From positions 434,001 through 498,000 of the forward strand of contig JAIXWF010000011.1 of the NCBI GenBank assembly GCA_027482185.1: a DNA stretch of 64,000 bases, given 5' to 3'. Source of the stretch: Opitutaceae bacterium. Its GTDB lineage: Bacteria; Verrucomicrobiota; Verrucomicrobiia; Opitutales; Opitutaceae. Of the stretch, positions 1 through 64,000 are shown piece after piece. Position numbers and translations under genes: made by a program. Each line of letters opens with the position of its first letter. Position 1 is the first letter of the stretch. The notes under the pieces were generated by a model. The model saw only the letters and a list, made by a program, of their open reading frames with translations. It was not told the origin of the DNA and did no database searches.

Positions 1-1
1 C

Positions 2-952
2 GAGGAATGGGAAAAGGACTGGCCGCAGCGCCGCAACGAACGCGACCTAGTCGAATACATGCGCCGCACCGACCGCGTGCCGGTGATGACGAATTCCGAA
101 TCCATCGCCGATCTCGGCAACAACAGCTACGCCCAGCCCACCGTCGCCCTGAGCGTGCTCCGCGAACACATCCTCGGCCGCGAGCTCTTCGACCACGCCT
201 TCAAGACCTATGCGCAGCGCTGGATGTTCAAACGCCCGACGCCCGCGGACTTCTTCCGCACCATGGAGGACGCCAGCGGCATCGATCTCGATTGGTTCTG
301 GCGCGGTTGGTTCTACGGCACCGACCGCGTCGATGTCGCCGTCGACCAGGTGAAGTGGCTGCAGCTCGACTCCCGCGATCCCGCGATCGAAAAGCCGAAG
401 ACCAAGGCCGAGAAGGACGCCCTGCCCGCCATGACCTCCCGCGCCCTCAACGCCGACCTGCCCAAGCGCCTCGACCGTTTCCCGGAGCTGAAGGATTTCT
501 ACGACGGCTTCGACGAAGCCAGCGTCCTCCCCAGCGAGAAGAAGGCCTACGAGTCCCTGCTCAAGGAGTTGGCCAAGGCGAAGATCGATCCCGCGCTGCT
601 CAAGACCCCGCACAACTTCTACGTCGTCGAGTTTTCCAACGTCGGCGGCCTGCTCACGCCGCTGATCCTCAAGCTCGATTTCACGGACGGCAGCTCCGAG
701 GAACTGAAGATTCCCGCGGAAATCTGGCGCTTCAACACGGAGAAAACCTCGAAGCTCATCCTGACGAAGAAAGAATTGAAGGCCGTGACCTTCGATCCGC
801 GTCAGGAACTCGTCGACTGCGACATCGAGAACAACTTCTGGCCGCGCCGCCCGGTGAAGTCGAAGTTCCAGCTCTTCAAGGAAGAGACCCCGAAGAATCC
901 GATGCGCGAACTCACGAAGCCCGAAGCCGCCAAAACCGAAGATCCGAAGTGA
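2..952 (+). CDS. M1-family aminopeptidase, C-terminal part (partial at window start)
   Basis: The frame is open from the first bases, so this is the 3' part of a longer gene whose start and zinc-binding HExxH segment lie outside the window. The visible 316 codons read as the C-terminal half of an M1 (gluzincin) metallopeptidase. An acidic stretch with IDLDWFWRGWFYGTDRVDVAV is typical of the helical domain after the catalytic domain, and a lysine-rich tail follows. Family knowledge: M1 enzymes remove N-terminal amino acids from peptides, and Verrucomicrobiota homologues are usually exported. The TGA is 4 bp before the ATG of the DUF6702 gene, so the two are probably co-transcribed. The family call rests on pattern recognition of the C-terminal part only. 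Confidence 0.7.
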   Translation, partial: EEWEKDWPQRRNERDLVEYMRRTDRVPVMTNSESIADLGNNSYAQPTVALSVLREHILGRELFDHAFKTYAQRWMFKRPTPADFFRTMEDASGIDLDWFWRGWFYGTDRVDVAVDQVKWLQLDSRDPAIEKPKTKAEKDALPAMTSRALNADLPKRLDRFPELKDFYDGFDEASVLPSEKKAYESLLKELAKAKIDPALLKTPHNFYVVEFSNVGGLLTPLILKLDFTDGSSEELKIPAEIWRFNTEKTSKLILTKKELKAVTFDPRQELVDCDIENNFWPRRPVKSKFQLFKEETPKNPMRELTKPEAAKTEDPK

Positions 953-956
953 GCGC

Positions 957-1475
957 ATGATCCGTCGCCGGCTGTCCGTCCTCGCCCTCGCGCTCGGCCT
1001 GCTGGCCGCCGCGCGGGGCCACGAGATCCATACCTCGTTCGCCGAGGCGGACCACCGGCCGGAAAGAGGCGTCCTCGAAATCTCGATCCGCGTCTTCGCC
1101 GACGACTTCGAAGCCGCGCTGGCGAAGCGCGCCGGCAAACCCGTGTCGCTCGCCAAAACGCCGGCCGCGGAATTCGACGCCCTCGCCCGCGCCTACCTCG
1201 CGGAAAACTTCACCGTACGCTCCGCCGCCGGGCAGCCCGCGGCCCCGCGCTGGGTCGGAAAACAGCTCGAGGACGCGGCCAACGAGCTCTGGCTCTTCGT
1301 CGAGTATCCGTTTCCCGGCGACGTCGACGGCGCCCTGATCCGCCACGGCTTTCTGCGCGAGCTGTTTCCCAACCAGCTCAATTCCGTGCTCGTGCGCGCC
1401 GGCCCGCGCGCCGTCACGCTCGTCTTCTTCCCCGACCCGCGGGAGAAGTCCGTGCGGTTTCCCGCCGCCCGCTGA
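957..1475 (+). CDS. DUF6702 family exported protein
   Basis: 172 aa, with a short hydrophobic leader (residues 5-20, RRRLSVLALALGLLAAARG) followed by HEIHTSFAEADHRP, the characteristic N-terminal segment of the DUF6702 family as I recall it. The central ISIRVFADDFEAAL and the C-terminal LFPNQLNSVLVRAG also fit. Function is unknown. In sequenced relatives these proteins lie next to M1 peptidases, as here, which suggests a role at the cell envelope together with the upstream aminopeptidase. ATG at 957 is 4 bp after the preceding stop, and no Shine-Dalgarno is visible, so coupling is likely. Confidence 0.75.
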   Translation: MIRRRLSVLALALGLLAAARGHEIHTSFAEADHRPERGVLEISIRVFADDFEAALAKRAGKPVSLAKTPAAEFDALARAYLAENFTVRSAAGQPAAPRWVGKQLEDAANELWLFVEYPFPGDVDGALIRHGFLRELFPNQLNSVLVRAGPRAVTLVFFPDPREKSVRFPAAR

Positions 1476-1492
1476 ACGTCCGCCGTCGCCGA

Positions 1493-2512
1493 ATGTCCGC
1501 GCCCGTTCCCGCCGCCGCGCCCCCGGCCTCTTCGCGCCTGCGGCGCAACCTCCCGCTCCTGCTCGGACTCGCCCTCGCCGGCCTTTGCGCCTGGGCCCTG
1601 CTCAGCCGCATCACCGAGCGCGCCGGCTGGCTCGTCGTCGAGGTGCCCGCCGAGGTGCCGAAGGGCCGTCCGCTCGAGATTAGAATCACGCTTCCGCAGC
1701 CGGTCCCGGCCGGCACGATCAAGGTCGACCTGCATTGGAAGGACCAACGCGGCGAGATCCGCGGTTTTCTCAGCGCAGCCCCGCGGCAGGCGACCAAACC
1801 GGAAATCGCCGCCCATCGCTTTCTCCTGCCGCTGCCCGCGCTGCCGTCGCTCGCCGAAGTCTACGCCGTCGCCTACCTGTCGCCGGACGGCCGCTGGGAG
1901 AAACGCACGCGCGCCGCCGTCACCGAGGAAATCGCCGTCGGCCCCGCCCCCGCGGCATCCGCCGCCCCCGCGCCGGCCGGGTTCCGCCGGATCGATGCCT
2001 TCGAACTCAGCTTCGAGCCGGTGCCGAAGCGCCGCGATTCCGCCGCCGTCCGCTGGTTCGTCGCCATGGCTTGGCTCACCGCCGGGGCCGTCGCGGGGCG
2101 CCGGCTGCGTTCCCCGCTCGGTTTCGTCCTGGCCGCGGCCGCGCTGCTCGCCGCGGCCGGCGAATTGCTCGCCGCCGACACCGCGCTGGCGGACGCGCTG
2201 CGCGGTTTTGCCACCACCCAAAATTGGTACGAGGGCCGCCGCGAACTGCAGCGGCTCTTCACCGCGACCGCCCTGGCGTTTACGGTTCTGCTGCTCGGCT
2301 TCATCTGGCGGCGCTCCCTGCCGGCGGCGCGCGCGTGGTTCTTCACCGCCCTCGTCGCCTTCGCCGGCGCCGAGGTCGTCAGCCTGATTTCGCTGCACGG
2401 CGCCGACCGCTGGCTCAACCGCCCCGTCGCCGGCATCCCCGCGATCCAGCTCGCCAAGCTCGCCGCCGCCGCGGTCGCCGTCCTCGCCGCCCGCCGCCTG
2501 CGCCGCGGCTGA
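1493..2512 (+). CDS. Hypothetical multi-pass membrane protein
   Basis: 339 aa and not assigned to a named family. Residues about 20-41 form a membrane segment. An extracytoplasmic domain of roughly 140 aa rich in beta-forming residues follows (WLVVEVPAEVPKGRPLEIRI). Four to five hydrophobic helices fill the C-terminal half (about 190-210, 215-235, 258-275, 290-310, 318-335). It follows the DUF6702 gene by 17 bp on the same strand, so the M1 peptidase, DUF6702 and this protein probably form one operon. The C terminus AARRLRRG is basic, consistent with a cytoplasmic end. No enzymatic motif is visible. Confidence 0.7.
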   Translation: MSAPVPAAAPPASSRLRRNLPLLLGLALAGLCAWALLSRITERAGWLVVEVPAEVPKGRPLEIRITLPQPVPAGTIKVDLHWKDQRGEIRGFLSAAPRQATKPEIAAHRFLLPLPALPSLAEVYAVAYLSPDGRWEKRTRAAVTEEIAVGPAPAASAAPAPAGFRRIDAFELSFEPVPKRRDSAAVRWFVAMAWLTAGAVAGRRLRSPLGFVLAAAALLAAAGELLAADTALADALRGFATTQNWYEGRRELQRLFTATALAFTVLLLGFIWRRSLPAARAWFFTALVAFAGAEVVSLISLHGADRWLNRPVAGIPAIQLAKLAAAAVAVLAARRLRRG

Positions 2513-2645
2513 GCGATCGGCGATCAGCTATCGGCGACTAGCGATCAGCCGTCAGCGATCAGCGATCAGCGCCCGGCTCTCAGCGCTCAGGGCAGACATT
2601 CGGTCCGCTCCTCTCTCAACTCTCAGCTCTCAACTCTCAACTCCT
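2513..2645. repeat. Heptad arrays in convergent junction (GC-NN-TCA and CTCTCAA words)
   Basis: Immediately after the TGA of the membrane-protein gene there are about eleven 7-bp units of the form GCGATCA/GCNNTCA (2513-2590). After about 20 bp of other sequence come four to five CTCTCAA/CTCTCAG units (2611-2643), ending beside the SDR stop codon. Both arrays keep phase strictly at 7 bp while the variable positions change. They fill the 3'-3' gap between two convergent genes. Confidence 0.85.
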
Positions 2646-2650
2646 TCCGA

Positions 2651-3361
2651 TCACACATCCCCCTGCTCCGGCCGCAGCACGATCTCCTCGACCACGGTGC
2701 GCCGCGAGAGGCGGTAAACATCGAGAAACGCCCGCGCCACGTCCGCCGCCGGCATGATGCGTTCCGCGGGCACGCCGCTGCCCGACCACGACGGCGACCA
2801 CGTCGCCCCGGGATGCACGCAGCACACGCGGACGCCGGTGCCCTTCGTCTCGGCGCGCAGCACCTTCGCCAGACCGGTGACGCCGAACTTCGCCGCGCAG
2901 TACGCCGCCCCGTTCGGATACGCGTCGAGCCCCGCGATCGAGCTCATGAAGAAAACGTCGCCGTGTTTGCGCGCGAGCATCGCCGGCACGAAGGCCTGCG
3001 TGACCAGGAACGCGCTGCGCAAATTCGCCGCCACGATGCGGTCGAACTCCGCCACCTTCGTCGCGGCAAAGGGCGCGCCTGCGAACACGCCCGCGTTGTT
3101 GATCAGCACGTCGACGCGGCCGAACCGCTTCGTCACCGCCGCGGCCATCGCCGCCACCGCCGCCTCGTCCGCCACATCGCAACCGAAGCATTCCGCCTTC
3201 GCCCCGCGGCGCGCGCAGGCCTTGGCCACCGCGGCGAGCTTCGCTTCGTTCCGCGCCACCAGCGCGAGTTTCACGCCTTTGATTTCACGCGCGAATACCT
3301 CGGCCAAAGCGGCGCCGATTCCCTGGGACGCACCGGTGATGAGAACAACGGGAGCTTTCAT
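2651..3361 (-). CDS. SDR oxidoreductase, sepiapterin reductase-like
   Basis: 236 aa from the ATG at 3361; the frame also extends 9 codons upstream, but MKAPVVLITGASQGIG is the natural Rossmann start. The classical SDR features are present: TGASQGIG cofactor loop (9-16), NNAG (88-91), catalytic Ser141, and Tyr154/Lys158 in YCAAK. The C terminus RTVVEEIVLRPEQGD and the VHPGATWSPSW segment resemble, from memory, the Chlorobium sepiapterin reductase. It is the last gene of a minus-strand group behind PTPS and FolE2 (gap 122 bp to folE2, containing a heptad array). Context plus C terminus suggest reduction of 6-pyruvoyl-tetrahydropterin to a tetrahydrobiopterin-type product. A generic SDR of other specificity is the alternative. 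Confidence 0.8.
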   Translation of the reverse strand: MKAPVVLITGASQGIGAALAEVFAREIKGVKLALVARNEAKLAAVAKACARRGAKAECFGCDVADEAAVAAMAAAVTKRFGRVDVLINNAGVFAGAPFAATKVAEFDRIVAANLRSAFLVTQAFVPAMLARKHGDVFFMSSIAGLDAYPNGAAYCAAKFGVTGLAKVLRAETKGTGVRVCCVHPGATWSPSWSGSGVPAERIMPAADVARAFLDVYRLSRRTVVEEIVLRPEQGDV

Positions 3362-3430
3362 CCTGCCAGCGAATCGCTCCGTTCCCACAAAGCAACGCCC
3401 GCCCGGACTCGTTGTCCGCCCGCAACTCCG

Positions 3431-3463
3431 TCTTTCAACCTTCAGCTTTCAACTTTCACCTGC
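3431..3463. repeat. Heptad array (CTTTCAA) between folE2 and SDR gene
   Basis: Four to five units of CTTTCAA/CCTTCAG/CTTTCAC with 7-bp period lie in the 122-bp gap of the minus-strand pterin operon. Confidence 0.7.
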
Positions 3464-3483
3464 CGGCGGCCGCTCCGCCGGCT

Positions 3484-4458
3484 TCAGCACACGAGCGAGC
3501 CGAAATCGGTGAAGTCCGCCTGCAACCCGCCGGGCACGCCTTTGCAGATCACGCTCACGGCGTCGTGCGAATGCAGCGATTCGAGGTGCGAGCATGCGAT
3601 CTGGAAATCGGCGATGCGCTTGTCGCCCGCCAATTCGCGGTAGAGCAGGCGCGCCGCGTCCTCGACGAACTTGATGTAGGTGCCGTTGAGCTCGGCGAAG
3701 GCCTGCTCGTCCTCGCGCTTCACCATCACCTGCGTCTCGGTCTTCAGACCTTCGGCGCAATGGCGCTGCAGGTCCTCGATCGGCAGCGTGCGGCCCGCGG
3801 CGATCTCGACCTTCACGCGCGCCTTCGAGCGCTGCGCGTGCGGCGTGGCGTACACCCCGCGCGTGCGCCGCGCATGCTCCGCCAGCTCCGCGCTGCACGG
3901 GCACGTCGACGAATAGACGAAATCGAACTCGATGAATTTCCGGAACCGGCCCTGGCGGTCCATCGTGCCTTCGAAGGTCACCTTGTAATACTGCCAGCCC
4001 TTCAGCCCGCTGCGCAGGCTCGGCTGCAAAATCGGGTAGGAAAACGACAGCCGCACCCGCGCCTCGAAGGCGACGATCTTGCGGCGGTACTGCTCGAGGA
4101 TCCGCCGCAGCAAATCGGGCGAAAACACCTTCTCCTCGTGCTCGTAGAAGGTCCGCATGATGCGGCCCATGTTGATGCCCTTGAGATTGGCCTCGAGCGA
4201 CACCGTGCCCGTCACCGCCGTCTCGAGCGTCAGAATCCGGCCGTCCTTCGCCTTGAACTTCAGCGGCAGCCGGAAATTCGCGCAGCCGACCTGCTGGATC
4301 GGCACGTTGGCGCCGCCGATCGCGTCGACCGCTTCCATCATGTCCGGCAGCGATTCGCGGTACGCGGCGTCGCTCTTGAACTTCGCCTGGAAGCCGCGCG
4401 CGATCAGCGGCTCGACGCCGCCCGCCGTGCGGTGCAGGAACATGGGCTTCTTTTTCAT
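3484..4458 (-). CDS. folE2: GTP cyclohydrolase FolE2 (type IB)
   Basis: 324 aa, a normal length for FolE2, which converts GTP to 7,8-dihydroneopterin triphosphate, the entry step of folate, queuosine and biopterin synthesis. Diagnostic segments are [14 protein letters not shown] around the metal-ligand cysteine, [24 protein letters not shown], and [14 protein letters not shown] near the C terminus. Type IB enzymes use several metals and are often the zinc-independent alternative to FolE. The ATG at 4458 is preceded by GAGGAAG with about 5 bp spacing, one of the few clear Shine-Dalgarno sites in the window. It lies 66 bp downstream of the PTPS gene and upstream of the SDR gene on the same strand, which favours tetrahydropterin synthesis over folate alone. 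Confidence 0.93.
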
Positions 4459-4524
4459 GGGCTTCCTCGATCTCCGGGAAAAACGGACGCCGTCGGCCGG
4501 GGCCGCGGGTCGCTTCCGGACGAA

Positions 4525-5013
4525 TCAGCGGGCGGACGCCTCCGCGGCGCCGGGGCCGAAAAATTCCGCGTAATTGCGGGGCGTTTCGAAAAGTCGGATG
4601 CGGTAAAGCTCGGCCGCCTTGGGCAACCGCGGCGCGATCTCGTGCCAGAACGCGATCACGAGATTCTCCGTCGATGGGATCACGTTGCGCAGAAAATCGA
4701 CGTCGGTGTTGAGATTTCGGTGGTCGCACTTGTCCACCACGGCCTCGTTCAGGAGGTCCCTCAGATCGCCCAGTTCCATAATGTAACCGGTGTCCGGATC
4801 CGGCTGGCCGCGGACGGTCACTTCGAGGACGTAATTGTGCCCGTGCCAATGCGGATTCGTGCACAGGCCGTACTGCTCGACGTTCCAGCGCTGGCTCTTC
4901 GTCGGGTTGTGGAGCCGGTGCGCCGAATTGAAATGCACCTGCCGCGTGATGTACACGGTTCCGGGCAGCACGCGGGGCGGCGCGGGTTTTTTGCGGGCGG
5001 CAGGTTTCGGCAT
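4525..5013 (-). CDS. 6-pyruvoyl-tetrahydropterin synthase (PTPS/QueD family, eukaryotic-type)
   Basis: 162 aa. Zinc ligands are His32 (NSAHRLHNP) and His57/His59 (HWHGHNY). The catalytic Cys51 lies in GLCTNPHWHGHNY, the Asp97-His98 pair in KCDHRNLN, and the substrate Glu in LFETPRN. Spacing and wording (VTVRGQPDPDTGYIMELGDL, STENLVIAFW, LYRIRLFET) match animal PTPS better than E. coli QueD, as I recall those sequences. The family makes 6-pyruvoyl-tetrahydropterin (PTPS) or 6-carboxy-tetrahydropterin (QueD) from dihydroneopterin triphosphate, the FolE2 product. It is first in the minus-strand operon PTPS-folE2-SDR. Residues 1-15 are a Lys/Pro/Ala-rich extension. Queuosine synthesis remains possible, but no queC/queE is in the window. 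Confidence 0.88.
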   Translation of the reverse strand: MPKPAARKKPAPPRVLPGTVYITRQVHFNSAHRLHNPTKSQRWNVEQYGLCTNPHWHGHNYVLEVTVRGQPDPDTGYIMELGDLRDLLNEAVVDKCDHRNLNTDVDFLRNVIPSTENLVIAFWHEIAPRLPKAAELYRIRLFETPRNYAEFFGPGAAEASAR

Positions 5014-5118
5014 GGAGGGTCAGAAGTAGCGAAAATCCCCGCGCGGTCAATCCGCCGGCTCAATCGGCCCCGCGCTGTTGAGCCACGCCTCTGCCCGCCA
5101 TTAGCCCCGGGCATCGGA

Positions 5119-5137
5119 GCGAGGCCAGAGGCCTCGC
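5119..5137. repeat. Inverted repeat GCGAGGCC-AGA-GGCCTCGC
   Basis: A perfect 8-bp stem with 3-nt loop. It shares the GAGGC/GCCTC core with the hairpin at 9530-9550, so both may belong to one small REP-like family. Confidence 0.6.
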
Positions 5138-5202
5138 AGGTGAAGGGTGAAAGTTGCAGGTTGAAAGATCGGGCCCACGAGACCGCCGCCTTCATCCCCG
5201 CG

Positions 5203-5247
5203 CCTATCCGTCCCCTAAGTCCCATCCGTCCCATTCGTCCCATTTTC
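5203..5247. repeat. 9-bp tandem array (CCCATCCGT type)
   Basis: Five consecutive 9-bp units: CCTATCCGT, CCCCTAAGT, CCCATCCGT, CCCATTCGT, CCCATTTTC. The same word recurs at 38125-38169 and 41355-41391. Confidence 0.75.
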
Positions 5248-5372
5248 CGATCCTTCACCCCACCGTTTCGCGTTTCGACCTGCGCCGCCACCTGCCGCCT
5301 CCGCGCCGCCTCGCCGCTTTCTGGTTCGACGCCCCTCCCGCTCCCGCTGCACCTTCCCTCTCCGCTTCGCCC

Positions 5373-6211
5373 ATGAGAATCCGCAAAGTCCTCGTCACCG
5401 CCGCCAATCCCCGCCAGCGCACGCTGCCGCTGCAGACCTTGATGGACCGCAACGGCGAGCCCAAGTCCGCCCTGCAGGTCGTGCTCGAGGAAGCCGCCGG
5501 CGCCGGCATCGAGGAATTCGGCGTCGTGGTCTGCCCGGGCGACGAAACCGCCTACGCCGATGCCTGCGGCGACCTCCGCGGCCGCGTCCGCTTCATCGTG
5601 CAGGACCAGCCGCGCGGCTACGGCCACGCCGTCCTCAGCGGCCGCAGCTTCGTCGGCGACGAACCATTTCTCCATCTCGTCGGCGATCATCTCCACGTTT
5701 CCCAAACCTCGACCAGCTGCGCCCGCCAACTGATCGCCACCGCCGAAGCGGAAAACGCCTCCGTCTCCGCCGTCCAACCGACGCGCGAAAGCCAACTCAC
5801 GGAGTTCGGCGCCGTCGGCGGCCGTCTCGTCGGCGGCGCCAAGCCGCTCTACCACGTCGAGGCCGTGCTGGAAAAACCCACGCCCACCGCCGCCGAGCAG
5901 CAGCTCATCGTCCCCGGCCTGCGCGCCGGTTTCTACCTCTGCTTCTTCGGCATGCACGTCTTCGAGCCGGAGCTGTTCCACATTCTCGACGAACAGCGCC
6001 AGGCCGCCCCGGACCGCCCGCTCGGACTGTCTCCCGCCCTGCATACCCTCGCCGCCCGGCGCCGCTACCTCGCCTTCACCGTCGCCGGCCGCCGCTTCGA
6101 CATCGGCGCCTCCTACGGGCTGCTCTTCGCCCAGCTCGCCCTTTCCCTCGCCGGCCGCGACCGCGATCGCGTGCTCACCCAGCTCGTCGAGCTCCTCGCC
6201 GTCCGCGCCGA

Positions 6212-6215
<4 letters not shown>
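5373..6215 (+). CDS. GalU-like nucleotidyltransferase with degenerate N-terminal motif
   Basis: 280 aa. ATG 5373 (MRIRKVLVTAANPRQRTLPL) is chosen; the frame is open upstream, but that part is translated intergenic repeat. The fold signs are those of glucose-1-phosphate uridylyl/thymidylyltransferases: PLQTLMDRNGEPKSALQVV, the acidic metal segment FLHLVGDHLHV, VEAVLEKPTPTAAEQ, and the C-terminal RRFDIGASYGLLFAQLAL. The usual N-terminal GxGTRxxP loop is replaced by AANPRQRTLP, so catalysis or nucleotide choice may differ. Its TGA overlaps the next ATG (ATGA, 6212-6215), so it is translationally coupled to the kinase-pyrophosphorylase fusion. I infer a shared sugar-nucleotide pathway. Confidence 0.75.
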
Positions 6216-9529
<3,314 letters not shown>

Positions 9530-9550
9530 GGACGCCTCTCCGAGGCGTCC
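9530..9550. terminator. Hairpin GGACGCCTC-TCC-GAGGCGTCC after the fusion gene
   Basis: A perfect 9-bp stem with 3-nt loop starts at the base after the TAG stop of the fusion gene. No T-run follows, so it may be a transcript-stabilising hairpin or a REP-like element rather than a classical terminator. Confidence 0.5.
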
Positions 9551-9644
9551 GCCCTCGTCGCATCCGCATCCTCCGCTCCGCCGCGGTTTCGTCCGCCTTT
9601 TGTTTCGCCGCGGACCGCGCGAGCCGTTTCAACCCGCACACGCC

Positions 9645-10448
9645 ATGGCGATGCGCTTCAGCATTCTCGGGACCGGCAGCTCGGGCAACGCGGCGTTGCT
9701 CGTCACCGAACAGGCCCGCGTCCTCGTCGACGCCGGGTTCTCCGCGCGCAAACTCGGCCAGCTCCTCGCCGGCGTCGGCGAAACGCTCGAGCGCATCGAC
9801 GCCGTCTTCCTCACCCACGAGCACGGCGACCACGCCGCCGGCCTCGAAGGCCTGAAGAAGTTTCCCGGCCTCCGCGTCTTCGCCAACGCCCCCACCTCCC
9901 GCGCCGTCCAGGCCGGCCTCGGCCACCGGCCCGACTGGCAGGTCTTCCAGACCGGCTCCCGTTTCCAATTCCGCGATCTCCAGATCGAAACGTTCGCCGT
10001 GCCGCACGACGCGCAGGAACCCGTCGGCTTCCGTTTCACCTCAGGCCACGAGGGCGATCTCTTCGCGCCGCGGCGGTCGCTCGCGTTTCTCACCGATCTC
10101 GGCCACGCCCCGCTCAATGTGCAGGAATCGATTCGCGACTGCGACGTCGTCGTGGTCGAAGCCAACCACTGCCCCGACCTCCTGCAGGCCGACCAGAAAC
10201 GTCCGTGGTCGACGAAGCAGCGCATCGCCGGCCGGCACGGCCATCTTTCCAACCACGCCGCGCGCGATCTGCTCGCCACGGTCGCCAGCCCGCGCTGGCG
10301 CCGCATCTACCTCACGCACCTCTCCCGCGACTGCAATTCCCGCGCCGCCGTCGAGGCCGCCCTCGCCCCGGTGCGCACCGCCCTCCCCGCCTGCGAATTC
10401 GCCGTCGTCGAACCCGGCGAAAGCACGCCGCTGTACGATCTCGGATAG
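9645..10448 (+). CDS. MBL-fold metallo-hydrolase, YycJ/WalJ-like
   Basis: 267 aa from ATG 9645 (MAMRFSILGTGSSGNAALLV); earlier in-frame codons are intergenic. The beta-lactamase metal motif is LTHEHGDHAAGL (HxHxDH), with further ligands in HDAQEPVGFRF, LTDLGHAP and YLTHLSRDCN. The GTGSSGN opening and the H-L-S motif (RHGHLSN) place it in the WalJ/YycJ group, cytoplasmic enzymes thought to be exonucleases or linked to cell-wall/DNA-replication coordination. The gene stands alone, separated from the fusion gene by 115 bp and convergent with the MFS transporter. Confidence 0.85.
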   Translation: MAMRFSILGTGSSGNAALLVTEQARVLVDAGFSARKLGQLLAGVGETLERIDAVFLTHEHGDHAAGLEGLKKFPGLRVFANAPTSRAVQAGLGHRPDWQVFQTGSRFQFRDLQIETFAVPHDAQEPVGFRFTSGHEGDLFAPRRSLAFLTDLGHAPLNVQESIRDCDVVVVEANHCPDLLQADQKRPWSTKQRIAGRHGHLSNHAARDLLATVASPRWRRIYLTHLSRDCNSRAAVEAALAPVRTALPACEFAVVEPGESTPLYDLG

Positions 10449-10587
10449 GGAAGCAGTCGGCGGTCAGTAGTCAGCACTCAGCGGTCAGCCATCAGCCTTC
10501 AGCCATCGACCCATCGCGTTCGCCACGATAGTACCTTCCCCACGCCGACCCACTGACCGCCGACAGCTGACAGCTGATAGCTTTCAG
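10449..10587. repeat. Inverted heptad arrays (TCAG / CTGA) in convergent junction
   Basis: Left array, about 10454-10508: CGGTCAG, TAGTCAG, CACTCAG, CGGTCAG, CCATCAG, CCTTCAG, all 7-bp period. Right array, about 10551-10587: ACTGACC, GCCGACA, GCTGACA, GCTGATA, GCTTTCA, ending at the MFS stop codon. The right array is roughly the reverse complement of the left, so a transcript crossing the junction from either side could fold into an imperfect stem. Confidence 0.85.
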
Positions 10588-11925
10588 CTACGCCGCCTTC
10601 CGCTTCCGCAGATCGCGCGCGCCGGCCATGCTGAACATCAAAATCGCGCCCACGATCGCCCACGGGATCATGAAGTAGAAAAAGTACGTGTAGCCGGTGC
10701 GATCCAGCAGCCGGCCGAGCAATTGCATCGCAAGCCCCGCGCCGAGGTACTGGAACGAATTGATGCAGCCGGAGGCAAACGCCGCCGCCTTCCGCCCGCC
10801 GATATCCATCGCCGCCGCCGGCCCGAGCAGCGAGTGCGTCGAGTTCGCCGTGAACGCCACCACCACGAACGCCACCGCGATCGGCACGGCCCCGGTGATC
10901 TGCGACGCCGCGATGATCACCAGCACCTCGAGGCAATAGATGCCCGCCGCCACCGGCGCGCGCCGGCCGCCGAAGATCCGGTCGGAAATCCAACCCGAGA
11001 TGAACGATCCCGCCGAAGCCACAAAGGGGATCAGGAAACCGACCACCAGAAACAGCGGCGAATCGAGGTCGATCTTGTGCGCCTCCTGCATGTAGCGCGG
11101 GAACCATTGGTCCACCGTCTGCCGCACCGCGCCCGTGCACGCATACGCGCAGGCCATGATCCAGACGTACTTGTTCGTCACGATCTGGACGAAGACGTCC
11201 TTCAGGTTTCCGCGCACATCGCCGTCGTCGTGGTCCGACTCGCCCTTGTAGACTTGGTGGAAGCCCGCCTCCTCCGGCGTGTCCTTCGCGAACACCGCCA
11301 TCAGCACCGCCACGAGCGCCGCGATCCCCGCCGGCATCCAGAACAGCCAGCGCCAGTGCAGCGCCGGAATCTGCCACATCCCGAGAAAAACAAAGCCCGC
11401 CAAGATCGCCGGCCCGAGCTGGTTGATCGCCACGCGGCCCAGGTTGATCATGAAGCCGAACACACCCGCGAAGGTGCCGCGCTCCGTCTGGCTGAACCAC
11501 GAGGCGTTGATCTTGATGAACCCGGGCGCCCCGAACGACTGCGAATACCCGTCGATGCCGCGCAACACCACGAAGAGCCAGAGCATGCCCCAGAACGAAG
11601 CCGCGCCGAACGCGATGTTCGCCAGCACCGTCCCCGCCGCCCCGATCAGCAACGCCTTCTTGCCGCCCAACCGGTCCGTCAGCAGCCCGTTGATCACCTG
11701 CCCGAACGCATACGCATAGAAGAACGCGGCCAAGATATCGCCCATGTTCTCCTTGGTGAAATGGAACTCGTCCGACATCGCCTTGTTCGCGATCGAGATA
11801 TTGTACCGGCACATGTAGAAGCTCGTGTACATGAGCCCCACCACACCCCAGTTCAGCCCGCGCCGCGCCCCGTAGCCCGGCGGCAACACGGGCCGCCCCG
11901 CCGGGGTCGCTGAAGACGATGTCAT
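10588..11925 (-). CDS. MFS transporter, organophosphate:phosphate antiporter (OPA/GlpT-UhpT) type
   Basis: 445 aa with about twelve hydrophobic segments. The N-terminal SFYMCRYNISIANKAM followed by the cytoplasmic loop motif LTDRLGGKKAL is typical of the OPA group (GlpT, UhpT, hexuronate relatives), and NLGRVAINQLGPAI and SGWISDRIFGGRRAP mark the matching loops. These proteins exchange phosphorylated sugars or organic acids for phosphate across the inner membrane. The gene is divergent from pyruvate kinase (125 bp gap) and convergent with the metallo-hydrolase. The substrate cannot be read from the sequence; a sugar-phosphate or glycerol-3-phosphate would fit the pyruvate kinase neighbour. 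Confidence 0.85.
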   Translation of the reverse strand: MTSSSATPAGRPVLPPGYGARRGLNWGVVGLMYTSFYMCRYNISIANKAMSDEFHFTKENMGDILAAFFYAYAFGQVINGLLTDRLGGKKALLIGAAGTVLANIAFGAASFWGMLWLFVVLRGIDGYSQSFGAPGFIKINASWFSQTERGTFAGVFGFMINLGRVAINQLGPAILAGFVFLGMWQIPALHWRWLFWMPAGIAALVAVLMAVFAKDTPEEAGFHQVYKGESDHDDGDVRGNLKDVFVQIVTNKYVWIMACAYACTGAVRQTVDQWFPRYMQEAHKIDLDSPLFLVVGFLIPFVASAGSFISGWISDRIFGGRRAPVAAGIYCLEVLVIIAASQITGAVPIAVAFVVVAFTANSTHSLLGPAAAMDIGGRKAAAFASGCINSFQYLGAGLAMQLLGRLLDRTGYTYFFYFMIPWAIVGAILMFSMAGARDLRKRKAA

Positions 11926-12050
11926 CCGGGGCGTTGTAACCCGATTGTCATAACACGCACGCGAATTGTGCGCGCCGCCCCGCGCCGTATGCCACCCTCG
12001 GCCCGGCGCCGCGCTTGCCGGACCGGCGCGTTTCCTGCACCACCTTCCGC

Positions 12051-13493
12051 ATGAGCGCCAACGACTCGTTCCGCCGCACCAAGATCATCTTCACCCTCGG
12101 GCCCGCGACCGAAAGCGAAGCCATGCTCGAACAGCTGCTGCACGCCGGCGCCGACATCGTCCGCCTCAACATGGCGCACGCCAAACACGACTGGACCCGC
12201 ACCGTCATCCGCCGCATCCGCGCCGTGAGCAAACGCGTCGGGCGCGAGGTCGCCATCATGATGGACATCAAGGGTCCGGAAATCCGCACCGGCGATGTCT
12301 CCGCTCCCATCGAACTCAAAGCCGGCGAGATCTTCGACTTCACGGTCCGTCCCGGCATGGACGCGGGCCAGGGCGGGGGCGCCGAGGAGGTCCGTTCCGT
12401 CGGCGTCAATTACCAGGATCTCGCCAAGGACATCAGCGTCGGTGACACCGTCCTCGTCGACAACGGCCTGCTTCGCCTCGAGGTCCTCGAGAAGAACGAC
12501 GCCCGCATCCGCTGCCGCGTCCTCATCCCCGGCGAACTCAAATCCCGCCGCCACATCAACCTCCCCGGCGTGAAGGTGAACCTGCCGTCCTTCACCGAAA
12601 AAGACCGCGCCGATTCCATCGTCGGCCTCGAGGAAGGCATCGACTTCCTCGCCCTCTCCTTCGTCCGCGAAGCCAAAGACATCGAGCTGCTCCGCGCCTT
12701 CCTCGCCGAGAAGAAATCCAAGGTCCGCATCATCGCCAAAATCGAGGACCAGTCCGCGATCCAGAATCTCAACGAGATCGTCGCCGCCTGCGACGGTCTC
12801 ATGGTCGCCCGCGGCGATCTCGGCATCGAATGTCCTTTCGAGGAACTGCCCGTCATCCAGCGCCGCGCCGTGCGCACCTGCATCGCCCACGGCCGCCCCG
12901 TCATCGTCGCCACCCACATGCTCGAATCGATGATCTCGCAGCCCGTACCCACACGCGCCGAGATCACCGATGTCGCCAACGCCGTCTACGAACTCGCCGA
13001 CTGCGTGATGCTCTCCGGCGAAACCACCATCGGCCGCTACCCGCTCGAATGCGTGAAGATGCTCGACTCGATCTCCCGCCGCATCGAACGCGAGACCGGC
13101 GACGAATGGCGGCCCGACGCCGTCTTCACCGGCGAGCGCATGAAGGTGCTCAAGTCCGCCATCGTCCTCGCGAACGAATTGCCGAATTCCAAACTCGTGA
13201 CGTTCACGCGCCACGGCTTCATGGCCCAGGGTCTCGCCCTGCTGCGGCCCGCGCACTCGCCGATCCTCGCGTTCACGCCGTCGATGGAGGTCTTCCGCCA
13301 GCTGCGCCTGCTCCGCTCCGTCGAGCCGCACCACATGCCGCTCGCCTCCGATCCCAACGACACCATCGAGCACGCGATCGCGATGCTGCAGCGCATCGGC
13401 CGCATCGCCCCCGGCGACAAATTGATCATCGCGACCGACATCCTCGCCTCCGACCGCCTGATCGACAGCGTCCAGCTCCGCACCGTGCGGTGA
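12051..13493 (+). CDS. pyk: Pyruvate kinase
   Basis: 480 aa. ATG 12051 (MSANDSFRRTKIIFTLGPAT) gives the usual N terminus; an in-frame ATG 36 bp upstream gives an atypical extension. It converts phosphoenolpyruvate and ADP to pyruvate and ATP, the last step of glycolysis. All signatures are present: MMDIKGPEIRTG, IIAKIEDQSAIQNL with the catalytic Lys, VARGDLGIE with metal-binding residues, and ATHMLESMISQPVPTRAEITDVANAV. The C-terminal allosteric domain ends at about residue 480 and lacks any extra PEP-utiliser domain. It is monocistronic and divergent from the transporter. Confidence 0.96.
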   Translation: MSANDSFRRTKIIFTLGPATESEAMLEQLLHAGADIVRLNMAHAKHDWTRTVIRRIRAVSKRVGREVAIMMDIKGPEIRTGDVSAPIELKAGEIFDFTVRPGMDAGQGGGAEEVRSVGVNYQDLAKDISVGDTVLVDNGLLRLEVLEKNDARIRCRVLIPGELKSRRHINLPGVKVNLPSFTEKDRADSIVGLEEGIDFLALSFVREAKDIELLRAFLAEKKSKVRIIAKIEDQSAIQNLNEIVAACDGLMVARGDLGIECPFEELPVIQRRAVRTCIAHGRPVIVATHMLESMISQPVPTRAEITDVANAVYELADCVMLSGETTIGRYPLECVKMLDSISRRIERETGDEWRPDAVFTGERMKVLKSAIVLANELPNSKLVTFTRHGFMAQGLALLRPAHSPILAFTPSMEVFRQLRLLRSVEPHHMPLASDPNDTIEHAIAMLQRIGRIAPGDKLIIATDILASDRLIDSVQLRTVR

Positions 13494-13778
13494 GGCCCCC
13501 GCGCGGCGGGGGCAGTTGAGGGTTGAGTGCTGAGAGTTGAGAGCGATACCGAACGGTCACGCGCCGTCCGCAGATCTACAGATCCCTTCCTACGCCGCAT
13601 CGGCGGCGCCTCCGTTTCCCTGCTGCGGCGATTCAGCCGCAGCCGCACTCCCAGATTTCGCCCGTTGGCGAAATCCATCAGTGTTCTGCCTCCTCAGCGC
13701 CCCGCCCGCGAACGCCGTGCCCGTGGGTCGATGGATCGATCGCTCAACTCTCAACCCTCATCTCTCAACTGCCCGGGC
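13494..13778. repeat. Inverted heptad arrays (AGTTGAG / CTCAACT) in convergent junction
   Basis: Left array 13514-13543: AGTTGAG, GGTTGAG, TGCTGAG, AGTTGAG. Right array 13743-13770: CTCAACT, CTCAACC, CTCATCT, CTCAACT. They are near-perfect reverse complements about 200 bp apart, between pyruvate kinase and the M20 gene. Nothing else is recognised in the spacer. Confidence 0.85.
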
Positions 13779-13792
13779 CTATCGGCCCGGGC
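13771..13792 (-). terminator. Hairpin GCCCGGGCC-TATC-GGCCCGGGC overlapping the M20 stop codon
   Basis: A 9-bp perfect GC-only stem whose 4-nt loop contains part of the TAG stop of the M20 gene. It lies directly beside the right heptad array. There is no U-tract, so termination strength is uncertain. Confidence 0.45.
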
Positions 13793-15143
13793 TCTTCGCC
13801 GGCATCAATTCCAGCACCGCCGCCGCCAGCGACGTCACGGAGGTCTGCAACGTAGGATCGTGCAAAAGCCGCGCGTCGGGCGAATGATTCGTCGTGGGAT
13901 TTTTCCCCGCCTGTTTCGCCGCCGCGATCGCCGCCGGATCGCCCGCGCCGATCGTCCAGATCACCGCCGGCACGCGATGCACCGTCCGGCCGAACTCCGA
14001 AAAATCCTCCGCCCCCGTGATCGGCGGCACCGGCGCGACGCGCTCGTCCCCGAACCACGTGCGGAACGTGCCCGCCAGCCGCCGCGTCAGCTCGGGCGTA
14101 TTCACCGTCACGTTCGCCCCTTCCTTCTGCAGCACCACGACCGGCAACCGGTCCTCCGGCACGCCCGCCGCACGGCCCAACCCGTCGCACATCCGCCGGA
14201 TCGACGCCATCAGGTGCTCCATCACCTTGTCTTCGTAGCCGCGCAACGTGAGTTCCAGCTTCACTTCCTCGCCGATGATGTTGCGCTTCGTGCCGCCGTG
14301 GATCGACCCCACCGTCACGACCGCCGGCACGCCCGGCTGGATCTCGCGGCTCACGATCGTCTGCAACCCGAGCACGATCTGTGCGGCGAGCACCACCGGA
14401 TCCTTCGTCGTGTGCGGCGCCGAACCGTGCCCGCCCACGCCGCGCACCGTGACGTCCACCGCCCACGAACTCGCGTACGCCGGCCCCTCCGTATAGCCGA
14501 CCAACCCCGCCGGCAGATGGCAGAACACATGCAGCCCCAGCGCGAAATCCGGCCGCGGGAAACGCGTGTACAATCCGTCCGTCAGCATCGCGCGCGCGCC
14601 CGACACGATCTCCTCCGCCGGCTGTCCGACAAACACGATCGTGCCGCGCCAGCGGTCCTTCAGCGCCACGAGAATCCGCGCCGCGCCGATCAAACCCGTC
14701 ACGTGCAGGTCGTGCCCGCACGCGTGCATCGTCGGCTGTTCTTTCCCCGCGAGATCCTTCTTCACCGCCTTGCTCGCCCACGGCAGGTCGACGAGTTCCT
14801 TCACCGGCAAGCCGTCCATGTCCGCGCGCAGCAACACCGTCGGACCGTCGCCGTTTTTGAGCACACCGACGACGCCCGTGTTGCCGACCTTTTCCGTCAC
14901 CTCGATCCCGAGCGCCCGCAATTCCTTCGCGAGCAAAGCCGCGGTCTCGAATTCCTGGAACGCCAATTCCGGATTCGCATGCAGCTGTTTGTAGATTGCC
15001 TCGAGCGACGCGAACTCCGCCGCCACCCGCGCCTGCACCGCCTCCGTTACGTCGCCGGACGCGGCCCGCGCCGCCGGCACCGTAGCCGCCAAAACCAAGC
15101 CGAGCCCGAGGGCCGCGGCGGAGACAAGGTGATTCGTCTTCAT
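13779..15143 (-). CDS. M20 family amidohydrolase (exported)
   Basis: 454 aa from ATG 15143 (MKTNHLVSAAALGLGLVLAA), chosen because a signal peptide ending near AARAASG follows; the frame is open 41 codons upstream. Metal ligands of M20 amidohydrolases are visible: HACGHDLHVT (Cys/His/Asp), QPAEEIVSGA (general-base Glu pair), LGLHVFCHLPAG, and TTNHSPDARLL with the last His. The dimerisation domain VGGHGSAPHTTKDPV is typical. The group cleaves N-acyl amino acids or related amides, and this copy is likely periplasmic. Its ATG overlaps the TGA of an upstream antitoxin-like reading frame (ATGA). Confidence 0.88.
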   Translation of the reverse strand: MKTNHLVSAAALGLGLVLAATVPAARAASGDVTEAVQARVAAEFASLEAIYKQLHANPELAFQEFETAALLAKELRALGIEVTEKVGNTGVVGVLKNGDGPTVLLRADMDGLPVKELVDLPWASKAVKKDLAGKEQPTMHACGHDLHVTGLIGAARILVALKDRWRGTIVFVGQPAEEIVSGARAMLTDGLYTRFPRPDFALGLHVFCHLPAGLVGYTEGPAYASSWAVDVTVRGVGGHGSAPHTTKDPVVLAAQIVLGLQTIVSREIQPGVPAVVTVGSIHGGTKRNIIGEEVKLELTLRGYEDKVMEHLMASIRRMCDGLGRAAGVPEDRLPVVVLQKEGANVTVNTPELTRRLAGTFRTWFGDERVAPVPPITGAEDFSEFGRTVHRVPAVIWTIGAGDPAAIAAAKQAGKNPTTNHSPDARLLHDPTLQTSVTSLAAAVLELMPAKSPGR

Positions 15144-15397
15144 CGTAGGAAATTGATCGCGGTGCCCGCCGCAGCGTCGGCACCGGCGGACACCGCGAAG
15201 CCCAGGATGACCGCTTTGTTTTCCGCACCGCGCAGTTGCTTCCGGCGAGCGGCTTCGCGCAGGCACGACTGGCCGGCGCGGCGCAGCTTCCGGCGGAACG
15301 CCAAGGCCACCATCTCCTTCAGCAACTGCCCGCGCAGCGCGGCGGCAGACTCGGCCTCCTTGAACCGCGGAACGGGCAGATCGATGGTCGTTCTAAT
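15140..15397 (-). pseudogene. Ribbon-helix-helix antitoxin-like remnant
   Basis: The frame contains RTTIDLPVPRFKEAESAAAL followed by RGQLLKEMVALAFRRKL. This is the pattern of VapB-type antitoxins, which usually open with M(K/R)TTIDLP. Here the expected ATG is ATT (15395-15397) and no ATG/GTG/TTG is close by, so the gene looks start-less or decayed. After about residue 35 the chain is unlike known antitoxins. No PIN-domain toxin follows; instead the TGA overlaps the M20 start codon. The same frame is open upstream to 15637, so translation from further away cannot be excluded. Confidence 0.4.
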
Positions 15398-15747
15398 CGG
15401 AGCACATTCGAGTCTGCCGTTTCCCCGGTCAAGGCCACGCGCCCATTCTCCCCGAATCCTACCGCCCCGCGCGCAGGTTTCGGCAAACTTCGGTTCGGAC
15501 ATGGGGAACAGGCCGGAAAACAGCGGCCAAACCGCGAAACTTTGCGTCGGTCCAACCGCCGCCGAAACGTTTCCGGCCTCTCCCCGCGGCTGGCGAGCCC
15601 TTAGCGTTTCCCGAACGTCCCGTGAATTCGCCGTCAACTTCTCGCTCCGTGTGCCGTAATCTCCGCGCGGCGGTTACGTCAGTTCGGACTTGGCGTCATC
15701 GGAGCACCTTTGCATATCCATTCCGCCCCCCGCCCCCCTGTAGCTGC
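15398..15747. other. Intergenic region upstream of DUF1800 gene
   Basis: 350 bp between the antitoxin-like remnant (minus) and the DUF1800 gene (plus). No ORF with credible composition and no heptad array are seen. It presumably holds the DUF1800 promoter. Confidence 0.4.
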
Positions 15748-18700
15748 ATGAACCTTACGCGCCTTCGTTTCCCGCGCCGCCTCGCCTTGGCGTGCGCCCT
15801 CGCCCTCTCCGCCGTCCCGGGCCTCTTCGCCCAGGAACCGCGTGTTGCCAACGTCTCCACCCTCACCCGCGTCGGCACCGGCGACGATGTCCTCACCGCC
15901 GGCTTCGTCATCGGCGGCACGACGCCCAAACAGGTCGTCATCCGCGCCGTCGGCCCCCGCCTCGGCACCGCCCCCTTCAACGTCCCCGGCGTCCTCGCCG
16001 ACCCGCAGCTCACCGTCTACGGGCCCAATTCCTCCACGCTCGTCGCCGCCTCCAACAACAATTGGAACGCCGCCGACGCCGCCACCTTCGCCTCCGTCGG
16101 CGCCTTCGCCCTGACCAACGGCTCCGCCGACGCCGCCCTCGTCGCCACGCTGCAACCCGGTTCGTACACCGCCCAGGTCAGCGGCGTCGGCAACACCTCC
16201 GGCACCGCCATCGTCGAGGTCTACGAGGTCGGCACCGCCGCCGGGCGTTTCGCCAACCTCTCCACCCGCGCCCAGGTCAGCGGCACGACCAACATCCTCA
16301 CCCCCGGCTTCGTCATCACCGCCGGCACCGGCACCCGCAAACTTCTGATCCGCGCCGCCGGTCCCGCGCTCACCGCCCTCGGCGTCGGCGGCGCCCTCTC
16401 CAACCCGTCGATGACGGTGACCAACACCTCCACGCGCGCCATCGTCGCTTCCAACGACAACTGGAGCACGCCGATCGGCGGCGCCACCGCCACCGCCGCC
16501 GTCCTCAGCGCCGCCTTCCGCGAATACGGCGCGTTCGCCTTCCCTGCCGGCAGCAACGACGCCGCCGTCCTCGTCGACCTCCCTCCCGGCAACTACACCG
16601 TCCAAGTCAGCGGCGCCGGCAACACCTCCGGTATCGCCCTCGCCGAAATCTACGACATCTCCCCGGCCCAACCCGCCAGCGTCACCGTCGCCGCGACCAA
16701 GGCCGCCGCCGACGAAACCGGCAACCGCAACGGCGAGTACACGTTCACCCGCACCGGCCCGACCTTCGAAAATCTCACCGTGCGCTACGGCGTCGGCGGC
16801 TCCGCCGTCAACGGCTTCGACTACGTTGCCCTCCCGGGCACGATTGTCATCCCCTCCGGCTCCTCCTCGGTCACCCTGCCCCTGCGCCCGAACCCCGATC
16901 TGCAGAACGAAGGCACCGACACCGTCGTCGTCACCGTCCTGTCCGGCACCGGCTACGTCGCCGGGGCCCAGTCGGCCGCGACCGTGACCATCGCCGACAG
17001 CTCGGCCGTCCTTTATATCGCCAACGTCAACGCCGAGGCCTCCGCCACCGGTTCCACCGCATCCGGCACGGCGACCATTTTGCTGAGTTCCGACGGCACC
17101 GTTGCCGCGGTGAACTTCAATGTCTCGAACCTCTCCTCCGCCGTCACCTCCGCCCACCTTCGCATCGGGCCGAGCGGCGACTACGTGTTCAATCTGCCCG
17201 TCGCCTCCTCGGGCAGCAGCCAGTGGCTCTTCACCCCGACCGGCAATCACACCGCCGCCTCCCTCCTCGCCGCGCTGCGCAGCGGCAACATCTTCCTCGG
17301 AATCGACACCGCCCGCTACCCCACCGGCGAAGTCCGCGGTACGTTCATCCAAGGCGCCGGCTCCCCGACCTTCACCGCGCCGGCGGCCCCGCCCACCGTC
17401 TCCCTGACCAACGTCACCGCCACCGACGCCGCCCGCTTCCTCACCCAGGCCACCTTCGGCCCGAAGAAGAGCGAGATCGACGCCCTCACCGGCGGCAGCA
17501 TCGACGCGTGGATCACGGCGCAGCTCGCCCTGCCCTTCACTTCGCATCGCACCGCCACCGTCGCGGATCGCGCCGACTTCGGCGGCAGCAACAGTTTCAC
17601 GAACTGGAACGCGATCCACCTGCCGAACCGCCAGTCCGCCTGGTTCAAGAACGTCCTCACCGCCCCCGACCAACTGCGCCAGCGCATGGCCTATGCGCTC
17701 AGCCAGATCTTCGTCGTGTCCGACATCTCCCTCGGCGAGGACGGCCACACCGAACCGCTCGCCAACTATTACGATATCCTCGGCAACGGCGCGTTCGGCA
17801 ACTTCCGCACGCTCCTCGAGAACGTCACCCTCAGCCCGATGATGGGCCTCTACCTGAGCTCGCTGCGCAACTCGAAGGCCACCTTCGACGCCTCCGGCAA
17901 TGCGCTCACCACGCCCGACGAAAACTACGCCCGCGAGGTGATGCAGCTCTTCACCATCGGCCTCGTGCAACTCCAGCCCGACGGCCGCCTCGCCCTCGGC
18001 TCCGACGGTCTCCCCATCCCCACTTACAACCAGACCACCATCACCGAACTGGCCAAGGTCTTCACCGGCTGGGGCTATCCCTCGACCAACCCCGCGGCGT
18101 TCCGCTCCGCCTCGACCAATTACTACAGCCCGATGCAGCTCTTCGCGCTGAACCACGACGATACCGCGAAGAACCTCAGCCCCGTCACCTCGACGATCCT
18201 GCCCGCCGCCCAAGGCGGTACCAAGGACCTGCAGATGGCCCTCGACGCCCTCTTCGTCCACCCGAACACCGGGCCCTTCATCTCCAAACTGCTCATCCAG
18301 CGCTTCGTCACCAGCAACCCGAGCCCCGCCTACGTTTACCGCGTGGCCCAGGTCTTCGCCAACGACGGCACCGGCACCCGCGGCAACCTCGGCGCCGTCG
18401 TCCGCGCCATCCTCACCGACTACGAGGCCCGCTCGCCGCAGGTCCTCACCAGCGTGAGCTACGGCAAACTCAAGGAACCGCTGCTCCGCCTCACCGGCGT
18501 GCTCCGCTCCTTCAACGCTTCCTCGACGAGCGGTCGCTTCCTCGGCCTCCGCCACACGGTCAACGGCACCCCGATTGTCGGGACCACGCCGCGGCCGGCC
18601 ACCCAGGGCGAGATCTCCACCATCAATTCCTCGACCCTCGTTTACAGCGCGATCGGCAACCTCGCCCAAGCCGCGTTGCGCTCGCCGACCGTCTTCAACT

Positions 18701-19098
18701 TCTACCACGCCGACTACGTGCTCCCCGGTCCCCTTGCCGCCGCCGGCCTCGTGGCGCCGGAGTTCGAGATCACCGACGACAACTACGCCATCAGCGTGCC
18801 CAACTACCTGCGCACCTTCGTGACCGCCGCCATCCCCACGACCAACGGCGTCCCCACGGCCGCCGCCCCGTACGTGCTCACGCTGAACCTCGACTACGAG
18901 CTCACGCTCCTCCCCAACCCCGACTCGCTGCTCGACCACCTCGCGAACGTCCTCTGCAGCGGCAATCTCAGCGCCTCCGCCCGGACGCGGATCAAGACCG
19001 CACTCGCCGCCGTGCCCACCAGCACGTCCAACCTCGATCGTGTCAGGACCGCCGTCCTGCTCGTCCTCACCTCGCAGTCGGCCGCCATCCAAAAGTAA
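15748..19098 (+). CDS. DUF1800 protein with N-terminal surface modules, Calx-beta and CHRD domains
   Basis: 1116 aa. ATG 15748 gives MNLTRLRFPRRLALACALA and a signal peptide ending near LFAQ; the frame is open upstream but lacks a leader. Order: two about 135-aa modules (about 27-165 and 167-303) with NxSTxxxVxxGxxxLTxGFVI, RAxGPxL, ASNxNW, PGxYTxQVSG and VEVYEV; a Calx-beta domain (about 311-420); a CHRD domain (about 421-535, LYIANVNAEA to GEVRGTFIQ); and DUF1800 (about 560-1110, AARFLTQATFGPKKSEI, YAREVMQLFTIGL). DUF1800 proteins are exported and nearly always encoded next to DUF1501, as here (20 bp gap). Biochemical role unknown. The same N-terminal module recurs in the GH10 protein of this window. 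Confidence 0.88.
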   Translation: MNLTRLRFPRRLALACALALSAVPGLFAQEPRVANVSTLTRVGTGDDVLTAGFVIGGTTPKQVVIRAVGPRLGTAPFNVPGVLADPQLTVYGPNSSTLVAASNNNWNAADAATFASVGAFALTNGSADAALVATLQPGSYTAQVSGVGNTSGTAIVEVYEVGTAAGRFANLSTRAQVSGTTNILTPGFVITAGTGTRKLLIRAAGPALTALGVGGALSNPSMTVTNTSTRAIVASNDNWSTPIGGATATAAVLSAAFREYGAFAFPAGSNDAAVLVDLPPGNYTVQVSGAGNTSGIALAEIYDISPAQPASVTVAATKAAADETGNRNGEYTFTRTGPTFENLTVRYGVGGSAVNGFDYVALPGTIVIPSGSSSVTLPLRPNPDLQNEGTDTVVVTVLSGTGYVAGAQSAATVTIADSSAVLYIANVNAEASATGSTASGTATILLSSDGTVAAVNFNVSNLSSAVTSAHLRIGPSGDYVFNLPVASSGSSQWLFTPTGNHTAASLLAALRSGNIFLGIDTARYPTGEVRGTFIQGAGSPTFTAPAAPPTVSLTNVTATDAARFLTQATFGPKKSEIDALTGGSIDAWITAQLALPFTSHRTATVADRADFGGSNSFTNWNAIHLPNRQSAWFKNVLTAPDQLRQRMAYALSQIFVVSDISLGEDGHTEPLANYYDILGNGAFGNFRTLLENVTLSPMMGLYLSSLRNSKATFDASGNALTTPDENYAREVMQLFTIGLVQLQPDGRLALGSDGLPIPTYNQTTITELAKVFTGWGYPSTNPAAFRSASTNYYSPMQLFALNHDDTAKNLSPVTSTILPAAQGGTKDLQMALDALFVHPNTGPFISKLLIQRFVTSNPSPAYVYRVAQVFANDGTGTRGNLGAVVRAILTDYEARSPQVLTSVSYGKLKEPLLRLTGVLRSFNASSTSGRFLGLRHTVNGTPIVGTTPRPATQGEISTINSSTLVYSAIGNLAQAALRSPTVFNFYHADYVLPGPLAAAGLVAPEFEITDDNYAISVPNYLRTFVTAAIPTTNGVPTAAAPYVLTLNLDYELTLLPNPDSLLDHLANVLCSGNLSASARTRIKTALAAVPTSTSNLDRVRTAVLLVLTSQSAAIQK

Positions 19099-19118
19099 AC
19101 GCCCCCTCCTTTCCCGCC

Positions 19119-20561
19119 ATGAGCCAGAAGAAGTCCGCCCCCGAAGTCACCCGCCGCGAATTCCTCGGCAGCGCCTGCTGCGCCGCCGTCGGCGCCACAG
19201 GTCTCCTCTCCGCCCTCTCCAGCCTCCGCCTGATGGGCGCCGTCGCCAGTCCCGGCAACGGCCCGCAAACCCCGTCGCGTTCCGGCGCCATCGCCGGCGA
19301 CTACAAAGCCCTGGTCTGCCTCTTCCTCAACGGCGGCAACGACGCCAACAACCTCATCATCCCCACCGGCTCCGGCTACGCCGCGTACGCCACCGCGCGC
19401 TCCAACCTCGCCATCCCGCAGGACCGCGCCCTCGCCATCTCCCCCAAGACCTCGGACGGCCGCACTTGGGGCCTGCACCCGGCGGTCACCGAGCTCCACA
19501 GCCTCTTCAACAACGGCAAGGCCGCCCTCATCGGCAACGTCGGTACCCTGGTGTATCCGACGACCAAGGCCCAGTACACCGCCCGCAGCGTGCCCCTTCC
19601 GCCGCAGCTGTTTTCCCACAGCGACCAGCAGGTCCAATGGCAGCACAGCGTGCCCGACAAGCCGACCTCCACCGGCTGGGGCGGCCGCGTCGCCGACCTC
19701 GTCAACGCCTTCAACACCAACAACGAGATTTCCATGTCGGTCAGTATCGCCGGCAAGAATACGTTCCAGGTCGGCGCCCAGGTCGCCCAGTACGCCATCA
19801 ACACCGGCGGCGCCACCACCCTCGCCGGCAGCACGACCAGCCTGACCCCGACCACCCTCGACGGCGTCCGTTTTCGCGCCCAGAAAGACATTTTCGCGCA
19901 GAGCCAGCCGGGCCTGTTCGAGACCGCGTTCGGCACCGCGTCGGGCGACGCCATCGTCAGCGCGGATCTGCTCAACAGCGTGCTCTCGTCCTCCGGCACT
20001 TTGCTCACGCCGTTCCCGAACACCAACGTCGGCAACCAGCTCCGCATGGCCGCGCGCCTGATCGCCGCGTCGCCCAACCTCGGCCTCAAGCGCCAGATCT
20101 TCTTCGTCCAGCTCGGCGGCTGGGACACGCATGCCGCCCAGCTCACCAACACCGATCCGACCACCGGCGCCCACGCCGTCCTGCTTTCCCAGGTCAGCCA
20201 GGCCGTGAACGCGTTCTACAACGCCACGGTCGAGCTCGGCGTCGCCAATCAGGTGACCACGTTCACCGCCTCGGACTTCGGCCGGACCTTCCGCTCCAAC
20301 GGCGACGGCTCGGACCACGGCTGGGGCAGCCACCACTTCGTCGTCGGCGGCGCCGTCAAAGGCACCGAACTCTACGGCAAACTCCCGACGCTCACGATCA
20401 ACGGCCCGGACGACACCGGCCTCGGCCGCTGGATTCCGACCACCAGCGTCGACGAATACGCCGCAACCCTTGCGACTTGGTTCGGCGTCAGCGCCTCCGA
20501 TCTCCCGATCGTGCTCCCGAACATCGGCCGCTTCGCGAAACCGAATCTCGGTTTCCTCTGA
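19119..20561 (+). CDS. DUF1501 family Tat-exported protein
   Basis: 480 aa. Twin-arginine signal RREFLGSACCAAVGATG at about 12-28. The DUF1501 core shows DYKALVCLFLNGGNDANNLI, FSHSDQQVQWQHS, IFFVQLGGWDTHAAQ, FTASDFGRTFRSNGDGSDHG and WGSHHFVVGG. The family belongs to the alkaline phosphatase/sulfatase-like superfamily by fold, but its substrate is unknown. It is 20 bp behind the DUF1800 gene, so the two are one operon; a paralogous pair lies at 54227-57940. The signal peptide predicts folded export to the periplasm or cell surface. Confidence 0.92.
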   Translation: MSQKKSAPEVTRREFLGSACCAAVGATGLLSALSSLRLMGAVASPGNGPQTPSRSGAIAGDYKALVCLFLNGGNDANNLIIPTGSGYAAYATARSNLAIPQDRALAISPKTSDGRTWGLHPAVTELHSLFNNGKAALIGNVGTLVYPTTKAQYTARSVPLPPQLFSHSDQQVQWQHSVPDKPTSTGWGGRVADLVNAFNTNNEISMSVSIAGKNTFQVGAQVAQYAINTGGATTLAGSTTSLTPTTLDGVRFRAQKDIFAQSQPGLFETAFGTASGDAIVSADLLNSVLSSSGTLLTPFPNTNVGNQLRMAARLIAASPNLGLKRQIFFVQLGGWDTHAAQLTNTDPTTGAHAVLLSQVSQAVNAFYNATVELGVANQVTTFTASDFGRTFRSNGDGSDHGWGSHHFVVGGAVKGTELYGKLPTLTINGPDDTGLGRWIPTTSVDEYAATLATWFGVSASDLPIVLPNIGRFAKPNLGFL

Positions 20562-20567
20562 GCCCCC

Positions 20568-20586
20568 GGGCCGGCCCCGCCGGCCC
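20568..20586 (+). terminator. Hairpin after DUF1501 gene
   Basis: GGGCCGG (20568-20574) pairs with CCGGCCC (20580-20586) over a 5-nt loop, 6 bp after the DUF1501 stop. No clear T-run. Confidence 0.4.
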
Positions 20587-20604
20587 TATCACCAAACCGG
20601 AGCG

Positions 20605-20765
20605 CGGATTCCGGTTTACGAATCCCGGTCTCCGGTTCCGTTTTCCGAGTTCCGGTTTTCAATTCCGGTATCCGAATTTCGGTTTCCGAATTTCGAACTC
20701 CGGTTTCCGAATTCCGGTTCCCGGTCTTCAAATCCGGTTTCCGGTCTTCGCCCTCCGGTTTTGCC
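20605..20765. repeat. Long degenerate heptad array (TCCGGTT / CCGAATT words)
   Basis: About 22 consecutive 7-bp units alternate TCCGGTT, TCCGAAT, TTCGGTT, CCGGTCT and similar. It fills nearly the whole gap between DUF1501 and the next start codon. Related words occur inside the CDS at 23671-24009. Confidence 0.85.
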
Positions 20766-20778
20766 TTCCGCCGCCGCC

Positions 20779-21318
20779 ATGTCCCCCAAGCGCCTCGCCG
20801 TCCTCGTCCTTTCCGTCGCCGCCGCCCTCTTCTTCTACTTCCTGGGCCGCCCCGGCTCCCCGGCCGCGGATCCGACGGTGGCGAGGCCGGGCGGCGGCAC
20901 TCCAGGCCCGGCCGGCGTTCCATCCGTCTCGCCCGCCTCGGCGCCGATCCGCGCCGGCACCGCGCCGGCCATCGCCCGCTCCACTTTGGCCGACGGCCTC
21001 AACTCCCCGGGCCAGGACATCTTCGCCGACCTGCGCCAGATCAACGATCTCCTCGCGGCTTTCCGTTCCAATTTCCCCCGCGACGGCAATCCCTCCGGCA
21101 GCAACGCGGAGATCACCGCCGCCTTGGCCGGAAGAAACAAACTCCAGCTTGCCCTCCTCCCGCCCGACCATCCGGCCATCAACCGTGACGGCGAACTCTG
21201 CGACCGCTGGGGCACGCCGCTCTTCCTTCACCCGGAAAGCGGCACGCGTATGGATCTCCGCAGCGCCGGCCCCGATCGCAAACTCTGGACCGACGACGAC
21301 ATCGTCTTCGACCGCTGA
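20779..21318 (+). CDS. Hypothetical membrane-anchored protein with pseudopilin-like C terminus
   Basis: 179 aa from ATG 20779 (MSPKRLAVLVLSVAAALFFY), with one N-terminal membrane segment (about 5-22), a Pro/Ala/Ser-rich linker to about 75, then a compact domain. The domain ends GELCDRWGTPLFLHPESGT followed by RSAGPDRKLWTDDDIVFDR, a segment also seen at the C terminus of type II secretion major pseudopilins (GspG) and many Verrucomicrobiota hypotheticals. No prepilin-peptidase motif (GFxxxE) precedes the helix, so it is not a canonical pseudopilin. It sits directly after the DUF1800/DUF1501 pair, and the second pair is preceded by a real pseudopilin. Confidence 0.7.
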   Translation: MSPKRLAVLVLSVAAALFFYFLGRPGSPAADPTVARPGGGTPGPAGVPSVSPASAPIRAGTAPAIARSTLADGLNSPGQDIFADLRQINDLLAAFRSNFPRDGNPSGSNAEITAALAGRNKLQLALLPPDHPAINRDGELCDRWGTPLFLHPESGTRMDLRSAGPDRKLWTDDDIVFDR

Positions 21319-21444
21319 CTCTCGCCCGACCCGCGGCGCGGTCCGCACTCCCGCGCACGCTTTGCCAATTCCTGCGCACGGCGCGGCCAAATCCGAATTC
21401 GCGGTTGCGCCGCCCGCCGCGGCCGCTACGGTCCGCGCTCTGCC

Positions 21445-21810
21445 ATGGTTCGCCGCTGCTTCCTGCTGGTCCTCGCCTTTGCCTGCGCCTTCGCGCCGGT
21501 GAGCGCGGCGTGGGCCCTGTCCGCCGAGGAAGCCGATTCCTGCTGCTGCGCCGCCAAGTGCCCGTGCACCCCGACGGATTGCGCGCCGGCGCCGGTCGCT
21601 CGCACCTCCGCCTCCGCACCGCTCGCCGCCGCCGCCGTGCAGAGTGTCGCCGTCCGCAAATGCGCCCGACCCGACCGCTCCGCCTTTCTTGAGTTTCTGA
21701 GTCCCGCCGCCACCGGCCGCGCCGCCCTTGCGAGGGCCGCCTGCCGTAAAGTGCCGGCGCCCGCTGCAACGTCCGCGCTGTTTCGCGCGCATTGCAGCTG
21801 GCTGATCTGA
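21445..21810 (+). CDS. Small exported Cys-rich protein heading the Cus operon
   Basis: 121 aa: basic start and hydrophobic leader (MVRRCFLLVLAFACAFAPVS), then a dense cysteine cluster CCCAAKCPCTPTDC (residues about 33-46), then an Ala-rich tail with two more cysteines. No family recognised. The Cys cluster and its place as first gene before a copper/silver efflux operon suggest periplasmic metal binding or metal-responsive leader function. The second RND operon also begins with a short exported Cys-rich protein (31986-32384) without obvious alignment. ATG 21445 has no Shine-Dalgarno. GC-rich composition makes chance ORFs common, so confidence is moderate. Confidence 0.55.
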   Translation: MVRRCFLLVLAFACAFAPVSAAWALSAEEADSCCCAAKCPCTPTDCAPAPVARTSASAPLAAAAVQSVAVRKCARPDRSAFLEFLSPAATGRAALARAACRKVPAPAATSALFRAHCSWLI

Positions 21811-21994
21811 GATCCCGGCCTGCGGTGTGCCCGGCGGTCGACGACCGTTCGGCCGGCACTGCTCCGTCCGCCTGACCGAACCGGCCTTGCGCCGGTTGTC
21901 CTCCCCGGGGTCATGCCCCGATTTCCGCTCCCTTCGCGGAGCTCCGTTCCCCGCCTGTAAGATTCCCTTTTCCGCTCCGTCTTTGTTTCCAACC

Positions 21995-22393
21995 ATGAAA
22001 AACCACCTCCTCCTCGCCGCCGCCCTCCTGGGCTCCGTCACGCTCGGCTTCGCCGCCGACTCCAAAGCTCCCCACCACGGGAGCCATGCAACCAAACCCT
22101 CCGCCGCCCAACCGGCCGGCGCCCTTGTCCCCGTCACCGAAAAGGACGCCGCCTGGGCCGCCAAGGCCCGCAAAGACTACCCGCTCGATGTCTGCGTCGC
22201 CGCCGACGAAAAACTCGGCAGCATGGGCGACGGCGCCGTCTTCATCTGGCGCGCCGAGGGCAAGCCCGACCGCCTCGTCGTCTTCTGCTGCGAGGGCTGC
22301 GTCGACGACTTCAAAGGCGATCCCGCGAAGCACCTGAAGAAGATCGACGCTGCCGCCGCCGCCAAAGCGAAGGCCGCGGGCAAGAAATCCTGA
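21995..22393 (+). CDS. Exported TRASH/YHS-like heavy-metal-binding protein
   Basis: 132 aa from ATG 21995 (signal peptide MKNHLLLAAALLGSVTLGFA; the frame is open upstream without a leader). A His-containing linker (KAPHHGSHATK) precedes a small domain, YPLDVCVAADEKLGSMGDG to VVFCCEGCVDDFKGDPAKHL, with Cys-x(n)-CCxxC spacing like TRASH/YHS treble-clef metal-binding domains. The tail is Lys/Ala-rich. It lies 5 bp before the TolC-like gene, so it is part of the efflux operon and likely delivers or buffers Cu/Ag in the periplasm. Confidence 0.75.
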   Translation: MKNHLLLAAALLGSVTLGFAADSKAPHHGSHATKPSAAQPAGALVPVTEKDAAWAAKARKDYPLDVCVAADEKLGSMGDGAVFIWRAEGKPDRLVVFCCEGCVDDFKGDPAKHLKKIDAAAAAKAKAAGKKS

Positions 22394-22397
22394 CGCC

Positions 22398-23666
22398 ATG
22401 GCCGCGCGCCCGACGCTGCTTCTCTTGGTGCTCGGTCTCGCCGGGTCCGCCTCCGCCGCGGACCCGGCCGTCCCGGGTCTGCTCGACGCCGTCGGGCGCG
22501 CCCCCCAGCTCGCCGCCGCCGCCCGGCGCATTGAGGCGGCCCAGGCCCGCACCGGCTCCGCCGGCCGGCTCGCCGATCCCGAGATCGAAGCCATGGGCTC
22601 CCGCGTCAACGCCGACGCCATGGGCGAAAACCGCGACATGTGGGAACTCAGCGTCCGCCAGCCGCTCCCGAAACGCGGCGAACGCGCCGCCGATCTCGCC
22701 CGCGCCGCCGCCGCCGTCCGCATGGCGGAGGCCGATTTCGCGATGACTGCGGGCGACGTCGCCGCGGATGTCGCGCTGGCGCTCGCGGAGGCCGACGGCG
22801 CCGACGCACGCGCCGCTCTCCTCGAAGTCCAGCTGCAGCGCCTCGCCGCCGCCCTGCAAAGCGTCGACGCGCGCCTCGCGTCCGGCGTTGCGACGCGGCT
22901 GGCCGACCGCCTCACGCTGCAAAGCCGGGTCTCCGCGATGCAATTGGAACGCGAGCAGCTCGGGCGCCTCGCCGCCGACCAGCGCGCGCTCGCCCGCGGC
23001 CGCCTCGGCCTCGCTCCCGAGTCCCCGCTCCCGGCCTTCGCGGCTCCCGCCGGCGCCGAGATCGACGCCGCGGATGCCGCCACCGTCGCCGTCGCCCTGG
23101 CCCGTCTCGCCGAAGCCGACGCCATGGGCAAAATGGCCCGCGCCGGCGCCAACCCGATGACCTCCGTCGGCCTGCGCTTCGAACGCGAGCGCAGCAGTAT
23201 GGGCAATCAGGATACCGTCGGCCTGGCGGTCTCGTCCGAAATTCCCTGGCGCACCCGGCGCTACGCCCGCGCCGAAGTCCGCGCCGCCGAAGCCGACCGC
23301 GCCGCCGCCGTCGCGGACGCCGACGCCGCCCGCCACCGGCTCGCCGCCGCCGTATCCCGGGTCGCCCGCGCCGAGCGCGTCGCCGCGGCCGCCCGCCGGC
23401 TCTCCTCCGACACCCAGGCCCGCCTCGACGCCGAACACGAGGCACTCTCCCGCAGCCTCAGCGTCTCGCGCCCGGCCGGCGGCATGGACGGCGACTCCGC
23501 CGTCCTTCACGCCGTCGACATCCTCGACCGCGCGACCGCGCTGCAGCTCCAGATTCTCGAGGCGGAAACCTCCGTCCTCGCCGCCCGCGCCGAACTTTGG
23601 CGCTACCTCCCGCCCCGCCGGCTCTTGCCGCCGGACCTCGCCGCCCGCCCATCCACCCGCGATTGA
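22398..23666 (+). CDS. TolC-family outer-membrane efflux protein (CusC/CzcC-like)
   Basis: 422 aa with signal peptide (MAARPTLLLLVLGLAGSASA). Two long Ala/Arg/Glu-rich coiled-coil halves typical of outer-membrane efflux proteins are visible: ADPEIEAMGSRVNAD and WELSVRQPLPKRGERAADLA mark the first hairpin, and GLAVSSEIPWRTRRYARAEV the second. Trimeric TolC relatives form the outer-membrane channel of tripartite RND pumps. It is second in the run TRASH protein - TolC - YHS protein - adaptor - RND permease, with 4-5 bp gaps on both sides. Metal specificity is assigned from the permease rather than from this protein. Confidence 0.88.
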   Translation: MAARPTLLLLVLGLAGSASAADPAVPGLLDAVGRAPQLAAAARRIEAAQARTGSAGRLADPEIEAMGSRVNADAMGENRDMWELSVRQPLPKRGERAADLARAAAAVRMAEADFAMTAGDVAADVALALAEADGADARAALLEVQLQRLAAALQSVDARLASGVATRLADRLTLQSRVSAMQLEREQLGRLAADQRALARGRLGLAPESPLPAFAAPAGAEIDAADAATVAVALARLAEADAMGKMARAGANPMTSVGLRFERERSSMGNQDTVGLAVSSEIPWRTRRYARAEVRAAEADRAAAVADADAARHRLAAAVSRVARAERVAAAARRLSSDTQARLDAEHEALSRSLSVSRPAGGMDGDSAVLHAVDILDRATALQLQILEAETSVLAARAELWRYLPPRRLLPPDLAARPSTRD

Positions 23667-23670
23667 TGCC

Positions 23671-24009
23671 ATGAAATCCGTCTTCCTCTTCCTCGCCACC
23701 TTCACCGTCGGAGCCGTCGCCGCGCTCGCCTACCGCACCGCCCGCCACGACCCTACTCCGGTTTCCGGTCTCCCCGCTCCGGTTTCCCAGCCAACGTCTC
23801 CGGTCTCCGGTCTCCCCACTTCGGTTTCGAAAACGCCGGTCAACACCGTCTGCGCCATCTGCGGCATGGACGTCGACCCGAAGCTGCCCACCGCCGAGTA
23901 CCAGGGAAAGACCATCGGCTTCGGCTGCCGCATGTGCCCGCCGAAATTCAAGGCCGAGCCCGACAAGTTCGGGCCGCTCTATCTCCGCAACGAAGTTGTC
24001 AAACGCTGA
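23671..24009 (+). CDS. Membrane-anchored YHS-type metal-binding protein with heptad-encoded linker
   Basis: 112 aa: one N-terminal hydrophobic segment (MKSVFLFLATFTVGAVAALA), a linker made of PVSGLP/APVSQP/SPVSGLP/TSVSKTPV (about 29-56), then CAICGMDVDPKLPTAEYQGK and GFGCRMCPPKF, a Cys2-Cys2-like YHS/TRASH metal site. The linker is the translation of a 7-bp array (23755-23835) of the same TCCGGTT words found between genes at 20605-20765. Encoded between the TolC-like and adaptor genes (gap 4 bp on each side), it probably acts as a periplasmic metallochaperone. Confidence 0.78.
   Translation: MKSVFLFLATFTVGAVAALAYRTARHDPTPVSGLPAPVSQPTSPVSGLPTSVSKTPVNTVCAICGMDVDPKLPTAEYQGKTIGFGCRMCPPKFKAEPDKFGPLYLRNEVVKR
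23755..23835. repeat. Heptad array inside a coding sequence (TCCGGTT/TCCGGTC)
   Basis: About eleven 7-bp units within the YHS-protein gene encode its Pro/Val/Ser-rich linker. 7 bp is not a multiple of 3, yet the frame stays open across the array. Confidence 0.8.
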
Positions 24010-24013
24010 TCCC

Positions 24014-25315
24014 ATGCGCCGGTCCTCTTTGCTCGCCGCCGCGGCCGGCCTCGCCGCCGGCATTGTGACCGTCGCCTCCATCCCGGCGACGAAGCTCTTC
24101 CCGGCGCCCCCCGCCCCGGCTGCCGCCGCGGCGGCCGGCGAGCGCTGGGCCTGCCCGATGATGGACTTCATCGGCAACCGCCCCGGCGACTGCCCGGTCT
24201 GTGGCATGAAAATGACAAAGGTCACCGCCGGCGAGCTGACACGCGAACAGCAGAACCGCATGGGCGTATCCCTTTCCACCGTCACGTCCGGCCCCGCCAC
24301 GGCCATAATCCGCGCCTACGGCACCGTCCGCTACGACGACCGCACCTTGCAGGTCGTCGTGCCGCGCGTCGCCGGCCGCATCGTGAAACGGCATCCCGCT
24401 GCGCTCCATCCCGGCAATCTCGTCGCCGCCGGAGATCCGGTCGTCGACCTCTACAGCCCGGAAGCCTTCGCCGCGCAGGGCGAACTCGCCGCCGCGGTGA
24501 AACTCGCCGACGGCCACGCCATCCACGCCCTGCTCGAACGCTTCACGCGCTGGAACCTGCGGCCGCTGGCCGACGCCGTCCTGCAGGGCGGCGCCCCCGT
24601 CGACACCGTCACGATCCTTTCCCCTTACGCCGGCACCGTCGTGCTCGGTCTCGAAGGCGAAGGCATGGCCGGCGCGAAACTGCCCACCGTCGGCGCCGAA
24701 GTGATGGCCGACACGCCGCTGCTCCGCCTCGTCGAGCCGCGCACCTTCATGGTCGTCGTGCACGTGCCCGAGGCCCGCGCGCATTGGCTGCGCGAGGGCC
24801 AGACCGTGCGCCTCGCCTCCGACGACCGCGGCGAGTTGCCCGACGTCGCCGCCCGCGTCACGTGGCTTGCCCCCGAACTCAACGCCGAGATTCGTGCCCG
24901 CGAGGTCCATCTCCATCTCGCCGACCCCAACGGCCGCCTCCTGGTCGGCAGCCTGGTCAACGCCCGCATCGAGGCCGCCCTCGGTCCCGCGCTCGAGGCC
25001 GCCGAGACGCCAGCGATGTTCACCCTCGTGCCGAAATCCGCCGTGCTCTCGACCGGCGTGCGCAACGTCGCCTGGCGCGTCGCCGGCCGCGAAAGCGACG
25101 GCCGGATCCGCTTCGAGCTCGCCCCGCTCGCCCTCGGGCCGCGGCTTGAAACGGCGAACGGCACGGACGCCTACATTGTCCGCGCCGGCCTGAAGCCCGG
25201 CGACGAGGTCGCCACCCAGGGCGCTTTCCTGATCGACAGCCAAGCCCAGCTCGCCGGCACCCCGAGCCTGCTCTTCCCGCTCGGCGCAACCGCCGCCCCC
25301 GCCCACAGCCACTGA
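24014..25315 (+). CDS. cusB: RND efflux periplasmic adaptor, CusB-type with heavy-metal-binding domain
   Basis: 433 aa from ATG 24014 (MRRSSLLAAAAGLAAGIVTV), with an N-terminal membrane anchor or signal. Residues about 45-70 are the heavy-metal-binding zinc-ribbon-like domain WACPMMDFIGNRPGDCPVCG of CusB-type adaptors. The beta-barrel/lipoyl core follows (IRAYGTVRYDDRTLQVVVPR, GRIVKRHPAALHPGNLVAAG, TILSPYAGTVVLGLEGEG), and the C-terminal membrane-proximal domain ends with AHSH. In the Cus system the adaptor passes Cu(I)/Ag(I) to the permease and bridges it to the channel. The gene lies 4 bp after the YHS protein and 70 bp before the permease, a gap that contains a GAACTCN heptad array. Confidence 0.9.
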   Translation: MRRSSLLAAAAGLAAGIVTVASIPATKLFPAPPAPAAAAAAGERWACPMMDFIGNRPGDCPVCGMKMTKVTAGELTREQQNRMGVSLSTVTSGPATAIIRAYGTVRYDDRTLQVVVPRVAGRIVKRHPAALHPGNLVAAGDPVVDLYSPEAFAAQGELAAAVKLADGHAIHALLERFTRWNLRPLADAVLQGGAPVDTVTILSPYAGTVVLGLEGEGMAGAKLPTVGAEVMADTPLLRLVEPRTFMVVVHVPEARAHWLREGQTVRLASDDRGELPDVAARVTWLAPELNAEIRAREVHLHLADPNGRLLVGSLVNARIEAALGPALEAAETPAMFTLVPKSAVLSTGVRNVAWRVAGRESDGRIRFELAPLALGPRLETANGTDAYIVRAGLKPGDEVATQGAFLIDSQAQLAGTPSLLFPLGATAAPAHSH

Positions 25316-25335
25316 TTCAGAAGCCAGAACAACAC

Positions 25336-25364
25336 CGAACTCTGAACTCCGAACCCTGAACCGC
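25336..25364. repeat. Heptad array (GAACTCN) between cusB and cusA
   Basis: Four units CGAACTC, TGAACTC, CGAACCC, TGAACCG with 7-bp period in the 70-bp gap before the GTG start of cusA. Confidence 0.7.
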
Positions 25365-25385
25365 ACGCGCTCCGCGCGTCCGCCC

Positions 25386-28300
25386 GTGCTCACCTTCGCC
25401 ATCCGCAATCCGTTCCTGACCCTCGCCGCGTCGCTCGCCCTCGCGATCGCCGGACTGTGGGCCTGGCGCCAGGTGCCGGTCGACGCGATCCCCGATCTCA
25501 GCGACAATCAGGTGATCGTCTGGGCCGAGTGGCCGGGCCAAAGCCCGCAGGACATCGACCAGCAGGTCACCTCGCGCCTCGCCCGCGAACTTCAGGGCCT
25601 GCCCGGCGTCCGCACCGTGCGGGGCATGTCTCTCTACGGCGCCGCCTACGTCTACGTGATCTTCGAGGAACGCCGCGATCTCTACGACTGCCGCACGCGC
25701 GTCCTCGAACGGCTTTCGCAGGTCCAGGGCCTGCTGCCTGCGGGCGTGAATCCGCGTCTCGGGCCCGACGCCACCGCCATGGGCCAAATCTACGCGTTCA
25801 CGCTCCAGGGCCCGCGCGATCTCGAGGCGAAACGCTACCTGCTTGATCAGGTCGTCGTCCCCGCCCTGCGCGCCGTGCCCGGCGTCGCCGAGGTCGCCCC
25901 GGCCGGCGGCGTCGTGCGCGAATACCAGATCGACGTCGACCCCGTGCGCCTCGAGGAGCAGGGCCTCACGCTCGACATGCTGATGATGGCCGTGCAGGCC
26001 GCGGGCCGCGACACCGGCGCTATGAGCGTCGAACGCAGCGGCGTCGAAACCATGATCCGCGGCGTCGGCTTCATCCGCTCCGTCGCCGACGTGGAAAACA
26101 TCGTCCTCCGCGGCAACCGCGCCAAGGGCGCCGGCCTCCGGCTCGGCGAGGTCGCCGCCGTTTCGCTCGGCGGCCAATTCCGCCAGGGCCTGCTCGCCGA
26201 CGCGCATCAGGAACACGTCGGCGCGATCGTCGGCCTGCGCGTGCGCGAGGATCCGAAGCGCGTGATCGACGCCGTCAAACGCCGCCTCGCCGATCTCGCG
26301 CCCACGTTTGCGCGCGAGCAGGTGAGCGTCGTGCCGTTCTACGATCGCTCCCAGCTGATCCGCGAAACCACCGCGACGCTCTCCGCCACGCTCGTCGAGG
26401 CCGTCGTCACTACCGCGATCGTGGTTATTGTTTTTCTGTTGCACGCGCGGGCCAGCCTCGCCGTCGCCGTCAGCCTGCCGCTCGGCATGCTCTTCACCTT
26501 TCTCGTGATGCACGCCGCCGGTGTCGGGGCCAACATCATGAGCCTCGCCGGCATCGCGATCGCGATCGGCGTGATGGTCGATTTCGGGATCATCATGACC
26601 GAAAACATCACGCAGCACCTCGTCGACCTGCAGGAGAAATGCCGGCGCGAGGGCCGCGCGATGCCGACCTCGCCGTTCGACGCGGAGATCACCGCCGCCG
26701 TCATCGCCGGGGCCAAGGAAGTCGCGCGCCCGTTGCTCACCTCGGCCGCCACCACCGTGATGGGGTTCCTGCCGATCTTCGCCCTGCAGGATCAGGCCGG
26801 CCGGCTGTTCGCGCCGCTCGCATTGACCAAGTCCCTCGCGATCAGCGGCGCCGTCCTCTTCGGCACGCTCCTCGTCCCCGTGCTCTGCCGCCTGCTCCTG
26901 CCGCCTTGGCAAGTGCGCAAGCCGATCCTGCTCGCCGTCGCCGGACTCGCGGGCGGCCTCGGCTTCGGCTGGTTCATCCGCGACGGCTGGAGCTTGCCCC
27001 AGGACTACGGTCGCTGGGCCCTCGCCGTTCCCGGTTGGCTCTTCGCCCCGCTCTTCGGCGGCGCCGTCGCGCTGCTCGTCTGGCGCCTCGGTCGCGAACG
27101 GCTTGTCAACTACGAGGAGAATCCCGCGAGCCGCGCCATCCACGTCGCCTATGAATGGGCCTACGGCCACATCCAGCGCCACAAGGTCGTCTTCACCGCC
27201 GCCATCGCCTCGCTCGCCCTCGGCGGCTACCTGCTCGGGCTCGGTTGGACGACGGTGAGTTGGCCGTTGCGCCAAGCCTTCGCCCTCGCCGGCGCCGACC
27301 TCTCCCGCACCGCCGCGGACCAAGCGCTGGCGCGCGCGTTTCCCGGCGTCGGTTCGAGTTTCCTGCCGCCGCTCGACGAAGGCAGCCTCCTCTTCATGCC
27401 GTCGATCCCGGCTTCCGGCGGTCTCGGCGAAACCCAGCGCGTGATGCTCGCCCAGAATCGTCTCATCGAGTCCGTCCCCGAGGTCGCCCACGTGATGGGC
27501 AAAATGGGCCGCGCCGAGACCGCCCTCGATCCCGCACCCATCGGCATGATCGAAACGGTTGTAGTGCTGAAACCGTACGCCGAGTGGCCCGTGCATCCGT
27601 TTGCCAAACCCGACGGCACCGAGGAAAAACGCCCACGCACCCTCGCCGAGGTGCGGGCCGCGCTCGCCGCAATCTCCGACATTCCCGGCGTCGCGCCGAG
27701 TTGGCTCCAGCCGATCGAGACCCGCGTCGTGATGCTGTCCACCGGCATCCGCAGCCTGATCGCGCTGCAGGTGCTCGGCGACGACACCGACGCCCTCGAG
27801 CGCTTTGCCGAAGCCGCCGAGAAAGTGATCCAAGGCACGCCCGGCGCCGTCGACGTGCAGATGCAGCGCGAAGGCGGCAAACCCTACGCCGAGATCCGCC
27901 TCGACCCGGAGAAACTCGCGCGCTTCGGCCTGAGCAACGAGCAGGTGATGCGCGCCGTCGAGACCGCCTTCGGCGGCATGGCCGTGACCTATTCGGTCGA
28001 AGGCGCACTCCGTTATCCGGTCCGGATCCGCTACGCCCGCGAACGCCGCGACGACGCCGACGAACTCGCCCAGCTCCAGATTCCCGCCACCGCCGGCCAC
28101 GGCGCCATCCCGCTTTCCAGCCTCCTCGCTGCGCCGACCGTCCACACGCTCGTGTTCGCCGATGCCTCCGGCGCCCAACTCTCGACGTTCGGCGCCCGAC
28201 TCTCACTCACCCACCAGCGCAACCTCGTCGGCCTCTCGCCCACGCGCGCCGAACTCACGCTGCCCGCCGGCGAATCGCTCGCGTCCGTGCTCGCGCCGTT

Positions 28301-29105
28301 TGCCGCCGCCGACCGGCCCGAGGCTGTCGGCTCCCGCCCCGGCGAGCTCGGCCTCACCTACACCGTCGGGCCGATGGCGATCCGCTCCGAAGCCGGCAAA
28401 CGCACGCAGTACGTGCTGCTCAACGCCCGCGGCCGCGGCGAGGTCGAGGTCGTGCGCGACGCCGACGCCCGCCTGCGCACCGCGCTCGCCGCCGGCGAAC
28501 TCGTCCTGCCCGCCGGCGCCACCTACCGCTGGGTCGGCCGCTACGAACAGAAACTCAAGGCCGACGCCTCGCTCCGCTGGATCATCGCCGCCTCTCTCGC
28601 CGTGATGGTGATCCTCATCTACGTCGGCACCCGTTCGTGGCTGATCACCGCGATCATCATCGGCGCGAACGCCTCGGTCACCACGGCCGGCGGCTTCTTC
28701 TTCGTCTGGTGGTGGGGCGCCGAGCTCACCACCGCCGTGATCGTCGGCTTCATCGTGCTGCTCGGCGTCATGTTCAACGACGGCATTTTGCTCGGCACGT
28801 ACATCCAGGAAAAATTCGCGACGCCGCCGCGCGATCTCGGCGAGGTCAACGCGCGCGTCTTCCAGGCCGGCCTGCGCCGCCGCCGCCCGGCCATCATGAC
28901 CAACGCCACGACGCTGCTCTCCCTCGTGCCCGTCCTCTGGGCCACCGGCCGCGGCTCCGAACTCATGATCCCGATGGTCCTGCCCGTGGTCGGCGGCATG
29001 ATCTTCGACGTCGTATCCCTTTTCTCGGTACCCGTCTTCTACACCTGGTACTGGGAACGCAAACTCGCCCGCCGGCCGGGGACCGGGGTCCCGGCGCCGA
29101 ATTGA
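25386..29105 (+). CDS. cusA: Heavy-metal efflux RND permease CusA (Cu/Ag type) with extra insertion
   Basis: 1239 aa from a GTG start (25386; LTFAIRNPFLTLAASLALA). The TM4 motif VMVDFGIIMTENI and the export-path methionines mark the copper/silver branch: LLFMPSI, APIGMIETV and TRVVMLSTG correspond to the three methionines (M573, M623, M672) of E. coli CusA as I recall them. It is the proton-driven inner-membrane pump of the CusCBA complex. At 1239 aa it is about 190 aa longer than E. coli CusA. Much of the excess lies at about 505-650, with additional hydrophobic segments (ILLAVAGLAGGLGFGWFI, LFAPLFGGAVALLVW) before the second porter loop. Last gene of the operon. Confidence 0.92.
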   Translation: MLTFAIRNPFLTLAASLALAIAGLWAWRQVPVDAIPDLSDNQVIVWAEWPGQSPQDIDQQVTSRLARELQGLPGVRTVRGMSLYGAAYVYVIFEERRDLYDCRTRVLERLSQVQGLLPAGVNPRLGPDATAMGQIYAFTLQGPRDLEAKRYLLDQVVVPALRAVPGVAEVAPAGGVVREYQIDVDPVRLEEQGLTLDMLMMAVQAAGRDTGAMSVERSGVETMIRGVGFIRSVADVENIVLRGNRAKGAGLRLGEVAAVSLGGQFRQGLLADAHQEHVGAIVGLRVREDPKRVIDAVKRRLADLAPTFAREQVSVVPFYDRSQLIRETTATLSATLVEAVVTTAIVVIVFLLHARASLAVAVSLPLGMLFTFLVMHAAGVGANIMSLAGIAIAIGVMVDFGIIMTENITQHLVDLQEKCRREGRAMPTSPFDAEITAAVIAGAKEVARPLLTSAATTVMGFLPIFALQDQAGRLFAPLALTKSLAISGAVLFGTLLVPVLCRLLLPPWQVRKPILLAVAGLAGGLGFGWFIRDGWSLPQDYGRWALAVPGWLFAPLFGGAVALLVWRLGRERLVNYEENPASRAIHVAYEWAYGHIQRHKVVFTAAIASLALGGYLLGLGWTTVSWPLRQAFALAGADLSRTAADQALARAFPGVGSSFLPPLDEGSLLFMPSIPASGGLGETQRVMLAQNRLIESVPEVAHVMGKMGRAETALDPAPIGMIETVVVLKPYAEWPVHPFAKPDGTEEKRPRTLAEVRAALAAISDIPGVAPSWLQPIETRVVMLSTGIRSLIALQVLGDDTDALERFAEAAEKVIQGTPGAVDVQMQREGGKPYAEIRLDPEKLARFGLSNEQVMRAVETAFGGMAVTYSVEGALRYPVRIRYARERRDDADELAQLQIPATAGHGAIPLSSLLAAPTVHTLVFADASGAQLSTFGARLSLTHQRNLVGLSPTRAELTLPAGESLASVLAPFAAADRPEAVGSRPGELGLTYTVGPMAIRSEAGKRTQYVLLNARGRGEVEVVRDADARLRTALAAGELVLPAGATYRWVGRYEQKLKADASLRWIIAASLAVMVILIYVGTRSWLITAIIIGANASVTTAGGFFFVWWWGAELTTAVIVGFIVLLGVMFNDGILLGTYIQEKFATPPRDLGEVNARVFQAGLRRRRPAIMTNATTLLSLVPVLWATGRGSELMIPMVLPVVGGMIFDVVSLFSVPVFYTWYWERKLARRPGTGVPAPN

Positions 29106-29333
29106 GGAATGTGAAATCGCGCGCGCCGCGGCGTCGCTTGGCGGCGACGAATTCCGGCTTCTCGGCAAATCGATCTCCCGATGCCCAACTTCCGACTGTC
29201 GGCCGGACACATGGGCCGGGGAGGCGCGCCGGCAAATCCCTCGCTTGCCCCGACACGCCATTGCGTCATGCCCGCTCTGCATCCAACCGCCCCGCCCGGC
29301 CGCCCGCTCCGGCCGCCTTTCGCCCAGACCCCA

Positions 29334-30872
29334 ATGCGCTCCCGCCTCGTTCTTAGTTTCTTTCCGCTTCCCCGCCTCGCGCGGTTGGCCCGCGGCCTCC
29401 TCGCCGCCGCCGCGCTCGGCGGATCGGCCGCCGCGGCCGCGTCCCCCGCGCCGCCGCCCAACATCGTCATCCTCTACGCCGACGACATGGGCTACGGCGA
29501 CCTCGCGGTCCAGAATCCCGATTCGAAAATCCGCACCCCGCATCTGGACCGTCTGGCCCGCGAGGGCATGCGGTTCACCGATGCCCACAGCTCTTCCGGC
29601 ATCTGCACGCCGAGCCGCTACGCGCTCCTCACGGGCCGCTTCCACTGGCGCAAATTCCACGGCATCGTCCAGAGCTTCGGCCCGCCGTCGTTCGACGCCG
29701 CGGAATTGACCCTGCCCGAACTCCTCCGCGGCCGCGGCTACCGCACCGCCTGCATCGGCAAGTGGCACCTCGGCTGGGACTGGGACGCGATCAAGCGCCC
29801 CGGCGCCAAGGCCGATCCGAAAACCGGATACGCCCCCGACGCCTTCGATTGGTCCCGGCCGATTCCGGGCGGGCCCCTCGACCACGGTTTCGATTCCTAT
29901 TTCGGCGACGACGTCCCGAACTTTCCGCCCTACGCCTGGTTCGAGAACGACCGCGTCGCGACGCCGCCCACCGTCCCGCTCGCGCTCACCCCGAAGACCG
30001 CCGAAGGCGCCTGGGAAGCCCGCCCCGGCCCGATGGTCGCGGGCTGGGATTTCCATGCCGTGATGCCCCGTCTCACCGAACGCGCCGAACAATTCATCGC
30101 CTCCCGCCGGGGCCAGGCGCAGCCGTTCTTCCTCTACTTCCCGTTCACCTCGCCCCACGCGCCCATCGTGCCGTCCCCGGAGTTCGCCGGCAAATCGCAG
30201 GCCGGCGGTTACGGCGACTTCATGGAGCAGACCGACTCCACCGTCGGCCGCGTCCTCGCCGCGCTCGCCGCGCACGGTTTCGCCGACAACACCCTCGTCA
30301 TCTTCTCCGCCGACAACGGCCCGGAGAGCTACGCCTATCCTCGGATCCGGAATTTCGGGCACCGCAGCGCCGGCCCGCTGCGCGGACTCAAACGCGATCT
30401 CTGGGAAGGCGGCCACCGCGTGCCGTTCCTTGTGCGCTGGCCGGGCCGGGTGCCCGCGGGAGCCGTCTCGCCCGCGCTGGTGAGCCAGGTCGACATCATG
30501 GCAACCCTCGCCGCCGCCGTCGGCGCCCCGCTCCCCGCCGGTACCGCCCACGACAGCCACAACCTGCTCGACGTTTGGACCAAGAATGCGCCGAGCCCGC
30601 GCCGCACGATCGTCCACAACACCAACGCCAACGGCTACGCCCTCCGCCACGACCAATGGCTCTATATCGCGTCCCGGACCGGCGCCGTCACCAAGGTGCC
30701 CGACTGGTTCGATCCCGCCCACGGCTATGCGCCGCACACCCAGCCCGGCGAACTGTACGACCTCTCCGCCGATCTGGCGCAGCACCGCAATCTCCACGCG
30801 CAGCTGCCGGAAAAGGTCGCCGAGCTTTCCGCCCTCCTCGCCGCCGTCCGCGCCAAGGGCCAGATCCGCTGA
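29334..30872 (+). CDS. Type I sulfatase (arylsulfatase family)
   Basis: 512 aa from ATG 29334, which begins a signal peptide (MRSRLVLSFFPLPRLARL to SAAAAASPAP). The formylglycine motif is C91-T-P-S-R95 in SSGICTPSRYALLTGR. Metal-binding ADD (49-51), GKWHLG, YFPFTSPHAPIVPSPEFAG and FSADNGPESYAY complete the family signature. These enzymes hydrolyse sulfate esters of glycans or aryl compounds and need a formylglycine-generating enzyme (not in window). Export predicts action on extracellular sulfated polysaccharide. It stands between the two metal-efflux operons with the beta-sandwich gene 52 bp downstream, likely co-transcribed. Confidence 0.92.
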   Translation: MRSRLVLSFFPLPRLARLARGLLAAAALGGSAAAAASPAPPPNIVILYADDMGYGDLAVQNPDSKIRTPHLDRLAREGMRFTDAHSSSGICTPSRYALLTGRFHWRKFHGIVQSFGPPSFDAAELTLPELLRGRGYRTACIGKWHLGWDWDAIKRPGAKADPKTGYAPDAFDWSRPIPGGPLDHGFDSYFGDDVPNFPPYAWFENDRVATPPTVPLALTPKTAEGAWEARPGPMVAGWDFHAVMPRLTERAEQFIASRRGQAQPFFLYFPFTSPHAPIVPSPEFAGKSQAGGYGDFMEQTDSTVGRVLAALAAHGFADNTLVIFSADNGPESYAYPRIRNFGHRSAGPLRGLKRDLWEGGHRVPFLVRWPGRVPAGAVSPALVSQVDIMATLAAAVGAPLPAGTAHDSHNLLDVWTKNAPSPRRTIVHNTNANGYALRHDQWLYIASRTGAVTKVPDWFDPAHGYAPHTQPGELYDLSADLAQHRNLHAQLPEKVAELSALLAAVRAKGQIR

Positions 30873-30924
30873 AACCCACCCCCGCGCTTTGCTCTCCCCT
30901 GTAACCTCCGATCCAATTCGCCCC

Positions 30925-31635
30925 ATGTTTTCGCGCCTCCTGATTCTTCTCGCCTGCACCGTCCCGCTCTTCGCCGCCGACGATCGCGGCACCTTGCTTT
31001 TCCAGGACGATTTCAACCGGAACGAAGCCCAGGAAACGACCGACGCCCCCGGCAACGGCTGGGGCACCAACAGCAAATCCCGCGCGAAGGGCCACAAGCA
31101 GGTCGATCTGCGCGACGGCGCGCTGCACATCTTCATCCACGCCGAAGCCGACCACGCCGTGTCCGTCACGCACGCGGCTGAGTTTGCCGACGGCGCCGTC
31201 GCCCTCCGCTTCAAACTCGAGGACGCCCGCGACAGCCTCGGCCTCGATTTCGCCGATCTCGGCCGCAAAGACGTCCACGCCGGCCATCTCTTCGCCGCGC
31301 GCGTCGCCCCGAAACAGGTGCTGCTCCAGGATCTCGCCACCGGCAACATGCGCCTCGACATCCGCGAAACGCGGCAGGCGAAGAAGCCCCTGAGCGCCGA
31401 GCAAAAGTCCGCCCTCGAAGGCAAAGAAAAGAAAATCCCCGCCCAACTCGCCCTCGGCACGTGGCACGATCTCTTGGTCAAGATTTCCGGCGACGAACTC
31501 TCCGTCTCTGTCGACGGCACCGAGGTCGGAAAACTCAAGTCCCAGGGCATCGCGCATCCCACGAAACGCGTCCTCCGCCTCGCCGTGCCGCGCAACGCCG
31601 TGGTCGACGACGTGAAAATCTGGCGGAAGTCGTAA
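30925..31635 (+). CDS. Exported beta-sandwich protein (LamG/DUF1080-like)
   Basis: 236 aa from ATG 30925 with signal peptide MFSRLLILLACTVPLFAA. The mature part begins LLFQDDFNRNEAQE and ends with LGTWHDLLVKISGDELSV and VVDDVKIWRK, the strand pattern of concanavalin-like jelly rolls such as LamG or the DUF1080 3-keto-disaccharide hydrolase fold. It lies directly behind the sulfatase, so it probably binds or processes the same polysaccharide. No catalytic residue can be named. DUF1080 proteins are common in Verrucomicrobiota polysaccharide loci. Confidence 0.72.
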   Translation: MFSRLLILLACTVPLFAADDRGTLLFQDDFNRNEAQETTDAPGNGWGTNSKSRAKGHKQVDLRDGALHIFIHAEADHAVSVTHAAEFADGAVALRFKLEDARDSLGLDFADLGRKDVHAGHLFAARVAPKQVLLQDLATGNMRLDIRETRQAKKPLSAEQKSALEGKEKKIPAQLALGTWHDLLVKISGDELSVSVDGTEVGKLKSQGIAHPTKRVLRLAVPRNAVVDDVKIWRKS

Positions 31636-31985
31636 CCCCCGTCCCGCTCCGCCGCGCAGGCGCAAGCGCCGGCGAGTGGAGCCGCTCCGTTCCCAGGGAA
31701 CCGCTGAAAACGCACGGCTGAGTTTCTTGCCCTGGTCCCGGAAAGCAGATTGCCGCCAAGAGGCGCAAAGAGCGCAGAAAACCGACATCCTCGGCCGCAG
31801 CTATTGCGGATTTTGAGTTTCTTTGCGGCCATCCCAAGGGCCGAAATCCGGAGACCGCCAAATCCCCCGCAGGTTTTTCCGAGGATCCTCAACTCAAGAT
31901 TCGCACTGCGGTGCCGATGCAGGCCGGCCGGCGCGATTTGCCCCGCGGCATTGACTCCGGCGCCTTGCTCGACCTCTTTCCCGAC
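31636..31985. other. Intergenic region with CGCAAAGA-type repeat remnant
   Basis: 350 bp between the beta-sandwich gene and the second metal operon. At about 31751-31781, GCCAAGAGGCGCAAAGAGCG (continuing CAGAAAA) resembles the CGCAAAGACGCAAAGA repeats scattered in many environmental bacterial genomes. An alternative upstream start of the next ORF (ATG 31911) lies within it. No other feature seen. Confidence 0.4.
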
Positions 31986-32384
31986 GTGTCCCGTTTCCGT
32001 CCGCTCCTCGCCCTCGTGCTGGTCGCCCTCTGGCTTCCGGCCACGCTGCATTGCGAGATCGAGGCGACGGGATTGCTCGACGCCATCGCCTGCTGCGAAT
32101 CGGAGTCACATCCGGATTCCGCCGCGGCGGACTGCAGCACCGATTCCTGCGAGATCGCCGAGGGCGCCTTCGCCGCCCCGGCTGCAACGGCCCTCGGAGC
32201 CGCGCCGGTGCTCTGCGTCCTCGCCGAAGTTTTTCCGAACACCCCGCCGGACAAAGCCGTCGCCGCGCCGCCTGTTTCGGGCGTGATCGTCGCCGCGGCC
32301 GCCCCGCCGGAGGTCAATCGTTCGTGGAGTTTTGCCGCCCGGGCCGCCCCGCTGCCCGGCGCGCCCGCGTCCGTTTTGCGCTGA
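31986..32384 (+). CDS. Small exported Cys-rich protein heading the second RND operon
   Basis: 132 aa from a GTG at 31986 (SRFRPLLALVLVALWLPATL then H-C), chosen because it begins a good signal peptide; an in-frame ATG at 31911 would add a 25-aa extension. The mature region carries CE, ACCESESHPDSAAADC and STDSCEIAEG, six cysteines with acidic and His residues, then an Ala/Pro-rich tail. No family recognised. Its position before a TolC-adaptor-RND operon parallels the Cys-rich protein at 21445-21810, and I infer a periplasmic metal-binding or leader role. Codon content is similar to neighbours, but in this GC range chance ORFs are frequent. Confidence 0.5.
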   Translation: MSRFRPLLALVLVALWLPATLHCEIEATGLLDAIACCESESHPDSAAADCSTDSCEIAEGAFAAPAATALGAAPVLCVLAEVFPNTPPDKAVAAPPVSGVIVAAAAPPEVNRSWSFAARAAPLPGAPASVLR

Positions 32385-32487
32385 TCGGTCCCTGCGCGGA
32401 CCGGTCCGTTTTCCCGTCCCGGCCACGGCGGCGCCTCTGCGCCCGTGCCCGGCGTCCCGGCCCCTCCACGCCCGTTGCCCGATCCCC

Positions 32488-33768
32488 ATGCCCACTTTTT
32501 CCCGTCTCCCTTTTCTTCCCTTCATCCTTGGCGCCGCCTCGGCCGCATTCGCCGCCGCCGAAACGTCCGCGCCCCCGCTGACGCTCGCCCAGGCCCTCGC
32601 CCGCGCGGGCGAACAGCACCCCGCGTTGGCCGCCGACAGCTATGCGGCCCGCGCCGCCGCCGCCCTTGTCGAACAGGCCGGCGCGCCGCCCGCCGCCACC
32701 CTCGATCTCGCCGTGGAAAACGCGTTCGGCACCGGCGACCTCCGCGGCGTGCGCGGCCTTGAGACGACCGTGCAAAGCAGCCGGACTCTCGAGTGGGGCG
32801 GCAAACGCGGGAAACGCGTCGCGCTCGCCGAAGCCGAACGCGAGATCGCCCTCCGCACCGCCGCCGTCCGCCGCGCGGAGATCCTCGCCGGCACCGCCGC
32901 CGCCTTCGTGCAGGCCGTGGCCGCCGCCGAACGGCTCGCGCTCGCCGGGGAACCGCTGCGCCTTGCCCGCGAGACGCTCGCGCTCGCCGAAGCCCGTCAC
33001 CGCGCCGGCGCCGCCGCCCCGGCCGAGACCGTCCGCGCCCGTGTCTCCCTCGCGCTGGCCGAAAGCGAAACCGCCCGCCTCGCGGCCGCGGCCGCCGCCG
33101 CCCGCACCGCCCTCGCCGCCAGTTGGGGCGATCCCGCCGGCGCCCCGCCCGCCGTCCCCGGCCGCCTCCGCCTGCCGGCCGAACTTCCCGCCGTCGCCGC
33201 CTGGCGCGCGCGCCTCGCCGGCCATCCGCGGCTCGCGCTGCAGGACGCCCTGATCGCCGCCCGCCGCGCCCACCTCGCGCTCGCGCAGGCCCAGGCCACC
33301 GGCGATGTCACCGCCACGGGCGGCGTGCGGTTCCTCCGCGCCGGTTCCGACGCCGCATTCGTCGCCGGGCTCTCGTTTCCCTTGCCGTCGCGCGAACGCA
33401 ACCAGGGCAACATCCGCGCCGCGCGCGAGACCCTCGCCGGCACCGAGAGTACCGTCCACGCCGTGCAATCCGAATTGGAAGCCGGCTTCGCAGCCGCGTG
33501 GCAGGACTTTGCCGCGGCGCATGCCTTGGCCCTGAAACTCGCCCGCGACGCCGCACCCGCCGCGGCCGAGGCCGCCGCCACGCTCCGCGCCGCCTACGCC
33601 GCCGGCCAGATCCCGCTCACCGAAGTGCTCGAAGCCCAGCGCGCCCTCGCCGCCGTCCGCCGCGAACTTCTCGAGGCCGAGATTGCCGCCGCCCTCGCCC
33701 TCGCCCGCGCCGAGAGCTTCGCCGATCCCGCCTACCCGTTCACCGCCGCCCTCCTTTCGTCCGCATGA
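32488..33768 (+). CDS. TolC-family outer-membrane efflux protein (CzcC-like)
   Basis: 426 aa from ATG 32488 (MPTFSRLPFLPFILGAASAA, signal peptide). It starts with PLTLAQALARAGEQHPALAA, the standard outer-membrane-efflux opening. The first coiled-coil region contains TLDLAVENAFGTGDLRGV and QSSRTLEWGGKRGKRVALAE. The second half has GLSFPLPSRERNQGNIRAAR and AAYAAGQIPLTEVLEAQRAL, the classical CzcC signature. It forms the outer-membrane channel of a tripartite pump. The stop overlaps the adaptor ATG (ATGA, 33765-33768), so it is translationally coupled. It differs clearly in wording from the TolC-like protein of the Cus operon. Confidence 0.92.
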   Translation: MPTFSRLPFLPFILGAASAAFAAAETSAPPLTLAQALARAGEQHPALAADSYAARAAAALVEQAGAPPAATLDLAVENAFGTGDLRGVRGLETTVQSSRTLEWGGKRGKRVALAEAEREIALRTAAVRRAEILAGTAAAFVQAVAAAERLALAGEPLRLARETLALAEARHRAGAAAPAETVRARVSLALAESETARLAAAAAAARTALAASWGDPAGAPPAVPGRLRLPAELPAVAAWRARLAGHPRLALQDALIAARRAHLALAQAQATGDVTATGGVRFLRAGSDAAFVAGLSFPLPSRERNQGNIRAARETLAGTESTVHAVQSELEAGFAAAWQDFAAAHALALKLARDAAPAAAEAAATLRAAYAAGQIPLTEVLEAQRALAAVRRELLEAEIAAALALARAESFADPAYPFTAALLSSA

Positions 33769-34904
33769 AAACCCGCTTTTACCCGTTCTGCGTTCTCCTG
33801 CTGCTGGGCGCGCCGCTCGGCGCCGCGGACGCCGCGCGCAACGCCAACCTCGTCATCCTCGACGCCACCGCCGTCGAGAATCTCCGGCTCCGCACCGCCG
33901 TCGCCGAACCGGGCGACTTCGAGGAAACCGTCTTCGCCCTCGGCCGCATCGACGTCTACCCGGGACGCCGCGCCGTCGTCAGTTCGCGCATCCCCGGCCG
34001 CGCCCTCGAGGTCAACCTCAAGCTCGACCATCCCGTGCGCCAGGGCGACGTCGCCGTCGTGGTCGAGAGCCGCCAGTTCGGCGAGCCGCCGCCGGCCGTG
34101 CAGGTTTCCGCGCCGATCTCCGGGATCGTGAGCGCGACGTTCGTCGTACCGGGCCAGCCGGTCGATCCCGACAAACCCCTCGCCGAGATCATCGATCTCA
34201 CGGAGGTGTACGCGCTCGCCCGCGTGCCCGAGCACCTCGCCGCCCGCCTCAAGCCCGGGCAACTCGCCCGCATCTCCGCCCCGGCCGTGGCGGACACCGT
34301 CTTCGAGGCCGACCTGGAACACCTCGGCGCCCTCGCCGATCCGGCCAGCGGCACCGTCGAAGCCGCGTTCCACGTGCGGAATCCCGGACTCCGCCTGCGC
34401 CCCGGCATGCGCGCCGAGTTCTCCATCGTGACCGAACGACATACCGGCGTGACCAGCGTGCCGCGCAGCGCCCTGCAAGGCGACGCCACGAACCGCTTCG
34501 TTTACGTGAAGGACTTCGATCTGCCCCACGCGTTTCTCAAAACTCCCGTCGTGGTCGGCCGAAGCAACGACCGCTTCGTGGAGATCGTCCGCGGCCTGCT
34601 GCCCGCCGACGAAGTGGTCACCGAGGGTGCCTACTCCCTCGCGTTCGCCGGCGCCGGCAGCGTCTCCCTCAAAGCCGCGCTCGATGCCGCCCACGGCCAC
34701 GCCCACGCCGAGGACGGTTCGGAATTGAAGCCGGGCGAAGCGAAACCCGCCGTCGCCGCGGCCGGGCACGATCACGGCCATGCCCACGATCACGGCGACG
34801 AACACCCCGAGCGCCCGTGGCAAATCTTGAGCGCCGTCCTCTTCCTCGCCCTCCTCGCCGTCGGTTTCCGCCGCCCGCGCGGCGCGCCCCCCGCGCAGCC
34901 CTGA
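33765..34904 (+). CDS. RND periplasmic adaptor (CzcB-like) with His-rich C-terminal region
   Basis: 379 aa from the overlapping ATG 33765 (MKTRFYPFCVLLLLGAPLGA signal). The membrane-fusion core is seen in FALGRIDVYPGRRAVVSSR, SAPISGIVSATFVVPGQPVD, GMRAEFSIVTERH and LPADEVVTEGAYSLAF. After about residue 300 come AHGHAHAEDG and GHDHGHAHDHGDEHPER, a histidine-rich segment likely to bind Zn/Co/Ni/Cd. A C-terminal hydrophobic helix (ILSAVLFLALLAVGF) follows, which is unusual for adaptors and would anchor the His-rich part at the membrane. Unlike the CusB above, it has no Cys-based heavy-metal domain. It precedes the permease by 11 bp. Confidence 0.88.
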   Translation: MKTRFYPFCVLLLLGAPLGAADAARNANLVILDATAVENLRLRTAVAEPGDFEETVFALGRIDVYPGRRAVVSSRIPGRALEVNLKLDHPVRQGDVAVVVESRQFGEPPPAVQVSAPISGIVSATFVVPGQPVDPDKPLAEIIDLTEVYALARVPEHLAARLKPGQLARISAPAVADTVFEADLEHLGALADPASGTVEAAFHVRNPGLRLRPGMRAEFSIVTERHTGVTSVPRSALQGDATNRFVYVKDFDLPHAFLKTPVVVGRSNDRFVEIVRGLLPADEVVTEGAYSLAFAGAGSVSLKAALDAAHGHAHAEDGSELKPGEAKPAVAAAGHDHGHAHDHGDEHPERPWQILSAVLFLALLAVGFRRPRGAPPAQP

Positions 34905-34915
34905 GGCACCTGGCC

Positions 34916-37900
34916 ATGCTCAATCGCCTCATCCAGTGGTCGCTCGCCCATCGCGCGGCCGTCCTCGGCCTCTCGCTTCTCGTGCTCGCGCTCGGGCTGC
35001 GTTCCGGCCTCGGCCTCCCCGTCGAGGTGCTGCCGGATCTGACCAAACCCACCGTCATCATCCTCACCGAAGCCCCGGGCCTCGCCCCCGAGGAAGTCGA
35101 GACCCGCGTCACCCAGCCGCTCGAAAGCGCCCTCATGGGTGTCGCCGGCCTCACCCGCCTCCGCTCCAACTCCGACGTTTCCCTCTCCCTCGTCTACGCC
35201 GAGTTCGGCTGGGACACCGACATCTACAAGGCCCGCGCGCTGGTGCAGGAGCGCCTGCAGTCGGCCCGCGGGCAACTGCCCGACGGTATCCAACCCGTCA
35301 TGACGCCGGTCGCCTCGCTCATGGGCGAAATTCTCCTCGTGGGCGTGCGCTCCACGATCAAGCCGGGCCAGCCCGGCTACCTGCCGCCGCGCGACGTCCG
35401 CGCGCTCGCCGATTGGACCATCAAACGCCGTCTCCAAAGCGTCCCCGGCATCGCCGAAATTCTCAACATGGGCGGCGGCGTGAAACAGATCGAAGTCCGC
35501 CCCGATCCCTACCGCTTGCAGGCGCATGGCGTCGGTCTGGCCGAACTCGAACACGCCGTCGCCGCCGCCGCCACCACCACCACCGGCGGCTTCCTCAGCA
35601 CCGGCCCCACCGAAATCATGGTCCGCAATCTCGCGATGACCACCGACCTCGGCGACCTCGCGCGCACCGTCATCAAGCACGTCAACGACCGCCCGGTCGC
35701 GCTCGCCGACGTCGCCGACGTCGCCTGGGGCATCGAGCCCATGCGCGGCGACGCCACCGTCAGCGTCGCCCCGGAAAAGACGCCCACCTACGGCGTCATC
35801 ATGTCCATCACCAAGTCGCCCGGCTTCGATACCCGCGCGCTCACCGGGCAGATCAAGACCGCGCTGGCCGAGCTCAAGCCCGCCTTCCCGGCCGGCGTCG
35901 AGACCGTGCTGCTCTTCCAGCAAAAAGACTTCATCGACCACGCCATCGGCAATCTGAAGGCCGCCATCCGCGACGGCGCGATCATGGTCACCGTCGTCCT
36001 CTTTCTCTTCCTCCTGAATTTCCGCACCACGTTCATCACGCTCATGGCGATGCCCATGAGCTTCGCGATCACGCTGCTCACGTTCCAGTGGCTCGGCATC
36101 TCGGTGAACTCGATGACCCTCGGCGGCCTCGCCGTCGCCATCGGCATGGTCGTGGACGACGCCATCGTGGACGTCGAAAACGTCTTCCGCCGCCTCCGCG
36201 AAAACGCCGCCTCCCCGCACCCGCGCCCGAAACTCCAGGTCATCGGCCGCGCCTCGGGCGAAGTGCGGAACTCCATCCTCTACGCCACCGTTCTCATCAT
36301 TCTCGTCTTTGTGCCGTTGCTCGGCCTGAGCGGCGTCGAGGGCAAACTCTTCGCCCCGATCGCCGTCGCGACCATCGTCAGCATGGTCGCCTCCTTCGCG
36401 GTCTCGCTGACGCTGATTCCCGTTCTCTGCTCGTTCCTCCTCAACCCGAAGGAAGGCCAAGCGCACGACGACGGCCGCTTCGTCCGCCTCCTCAAGACGG
36501 TGCTCCGCCGCACCCTGATCCGCGTCGGTCTCGATTTCCCCGTTCCCGTGCTCGCGCTCGTTTTCGCCGGCGTCGCCGCCGCGTTCATGCTCTACCCCAA
36601 AATGGGCAAAGACTTCCTGCCCGCGTTCCGCGAGGAGACCGCCCTCATCGCCGCCACCTCCGCGCCCGGCACCTCGCTGGAGGAGATGAACCGGATCTCC
36701 GATGTGATCGAAGCCCAGATCCTCGCGGTCCCCGAAGTCCGCAAAGTCGGCCGGCGCCTCGGCCGCGCCGAACGCGGCGATCACGTCGTCCCTGTCTCCA
36801 CCGCCGAATTCGATGTCGATTTCCGCACCGAGGACACCGCCGCGACCGGCCCCGGCCGCAGCCGCCGGGAAATTCTCGACGACGTGAGGCGCCGCCTGAA
36901 AACGATCCCCGGCGTCTTCGCCGTCGTCGGCGGCCCCCTCGCCGACCGCATCGGCCACATGCTCAGCGGCGTCTCCGCGCCCGTCGCGATCAAAGTCTTC
37001 GGTCCCGACCTCGACACCCTCCGCCGTCTCGGCACCGAAGTGCAGCGGATCGCGCAAACCATTCCCGGATTCGAGGACGCCAAGCTCGACCAGCAATCCT
37101 CCATTCCCCAGCTCCGCATCGAAGCCAACCGCGACCGCGCCGCCGCCTACGGCGTCACGCCCGGCGCCCTCAACGCCCAACTCGGCACCCTCGTCGGCGG
37201 CAAGGAAATCGCCGAACTCCGCGAGGGCCAGCGCGCCGTGAATCTCGTAATTCGCCTGCCGCAGGAATGGCGCGACTCGCCGGAAAAAATCGCGCGCCTC
37301 CCCATCGAAACCGAAAGCGGCCAACGCATCCCGCTCTCCCTCGTCGCCGACGTGCGCGAGGCCAAGGGCCCGAACGTCATCTTCCGCGAAAACAGCCAGC
37401 GCCGCTTCACCATCGCCATCAAGCCCACCGTCCGCGACGTCGGGGTGCTCGTGGCGCGCCTGCAAAACGAAGTGCGCGAAAAGGTGAAACTCCCCGAAGG
37501 CTACTTCATCACCTACGAAGGCGAGTTTCGGGCGCAGCAGGACGCCACGCGTCGTATCGTGATCTTCAGTACCGCGGTGTTCGTCGTCATCGTGTTTCTC
37601 CTCTACGGCTACTTCCGGAGCCTGTCGCTCGCGCTGCAGGTGATGCTCAGCATCCCGTTGTCGCTCGTCGGCGGCCTCGTCTACACGTGGCTCAAGGTGG
37701 ACAATATCAGCATCGCCACCCTCGTCGGCTTCATCGCCGTCGGCGGCGTCGCCGCCCGCAACGGCATCATGATGATTTCCCACTACCTGCACCTCATGCA
37801 GCACGAGGGCGAGAGCTTCACCCGCGCGATGGTCGAACGCGGCACCCTCGAGCGCATGGTCCCCGTCCTCATGACCGCCCTCGCCGCCGGCATCGCCCTC

Positions 37901-38086
37901 GTTCCGCTCGTCCTCGCCGGCGACCAACCCGGCAAGGAAATCCTCCACCCCGTCGCCGTCGTCATCGTCGGCGGCCTCGTCTCCTCGACCCTGCTCGAAT
38001 TCCTCGTGCGCCCGCTCGTGTTTTTCCACTTCGGCCGCCGCGCCGCCGCGCAGGCCCTCGAACGCGAAGCCGCCGCCGCCCAATGA
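34916..38086 (+). CDS. Heavy-metal efflux RND permease (CzcA family)
   Basis: 1056 aa from ATG 34916 (MLNRLIQWSLAHRAAVLGLS), a normal length for HME-RND pumps. The TM4 charged motif reads MVVDDAIVDVENVFRRL. Twelve helices with two large periplasmic loops follow the family pattern (VEVLPDLTKPTVIILTEAPG, GKDFLPAFREETALIAATSA, NGIMMISHYLHL). The CusA methionine triad is absent (the first position reads ETALIAATS). The His-rich adaptor and CobW neighbour point to a divalent cation (Zn, Co, Cd or Ni), though this is inference. The stop overlaps the next ATG (38083-38086). Frames upstream of 34916 are open but are translated antisense-like sequence of the adaptor. Confidence 0.92.
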   Translation: MLNRLIQWSLAHRAAVLGLSLLVLALGLRSGLGLPVEVLPDLTKPTVIILTEAPGLAPEEVETRVTQPLESALMGVAGLTRLRSNSDVSLSLVYAEFGWDTDIYKARALVQERLQSARGQLPDGIQPVMTPVASLMGEILLVGVRSTIKPGQPGYLPPRDVRALADWTIKRRLQSVPGIAEILNMGGGVKQIEVRPDPYRLQAHGVGLAELEHAVAAAATTTTGGFLSTGPTEIMVRNLAMTTDLGDLARTVIKHVNDRPVALADVADVAWGIEPMRGDATVSVAPEKTPTYGVIMSITKSPGFDTRALTGQIKTALAELKPAFPAGVETVLLFQQKDFIDHAIGNLKAAIRDGAIMVTVVLFLFLLNFRTTFITLMAMPMSFAITLLTFQWLGISVNSMTLGGLAVAIGMVVDDAIVDVENVFRRLRENAASPHPRPKLQVIGRASGEVRNSILYATVLIILVFVPLLGLSGVEGKLFAPIAVATIVSMVASFAVSLTLIPVLCSFLLNPKEGQAHDDGRFVRLLKTVLRRTLIRVGLDFPVPVLALVFAGVAAAFMLYPKMGKDFLPAFREETALIAATSAPGTSLEEMNRISDVIEAQILAVPEVRKVGRRLGRAERGDHVVPVSTAEFDVDFRTEDTAATGPGRSRREILDDVRRRLKTIPGVFAVVGGPLADRIGHMLSGVSAPVAIKVFGPDLDTLRRLGTEVQRIAQTIPGFEDAKLDQQSSIPQLRIEANRDRAAAYGVTPGALNAQLGTLVGGKEIAELREGQRAVNLVIRLPQEWRDSPEKIARLPIETESGQRIPLSLVADVREAKGPNVIFRENSQRRFTIAIKPTVRDVGVLVARLQNEVREKVKLPEGYFITYEGEFRAQQDATRRIVIFSTAVFVVIVFLLYGYFRSLSLALQVMLSIPLSLVGGLVYTWLKVDNISIATLVGFIAVGGVAARNGIMMISHYLHLMQHEGESFTRAMVERGTLERMVPVLMTALAAGIALVPLVLAGDQPGKEILHPVAVVIVGGLVSSTLLEFLVRPLVFFHFGRRAAAQALEREAAAAQ

Positions 38087-38598
38087 ACGCTTTTTCCTCC
38101 ACCATGAAATCCATCCGCTCCCTCCTCTCCGTCCCATCGGTCGCATCCGTCCTATCGGTCCTATCCCTGCTCGCCGTCCCCGCACTCGCCGCGGACAAAA
38201 AACACGACCCCAGCGACCACACCCACGAAAAGAAAACCGCCGGCCCCAACGGCGGCCGCCTCATCAACACCGTCACTCCCCGCGCCGAGTTCTTCGTCAC
38301 CGCCGACCGCAAGGTGCAGATCACCTTCCTCGACGCCGCGGGCAAAGCCATCGCCCCCGCCGGCCAGGTCGTGACGGTCACCAGCGGCGAACGCTCCGCG
38401 CCCAAAACCCTTACGTTCGTGAAATCGGGCGACACTCTCCTCTCCGTCGCCGCCCTGCCGGCCGGCAACAACCTGCCGACCGTCGTGCAAATCAAGGCCG
38501 ACGCCGCCGCCAAGCCGATCACCGCCAAGTTCAACGTCGATCTGGTCAAGTGCGGCGAATGCAAACTCGCCGAATACGCCTGCATCTGCGCGCATTGA
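38083..38598 (+). CDS. Exported protein with C-terminal Cys tail, RND-operon accessory
   Basis: 171 aa from ATG 38083, which overlaps the permease stop; a second ATG at 38104 (MKSIRSLLSVPSVASVLSVL) would give 164 aa. The leader is partly the translation of a 9-bp array (SVPSVASVLSVLS). Mature part: KKHDPSDHTHEKKTAGPNGG, the beta-rich AEFFVTADRKVQITFLDAA, and the C-terminal KCGECKLAEYACICAH with four cysteines and a terminal His. HEKKTAGPNGGRL resembles the APHGGTL of the next protein, so the two may share a fold. No named family. Likely a periplasmic metal-binding partner of the pump. Confidence 0.75.
   Translation: MNAFSSTMKSIRSLLSVPSVASVLSVLSLLAVPALAADKKHDPSDHTHEKKTAGPNGGRLINTVTPRAEFFVTADRKVQITFLDAAGKAIAPAGQVVTVTSGERSAPKTLTFVKSGDTLLSVAALPAGNNLPTVVQIKADAAAKPITAKFNVDLVKCGECKLAEYACICAH
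38125..38169. repeat. 9-bp array inside the leader of the Cys-tailed protein
   Basis: Five 9-bp units: CTCTCCGTC, CCATCGGTC, GCATCCGTC, CTATCGGTC, CTATCCCTG. Their three-codon period encodes S-V-(P/A/L) repeats of the signal peptide. Same word family as 5203-5247 and 41355-41391. Confidence 0.75.
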
Positions 38599-38670
38599 CC
38601 GGTCCGGCCGCCGGCGCAGGAAATCCGCCCCGGGACTTGTCGGCCGCGCGGCCCCCGGCATAGTCCCGCC

Positions 38671-39135
38671 ATGAACTTTCTCCGCCTCCTCCCCGCCCTT
38701 GTCGGTTTCACCGCCCTCTTCCTCGCCGGCTGCAGCAAATCCGGCTCCTCCGGCCACAGCGGCGGCGGCCACGCCCACACCGCCCCGCACGGCGGCACCC
38801 TGATCGAACTCGGCGAACACGCCTACAATCTCGAACTCGTCCGCGACGCCGCCGCCGGCAAGCTCACGGTCTACATCCTCGACGGCCACGCCGAGAATTT
38901 CGTCCGCATCGCCGCCAAGGAAATCGAGGTCGTCGCCATCGCCGGCGGCCAACGCCGCCCCCTCGTCCTCGCCGCCGTCGCCAACCCCGCCACCGGCGAA
39001 ACCGTCGGCAACACCTCGCAGTTCGAAGCCTCCGCCGACTGGCTCAAGTCCACCGCCGAATTCCCCGGCACCGTCACCGCCGTCGACATCCGCGGCACCG
39101 TCTTCCGCAACGTCGCCATCTACCTGCGCAAGTGA
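38671..39135 (+). CDS. Lipoprotein with HxH-PHGG metal-binding-like motif
   Basis: 154 aa from ATG 38671. The signal ends in the lipobox LAGC (Cys21), so it is probably a lipoprotein. After it come [20 protein letters not shown], a His/Gly segment likely to bind metal, and then a beta-rich domain ([33 protein letters not shown]). The segment matches in outline the preceding Cys-tailed protein (GPNGGRLIN then AEFFVTADRKVQITFLD), suggesting duplication and divergence. Function unknown. The stop overlaps the GTG of the DUF3299 gene (GTGA, 39132-39135), so the accessory genes are coupled. Confidence 0.75.
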
Positions 39136-39857
39136 TCCCGCCCGGCCCAGCCCGCCGCGGTCTCCTCGCCGGCCTGCTCCTCGCCGCCCTCGCCGCGGCG
39201 CAGGCCCCCGCCCAGGTCACGGGCCTCCGCGGTTTCCGCGACCATTCCCTCTGCTGCGCCATCGGCATACCGTCGATCCACGGCGCCGACGGTTCCTTCG
39301 ACCCCGCGCCCGATCCCGTCCTCAGCCGCCGCCGCGCGCCGGCCCCGCCCGCGCCGGACGCCGCACCTGCCGCCCCGCGCCCCATCGTGCGGTTGCCGGG
39401 CCCGCCCCTCACCGAGCTCGACGGGCCGTTGAAGTACCAATCCGGATACGCCAAAATCGCGTTCAGCCAACTCGCCGGTTTCGACTTCGTCCCGCCGCCC
39501 CAGCCGGTCGCGGAAAACCAACCCGTACCCGACGTCCTCGCCGGCATCCCGGCCTCCATCCGCCGGCTCGACAACCGCAAGGTCGTCCTCACCGGCTTCA
39601 TGCTGCCGACCAAAATGGAGGCGGGCTTCGCGAAAGAGTTCTTCTTCCTCAGCAGCTCCCAGCTCTGCTGCTACGGCGTCACCCCTTCCCTCAACGACCT
39701 CATCGTCGTCCGCATGAAGGACGAGGGCGTGCCCGCCGTGCAGGACGTCCCCGTCTCCCTCGCCGGCATTCTCCGCGTCCGCGCCCAATGGACCGCCGGC
39801 TACCTCGAAAGCATCTACGAACTCGAAGGCCACGGCCTCCTCAAAACCAAAGACTGA
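39132..39857 (+). CDS. DUF3299 domain exported protein
   Basis: 241 aa from GTG 39132 ([20 protein letters not shown] leader). A Pro/Ala-rich linker (about 50-90) is followed by the DUF3299 core: [60 protein letters not shown] with the paired cysteines, and [23 protein letters not shown]3299 proteins are periplasmic or membrane-attached, of unknown function, and frequently encoded with metal transporters. The CC pair is the likely metal or redox site. It closes the coupled accessory set and is followed after 65 bp by the CobW-type gene. Confidence 0.85.
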
Positions 39858-39867
39858 CCGCCCACCC

Positions 39868-39922
39868 GTTTCCCGTTTTTCCAATTTCCCGCTTTCCCAA
39901 TTTTCCGCTTTTCCAATTTTCC
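39868..39922. repeat. Heptad array (TTTTCCA/CCAATTT) abutting a start codon
   Basis: Seven to eight units such as GTTTTTC, CAATTTC, CCGCTTT, CCCAATT, TTCCGCT, TTTCCAA, TTTTCCA. The last base precedes the ATG of the CobW-type gene, so the array occupies the place of a ribosome-binding site. Confidence 0.8.
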
Positions 39923-41326
39923 ATGATCCCCGTTACCGTCCTCACCGGCTTCCTTGGCGCCGGCAAGACCACCCTCCTCAACCGCATCCTCACCGAATAC
40001 CACGGCAAGAAACTCGCCGTGATCGAAAACGAATTCGGCGAGGTCGGCGTCGACCACCAGCTCGTCATCCAGAGCGAGGAGGAACTCTTCGAGATGAACA
40101 ACGGCTGCATCTGCTGCAGCGTGCGCGGCGATCTCATCCGCATCCTCGGCCGCCTGCTCAAACGCAAGGACCGGCTCGACGGCATTCTCATCGAGACCAC
40201 CGGCCTCGCCAATCCCGCCCCCGTCGCGCAGACGTTCTTCACCGACGACGAGATCAAGCAGCACTTCCGCCTCGACGCCATCGTCACCGTCGTCGACGCC
40301 AAACACGTCAGCCAGCACCTCGACGGCGACGACGAGTCCGTGAAACAGATCGGTTTCGCCGACGTGATCCTCCTCAACAAGACCGACCTCGTCGCCCCCG
40401 CCGAACTCGCCGCCCTCGAGGCCCGCATCAAGGGCATCAACGCCGTCGCCCGCGTCCATCGCACGCAAAACTGCGATATCCCCTTCGACCGCGTCCTCGA
40501 CGTCGGCGGCTTCAACCTCAGCCGCGCCACCGAACTCGACCCGCAGTTCCTCCAACCCGAATACCCCTTCGAATGGGCCGGCGCCTACGCCCTGCCCGTC
40601 GGCCAACACGTCCTCGAGATCGGCCACTGCGACCACGATCACGGCCATGATCACGGTCACGACCATGGCCACGACCACGGCGAAGCCGGCCACCACCATC
40701 ATCACCACGGCAATCCCAACGAACTCGATGTCGTCGTCATGCCCGTGAAATCCCTCGCCGAAGCCGATCTCGCCACGGCCCGCGACGCCGCCGTCCTCGT
40801 TTTTTCGGATTGGGAAGCCCGCACCGCCGAAGGCGAAACCGTCAACCCCGGCGCCACCTTGCATCGCCTTCTCCTCAAAGACGGCGACGGCCGCTTCGTC
40901 CTCAAAATCACGCAGCCCGGTTTCTATCTCGTCTGCGAATCCTGCGGCCACGATCCCCTCCACATCCGCATTATGGGCGAGACCGCCCGCCCCGCCTGGC
41001 AGCAGGACTTCCATCTCGCCCACGACCACAACGAGGCCGTCTCCTCCGTCGGCATCAGCACGCCCGGCGACCTCGACGGCAAGAAACTCAACGACTGGAT
41101 CGGCGACCTCCTCAAGACCAAGGGCGGCGACATCTACCGCATGAAGGGCGTGCTCGCCGTGAAGGGCTCCGGCAAACGCCTCGTCTTTCAAGGCGTCCAC
41201 ATGCTCTTCGACGCCAAGTTCGACCGCGAATGGGGCTCCACCCCGCGCCAGAACACCCTCGTCTTCATCGGCAAGAACCTCGACCGCGCCGCACTCACCG
41301 AAGGCTTCAAAGCCTGCCTCGCCTGA
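39923..41326 (+). CDS. CobW/COG0523 family GTPase, putative metallochaperone
   Basis: 467 aa from ATG 39923 ([20 protein letters not shown] with Walker [10 protein letters not shown]). Further marks: [10 protein letters not shown], the metal-binding [13 protein letters not shown] (CxCC), the guanine motif NKTD, and the CobW C-terminal domain ([19 protein letters not shown]). A His/Asp-rich insertion at about 233-260 ([18 protein letters not shown] then a HHHHHH run) will bind divalent metal. Family members insert or traffic Zn, Co or other metals with GTP hydrolysis. It lies at the end of the second RND operon, so it may balance zinc or cobalt with the efflux pump. A second His-containing stretch ([10 protein letters not shown]) follows. 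Confidence 0.92.
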
Positions 41327-41354
41327 TCGTCCCCGGCACCTCCCCCCATCCGCT

Positions 41355-41391
41355 CCGGTATAGGTCCCATCCGTCCTATCCGTCCCATCTC
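41355..41391. repeat. 9-bp tandem array (TCCCATCCG)
   Basis: Four units CGGTATAGG, TCCCATCCG, TCCTATCCG, TCCCATCTC in the 223-bp gap after the CobW gene; third locus of the 9-bp word. Confidence 0.7.
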
Positions 41392-41549
41392 CCCACCCCG
41401 CCAGTCCGCCCCCGCAAACCGGCCCGCAAATTGCTGACCCCGGGGATTGCCTTTGCCCGGCAATACTTCATGCGTTGGCGCCACGTACTTGCGGGCGCTT
41501 TCAGGCCTAGTGCATTCCGCCGGTCGAAACCGCCTCCTCCCTCCCGCTC

Positions 41550-44500
41550 ATGTCCCGCTCCCGCTTCCGCCGCGCCGCTTTCCGCGGTCTCGTTTCGCTC
41601 GTGGCGGCCTTGGCGGCAGCGGTCCCGGCGCCCGGCGCGACCGTCACCTGGGTCGGCCTCGGCCTGAACAACGACTGGTCCACGATCCTGAATTGGTCCG
41701 GTAGCCTCGTCCCGGCCAACGACGGCACCGCCATGGTCGAGTTCGGCGGCACCGTCCGGCTCTCGCCCAACATCAGCAGCAGCTGGAGCATCGATAGCCT
41801 CACCTTCGTTTCCGGCGCCGGCGCCTTCACCCTCGGCGGCTCCAGCCTCACCGTCGGCCTCGGCGGCATCACGAACTCTTCCTCCAATCTCCAGACGATC
41901 TCCGCCCCGGTCGTCGTCGGCGCCGCCCAGACTTGGGACACCGGCTCCGCCGGCCTCACCGTTTCCGGGATCGTTTCCGGCTCCGCCAATCTGACCAAGG
42001 CCGGCACCGGCACCCTCTTCCTCTCCGGCGCCAACACCTTCACCGGATCCCTCACGGTCACCCGCGGCACCGTTCGCCTCGGCGCCAACCCCGCCGCGAC
42101 CACCGGCTCCCTCATCGTCAATTCCCAGACCGCCGGCGCCACCGCCGTCTTCGATTTCGACGACTCCGACGTCACCTTCGCCTCCGTCCAACTCGGCGGC
42201 ACCGGCGGCACCGCCACTTCGACCAGCAACATTCTCGGCAACAACGGCACCCTCACCGTCGGCGGCACCCTCACCTTCGACGCCACCAACAACCCCAACG
42301 GCTCCACCATCGCCGGCCGCCTCTCCCTCGCCGCCGGCAACCGCACGTTCACGATCGGCGATTCCACCAACGCGATCGCCGACGTCACCATCTCCCGCTC
42401 GATTTCCGGCAGCGGCAATCTGGTCAAGACCGGCCCCGGCACCCTCGTCCTCTCCGCCACCAATTCCTACTCGGGCGACACCATCGTCAATCGCGGCACC
42501 CTCCAACTCGGCGCCAACCAAACCGCCGCCACCACCAACCTCATCGTCCGCGCCGATTCCGCCGCCACCCCGGTCTACAATCTCAACGGCTACAACGCCT
42601 CGTTCACCAACATTACCTTGGGCGGCATCACCGGCTTCGTCGGCAATATCTCCACCGGCGCCGGCACCCTCTCCGTTTCCAACAGCATCGTCTACGACGC
42701 CACCAACAATCCGCCCACCGCCACCCTCCCCGTCTCCCTCGATATCGGCTCCGGCACCGTCACCATCGACGTCGGCAACTCCTCCGCCGCCCACCCCGAT
42801 CTCATCGTTTCGAGCATGATCTCCGGCGGCGGCGGCCTGCTCAAGACCGGCACCGGCACCCTCACCCTCTCCGGCGTCAGCACCTACGACGGCGGCCTCA
42901 AGATCGCCGCCGGCACCGTCATCGTCTCGAATTTCCCCGACCCCGGCGCCTCCAGCCCCTTCGGCGACGGCACCTCGCCCCTCCAACTCGGCGACGGCTC
43001 CTCCGCCGGCGCCATCGAGTACACCGGCACCGGCGACACCAGCAGCCGCGACATCGACCTCACCGGCACCACCGGCAACGGCAAAATCATCAGCTCCGGC
43101 GCCGGCGCCCTCATTCTCACCGGCAACCTCAGCACTGTCGGCATCGGCAACAAGTTTCTCGAACTCTCCGGCTCCAACACCGGCGCCAATCGCCTCGACG
43201 GCCCCATCTCCGACGGCAGCGGCGTCACCGGCCTGATCAAATCCGGCTCCGGCACCTGGACCCTCAACACCGCCAGCACCTTCAGCGGCGACGTGAAGAT
43301 CTACCAGGGCACGCTCCAGACCTCTTCCCTCGAATACAACGGCACCAACAGCGCCCTCGGCACCGGCAGCAACATCCGCTTCGGCAACGGTTCCGACACC
43401 GGCACCCTCCTCTACAACGGCTCCGGCACCAGCACGGACCGCAACATCATTCTCGCCGGCAGTTCCGGCGGCGGCACCATCCTCAACAACGGCACCGGCG
43501 GGATCCGCCTCTCCGGCGCCTTCTCGGTCGCGACCAACGGCGCCAAGGCCTTCACCCTCGGCGGTTCGAACACCGACGACAATTATTTCGACGGCGACAT
43601 CGTCGACTCCGGCGCCGGCGTCACGACCTTGATCAAGGAAGGCGCCGGCAAGTGGATCCTCGCCGGCACGAACACCTACACCGGCGGCACCCTCATCAGC
43701 GACGGCACGCTCTACATCGGCTACGACACCCCGGGCACTCTGCCGGGCAACGCCACCAATAACGGCACCCTCATCTTCTCCCGGTCCGACGCCTACAACT
43801 ATACCGGCGTCATTTCCGGCACCGGCAACGTCTACCAAGGCGGCAGCGGGACGCTGGAACTCACCGGTCTCAACACCTTCTCCGGCGAATTCGGCGTGCT
43901 CAAGGGCACCGTCTCGTTCTCCACCTTCGGCACTCCCGGCGTCTCCGGCCCCTTCGGCTCCGGCACCAGCCCCATCGCGCTCGGCTCCGGCGAATCCCAA
44001 GGCACGCTCGAGTACACCGGCACCGGCGCAAGCAGCAGCCGCGGCTTCGATCTCGCCGGCACCTACAGCAACGGCAAGATCTCCAACCGGGGCACCGGGG
44101 CCCTCACGCTCTCCGGCAACCTCATCGCCAGCGGTTCCGGCGCCAAGTTCTTCATTCTCGGCGGCAACAACACCGGCAACAACGTCTTCTCCGGCACCAT
44201 CTCCGACAGCGGCGGCGGCAACACCGGCCTGAAGAAACAGGACGCCGGCACCTGGACCGTTTCGGGCAACAGCGCCTTCACGGGCGATGTCGTCCTCGAA
44301 CAGGGAACGCTGGTCGCCACCAGCCTCGCCAATTCCGCCTCCTCCAGCGCCCTCGGCGCCGGCAATGCCCTCCGCTTCAGCGCCGCCAGCGGCAGCCCGA
44401 TCCTCGACTACACCGGCGGCACGACCAGCACCAACCGCACGATCGATTTCTACAGCGACGCCACGATCCTCGCCAACGGTACCGGCCCGATCACCTTCAC

Positions 44501-46076
44501 CGGGACGTTCAACATTTCCCGGAGCTCGTCGTTCACCCTTACCCTCGGCGGCACCAACACCGGCAACAACACGATCGCCTCCGTCATCCCCAACAGCGGC
44601 TACTACAGCACCTACGTCGAGAAAACCGGCTCCGGCACCTGGGTCCTCTCCGGCGCCAACCTCTACAGCGGCTACACCACCGTCACCGCCGGCACCCTCG
44701 CCCTCGGCGCCAACAACGTCCTCGAAGACACCAGCGGCCTCTACGTCAACGGCGGCACCTTCAGCTTGGGCACCTACAGCGACACCGTCGGCTCCGTCTA
44801 CGGCAACGGCGGCAACATCACCGGCACCGGCACCCTCACCTCGTCGTCGTTCACGTTCAACCACGCCGGCTCCGCCCTCGTCTCCGCCATCCTCGCCGGC
44901 CCTTCCTCCAACCTCACGATGTCCGGCGGCGGCGTCCTCACCCTCAGCGGCGCCAACACCTTCGCCGGCACCGTGCAGATCCAGCACGGCACGATCGAAG
45001 CCGGCACGCTCCCCGCCGCCGGCACCGCCGGCTCCCTCGGCGCCGGCACCGCCGCCATCGAGCTCGGCAGCTCCGCAAGCACCGGCATCCTCTCCTACAC
45101 CGGCGCCGGCGCCACGACCAACCGCGGCATCCATCTCGCCGGCACCACCGGCGGCGGCACCCTCTCCGCCAACGGCACCGGCAACGTCACCTTCACCGGC
45201 AACGTCACCGCCGCCATCGGCGGCAACAAGGTGCTCACCCTCGCCGGCACCAACACCGGCAACAACACGCTCTCCGGCGTCATCGCCGACCCGATCTCCG
45301 GCGGCTTCACCACCGCCGTCGCCAAGACCGGCACCGGCACCTGGCTCGTCACCGGCACCAACACCTACTCCGGCGGCACCACCGTCAGCGGCGGCATCCT
45401 CTACACCAACACCGCCGCCGGCCTCGGCACCGGCGCCATCACGCTCAACGGCGGCATCCTCCAGGTCGCCAACGGCGTCACGCTGCCCAACGCCCTCTCC
45501 TTCGGCGGCGGCGGCGGCACCATCCGCGGCAACGGCACCTACGCCGGCGCCGTTTCCGTCGGCTCCAACGTCGTCCTCTCGCCCGGCGATTCCCCCGGCA
45601 CGCTCACCTTCACCGGCGCCCTCAATTGGGCCCCCGGCGGCGCCTACAGCGTCGACCTGCTCAACGCCTCCGGCGCCACCCCCGGCACCACCCACGACAC
45701 CCTCGTCGTCACCGGCGCCGGCAGCTTCACGGTCAGCGCCACCTCCGGTTCGCCCTTCACGCTCAACCTGATCTCGCTCTCCAGCGCCTTGGTCGCCGGC
45801 AACATCGCCGACTTCACCAACACCGGCACCTACTCCTGGCAGATCGCCTCGTCGACCAACCCGATCACCGGCTTCAACGCCAACGCCTTCGCGATCAATA
45901 CCTCGGGCTTCACCAACCCCGTCGGCCTCGGCACTTTCAACGTCAGCCTCGGCGGCAGCGGCGGCAACACCGCCATTCTTCTCAACTTCACGCCGATCCC
46001 CGAGCCCTCCACCTGGGCCCTCCTCCTCGCCGGCGCCGCCCTGGTCGGCTTCCTCGAGTACCGCCGCCGGCGCTGA
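41550..46076 (+). CDS. Giant autotransporter-repeat beta-helix protein with PEP-CTERM sorting signal
   Basis: 1508 aa with signal peptide (SRSRFRRAAFRGLVSLVAAL). Nearly the whole chain consists of passenger-associated beta-strand repeats (PF12951 type): KTGTGTLTLSGxNTYxGGT, about twenty copies at irregular spacing, with recurring subunits such as SGNxxGNNxxSGxISD and LGSGxxxGTLEYTGTGxSSSR. There is no outer-membrane autotransporter barrel. Instead the last 25 aa read PEPSTWALLLAGAALVGF and a basic tail, a PEP-CTERM signal for exosortase-dependent sorting to the surface or extracellular matrix. Composition is extreme in Gly, Thr, Ser and Asn with almost no Cys. Such proteins probably act as adhesins or matrix filaments. 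Monocistronic. Confidence 0.9.
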   Translation: MSRSRFRRAAFRGLVSLVAALAAAVPAPGATVTWVGLGLNNDWSTILNWSGSLVPANDGTAMVEFGGTVRLSPNISSSWSIDSLTFVSGAGAFTLGGSSLTVGLGGITNSSSNLQTISAPVVVGAAQTWDTGSAGLTVSGIVSGSANLTKAGTGTLFLSGANTFTGSLTVTRGTVRLGANPAATTGSLIVNSQTAGATAVFDFDDSDVTFASVQLGGTGGTATSTSNILGNNGTLTVGGTLTFDATNNPNGSTIAGRLSLAAGNRTFTIGDSTNAIADVTISRSISGSGNLVKTGPGTLVLSATNSYSGDTIVNRGTLQLGANQTAATTNLIVRADSAATPVYNLNGYNASFTNITLGGITGFVGNISTGAGTLSVSNSIVYDATNNPPTATLPVSLDIGSGTVTIDVGNSSAAHPDLIVSSMISGGGGLLKTGTGTLTLSGVSTYDGGLKIAAGTVIVSNFPDPGASSPFGDGTSPLQLGDGSSAGAIEYTGTGDTSSRDIDLTGTTGNGKIISSGAGALILTGNLSTVGIGNKFLELSGSNTGANRLDGPISDGSGVTGLIKSGSGTWTLNTASTFSGDVKIYQGTLQTSSLEYNGTNSALGTGSNIRFGNGSDTGTLLYNGSGTSTDRNIILAGSSGGGTILNNGTGGIRLSGAFSVATNGAKAFTLGGSNTDDNYFDGDIVDSGAGVTTLIKEGAGKWILAGTNTYTGGTLISDGTLYIGYDTPGTLPGNATNNGTLIFSRSDAYNYTGVISGTGNVYQGGSGTLELTGLNTFSGEFGVLKGTVSFSTFGTPGVSGPFGSGTSPIALGSGESQGTLEYTGTGASSSRGFDLAGTYSNGKISNRGTGALTLSGNLIASGSGAKFFILGGNNTGNNVFSGTISDSGGGNTGLKKQDAGTWTVSGNSAFTGDVVLEQGTLVATSLANSASSSALGAGNALRFSAASGSPILDYTGGTTSTNRTIDFYSDATILANGTGPITFTGTFNISRSSSFTLTLGGTNTGNNTIASVIPNSGYYSTYVEKTGSGTWVLSGANLYSGYTTVTAGTLALGANNVLEDTSGLYVNGGTFSLGTYSDTVGSVYGNGGNITGTGTLTSSSFTFNHAGSALVSAILAGPSSNLTMSGGGVLTLSGANTFAGTVQIQHGTIEAGTLPAAGTAGSLGAGTAAIELGSSASTGILSYTGAGATTNRGIHLAGTTGGGTLSANGTGNVTFTGNVTAAIGGNKVLTLAGTNTGNNTLSGVIADPISGGFTTAVAKTGTGTWLVTGTNTYSGGTTVSGGILYTNTAAGLGTGAITLNGGILQVANGVTLPNALSFGGGGGTIRGNGTYAGAVSVGSNVVLSPGDSPGTLTFTGALNWAPGGAYSVDLLNASGATPGTTHDTLVVTGAGSFTVSATSGSPFTLNLISLSSALVAGNIADFTNTGTYSWQIASSTNPITGFNANAFAINTSGFTNPVGLGTFNVSLGGSGGNTAILLNFTPIPEPSTWALLLAGAALVGFLEYRRRR

Positions 46077-46278
46077 TAGAGCTGTCAGCTCTCAGCTTTC
46101 AGCACCGGAGAGCGATCCGCCCCATTTTGCGGCGGCCCCCCCCAAATGCGGGACCAAGTGAACGCCAACGGCCCGCGCCGCCAGCTGACCGCTGACCGCT
46201 GATAGCTGATAGCTGATTGCTGATTGCTGATTGCTGATTGCTGATTGCTGATCGCCGACCGCCAGCGGCTGCGCCGCC
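46077..46278. repeat. Inverted heptad arrays (CAGCT / AGCTGAT) in convergent junction
   Basis: Left 46079-46104: AGCTGTC, AGCTCTC, AGCTTTC, AGC. Right 46192-46262: AGCTGAC, CGCTGAC, CGCTGAT, AGCTGAT (x2), TGCTGAT (x5), CGCCGAC, the longest uniform heptad run in the window. The two sides are of opposite polarity (TCAGC vs GCTGA). A run of eight C (46136-46143) lies between them. Confidence 0.9.
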
Positions 46279-47262
46279 TTACAGCAGCCCCCGGATTTCC
46301 TCCAGCGCCTGCTTCGTGCGCTTCACGCCGTCGAGTTCGCCGTGCTTCGCGCCCTCGTATTCGATTCCCACATACCCGGAATAGCCGGCGCCGGTCACGA
46401 TCCGCAGCAGGCGCTCGTAATCCAGCGTCATCTCCGTCTTCTCCCGGCGGTCCTCGGTGTAGAAACGGCCCGCGCCCGTGTCCCAATCCCACGACTTCGC
46501 GCTCACCGCCTCCTTCACCCAGGGCATGAACTCGCGCAGGCCCTGGTACGGGTTGTACATCTCGCCCGTCGCCCGGTTCGTGTAGAAATTGCCGAAGTCG
46601 GGCAGAATCCCGACGCGCTTGTGGTCCGCCAGCTTCATCACCTGCGTCAGCCACTTGCCGTTCGAGGACAGCCCGCCGTGGTTCTCCACCACGACCCACA
46701 GGCCCCGCTTGTCGCCCTCGACGCACAGCCGGTGCAGGCCGTCCGCCGCCAGTTTCGCCTGCTCGTCCGCGGACAATTTCGCGTCGCTCGCCGCATTCAC
46801 GCGGATGCTGTGGCAACCGAGAAACGCCGCCGCCTCCAGCCACTTCACGTGGTTCTCGATCGTCTTCGCCCGCGCGGCTTCCTGCGGCGCCCCGAGCGAA
46901 CCTTCGCCGTCGATCATGATCAGCAGGCTCTTCACGCCTTCGCCCGCCGCGCGCTTTTTCATTTCCCCGAGGTAGGCCTCGTCCTTCGCCTTGTCCTTGA
47001 ACATCTGGTTCACGTACTCGAGACCGTCGATCCCCACGGACCGCGCGATCTTCGCGAACTCGAGATTGTCCAGCGGCTCCGCGCCCGGCCGCTTCAGGAA
47101 ACGCTTGTTCAGCGACCACTGCGCCAGGCTGATCTTGAACTTTTCCTTCTTCTCGGATGCCGCCGCGCGCCCCGCCGGGGCGACGGCCACCGCCGCCCCG
47201 AGCACGGCCGCGGATTGGAGAAACGAACGACGGGAAACAACGGGTGACGGATTATGGTTCAT
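46279..47262 (-). CDS. Sugar phosphate isomerase/epimerase (TIM-barrel, hydroxypyruvate isomerase-like), Tat-exported
   Basis: 327 aa from ATG 47262 (MNHNPSPVVSRRSFLQSAAV), with a twin-arginine signal (RRSFLQ). The AP-endonuclease-2 type TIM barrel is seen in LAQWSLNKRFLKRPGAEPLD, IARSVGIDGLEYVNQMF, VVENHGGLSSN and GYVGIEYEGAKHG, the Glu and His residues acting as metal ligands. Relatives isomerise or epimerise sugars and keto-sugars. It lies on the minus strand downstream of the Gfo/Idh/MocA gene (330 bp away, with a terminator hairpin between), so each may have its own transcript, but they suit a common periplasmic sugar-modifying route. Substrate unknown. Confidence 0.85.
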   Translation of the reverse strand: MNHNPSPVVSRRSFLQSAAVLGAAVAVAPAGRAAASEKKEKFKISLAQWSLNKRFLKRPGAEPLDNLEFAKIARSVGIDGLEYVNQMFKDKAKDEAYLGEMKKRAAGEGVKSLLIMIDGEGSLGAPQEAARAKTIENHVKWLEAAAFLGCHSIRVNAASDAKLSADEQAKLAADGLHRLCVEGDKRGLWVVVENHGGLSSNGKWLTQVMKLADHKRVGILPDFGNFYTNRATGEMYNPYQGLREFMPWVKEAVSAKSWDWDTGAGRFYTEDRREKTEMTLDYERLLRIVTGAGYSGYVGIEYEGAKHGELDGVKRTKQALEEIRGLL

Positions 47263-47592
47263 AAAAGAAAATGCGTTGGAACACGGAAACCACGGGGGCA
47301 AACCGGCGGAGCACAGAGCGTCGGTGGGTATCCGGGATCCTTTCCTTTGCCTTCCGGCGCCCGCCGCAACCCCAATCTCCGCTCCGGCCATTCGTCCTCC
47401 GTGAACTCCGTTTGGTCCTCGGTGGTCTCCGTGACCCAAATCGACTGCGGAATCCAAGTTCATCGGAAAAACCATCGGCCCTTCGGCGCCTACGCCGGAT
47501 CGGACCCGGACAAAACCGCGGCGGCGGAAACCGTTTCCGCCGCCGCCCTTCTTTCAACTTTTAGCTTTCAACTTTCAACTCGCCGCCGGCGT
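47263..47592. other. Intergenic region between two Tat-exported sugar genes
   Basis: 330 bp. It contains a heptad array CTTTCAA/CTTTTAG (about 47549-47581), a strong hairpin (47518-47546) and, at about 47395-47433, a CCTCCGTGAACTCCGTTTGG-like repeat resembling the TCTGTGAACTCTGTGG phrases common in environmental genomes. The TIM-barrel promoter should be within about 200 bp of 47262, but no box is convincing. Confidence 0.5.
47518..47546 (-). terminator. Intrinsic terminator of the Gfo/Idh/MocA gene
   Basis: On the minus strand, GCGGCGGCGGAAAC pairs perfectly (14 bp) with GTTTCCGCCGCCGC across a one-base centre. It is followed by GGTTTTGTC, a short T-run, 47 bp after the stop codon at 47593. 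Confidence 0.65.
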
Positions 47593-49023
47593 TTACGCCA
47601 CGATCGCGTTCGGATCCCAGCCGCGACGGTACGTCGGATACAGCAATTTGTCCGCTTCCGGATTGCTGGTCTTCATCGCCACCGGATCCCACGTGAACTT
47701 GCCGCCGACGAGGATCGCCATCGTGCCGAGGCACACCATCTCGGTGAACGGCACCGAGTATTCGAAGTTCGAACCCGCCGCGAGCGGGTTGTTCGCGCGG
47801 ATCGCCTTGATCCATTCGATGTGCGGATTGCCCACCGGATCCGGCCGCGGCACCGTCTTCGGCGGCATCTTGCCGCCGTCGACGAGTTCCTTGTGGAAGG
47901 ACTCCGGGATGAAGCGCGGGCTGTTGCAGTAGTCGTTGCCGTCGTAAACCGTGCCCTTGCTGCCGATGAGCAGCTGGCCGCCGTGCGCGAGCTGGCGCGT
48001 TTCCTCCATCTGCTTCGGCTTCGCCGGCTTCTCGCCGCCCTCGGACCACGTCACCTTCACCGGCGGCAATTTCTTGCCGTTCACGGTGCGCTCCGGGAAC
48101 TGGTACTCGACGATCGCCGACTTCGGGAACGCGATCTTGCTCGGCTGCACGATCTTCTTGAGCTCGACGCTCGTCGGCGCCCCCAGCTCCAGATTCCAAT
48201 ACGCCGCGTCCATCAGATGGCAGGCCATGTCGCCCAACGCGCCGCAGCCATAGTCGATGTAGCCGCGCCACTTGAACGGGTGGATGTCCGGACTGTAGGG
48301 CCGCTCCGGCGCGCGGCCGAGGAACAGGTCCTGCGAAAAGCCTTCCGGCGGCGTGCCGCCCTTCGGCCACTCCGTCATGCCCTGCGGCCACACCACGCGC
48401 TCGCGGCCGTCCGGCCCCTTGGCCGCGGAACGGTTCGTCCAGATCTGCGCCTCGCGGACGTCGCCGAGCAAACCGGCCTGGAACCACTCGCGCACCAGAC
48501 GGATGCCCTCCATCGAATGGCCCTGGTTGCCCATCTGCGTGCACACGCCGTTGAGCCGCGCCAGGCGCAGCAACTCGCGCGCCTCGCCCACCGTCTGCGT
48601 CAGCGGCTTCTGGATGTAGACGTGCTTGCCCAGCATGATCGCCATGTAGGCCGGCAGGAAGTGCATGTGGTCCGGCGTCGCCACGCCGACCGCGTCGATC
48701 TCATTGTCCATCTCGACGAGCATCTTCCGGAAATCGGTATAGCGCTTCGCCTTCGGGAAGGTCTCGAAGAGCTTCTTCACGTTCGGGCGCGTCCAATCGA
48801 CGTCGCACAACGCCACGACCTCTTCGTCCTTCAGCGCCATGATGTCGCTGAAGCCCTTGCCGCCGCAGCCGATCTGCGCGACGCGGATCTTGGCCCCCGG
48901 CGCGATCGGCCGGGGCTTGCGGGGTTGCTTGGCCAGCGAGGCGCAGGCGGAGAATCCCAGCATGGCTGCGGCCATGGCCGAGAACGTGATGAAATCGCGA
49001 CGGGTCAGGTTGGTTTGTGACAT
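47593..49023 (-). CDS. Gfo/Idh/MocA family oxidoreductase, Tat-exported
   Basis: 476 aa from ATG 49023 (MSQTNLTRRDFITFSAMAAA), with a twin-arginine signal; an upstream ATG in the same frame gives a 29-aa extension without sense. The NAD(P)-binding region is RVAQIGCGGKGFSDI and the family motif is GKHVYIQKPLTQTVGEAREL (EKP reads QKP). The C-terminal domain contains YIDYGCGALGDMACHLMDA with the usual His. Exported Gfo/Idh/MocA enzymes use tightly bound NAD(H) to oxidise or dehydrate glycosidic sugars. It is next to the TIM-barrel protein, and both are Tat substrates, fitting a keto-sugar pathway in the periplasm. Substrate unknown. Confidence 0.9.
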   Translation of the reverse strand: MSQTNLTRRDFITFSAMAAAMLGFSACASLAKQPRKPRPIAPGAKIRVAQIGCGGKGFSDIMALKDEEVVALCDVDWTRPNVKKLFETFPKAKRYTDFRKMLVEMDNEIDAVGVATPDHMHFLPAYMAIMLGKHVYIQKPLTQTVGEARELLRLARLNGVCTQMGNQGHSMEGIRLVREWFQAGLLGDVREAQIWTNRSAAKGPDGRERVVWPQGMTEWPKGGTPPEGFSQDLFLGRAPERPYSPDIHPFKWRGYIDYGCGALGDMACHLMDAAYWNLELGAPTSVELKKIVQPSKIAFPKSAIVEYQFPERTVNGKKLPPVKVTWSEGGEKPAKPKQMEETRQLAHGGQLLIGSKGTVYDGNDYCNSPRFIPESFHKELVDGGKMPPKTVPRPDPVGNPHIEWIKAIRANNPLAAGSNFEYSVPFTEMVCLGTMAILVGGKFTWDPVAMKTSNPEADKLLYPTYRRGWDPNAIVA

Positions 49024-49375
49024 GAGGTAAGAGGTCGAGGGGTTGCTGCGCGGGGCCGGACGCAACGGACGCCCCGAGGATGCGCAGTGTTTTCGAACGG
49101 AAGCGCGCAAGTCAACGCCCGGCCCTGCGCGAATCTTGCCCGAGGCAATGTTTCCCTTGTCGGACGCTCCGCCCCGCCGGTCTTTCCGCTCTCAACTCTC
49201 AGCCGGAATCATGCAGTTGAGAGATGAAAGTTGAGGGTTGAGAGATCGATCCGTCGAGCCACGGAAAAGGTCGCCGCACCCGGCAGCCTGACGAACCGAA
49301 CGGCTTGGCTCTCAACTCTCAACCAAGCTCTCTCAACGGCATGAGTTCGGCTCAGCCCTCAACTCTCAACTCCCC
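49024..49375. repeat. Heptad arrays (CTCTCAA and AGTTGAG) in 352-bp gap
   Basis: CTCTCAA CTCTCAG at about 49190-49203 faces AGTTGAG AGATGAA AGTTGAG GGTTGAG at 49214-49242, an inverted pair with short spacer that can fold back. A further array (CTCTCAA, CCCTCAA words) spans about 49311-49372 up to the glucoamylase-family stop codon. The rest of the gap shows no ORF. The Gfo/Idh/MocA promoter must be in the 49024-49150 part. Confidence 0.75.
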
Positions 49376-50773
49376 TCAGCGCGCCCCCACCGTCGCCAGC
49401 ACCGGCGTCGTTTCGCCGAGTCCCGTGCGCACGAATCCCGCCAGCCGCATCCCGCGCTGCACCTCCGGCGCCCGCATGAAGGTCCGCCACACGAGGCCGC
49501 TGCGCAGGTTTTCCGCCATCACGAACGTGATCCCGACGTTGATCGCGATCACGTCCGTCGCCACCCAGCCCGTCTCCGGGTTGAACGCGTCCGCGAATCC
49601 GTACCGCCCCCAGAGCGCCGGCCCCCCGACTTCGCGCATGCGCCGCAACGCCGCCAGACATTCCCGCGGCGCAAACGGCAGCGACCCGCCCGGCGCGCAC
49701 GGCACCAGCGTGCCGTCGCTCAGATCTTCGTCCGGCCCCGGCGTGCCCCACGCCACATAGCCGCGCGCGCTGTCCGACGCCGTCAGCCCCCACAGATCCT
49801 GCGACCAATGCGGGAAACGCGCGCTCTGCGCCGCCGACCAATCCCGTTGCGCCAACGTCGCCGCCACGGAGTTCTGCCAATAGTCGAACTTCCCGTCGCG
49901 CCGCCCGCGGAAATCGAACCACGCGTGCGAATATTGATGGGTGAACAGCGGCCCGCACTGGATGAAGGTCCGTCCGCCCGTCGTCACGCGCGGCTCCCGC
50001 CGCCACGCCTGCCACGCCTCCGGCGCCAACGGTGCGCGCTCCGCGCCCATCCCCAGCAGGTAGAGTCCCATCAGTTCAGAATAGTTGTCCCAGCGGCTCG
50101 CGATGAAGCCCGTCTCCGGCCGCCAGCCGTGCGTCAGCGTGCTCCCGCCGTTGCGCGCCCACTCCCAGTCGATCCGCCCGTAGATCCGCTCCGTCAGCGC
50201 CCGCGTCTCCGCGTCCCGCAGATACTCGCGCGCGAACACCGCCCCCTGCAGCAGCAGCGCCGTGTCGATCGTCGACGCCTCGCTCCGCCACACGCGCCGG
50301 CCGTCCCGCACGTCCGCGAAATGGTACAGCCACCCGCGCTCGTGCGGAAAACGTTCCGCCACGAACCGCAGCGTCCGGTGCACGCGCCGCATCGCTTCCC
50401 CCGGCGGCAACCAGCCGCGCGCATCCGCGACGCACCACGCCGTCAGCGCAAATCCCGCCGCCGCGATGCTCGCCGGCGCCTGCGCGGTCGAACCGTCGGC
50501 CGGCGCGCGGTCGCGCGTCAGGCCCGACTCGGAATCCGTGTGCTCGACGAAAAACCGCAGCCCGCGCTGCTGCAGGTCGTCGAGCCAGATGCTCTCCGCC
50601 GCCGTCGGCACGTACGGCCGTTCCATGGCGGCAACCGCCGGACGGAGCGTCGCCCCGCCGAGGAAAATCCCGAGCAGCACCGCCGCCCGCCAGGGACGCA
50701 AAAGCCCCCGTGGCCGCGACCGGCCCGCGTTAGGCAAACCCTGGGGTATTGGGTTGTGAAGTGTTCGCCGCAT
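49376..50773 (-). CDS. Glucoamylase-family protein (PF10091 type)
   Basis: 465 aa from ATG 50773 (MRRTLHNPIPQGLPNAGRSR), with an internal hydrophobic leader (AAVLLGIFLGGATLRPAVAA); AGGTGG lies 4 bp before the start. The alpha/alpha-toroid family marks are LQQRGLRFFVEHTDSESGLT, SEASTIDTALLLQGAVFA, WDNYSELMGLYLLGMG, QYSHAWFDFRGRRD and the C-terminal YGFADAFNPETGWVATDVIA then NLRSGLVW. Members act on beta-glucans or related glycans and are related to the cyclic-glucan synthase C-terminal domain. It is encoded downstream of the GH10 gene on the same strand (147 bp gap), so both suit plant-polysaccharide use. Confidence 0.88.
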   Translation of the reverse strand: MRRTLHNPIPQGLPNAGRSRPRGLLRPWRAAVLLGIFLGGATLRPAVAAMERPYVPTAAESIWLDDLQQRGLRFFVEHTDSESGLTRDRAPADGSTAQAPASIAAAGFALTAWCVADARGWLPPGEAMRRVHRTLRFVAERFPHERGWLYHFADVRDGRRVWRSEASTIDTALLLQGAVFAREYLRDAETRALTERIYGRIDWEWARNGGSTLTHGWRPETGFIASRWDNYSELMGLYLLGMGAERAPLAPEAWQAWRREPRVTTGGRTFIQCGPLFTHQYSHAWFDFRGRRDGKFDYWQNSVAATLAQRDWSAAQSARFPHWSQDLWGLTASDSARGYVAWGTPGPDEDLSDGTLVPCAPGGSLPFAPRECLAALRRMREVGGPALWGRYGFADAFNPETGWVATDVIAINVGITFVMAENLRSGLVWRTFMRAPEVQRGMRLAGFVRTGLGETTPVLATVGAR

Positions 50774-50920
50774 GCGACCCACCTGTCTCCGGATTATCGT
50801 CACGCGCGGCGCGCGCGAGAACGTTTTCCGTTTTCCCGAAAAAAGTTTTCCGCCGCCCGCGCCCCTGCCGGCCGGCCGGCTTTCGCCTTTCAAACTTCAA
50901 CTTTCGACTGCCTCGGCCGC

Positions 50921-53545
50921 TCAGCCGTTGACGTCGTACACTTCGATCAGGACGACGCCGCTGCCGCCGTCCGCGCCGCTCACCTGGATCGTCCACGCCC
51001 CCGGCGGAATCGTCGCCAGCAACGCGGCATCCGCCCGTCCTTCCCGCAACGCAAACGCCCCGACCTGCGCGGCCGCCGCCGTCAGCGCCCCGGGCGCCGC
51101 CGCCGTTTCCCAGCCGGTGTTCGCCGCAAACGGCACCGTGCCCGCCAGCAACACGAGCGCCGGCCGGGCCAACGTGCCGCCGACGCCGAACTCCGCCAGC
51201 CCCGGCCCCACCGCCCGCACCAGCACCGTGCGCGCATTGTCGCCGCCGATCACCAGTCCGGGAATCGCCAACCCGGCGCCCGGCGCCACGCGCGCGCGCG
51301 TCGACAAATTCTTCAGGCGCGCACCGCCGCTCTCCAATTCGTACGCCTCCACCAGCGCCGTGCCGGTGCCGCCGTCCGCCGATGTCACCGGCGCCGTGTA
51401 CGCTCCCGGCGCCAGCGTCGCGACCAACGCGCAGTCCCCGCCGCCGCGCGGCAGGGGAAACGCTCCCGCGCCGGACATCGTCGCCGCCAACTCCGCCGCC
51501 TCGGCCGCCGTGCCGGCATCCCAGCCGCGATTCGTCGCCACGATGCTGCCGTCGGCCCGCCGCAGGGTCAGCTCCGGCCGCGCCAGCGCGCCGGTCACAC
51601 CGAAGCCCGCCAGCGCCGGTCCCACCGCGCGCACCAGCACGCGTTTCGGCTGCGTGCCGGCGACAAAGAACCCGGGGATCAACGTCGCGTCGCCCGCGCC
51701 CGCATTCGCCCGCGTCGAGAGATTCACCAGCCGCGAAGCGGCCGTCGTCACGCGCACCGTCGGCGCCGGCGCGCCCGCGCGCAGGGAAAAGCGCTGCTCG
51801 AATTTCTGGCCGCCGTGCTCGACGGTCACGACGTAGTCGCCGTGAAATCCGCGGCCTTTCCACGCGCCCTGCGCGTCGGCCGTGCCGCCGGTCCGCGTGC
51901 GCCACTGCCCGAGCACCAGATCCTTGTACGCGCGCGCCGCCGGTTTCTCCGACCAATCCGCCCGGTACATCGCCGCTCGCGGGATCCAATGCGCGCGCTC
52001 CCAGAAACCCCAGAGCTGCACGCCCACGACGCTGCGGTGGCTGTACATCGCGATCAGAAAATCGCGCGTGTAGTCGGCCTGCAGTTCCTCGTCGTCCGTG
52101 TTCACGTCGAACTCCGTGATCCGGATCGGCAACCCCAGCGCCGCATAGCGATCCAGCACCGCCAACACGTTCACCGGCGGATTGGGATTCGCACTTATGT
52201 GGCCTTGCAGGCCGAGGCCGCCGAGCGGCGCGCCTTGGTCGCGGAGATACCGCGCCGTCGTCTCGAAATGCGCCACGTGGCCCGCGTCGGTCGACGCGTC
52301 GTGGTTGCCGTAATCGTTGAGAAACAGCGGTGCCGTCGGATGCGCCGCCCGCGCCGCCTTGAACCAATCGGCCTGGATCGCCGGTCCGAAGAGGTCCATC
52401 AGGTCTTTGTTCACGTAGGGCTCGTTCAGCACGTCCCATTCGTCGAGCAACGACCGCGTCGCCCCGCCGATGTCGGCGATGTGCGCCAACGCCAGCGCCG
52501 GAATCTCCCCCTGCCGCGCCGTGCCGCGCAGGTTGCGGATCGACGCCGGCAAATTGTTCCAGCCCGGCCAGACCATCACGTGCCCGCGCAGGTGCAGGCC
52601 GTGCTGCTTCAGCCACGTCAGCCCCGCCAAGGTCTGCGCCTGCGTGTAGCCTGAACCCCATTCGCCCGCCCACGCACCCCACTTCAGATCGTTCTCCGTG
52701 CTCGCGGCGTTGAACAGCTCCAGGACTTTCTGCCGGTAGATCCGGTTGTCGGCGCTGTCCGTCGCGATCCGCGCCATCTGCAACGCCGAGCCGAATTGAA
52801 ACGCCGACTGCTGCTGCTCCACGCGCACGCTCGCGCCCGGCACCGGCCGGCCCGCCGCATCCACGACCGCCACCGTGAAATCGCCTTTGCGCAACTGCTC
52901 GATCCGCGCCCACGCCGCCGCGCGCCACGCCGCATCCGCTTCGCGCCCCGCATAGGTGAAACGCGTCCGCGGCAAGGCAGCGAGCGGCACGCTCTTCCCG
53001 TAGTACACGAAGTCGAAGCCGCCCAACTCCACCGTCTGCCGCCGGAAACCGAAGCCGAACGCCACCTCCGCCGCGCCGGCCGCGTAGTCCGCGCCGAACG
53101 CGAACGGCACCAGGTACTCACGCCACTCGCGCGTCACGGTGTAGTTGCCCTCGTGGCTCTTGTCGTAGTCGGGCGATGCTTTCTGCACCACGAGCCGCGC
53201 GTACGCCGCGCCGGCCTCGTCCGACGTCGCCGTCGCCCGCGCGTAGAACCGCAGCAACGCCACGTCGCCCCGCGCCACCGCCCGCGCCACCGGCGTCTTG
53301 AACTCGATCGCCCAGGTCGGCGAGGAATCGACGCGCGTCTCGACCCGCCACGCCCGCGTGAAGCCGGGGCCGGCCGTGTCGACCGCGGTCGCCGCGCCGT
53401 TGGCACTCGTGATCCGCCACCCGCTCATCGGGTCGGCCGCGATCAGCCGCTCCCCCGGCGGATACGCCGTCTGCGCCCTTCCGGCCCACCCCGCGCAGAC
53501 CAACCCGAACGCCCAAACACGAACCGCGAAAAATATCACGCGCAT
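50921..53545 (-). CDS. GH10 endo-xylanase with N-terminal carbohydrate-binding region and C-terminal surface modules
   Basis: 874 aa from ATG 53545 (MRVIFFAVRVWAFGLVCAGW signal). Residues about 30-190 resemble a carbohydrate-binding beta-sandwich (SSPTWAIEFKTPVARAVARG). The GH10 barrel contains ENDLKWGAWAGEWGSGYTQA, the acid/base Glu in DEWDVLNEPYVNK (about 368) and the nucleophile in IRITEFDVNTDDEE (about 477). After about 603 follow two copies of the same surface module as in the DUF1800 protein (NLSTRANAGAGDATLIPGFF, VRAVGPALAGFGVTG; then KNLSTRARVAPGAGLAIPG). GH10 enzymes cleave the xylan backbone. The modules presumably hold the enzyme on the cell surface or bind glycan. Confidence 0.93.
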   Translation of the reverse strand: MRVIFFAVRVWAFGLVCAGWAGRAQTAYPPGERLIAADPMSGWRITSANGAATAVDTAGPGFTRAWRVETRVDSSPTWAIEFKTPVARAVARGDVALLRFYARATATSDEAGAAYARLVVQKASPDYDKSHEGNYTVTREWREYLVPFAFGADYAAGAAEVAFGFGFRRQTVELGGFDFVYYGKSVPLAALPRTRFTYAGREADAAWRAAAWARIEQLRKGDFTVAVVDAAGRPVPGASVRVEQQQSAFQFGSALQMARIATDSADNRIYRQKVLELFNAASTENDLKWGAWAGEWGSGYTQAQTLAGLTWLKQHGLHLRGHVMVWPGWNNLPASIRNLRGTARQGEIPALALAHIADIGGATRSLLDEWDVLNEPYVNKDLMDLFGPAIQADWFKAARAAHPTAPLFLNDYGNHDASTDAGHVAHFETTARYLRDQGAPLGGLGLQGHISANPNPPVNVLAVLDRYAALGLPIRITEFDVNTDDEELQADYTRDFLIAMYSHRSVVGVQLWGFWERAHWIPRAAMYRADWSEKPAARAYKDLVLGQWRTRTGGTADAQGAWKGRGFHGDYVVTVEHGGQKFEQRFSLRAGAPAPTVRVTTAASRLVNLSTRANAGAGDATLIPGFFVAGTQPKRVLVRAVGPALAGFGVTGALARPELTLRRADGSIVATNRGWDAGTAAEAAELAATMSGAGAFPLPRGGGDCALVATLAPGAYTAPVTSADGGTGTALVEAYELESGGARLKNLSTRARVAPGAGLAIPGLVIGGDNARTVLVRAVGPGLAEFGVGGTLARPALVLLAGTVPFAANTGWETAAAPGALTAAAAQVGAFALREGRADAALLATIPPGAWTIQVSGADGGSGVVLIEVYDVNG

Positions 53546-53656
53546 GCCGGAGACCTTGGTCGTTCGGACGCCCCCGGCAAGCACCGGCGCGCCGACTTTT
53601 CAAGTCCGGTGCCGATTCTCCGTAATCGCGCGCCCGATTTCCGTTTGTACCTGCGG

Positions 53657-54124
53657 ATGCGCCGTTCCCTCCGCCGTCCCGCCGCCGGGTTCTCCCTCGT
53701 GGAGATCATGATCGTCGTCGTGATCATCGGCTTGCTCGCCGCCATCGCCGTCCCCGCCCTGCAACGCGTGCGGCTTCGCGCCATCGGCAGCCGCTATCTC
53801 AACGATGTCCGCCAGATCCGCGACGGCGCCGAACGCTTCGCGATGGAAACCGGCCAATTCCCGCCGAACGGCATCGCCGGCCTGCACGCCGACCTGCGCG
53901 GCTACATCCCCGATTCCCTCTTCGCCAGCACCTCCACGCCGCTCGGCGGAGTCTGGGACTGGGACTACCAACAGAGCGGCATCACCGCCGCCATCTCCGT
54001 CTACCAACCGACGGCGTCCGACGAACTGCTGCTCCAAATCGACCGCACGATCGACGACGGCAACCTCGCCACCGGCAATTTCCTCCGCGCGAACAGCAAG
54101 GTCATCTACGTGATCCAGCCCTGA
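53657..54124 (+). CDS. Type II secretion-type pseudopilin (GspG/PilE-like)
   Basis: 155 aa. The prepilin-peptidase site and N-methylation helix are textbook: RRPAAGFSLVEIMIVVVIIG then LLAAIAVPALQRVR, with cleavage expected before FSLVE. ATG 53657 gives a short basic leader of about ten residues. The C-terminal domain (SRYLNDVRQIRDGAERFAME, TGQFPPNGIAGL) has the GspG-type alpha-beta outline but no calcium loop that I can identify. Encoded 102 bp before the second DUF1800 gene and divergent from the GH10 gene; probably co-expressed with the DUF1800/DUF1501 pair. Confidence 0.88.
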   Translation: MRRSLRRPAAGFSLVEIMIVVVIIGLLAAIAVPALQRVRLRAIGSRYLNDVRQIRDGAERFAMETGQFPPNGIAGLHADLRGYIPDSLFASTSTPLGGVWDWDYQQSGITAAISVYQPTASDELLLQIDRTIDDGNLATGNFLRANSKVIYVIQP

Positions 54125-54196
54125 GCATTCGCCGCCGCCCGTGTAATCGCGGCCGCCTTTTCCGTTTTCCCCGGGCGCCGTGCCTTCCGTCCGCCA

Positions 54197-54224
54197 CCTC
54201 CTTCCCTCCGTCCCTCCGTCCCTC
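54197..54224. repeat. 8-bp tandem array (CCGTCCCT) before DUF1800 gene
   Basis: CCTTCCCT, CCGTCCCT, CCGTCCCT, CGC: three units of 8 bp ending 2 bp before the ATG of the second DUF1800 gene; no ribosome-binding site is visible there. Confidence 0.6.
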
Positions 54225-54226
54225 GC

Positions 54227-56539
54227 ATGATCCCGCACCTGCTCCGCCTCGCCGCCGTCTTTCTCCTCGCCGGCTTGGCCCACGCCCAGTCCATCACCGT
54301 CTACAGCTCCGGCAACGTCGTGCGCGGCGGCTCGCGCCAGCTCACCGCGTACGTGCCGCTCAGCCCCGCCACCGTCGTGTGGTCCGTCAACGGCGTGCCC
54401 GGCGGCGACGCCGTCTTCGGCACCGTCTCGGCCACGGGTCTCTACCGCGCGCCGGCCGCCGTCCCGGAGCCCAACGTCGTCTCCGTCCGCGCCACCAGCA
54501 CCGCGTATCCGGATCAGTCGCACGCCGTCGCGCTCACGGTCACGCAGCCGGCGGTGAATCTCTGGAGTATCTCCCCCGCGTCCGTGCCCGCGGGCGACTA
54601 CAGCCTCCGGCTCAACGGTTCCAACTTCATCGCCGGCTCCGTCGTCCACGTGGGCGGCGTGCCCGTCGCCACCACCTTCCTCTCCGCCACCGGCCTCCGG
54701 GCCGTCGGCCGCCTCGACGCCGCCTTCGCGGGCAAGTCGCTCGACGTCACCGTGGTCAACCCCGGCCTCGGCGGCACCGTCAGTTCCGCGGTCAAACTCG
54801 CCGTCACCGCCCCCGTCGCCGTGCCCGTGACCGTTGCCGTCAGTCCTGCCTCCGCCGGTCTCAACACCGGCGCGACCCGCCAATTCACCGCCTCGGTCGG
54901 CGGCACCGCCAACCCCGCCGTCGTCTGGAGCGTCGCGGGCATCGTCGGCGGCAACCCTGTTGTCGGCACCATCTCCGCCTCCGGTCTCTACACCGCGCCC
55001 GCGGCCGTGCCCGCCCCCGCCACGGTTGCGATCCGCGCCGCCAGCGTCGCCGATCCCGCCGTCGGCGCCAACGCCACCGTCACGCTCAGCGCTCCCCCCG
55101 CCGGCGGCCTCGGCACCGGCAACCTCGCCGCCGGACGTTTCCTCGAGCAGGCCGCCTACGGCCCCACCCCGGCCGCGCTCGCCCGCGTGCAGCAGATCGG
55201 GATCCCGGCCTGGCTCGACGAGCAGTTCGCCCTGCCGGAGACGCCCATCCCGAATCCCGGCGGCATGGCGATGTCCGCCGTGCAGGCCCAGTACCTGCAC
55301 CGCCTCGCGACCGCCCCGGACCAACTCCGCCAGCGCGTCGCCTACGCCCTCGGCCAAATCGTCGTGATCTCCGCCAACAAAAACATCTACCCCGACGAAA
55401 TCGTTCCCTACCTGCAGATCCTGAGCCGCCACGCGTTCGGCAACTACCGCGCCTTCCTCGGCGAGATCTCCCGCAGCGCCCAGATGGGCAAGTACCTCGA
55501 CCTCGCCAACAGCAACGCCCCCACGCCCGGCAGCGCCGCCAACGAGAACTTCGCCCGCGAGCTGATGCAGCTCTTCACCATCGGGCTCTACCTGCTCAAG
55601 CCCGACGGTTCCCTCGAACTCGATGCCCAGGAACGGCCCATCCGCGCCTACGACCAATTCACCGTCCAGCAGGTCGCCCTCGCCCTCACCGGCTGGACCT
55701 TCGCCGGTCCCGCCGACAACAACTGGGAAAACTTCTCCGGCCCGCTCCAGCCCCGTCCGGCCAACCACTACGCCGGCGCCAAGCAACTCGTCGGCCTCAC
55801 CCTCCCGGCGGGCCAGTCGGTGGACGCGGACCTCGACGGTGTGCTCGACTGGCTGTTCCACCACCGCAACACCGCGCCGTTCATCGCCACGCGCCTCATC
55901 CGCGCCCTCGTGAAGAGCAACCCGACGGCCGCCTACATCGGCCGCGTTTCCGCCGTCTTCGCCGACAACGGCGCCGGGGTCCGCGGCGATCTCCGCGCCG
56001 TCGTGCGCGCCATCCTCACCGATCCCGAAGCCCGGCAGGACCAAAGTCCCGCCGACGGCGGCCGGCTCAAAGACCCTATCTTCAACGTCGTCGCCTTCGT
56101 GCGCGCCCTCGGCGGCTCGGTCTCCGCCGCCAACCAGCAGGCCTGGACCTTCAGCCGCATGAGCCAGACGCCGCTGTCCCCGGCTTCGGTCTTCGGTTTC
56201 TACTCGCCGCTCTTCCGCGTCCCGCGTTCGTCCCTCGTCGGCCCGGAATTCCAGATTTACGGCCCCACCGAGTCGGTGCTCCGCGGCAATCTGTTCTGGC
56301 AGATTCTCTCCAACCCGGGCGCCGATTTCGCGGTCGATCTCGCGCCCTTCGTCAACCTCGCCGGCGACACCTCCGCCCTCGTCGACGCCGTCGACCAGAC
56401 GCTGCTCTACGGCCGCATGCCCGCCGCCATGCGGCAATCCCTCGCCACCGCGATCGCCGCCCAGCCCGATGCGCTCTCCCGCACCCGGACCGCCCTCTAC
56501 CTCGCCGCCCTCTCGGGCTTCTACGCCGTCCAACACTGA
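54227..56539 (+). CDS. DUF1800 protein with Ig-like domains (second copy)
   Basis: 770 aa with signal peptide (MIPHLLRLAAVFLLAGLAHA). Order: a bacterial Ig-like repeat (SITVYSSGNVVRGGSRQLTA to about 105), an IPT/TIG-like domain (about 110-195), a second Ig-like repeat (VTVAVSPASAGLNTGATRQF to about 290), then DUF1800 (about 300-770: AAGRFLEQAAYGPTPAALAR, DQLRQRVAYALGQIVVIS, ANENFARELMQLFTIGLYLL). Unlike the first copy it has no CHRD, Calx-beta or verrucomicrobial surface modules. It precedes DUF1501 by 36 bp. Function unknown; the pair is probably exported and acts at the surface. Confidence 0.9.
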   Translation: MIPHLLRLAAVFLLAGLAHAQSITVYSSGNVVRGGSRQLTAYVPLSPATVVWSVNGVPGGDAVFGTVSATGLYRAPAAVPEPNVVSVRATSTAYPDQSHAVALTVTQPAVNLWSISPASVPAGDYSLRLNGSNFIAGSVVHVGGVPVATTFLSATGLRAVGRLDAAFAGKSLDVTVVNPGLGGTVSSAVKLAVTAPVAVPVTVAVSPASAGLNTGATRQFTASVGGTANPAVVWSVAGIVGGNPVVGTISASGLYTAPAAVPAPATVAIRAASVADPAVGANATVTLSAPPAGGLGTGNLAAGRFLEQAAYGPTPAALARVQQIGIPAWLDEQFALPETPIPNPGGMAMSAVQAQYLHRLATAPDQLRQRVAYALGQIVVISANKNIYPDEIVPYLQILSRHAFGNYRAFLGEISRSAQMGKYLDLANSNAPTPGSAANENFARELMQLFTIGLYLLKPDGSLELDAQERPIRAYDQFTVQQVALALTGWTFAGPADNNWENFSGPLQPRPANHYAGAKQLVGLTLPAGQSVDADLDGVLDWLFHHRNTAPFIATRLIRALVKSNPTAAYIGRVSAVFADNGAGVRGDLRAVVRAILTDPEARQDQSPADGGRLKDPIFNVVAFVRALGGSVSAANQQAWTFSRMSQTPLSPASVFGFYSPLFRVPRSSLVGPEFQIYGPTESVLRGNLFWQILSNPGADFAVDLAPFVNLAGDTSALVDAVDQTLLYGRMPAAMRQSLATAIAAQPDALSRTRTALYLAALSGFYAVQH

Positions 56540-56575
56540 TTTCTCCCGCCGCTCCCACTCCGTCGGTCCCGATCC

Positions 56576-57940
56576 ATGCAACACCGCTCCTTCATCTCCC
56601 GTCGCAGCTTCCTCCGGAAGACCAGCCTCCTCGCCGCGGCCACCGGCCTCGGCCGCCTCGGCGCCCTCAACGCCCGCGCCCAGACCGCCCCGGCCGCGGG
56701 CGACTACAAAGCCCTCGTCTGCGTCTTCATGCTCGGCGGCAACGACGGCCACAACCTCCTCGTTCCCCTCTCCGGCCCCGCCCTCGCGGCCTACCGCAAC
56801 GCCCGCGGCAACCTCGCGTTGCCCGACGGCAGTACCGCGGTCCTGCCCGTCTCCGCCAAGAACGGCGTCCCTTACGGACTCAACGGCGGGCTCGCCGCGC
56901 TCCATCCGCTCTGGGCCCAGGGCAAACTCGCCGCCATCGCCAACGTCGGCCTGCTCGTCAAACCGACCACCCGCGACCAATACCTCGGCGCCACCGTCGG
57001 CTTGCCGTCGAACCTGTTCTCCCACTCCGACCAGCTCATCGCCATGCAGGCCGGCGATCCCAATGGTTCCGGCGGCTCGGGCTGGGCCGGCCGCATCGCC
57101 GACGTCACCCGCGGCTACAACGCCGCCTCCACGTTCCCGCCCGCCATATCCTTCGCCGGCTCCTCCCTCTTCTGCGCGGGCAACATCGTCCAATCCACCA
57201 GCCTCATCCCCGGCTTCAATCTCGCCGCCGACGGCCTCTCCGCCTGGCCCGCCTCCGCCGCGGCCGCCCGCGTGCAGGCCCTGCAGGAAGTCATCGGGCT
57301 CAACTCCGGTCTCTCCCTCGTCCAAGCCGCCAACGACGTCCGCGCCGACGGCCTCGAGCTCAACGGCATGCTCGCCGGTCTCGGCAACGGCAGCCTCGGC
57401 ACCGTCTTCCCCGGCACCGCCATCGGCCAGCAACTCCGCCAGGTCGCCCAGATCATCTCCCTGCGCGGCGCCACCGGCATGAAACGGCAGGTGTTCTTCT
57501 GCGCGCTCGGCGGCTTCGACACCCACTCGATCCAAAGCTGGACGCAGATGGATTTGCTGCGGCAGCTCGCCGAAGGGATGGCGGCCTTCTACCAAGCCAC
57601 GGCGGAGCTGGGCGTCGCCGACCGCGTGACGACGTTCACCGCCAGTGAATTCGGCCGCAGTCTCCAGCCCAGCGGCTCCGGCTCCGATCACGGCTGGGGC
57701 AACCACCACCTCGTCCTCGGCGGCGCGGTCCGCGGCGGCGATCTGTACGGCACGTTCCCCGATCTCGCGCTCGGCGGTCCCGACGACACCGGCAACCGCG
57801 GCGTGCTCATCCCGACGACGTCGCTCGACCAATTCGGCGCCACGTGCGCCCGCTGGTTCGGCGTCGCGCCCGCCGATCTCGCGTCCGTCTTCCCGAATCT
57901 GGGCAACTTCGCCGCGCCGGACCTCGGCTTCGTCGGCTGA
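56576..57940 (+). CDS. DUF1501 family Tat-exported protein (second copy)
   Basis: 454 aa. Twin-arginine signal SRRSFLRKTSLLAAATGLG. Core motifs equal those of the first copy: DYKALVCVFMLGGNDGHNLL, LFSHSDQLIAMQAGDPNGSG, VFFCALGGFDTHSIQSW, FTASEFGRSLQPSGSGSDHG and WGNHHLVLGGAVRG. It is one operon with the DUF1800 protein 36 bp upstream and the pseudopilin before it. The two DUF1501 proteins are similar along their whole length, so the pairs are paralogues that kept the DUF1501 partner more constant than the DUF1800 N-terminal domains. Confidence 0.92.
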   Translation: MQHRSFISRRSFLRKTSLLAAATGLGRLGALNARAQTAPAAGDYKALVCVFMLGGNDGHNLLVPLSGPALAAYRNARGNLALPDGSTAVLPVSAKNGVPYGLNGGLAALHPLWAQGKLAAIANVGLLVKPTTRDQYLGATVGLPSNLFSHSDQLIAMQAGDPNGSGGSGWAGRIADVTRGYNAASTFPPAISFAGSSLFCAGNIVQSTSLIPGFNLAADGLSAWPASAAAARVQALQEVIGLNSGLSLVQAANDVRADGLELNGMLAGLGNGSLGTVFPGTAIGQQLRQVAQIISLRGATGMKRQVFFCALGGFDTHSIQSWTQMDLLRQLAEGMAAFYQATAELGVADRVTTFTASEFGRSLQPSGSGSDHGWGNHHLVLGGAVRGGDLYGTFPDLALGGPDDTGNRGVLIPTTSLDQFGATCARWFGVAPADLASVFPNLGNFAAPDLGFVG

Positions 57941-58086
57941 AACCGCCGTTCCGTTTCCCGCCCCGTGCCGTCCACCGCCCGCCCCTGGCCGGCCCCGTCC
58001 GGCCCCGTCCCCGCCCGCCGGTCCGCCTGCGGCCGCACGCCTTGCGGTTGCGCCTGCCCGACCGGTTGCCAGTCTCGCCGCGAACC

Positions 58087-58830
58087 ATGGAGTCCCCCGC
58101 CAGCCCCGCCGCCGGATCCCCCGCGCAGTTCCAGGCCACCCGCTGGAGCCTGATCGTCCGGGCCCGCGGCGCCGGGGCGCCCGCCCGCGCCGCGCTCGAA
58201 ACGCTCTGCCGGGCGTACTGGTTTCCCTTGTACGCCTTTGCCCGGCGCAACGGGGCCTCGCGGCACGACGCCGAGGACCTCGTGCAGGCGTTCTTCACCC
58301 ACGTGCTCGCCGGCGACTTCATCGCCCGCGCCGAGCCGGAAAAGGGCCGGTTCCGTTCCTTCCTGCTCGCGTCGCTCCGCAACTTCATCGCCAACGAACA
58401 CGCCCGCGATTCCGCCCAGAAACGCGGCGGCGGCGCCCGCCCCGTGGACTTCGATGAAAACGCCGCCGAGGTCAGGCTCGGCCTCGCCGCGGCCCGTGCC
58501 GAGCTTTCCCCGAGCGAGTACTTCGAGCGCGATTGGGCCCTCGCCCTGCTCGAGCAGGCCCTCGACCGCCTCGAGGCCGAGCAACGCGCCATGGGCAAAG
58601 CGGAACTCTTCGCGCGGCTCCGGCCCTTCCTGCGCGCCGCGCCCCGGCCCGGCGAATACGAGGCCCTCGCCGCCGTCCTCGGCCTCGCCAAGGGCACCCT
58701 CGCGGTCTCCGTCCACCGCCTCCAGCAGCGCTACCGCGAACTCGTCCGCGCCGAAATCCTCCAGACGCTCGCGCGGCCCGAGGACCTCGACGACGAGCTG
58801 CGCCACCTGCTCACGATCCTGCAGCGCTGA
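58087..58830 (+). CDS. ECF sigma factor of the kinase-associated type
   Basis: 247 aa from ATG 58087 (MESPASPAAGSPAQFQATRW). The opening FQATRWSLIV, region 2 (LCRAYWFPLYAFARRNGASR, DAEDLVQAFFTHVLAGDF, EKGRFRSFLLASLRNFIANE) and region 4 (LAAVLGLAKGTLAVSVHRLQ, QRYRELVRAEI) match the large ECF group found in Planctomycetota, Acidobacteriota and Verrucomicrobiota. The 30-40 aa linker HARDSAQKRGGGARPVDFDE is typical. No anti-sigma gene follows; instead the Ser/Thr kinase starts 4 bp after the stop. Activity is therefore probably controlled by phosphorylation, as proposed for such pairs. Confidence 0.92.
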   Translation: MESPASPAAGSPAQFQATRWSLIVRARGAGAPARAALETLCRAYWFPLYAFARRNGASRHDAEDLVQAFFTHVLAGDFIARAEPEKGRFRSFLLASLRNFIANEHARDSAQKRGGGARPVDFDENAAEVRLGLAAARAELSPSEYFERDWALALLEQALDRLEAEQRAMGKAELFARLRPFLRAAPRPGEYEALAAVLGLAKGTLAVSVHRLQQRYRELVRAEILQTLARPEDLDDELRHLLTILQR

Positions 58831-58834
58831 GCCG

Positions 58835-61117
58835 ATGCCGCCCGTACCGCCCCGCTGTCCCGCCTGCTCCGCCGTGCTCGATGCGCGCGTCCTCGGGGGT
58901 CTTTGCCCGCGCTGCGTGTCCGGCTGGATGCTCGGCGACTCGCCGCCGGCGCCGCTCGCCGGCGGCAGCGCCTCGGGCCTGCCGCTCGCCCGCCTCGGCG
59001 ACTACGAGCTCTTGGCTGAGCTCGGCCGCGGCGGCATGGGCGTCGTCTACCGCGCGCGCCAGGGCAGCCTCGACCGCGTCGTTGCCCTCAAACTCATGCA
59101 TCCGGCGCTCGCGGCCGACCCCGAGCACGCCGCGCGTTTCCTCCGCGAAGCCCGGCTCGCCGCCAGCCTCCGGCACCCCGGCATTGTCGCGATCTACGAT
59201 CTCGGCCGCCTCGACGGCGTCCCGTTCTTCACCATGGAACTCGTCGAGGGCTCCAGCCTCGACGCGCTGCTCGCCGACGGGCCCGTCGCCGCCGCCCGCG
59301 CCGCGGAGCTCGCCATGATCGTCGCCCAGAGCGTCGCGCACGCCCACGAACGCGGCGTCGTGCACCGCGACCTCAAACCTTCCAACGTCCTTCTCGACCT
59401 CGAGGGCCGGCCCCTGCTCGCCGACTTCGGCCTCGCCAAGGATCTCTCCGCCCGCGCCCCCCGCGGCTCGACCCGGCCCGGATTCCTCATCGGCACGCCC
59501 GCGCACATGGCGCCGGAGCAGGCGGCGGGCGATCCCAGCGGGCAACCCGCGGTCGACATCTACGGTCTCGGCGCCCTGCTTTATCATCTGCTCACGGGCT
59601 GCGCCCCCCACTCCGGCGCCACCCTCGAGGATGTGCTCCGCCAGATCGCCGAGGAGGCACCTTTGGCCCCGCGCACTCTTGTGGCGGATGTCCCGGCGCC
59701 GATCGAGGCCATCGTGCTCCGCTGCCTCGCCAAGCGCCCCTCCGACCGCTACGCGTCGGCGCGCGAGGTCGCCGCGGAACTGGAACGTTTCCTCAGCGGC
59801 CGCCCCGTCCTCGCCTGCGGTCCGGCCGGCGCCGGCCAGACGTTCTTCCTCGAAGCCGCGAGCCCCCGCCTGCGCGCCTACGACCTCTTCCTGCGCGCCC
59901 AACGGCAGCACGACGACCGCGGCCTCGTCTCCGACTCGATGGCCGAAGTCGAGTCCCTCCTGCAGGACGCGCTCCGCCTCGATCCGCGGCTCGCCCGCGC
60001 CCATCTGCTGCTCTGCGAAATCCATCTCGCGCACTACTTCGTCGGCTTCGATCCCAACCCTTCCCGCCTGCGCGCGGCCGAAGTCGCCCTCGCCGCCGCC
60101 GAGGCCCTCGGCGCCGAAGCCACGGAACTCCTGCGCATGCGCGGCTTCTTTCTCTACTGGGGCCGGCGCGACCACGCCGCCGCCGCCCGCACCTTCGAGC
60201 AGGCCGTGCGGGCCATGCCCAACAGCGCCGACGCCATCTACAATCTCGCCCTCGTGCACCGGCGCGCCGGCCGCTGGGGCGCCGCCCTCGCCGGGCTCGC
60301 CCGCGCCCAGACCCTCGACCAGCGCAATCCCCGCATCGCCCGCGAAACCGGCTACACGTTGGAGATGATCCGCGACTACGCGGCGGCCCTGCGGATTTTC
60401 CACGTGCAGCAACTGCTCGCCCCCGTCGATCCCGCCCTGCACACGCTCACCCTCGTCACCGAACTGTGCGTTCACGGCGACCTCGGCCGCACCGCCGCCG
60501 CCCTCGCCGCCCTGCCGGCCGACCCCGACGGCATCGTCGCCAAATGGCGCGCCCTCGTCGAGGCGTGGCGGGGCAACGCCGTCGCGGCCCTTGCCGCCCT
60601 GCCGCCTTTGCTCGCCCGTTCCGGCGTCGGCTTGGCGGAGGAACTGCTCCTGCAGGCGCGCGTCCGCCATCTCGCCGGCGACCCGTCCTGGCGCCCGTTG
60701 GCCGAGCGCGCCTGCACCGAGCTCCGGCCCCAAATCGCCGCCGAGCATGCCGGCGCCGCCGTGCCGATGATGATGCTCGCCACCCTCGAGGCCATGCTCG
60801 GCGACCCCGCCGCCGCCCTCGGCCACGCCGACCGGGCCGTCGAACTCCGCCGCGCCAGCGGCGACCATGTCCTCGGCGGTGTCCTCGCCGGCGCCCGCCT
60901 CATCCTGCGCGAACCCGGCCGGCTCGGCGTGCTCGCCCTCTGCGGCCCCGCGCACGCCGACCGCTTCTTCGCCGAACTCGCGGCCGTCATCAACCTGCCT
61001 TCCGCCGTCGACCCCGCGCTGCTGCGCGTCGACCCGATGTTCGCTCCGCTACGCGCCGATCCGCGTTTCGATCCCCTGCTCGCCTCCGCCCTGACCCCGA
61101 TCCCGGTCTCCGCCTGA
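58835..61117 (+). CDS. Ser/Thr protein kinase with N-terminal zinc ribbon and C-terminal TPR region
   Basis: 760 aa from ATG 58835. Residues about 8-27 (CPACSAVLDARVLGGLCPRC) form a small zinc ribbon. The Hanks-type kinase spans about 55-330: GRGGMGVVYRAR (P-loop), VALKLM (Lys), VVHRDLKPSNVLL (HRD), LLADFGLAKD (DFG), GTPAHMAPEQAAG. A helical repeat region (about 360-740) with TPR-like units (RTFEQAVRAMPNSADAIYNL, LALVHRRAGRWGAALAGLAR) follows. There is no transmembrane segment, so unlike most bacterial kinases of this class it should be cytoplasmic. Cotranscribed with the ECF sigma factor (4 bp gap), its likely substrate. Upstream open frames are not credible starts. Confidence 0.92.
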   Translation: MPPVPPRCPACSAVLDARVLGGLCPRCVSGWMLGDSPPAPLAGGSASGLPLARLGDYELLAELGRGGMGVVYRARQGSLDRVVALKLMHPALAADPEHAARFLREARLAASLRHPGIVAIYDLGRLDGVPFFTMELVEGSSLDALLADGPVAAARAAELAMIVAQSVAHAHERGVVHRDLKPSNVLLDLEGRPLLADFGLAKDLSARAPRGSTRPGFLIGTPAHMAPEQAAGDPSGQPAVDIYGLGALLYHLLTGCAPHSGATLEDVLRQIAEEAPLAPRTLVADVPAPIEAIVLRCLAKRPSDRYASAREVAAELERFLSGRPVLACGPAGAGQTFFLEAASPRLRAYDLFLRAQRQHDDRGLVSDSMAEVESLLQDALRLDPRLARAHLLLCEIHLAHYFVGFDPNPSRLRAAEVALAAAEALGAEATELLRMRGFFLYWGRRDHAAAARTFEQAVRAMPNSADAIYNLALVHRRAGRWGAALAGLARAQTLDQRNPRIARETGYTLEMIRDYAAALRIFHVQQLLAPVDPALHTLTLVTELCVHGDLGRTAAALAALPADPDGIVAKWRALVEAWRGNAVAALAALPPLLARSGVGLAEELLLQARVRHLAGDPSWRPLAERACTELRPQIAAEHAGAAVPMMMLATLEAMLGDPAAALGHADRAVELRRASGDHVLGGVLAGARLILREPGRLGVLALCGPAHADRFFAELAAVINLPSAVDPALLRVDPMFAPLRADPRFDPLLASALTPIPVSA

Positions 61118-61180
61118 CCCGCCGTTCCCGGACCGACTCGCGCCTTGCGCAGCCGCGCCCGCACCGCAACCTGCGGCGCC

Positions 61181-62218
61181 ATGCAACTGACGAAACACTG
61201 GGCCGCGTCCCTCGACGACTACGCGATCGACCTCGCCTGGTCCCCCGACGGCCGCCTCCTCGCCGCCGCAAGCGCCGCCGGCCCGGTCTCGCTCTTCGCC
61301 GGCGCCGACGGCGCCCGCGCCCACCTGCTCCCCGGCCACGCCAACGGCACCAACTGCCTCGCCTGGGCCCCGGCCGGCACGCATCTCGCCACCGGCGGCC
61401 AGGACGGCGCCGTGAAATTCTGGGACGCCCCCGCCGGCCAGCACACCGCCACCGCCGCCCTCGGCTCCTCGTGGATCGACCACCTCGCCTGGACCGCCAC
61501 CACTGCCTCCGGCGCTCAATCCTCAACCCTCAACTCTCAACTCCTCTTCGCCGCCGCCGGCCGCGGTCTCTTCGCGCTGCGCCCCGACGCCTCCGTCGCC
61601 CACACCTTCAAACCCGCGCCGAAAACCATCACCGCCCTCGCCGCCATCCCTTCCGGCGGAGCCGTCGCCGCGGCCCACTTCGGCGGCGTCGTGCTCTGGG
61701 ACGCCGACGATTTCGTGGCCCAGAAGGAATTCCCCTACGGCAACGGCATCCAAGGCCTCGTCTGGTCCCCGGACAACAAGTGGCTCGTCTCCGGCAACCA
61801 GGACCCGAGCGTCCACCTTTGGATTCCGGAACAGGACATCGAGCTCCACATGAGCGGCTACGAAACCAAGGTGAAGTTCCTCTCCTTCGATTGCGGCTCG
61901 CGCTGGCTCGCGACCAGCGGCGGCCGCGATGCCTGCGTGTGGGACTGCACCGGCGCCGGCCCCGAAGGCCGCGAACCCGCCATGCTCCCGCACGATGCGC
62001 CCGTCTGCGCCGTGCAGTTCCAGCACACGCACGGTCTGCTCGCGACCGGCGCGCAGGACGGCACCGTCCAACTCTGGAGCCCCGAACGCCGCCAACCGCT
62101 TCGCGCCACCGTCAAGATGCCCGCCGCCGCCACCAAGCTCGTCTGGTCCCCCGACGATCGCCAACTCGCGATCGGCACCGAGAAGGGCCACGTCTTCGTG
62201 CTGAAGTGCGAAGCGTAA
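61181..62218 (+). CDS. WD40 beta-propeller protein
   Basis: 345 aa from ATG 61181 (MQLTKHWAASLDDYAIDLAW); an in-frame TTG 36 bp upstream is less likely. Seven WD-like blades are visible: DLAWSPDGRLLAAASAAGPV, CLAWAPAGTHLATGGQDGAV followed by KFWD, LVWSPDNKWLVSGNQDPSV then HLW, AVQFQHTHGLLATGAQDGTV then QLW, LVWSPDDRQLAIGTEKGHV. WD40 propellers serve as protein-interaction platforms. It has no signal peptide and follows the cytoplasmic kinase by 63 bp, so it may scaffold kinase signalling. At residues about 112-122 the chain AQSSTLNSQLL is encoded by a CTCTCAA heptad array inserted in a blade loop. Confidence 0.85.
   Translation: MQLTKHWAASLDDYAIDLAWSPDGRLLAAASAAGPVSLFAGADGARAHLLPGHANGTNCLAWAPAGTHLATGGQDGAVKFWDAPAGQHTATAALGSSWIDHLAWTATTASGAQSSTLNSQLLFAAAGRGLFALRPDASVAHTFKPAPKTITALAAIPSGGAVAAAHFGGVVLWDADDFVAQKEFPYGNGIQGLVWSPDNKWLVSGNQDPSVHLWIPEQDIELHMSGYETKVKFLSFDCGSRWLATSGGRDACVWDCTGAGPEGREPAMLPHDAPVCAVQFQHTHGLLATGAQDGTVQLWSPERRQPLRATVKMPAAATKLVWSPDDRQLAIGTEKGHVFVLKCEA
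61513..61545. repeat. Heptad array inside the WD40 gene (CCCTCAA/CTCTCAA)
   Basis: CGCTCAA, TCCTCAA, CCCTCAA, CTCTCAA, CTCCTCT in 7-bp phase within the WD40 coding sequence, translated as part of a Ser/Leu/Asn/Gln-rich loop. Same words as the intergenic arrays at 2611, 13743 and 49190. Confidence 0.8.
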
Positions 62219-62348
62219 TCCGGGAATTGCCCTCCCGGCAATTCGAGCGGCACCTGCCCACCGCGAACGGCGTGCGCCGTTTGCTCCCGCTTGCCATTTT
62301 CCGACGTCTTCTTTTCGCACCGTCCTTCGGCTGCCGCCCTTCCACTTT

Positions 62349-64000
62349 ATGAAACCCCTCTTCTCCTTCGTCCGCATCGCTCTCCTGTTCGTGCCCGCCT
62401 TCCTCGTCGCGCAGACTTCGCCGCCGGCCCAAATCCACGTGGTCGCCGTCGGCGCCACGCCGCTCCGCGCCCCCGCCACCGCGGACTTCGCCCCGGGCGC
62501 CTTCTTCACCCTCGAGGGCTGGTTCTATCTCACCGGCAACACGCCCTTCGCCTGGCTCATGGGCAAAGGTCTCGCCACCGGCGGCACCGATCCGTTTCTC
62601 GCTTTCGCCCTCCTCCTCGACGACACCGGCACCCGCGTCACCTTCTCGGTCTCGACCGGCGCCGCGGGCAGCAAACGCGATGTCACCGCCCCCGCGGCCC
62701 TCCCGCTCCGCACTTGGACCCACGTCGCGGCCGTGTTGGACGGCTCCTCGATGCGCCTTCTGATCAACGGCTCCGTCGTCGCCTCCGGCACCGCCGTCGG
62801 CAATCCGCCCGCCGCCCCGAACGTGCCCTTCGGCCTCGGCATTGCCTACCTCGCCAACGGCAACACCAACTTCCCCGGCTTCCCCGGCTATGCCCGCCAG
62901 GCGCGCTTCTGGAACGTCGCCCGCACCGCCGCTCAGCTCGCCGCCGCCGCCGGCTCCGCCCTGCCCGCCGACCGCACCGGCCTCGTCGCCGCCTGGCCGC
63001 TCGATGAGACCTCCGGCGCCGCCGCCCGCGATCTCTCCGGCGCCAACCGCGCGCTCACCGCTTCCACCGGCGGCCTCTCCGCCGTCCGCCTCGCCGTCCT
63101 CGAAGCCGGCCCGTTCTACGCCGCCACCACCACGGCCATCGCCGACAACTCCGCCCGCAACCTCAGCGACGGCCACCTCATCGACTTCGACTCCGACGGC
63201 GACCTCGACCTCGTCGCCGTCCAGGTCTTTTCGCCGCCCACCGTGCCCGAAACCCGCACCCGACTCCGCGCCTTCCGCAACAACCGCGGCACCTTCGTCG
63301 ACGCCACCGACGCCGTCCTCGGCAACGTCACCATGGTCCACCCGCGCCACGCCCACGTCGCCGACTTCAACGCCGACGGCCGCGCCGATCTGCTCATCGT
63401 CGGCCACGGCACCGACACCCCGCCCTTCCCCGGCGAACAATCCAAACTGCTCATCCAAACCGCCGACGGCCGCCTCGCCGACGAATCCGCCACCCGCCTG
63501 CCCCAGCGCAACAGCTTCACGCACAACGTGGCCGCCGGCGACATCGACGGCGACGGCGACCCCGATATCTACATGGCCAACGTCAACGGCGGCGACGTCG
63601 GCCCGCGCTTCTACCTGAACAACGGCTCCGGTTTCTTCACCGAAGCCGCCGACCGTTTGCCCGCCGACATCGCCAACCGGCTCAACGGCCGCAACTACAC
63701 CGGCAGCCTCCTCGTCGACCTCACCGGCGACAACCGCCCCGAACTCGTCCTCGGTCCCGGCGACACCGGCACCAACGAAGTCCTCCTCAACGACGGCAAC
63801 GGCCGCTTCACCCGCGACGCCCGCTACACCCTTCCGCCCAAGATCCTCGGCCGCACCTCCACCACCGTCACGATCGACACCGCCGATTTCAACGGCGACG
63901 GCGCGCCCGACCTCATCCTCGGCACCACCGGCGGCACCGAACTGCTCCCCGACGGCCGCACCATCGACGGCTACGGCATCGCCGGCCTCCAACTCCTGCT
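62349..64000 (+). CDS. Exported LamG / FG-GAP (VCBS) repeat protein, partial at window end
   Basis: At least 550 codons from ATG 62349 (signal MKPLFSFVRIALLFVPAFLV then AQTS); the frame is open to the window end. Residues about 35-215 form a LamG-like concanavalin domain (FTLEGWFYLTGNTPFAW, RTWTHVAAVLDGSSMRLLIN, GLVAAWPLDETSG). Then come FG-GAP/VCBS beta-propeller blades with calcium-binding DxDxDG repeats: DFDSDGDLDLVAV, DFNADGRADLLIV, DIDGDGDPDIYMA, DFNGDGAPDLILG. Such proteins are secreted glycan-binding or adhesion proteins. It follows the WD40 gene by 130 bp on the same strand, perhaps as an output of the sigma factor regulon. Confidence 0.88.
   Translation, partial: MKPLFSFVRIALLFVPAFLVAQTSPPAQIHVVAVGATPLRAPATADFAPGAFFTLEGWFYLTGNTPFAWLMGKGLATGGTDPFLAFALLLDDTGTRVTFSVSTGAAGSKRDVTAPAALPLRTWTHVAAVLDGSSMRLLINGSVVASGTAVGNPPAAPNVPFGLGIAYLANGNTNFPGFPGYARQARFWNVARTAAQLAAAAGSALPADRTGLVAAWPLDETSGAAARDLSGANRALTASTGGLSAVRLAVLEAGPFYAATTTAIADNSARNLSDGHLIDFDSDGDLDLVAVQVFSPPTVPETRTRLRAFRNNRGTFVDATDAVLGNVTMVHPRHAHVADFNADGRADLLIVGHGTDTPPFPGEQSKLLIQTADGRLADESATRLPQRNSFTHNVAAGDIDGDGDPDIYMANVNGGDVGPRFYLNNGSGFFTEAADRLPADIANRLNGRNYTGSLLVDLTGDNRPELVLGPGDTGTNEVLLNDGNGRFTRDARYTLPPKILGRTSTTVTIDTADFNGDGAPDLILGTTGGTELLPDGRTIDGYGIAGLQLL

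Follow-up and report, generated by a model that had tools for sequence, protein, structure and literature searches.

The linker of a small YHS-like protein encoded in an efflux operon of an Opitutaceae bacterium is, with a probability of about 85%, a translated array of 7-bp DNA repeats (heptads) that arose at the DNA level and was then tolerated as a flexible spacer. The window in which the gene lies is a stretch of 64,000 nucleotides (C21:434001–498000) of a 6.43 Mb genome in 24 contigs. The closest orthologue found for the YHS-like protein (locus L018) belongs to “Opitutia bacterium Tous-C1TDCM” (genome G150), referred to here as the sister. An origin at the DNA level followed by tolerance would probably have run as follows. 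The genome carries hundreds of 7-bp arrays, drawn from a limited set of words and mostly lying between genes, and the TCCGGTN family is present in the sister as well. An array would arise in, or be copied into, a site at which a flexible spacer does no harm to the protein, whatever its sequence, and a TCCGGTN array would stay readable provided that its net length keeps the frame. The array-encoded stretch would then form an unstructured tether between an N-terminal helix and a domain of metal-binding type.

The operon was assigned to the CusABC type of metal efflux, as a CusA/CzcA-family RND pump lies beside an adaptor and an outer-membrane channel. The CusC-like outer membrane efflux protein (22398–23666, + strand) matched OEP over the Pfam cut-off (E = 6.9e-18), and the CusB-like periplasmic adaptor (24014–25315, +), which carries a heavy-metal-binding domain, matched HlyD_D23 and HMBD over the Pfam cut-offs and the NCBIfam adaptor models below theirs. 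The pump (25386–29105, +) scored 723.2 bits with TIGR00914 (cut-off, 701.45). In the same operon, the ORF at 23671–24009 (+), characterized from the ORF list, Pfam and an alignment of 14 orthologues, encodes a protein of 112 aa. Pfam YHS (PF04945) matched this protein with an E value of 1.1e-4 and 22.5 bits, below the gathering cut-off of 30.3, and the domain is therefore called YHS-like. Among the 14 aligned orthologues, 13 matched YHS at E ≤ 0.01, and the cysteines C61, C64, C86, and C89 are invariant.

An AlphaFold2 model built with 14 sequences (mean pLDDT, 81.8) gave a helix at residues 2–24 (23674–23742, +; pLDDT 95 and 94 for residues 1–20), no structure up to about residue 59, and then a confident small domain. 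The YHS-like domain spans residues 58–106 (23842–23988, +), with pLDDT of 92–95 for residues 61–110. Foldseek with the predicted structure returned no match at E ≤ 0.001, the best being toluene/o-xylene monooxygenase hydroxylase (E = 0.24), with a TRASH domain at E = 0.84, and a search of solved structures returned none at E ≤ 0.1. The N-terminal helix probably anchors the protein in the membrane, the YHS-like domain is predicted to bind metal, and the linker may serve as the tether between them. A second short protein near the operon (21995–22393) has a weak YHS match and an N-terminus that looks like a signal peptide by eye.

The array was read directly as 81–87 bp of TCCGGTN heptads, in frame within the ORF. 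It occupies residues 29–57 (23755–23841, +) and is translated as TPVSGLPAPVSQPTSPVSGLPTSVSKTPV, with pLDDT of 52 and 45 for residues 31–50 and no secondary structure. Written in sevens from position 23756, the DNA consists of CTCCGGT, TTCCGGT, CTCCCCG, CTCCGGT, TTCCCAG, CCAACGT, CTCCGGT, CTCCGGT, CTCCCCA, CTTCGGT, and TTCGAAA, and TRF reported periods of 7 (score 41) and 14 (score 47). The array is degenerate: the longest run of exact TCCGGT words is two, and the best lag-7 segment scores 13, whereas the genome census below required at least 16. Five exact TCCGGT words stand in the 7-bp register and give 10 in-register pairs, a number that was never matched when the peptide was redrawn 20,000 times with synonymous codons at the usage of called genes. 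The in-register words of the sister linker were likewise reached in 0 of 20,000 redraws. Direct reading and word register together bear out the claim of the earlier note that a heptad array runs inside this coding sequence.

Written by sevens, the peptide is PVSGLPA PVSQPTS PVSGLPT SVSKTP; since 3 × 7 = 21, its period is also 7. One and the same DNA word is read in differing frames along the array, as P-V-S here and as S-G-L next, in line with the prediction for a repeat at the DNA level. The linker could instead be an ordinary Pro/Val/Ser-rich spacer shaped at the protein level, whose likeness to the intergenic arrays is a coincidence. Orthologue linkers that are likewise Pro/Ala/Ser-rich are consistent with this explanation, as is the lag-7 identity of 36/80, which was equaled in 12 of 20,000 codon-order shuffles but in 1,922 of 20,000 synonymous redraws and is unremarkable against the latter. 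Because the redraws reach the identity and not the register, the case for the array rests on word register rather than on lag-7 identity alone. The codons also argue against a protein-level spacer. The linker has a mean log relative adaptiveness of −1.088, compared with −0.298 (sd 0.172) for equal-length windows of called genes, of which 568 of 566,089 (the lowest 0.1%) scored as low, and compared with −0.270 and −0.230 for the gene parts on either side. The rare codons behind this score are GTT, GGT, ACT, GCT, TCT, and CCA, and the sister linker also scored −1.088 with the codon table of the genome that holds the window. With the word-register and codon tests against it, and the same pattern present at hundreds of places in the genome, a protein-level coincidence is very unlikely.

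The earlier note had taken the open frame through the array to imply selection or a lucky choice of words, on the ground that 7 is not divisible by 3. We rejected this argument. TCCGGTT, TCCGGTC, TCCGGTA, and TCCGGTG are stop-free in all six frames, a property shared, when repeated, by 8,264 of the 16,384 heptamers (50.4%), and 11,260 of 16,384 (68.7%) are open on a given strand. By simple arithmetic, whichever of the three frames of a strand is read, an exact heptad array encodes one and the same cyclic peptide of 7 residues, and its length decides only the exit frame. Therefore, open reading of TCCGGTN needs no luck, and only the exit frame must fit.

Another explanation is a contingency switch, in which the YHS-like protein is silenced or restored by a frameshift whenever one 7-bp unit is gained or lost. 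Single-unit slippage would break the downstream domain, and slippage is one proposed origin of such arrays (PMC4679880, citing Mrazek 2007). However, no more than two exact units stand in a row, and the linkers of the two species, in which identical words align, differ by two 15-bp gaps that preserve the frame and are not multiples of 7. A switch is thus highly improbable; the in-frame state of the genic arrays is not counted against it because the arrays were found inside open frames.

Orthologues were matched at E ≤ 1e-5 in 17 of 150 family genomes, own included, and a scan of 84,980 species genomes yielded 69 loci, of which the closest 17 (L018–L034) were examined. By record title, sixteen of these are Opitutaceae, Opitutus, Opitutae or Verrucomicrobia, and one is Rubrivivax. 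Script reading of 32 of the 34 loci gave 27 distinct linkers, the window’s included; L005, read by eye, adds one, which has no array, and L032 was not read. From a common start the orthologue linkers span 31 to 83 residues and are mostly rich in Ala, Pro, and Ser, often with His. In the orthologue alignment called for by the earlier note, the helix and the CAICGMD domain are kept, and linker sequence, and usually length, differs in 26 of the 27 other distinct linkers, an outcome that favours the note. Among the orthologues read, a PVSGLP linker occurs only at L018. TCCGGT words number five in the window’s linker, seven at L018, and 0 or 1 at the other script-read loci, and the best lag-7 linker scores are 13, 16, and 2–9, respectively. 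The same linker in unrelated codons, the counterexample that the earlier note had named, was also looked for; the sole array-type linker, that of L018, uses the same DNA words. No clean pair of empty and filled sites was seen for the YHS-like gene, the array being common to two species only.

The word pattern TCCGGTNTCCGGTNTCCGGT was found at 347 places in the own genome with up to two mismatches, compared with 0 for the reversed control. An intergenic TCCGGTN array does lie, as previously noted, in the gap 20605–20765 (+, the same orientation as the ORF array), between the called genes 19119–20561 and 20779–21318, and the sister holds TCCGGT words in the equivalent gap; given 347 matches, however, naming this gap as the only other place was too narrow. 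With up to one mismatch, the pattern occurs 101 times in the own genome, 57 times in the sister, and once in total in six other congeners. High counts at this level appear in two other genera (e.g., 87 in G056 and 46 in G016), and yet the orthologue in G056 (L016) has no array. Some match of the pattern was obtained in 27 of 150 family genomes, own included; the reversed control also matched in several other genomes, up to 13 times. Of 44 TCCGGT clusters in the first 1.26 Mb, which had been selected in part because they contain array sites, 39 are intergenic and five coding, two of them in MutL.

A census of heptad arrays, defined as lag-7 segments with a score of at least 16, covered 2.06 Mb (32% of the own genome), in which a home-made gene caller with a fixed model found 1,475 genes (89.8% coding). 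Because known array matches guided the choice of the C20 stretch and of seven stretches of 20 kb, the densities are not unbiased. The 230 segments obtained comprise 185 intergenic, 20 on gene boundaries, and 25 coding in 16 called genes, with six of the 25 in UvrA; MutL, RecD2, and a WD40 protein are also among the 16. For comparison, lags 4, 5, 10, 11, 13, 17, 19, and 20 gave 1–4 segments each (0–1 coding), lag 8 gave 29 (3 coding), and lag 16 gave 18 (1 coding). Genes thus contain far fewer arrays than intergenic DNA but clearly more than the background, and the 25 coding arrays add to the present linker in supporting the earlier proposal that arrays inside genes become protein linkers. The YHS array is not among the 25, as it scores below 16 and the fixed model lacks the YHS gene, which is conserved and was called in another gene set. 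A few of the 25 are short GC-rich stretches that may be due to chance (C3:9121 and C3:768507). For words with a stop on one strand only, all seven coding arrays (five genes) lie in the open orientation, compared with a strand split of 42:38 between genes. A 400-kb sample of genome G003 held 15 arrays, 12 intergenic and three coding in a single gene, with a borrowed model that called only 65% coding. Three contig ends (G000:C1:169795–169876, C19:1–94, and C8:1–152) are near-perfect heptad arrays; assemblies therefore seem to break there, and long perfect arrays may be under-counted.

The preponderance of intergenic arrays (185/230) would suit a further explanation, that the array is a regulatory or structural DNA or RNA element whose translation is incidental. 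A regulatory role has been suggested for the heptamer arrays of Beggiatoaceae (PMC4679880), and G-quadruplex formation for those of Xanthomonas and Nostoc (PMC4692102). Against this, TCCGGTN has no G-run of three or more, several different words have the same outcome, and divergence between own genome and sister shows no sign of constraint at the DNA level. In 165 array codons (YHS, UvrA, MutL, and WD40), positions 1, 2, and 3 differ at rates of 0.152, 0.091, and 0.176, compared with 0.052, 0.037, and 0.192 in 3,723 other codons of the same genes plus CusB and CusC; with gaps left out, 24.8% of residues differ in array codons and 7.5% elsewhere. In array codons, first positions are altered almost as frequently as third positions, which gives these codons the look of tolerated filler: kept open and otherwise free, the arrays in genes are close to neutral. 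Fourfold sites differ alike inside and outside arrays (14/77 and 416/2131, small numbers that are uneven by gene), and the DNA-level conservation of genic arrays hinted at by pairwise alignments was rejected on this basis. Near-neutral divergence is consistent with a spacer and argues against a signal conserved in the DNA, and we regard the regulatory or structural explanation as unlikely.

Arrays translated as tolerated spacers were also found in conserved proteins other than the YHS-like one. MutL, UvrA, and WD40 arrays occupy stretches that vary among relatives, with conserved flanks on either side. MutL (TIGR00585) has inter-domain linker arrays in the own genome (score 21) and the sister (40), and a different heptad word in G054 (score 13); the remaining 13 of the 16 genomes aligned, out of 20, have no array (scores 4–8), although G005 shows a period of 8 bp in this linker instead (score 15). 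UvrA (L138:7206–13172) is a chain of 1,988 aa, about two UvrA lengths, which the NCBIfam UvrA model (1,809 positions) matched below its cut-off. It holds arrays at four sites in the own genome and at three in the sister, with a weaker one at the fourth, where the AAACCCA array of the own genome is nearly missing. In the UvrA alignment (15 of 20 genomes; first site readable in five, own included), relatives mostly have short unrelated stretches between conserved flanks at these sites; scores of at least 12 at lag 7 were seen in G113 and G005 at the second site, G005, G010, and G146 at the third, and G010, G003, and G139 at the fourth. RecD2 (TIGR01448 over its cut-off for the piece searched) has an array at residues 292–328, between its HHH (164–252) and AAA (from 386) domains, and a GD_AH-domain protein (altronate/galactarate dehydratase-like) carries TPNPELRTPNSATPVSGLPIPVS beyond its C-terminal domain match, whose last residue is 530. 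Three of the genes with arrays function in DNA repair or encode helicases (MutL, L119:5839–7671; UvrA, as located above; RecD2, G000:C20:299269–301629), and a slippage-driven mutator switch could in principle arise from the mutL array.

The WD40 gene (61181–62218; PF00400 over its cut-off) is the clearest case of one loop that holds different words across species. A CTCAAC(C/T) array at 61515–61543 (+) is translated as SSTLNSQL. The own genome and the sister share CTCAAC(C/T) in this loop; G146 has CTCAGCG, G005 has GTTCAGG/GTTCCGG, G016, of another genus, has TCCGGTA words read as NYPVSGIPNPVSAHPVSGIRSP, and G139 has a weak array. The other 11 of the 17 genomes aligned, out of 18 with a match, have none (scores 3–8). 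CTCAACT was matched in 23 of 100 genomes, for which the reversed control is invalid, the reversal being a rotation of the word itself. Over all array sites in genomes beyond own and sister, 13 of 71 segments scored at least 12 at lag 7, compared with 0, 2, 0, 0, and 1 of the same segments at lags 5, 8, 10, 11, and 13. Elsewhere in the same frames, 14 of 457 windows scored at least 12 at lag 7, where the stop-to-stop frames can include upstream intergenic DNA. As the G003 and G005 assemblies consist of one and two contigs, draft assembly error is an unlikely cause of these arrays.

The words themselves form a limited vocabulary. The 230 census arrays use 73 distinct words, where random intergenic 7-mers gave 179 on average, and the most frequent word occurs 21 times, compared with at most 10 in 200 draws of intergenic 7-mers. 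This vocabulary is a poor fit to slippage of arbitrary local 7-mers, and a mutational bias toward certain words could be its source. A more doubtful proposal, which we advance tentatively, is that word-specific copying rather than local slippage spreads a small heptad vocabulary within the genomes of this family, with the WD40 loop, the MutL and UvrA linkers, and the YHS tether recolonized by different words in different species. If so, frame-indifferent arrays would be a ready source of linkers for conserved proteins.

It is known that palindromic elements of Rickettsia are inserted in frame into genes and translated; these are palindromic dispersed repeats and not short tandem heptads. Heptads are the most abundant repeat class in most repeat-rich genomes (Mrazek 2007, as cited in PMC4679880). 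The TAACTGA repeats of Beggiatoaceae resemble the arrays described here in being abundant and mostly intergenic, in occurring in some ORFs as a 7-residue repeat, and in that stop codons dictate which way round they lie within ORFs; they fall in or overlap 25 putative proteins (MacGregor 2015, PMC4679880). Beggiatoaceae have a single word, every frame of which is closed by stops on one strand, whereas many words, several of them open in six frames, are found here. In 13 Beggiatoaceae cases the repeats overlap the stop codon of the upstream gene, and the ORFs with internal repeats are mostly short hypothetical or unassigned ones (PMC4679880), in contrast to the internal linkers of conserved proteins, compared with orthologues, in the present study. 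The dispersed, degenerate GGGAATC and GGGGA(C/T)T heptamer arrays of Xanthomonas and Nostoc are under-represented in genes, as are those here, and form G-quadruplexes, unlike TCCGGTN (Rehm 2015, PMC4692102). In two xanthomonads, 11% and 7% of heptamer arrays overlap an ORF at least in part (PMC4692102), compared with 45 of 230 overlapping genes here (25 inside and 20 on boundaries); peptides or linkers encoded by the arrays are no topic in the portion of that report covered. In Geobacter metallireducens, 49 GGACCGG heptanucleotide elements between and within genes, with four units, were interpreted as a predicted regulatory RNA element (PMC2700814). When the reverse complement of TCCGGTC is rotated, GGACCGG differs from it by a single letter.

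Neither a description of translated heptad arrays in Verrucomicrobia or Opitutaceae nor the STLNSQL peptide was found in the literature covered, preprints and most subscription papers lying outside that coverage. Heptamer arrays inside ORFs have been reported already; what seems to be new is that unrelated words have repeatedly come to occupy the same linker site. The arrays offer a concrete route from non-coding repeat DNA to protein for which luck with the frame is unneeded. Genic arrays can leave a fingerprint in codon usage and lend themselves to comparison of individual sites between species, and filled and short linker versions in sister genomes give a handle on how arrays originate and move. 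The arrays also explain odd repeats in conserved proteins of this genome, such as STLNSQL, TPNSELR, PKTQNPK, and PVSGLP, which could otherwise be mistaken for functional motifs.

Other repeats were observed in the window. The top lag-7 score in it (67/74) belongs to a GCTGATT heptad array at 46183–46262. An array at 39865–39923 has an 8-bp period, and lag 8 forms a minor second class in the genome sample. Similar 9/18-bp repeats of the ATCCGTCCC / GTCCCATCC type, perhaps a separate repeat family, lie at 5206–5243, 38123–38166, and 41364–41389.
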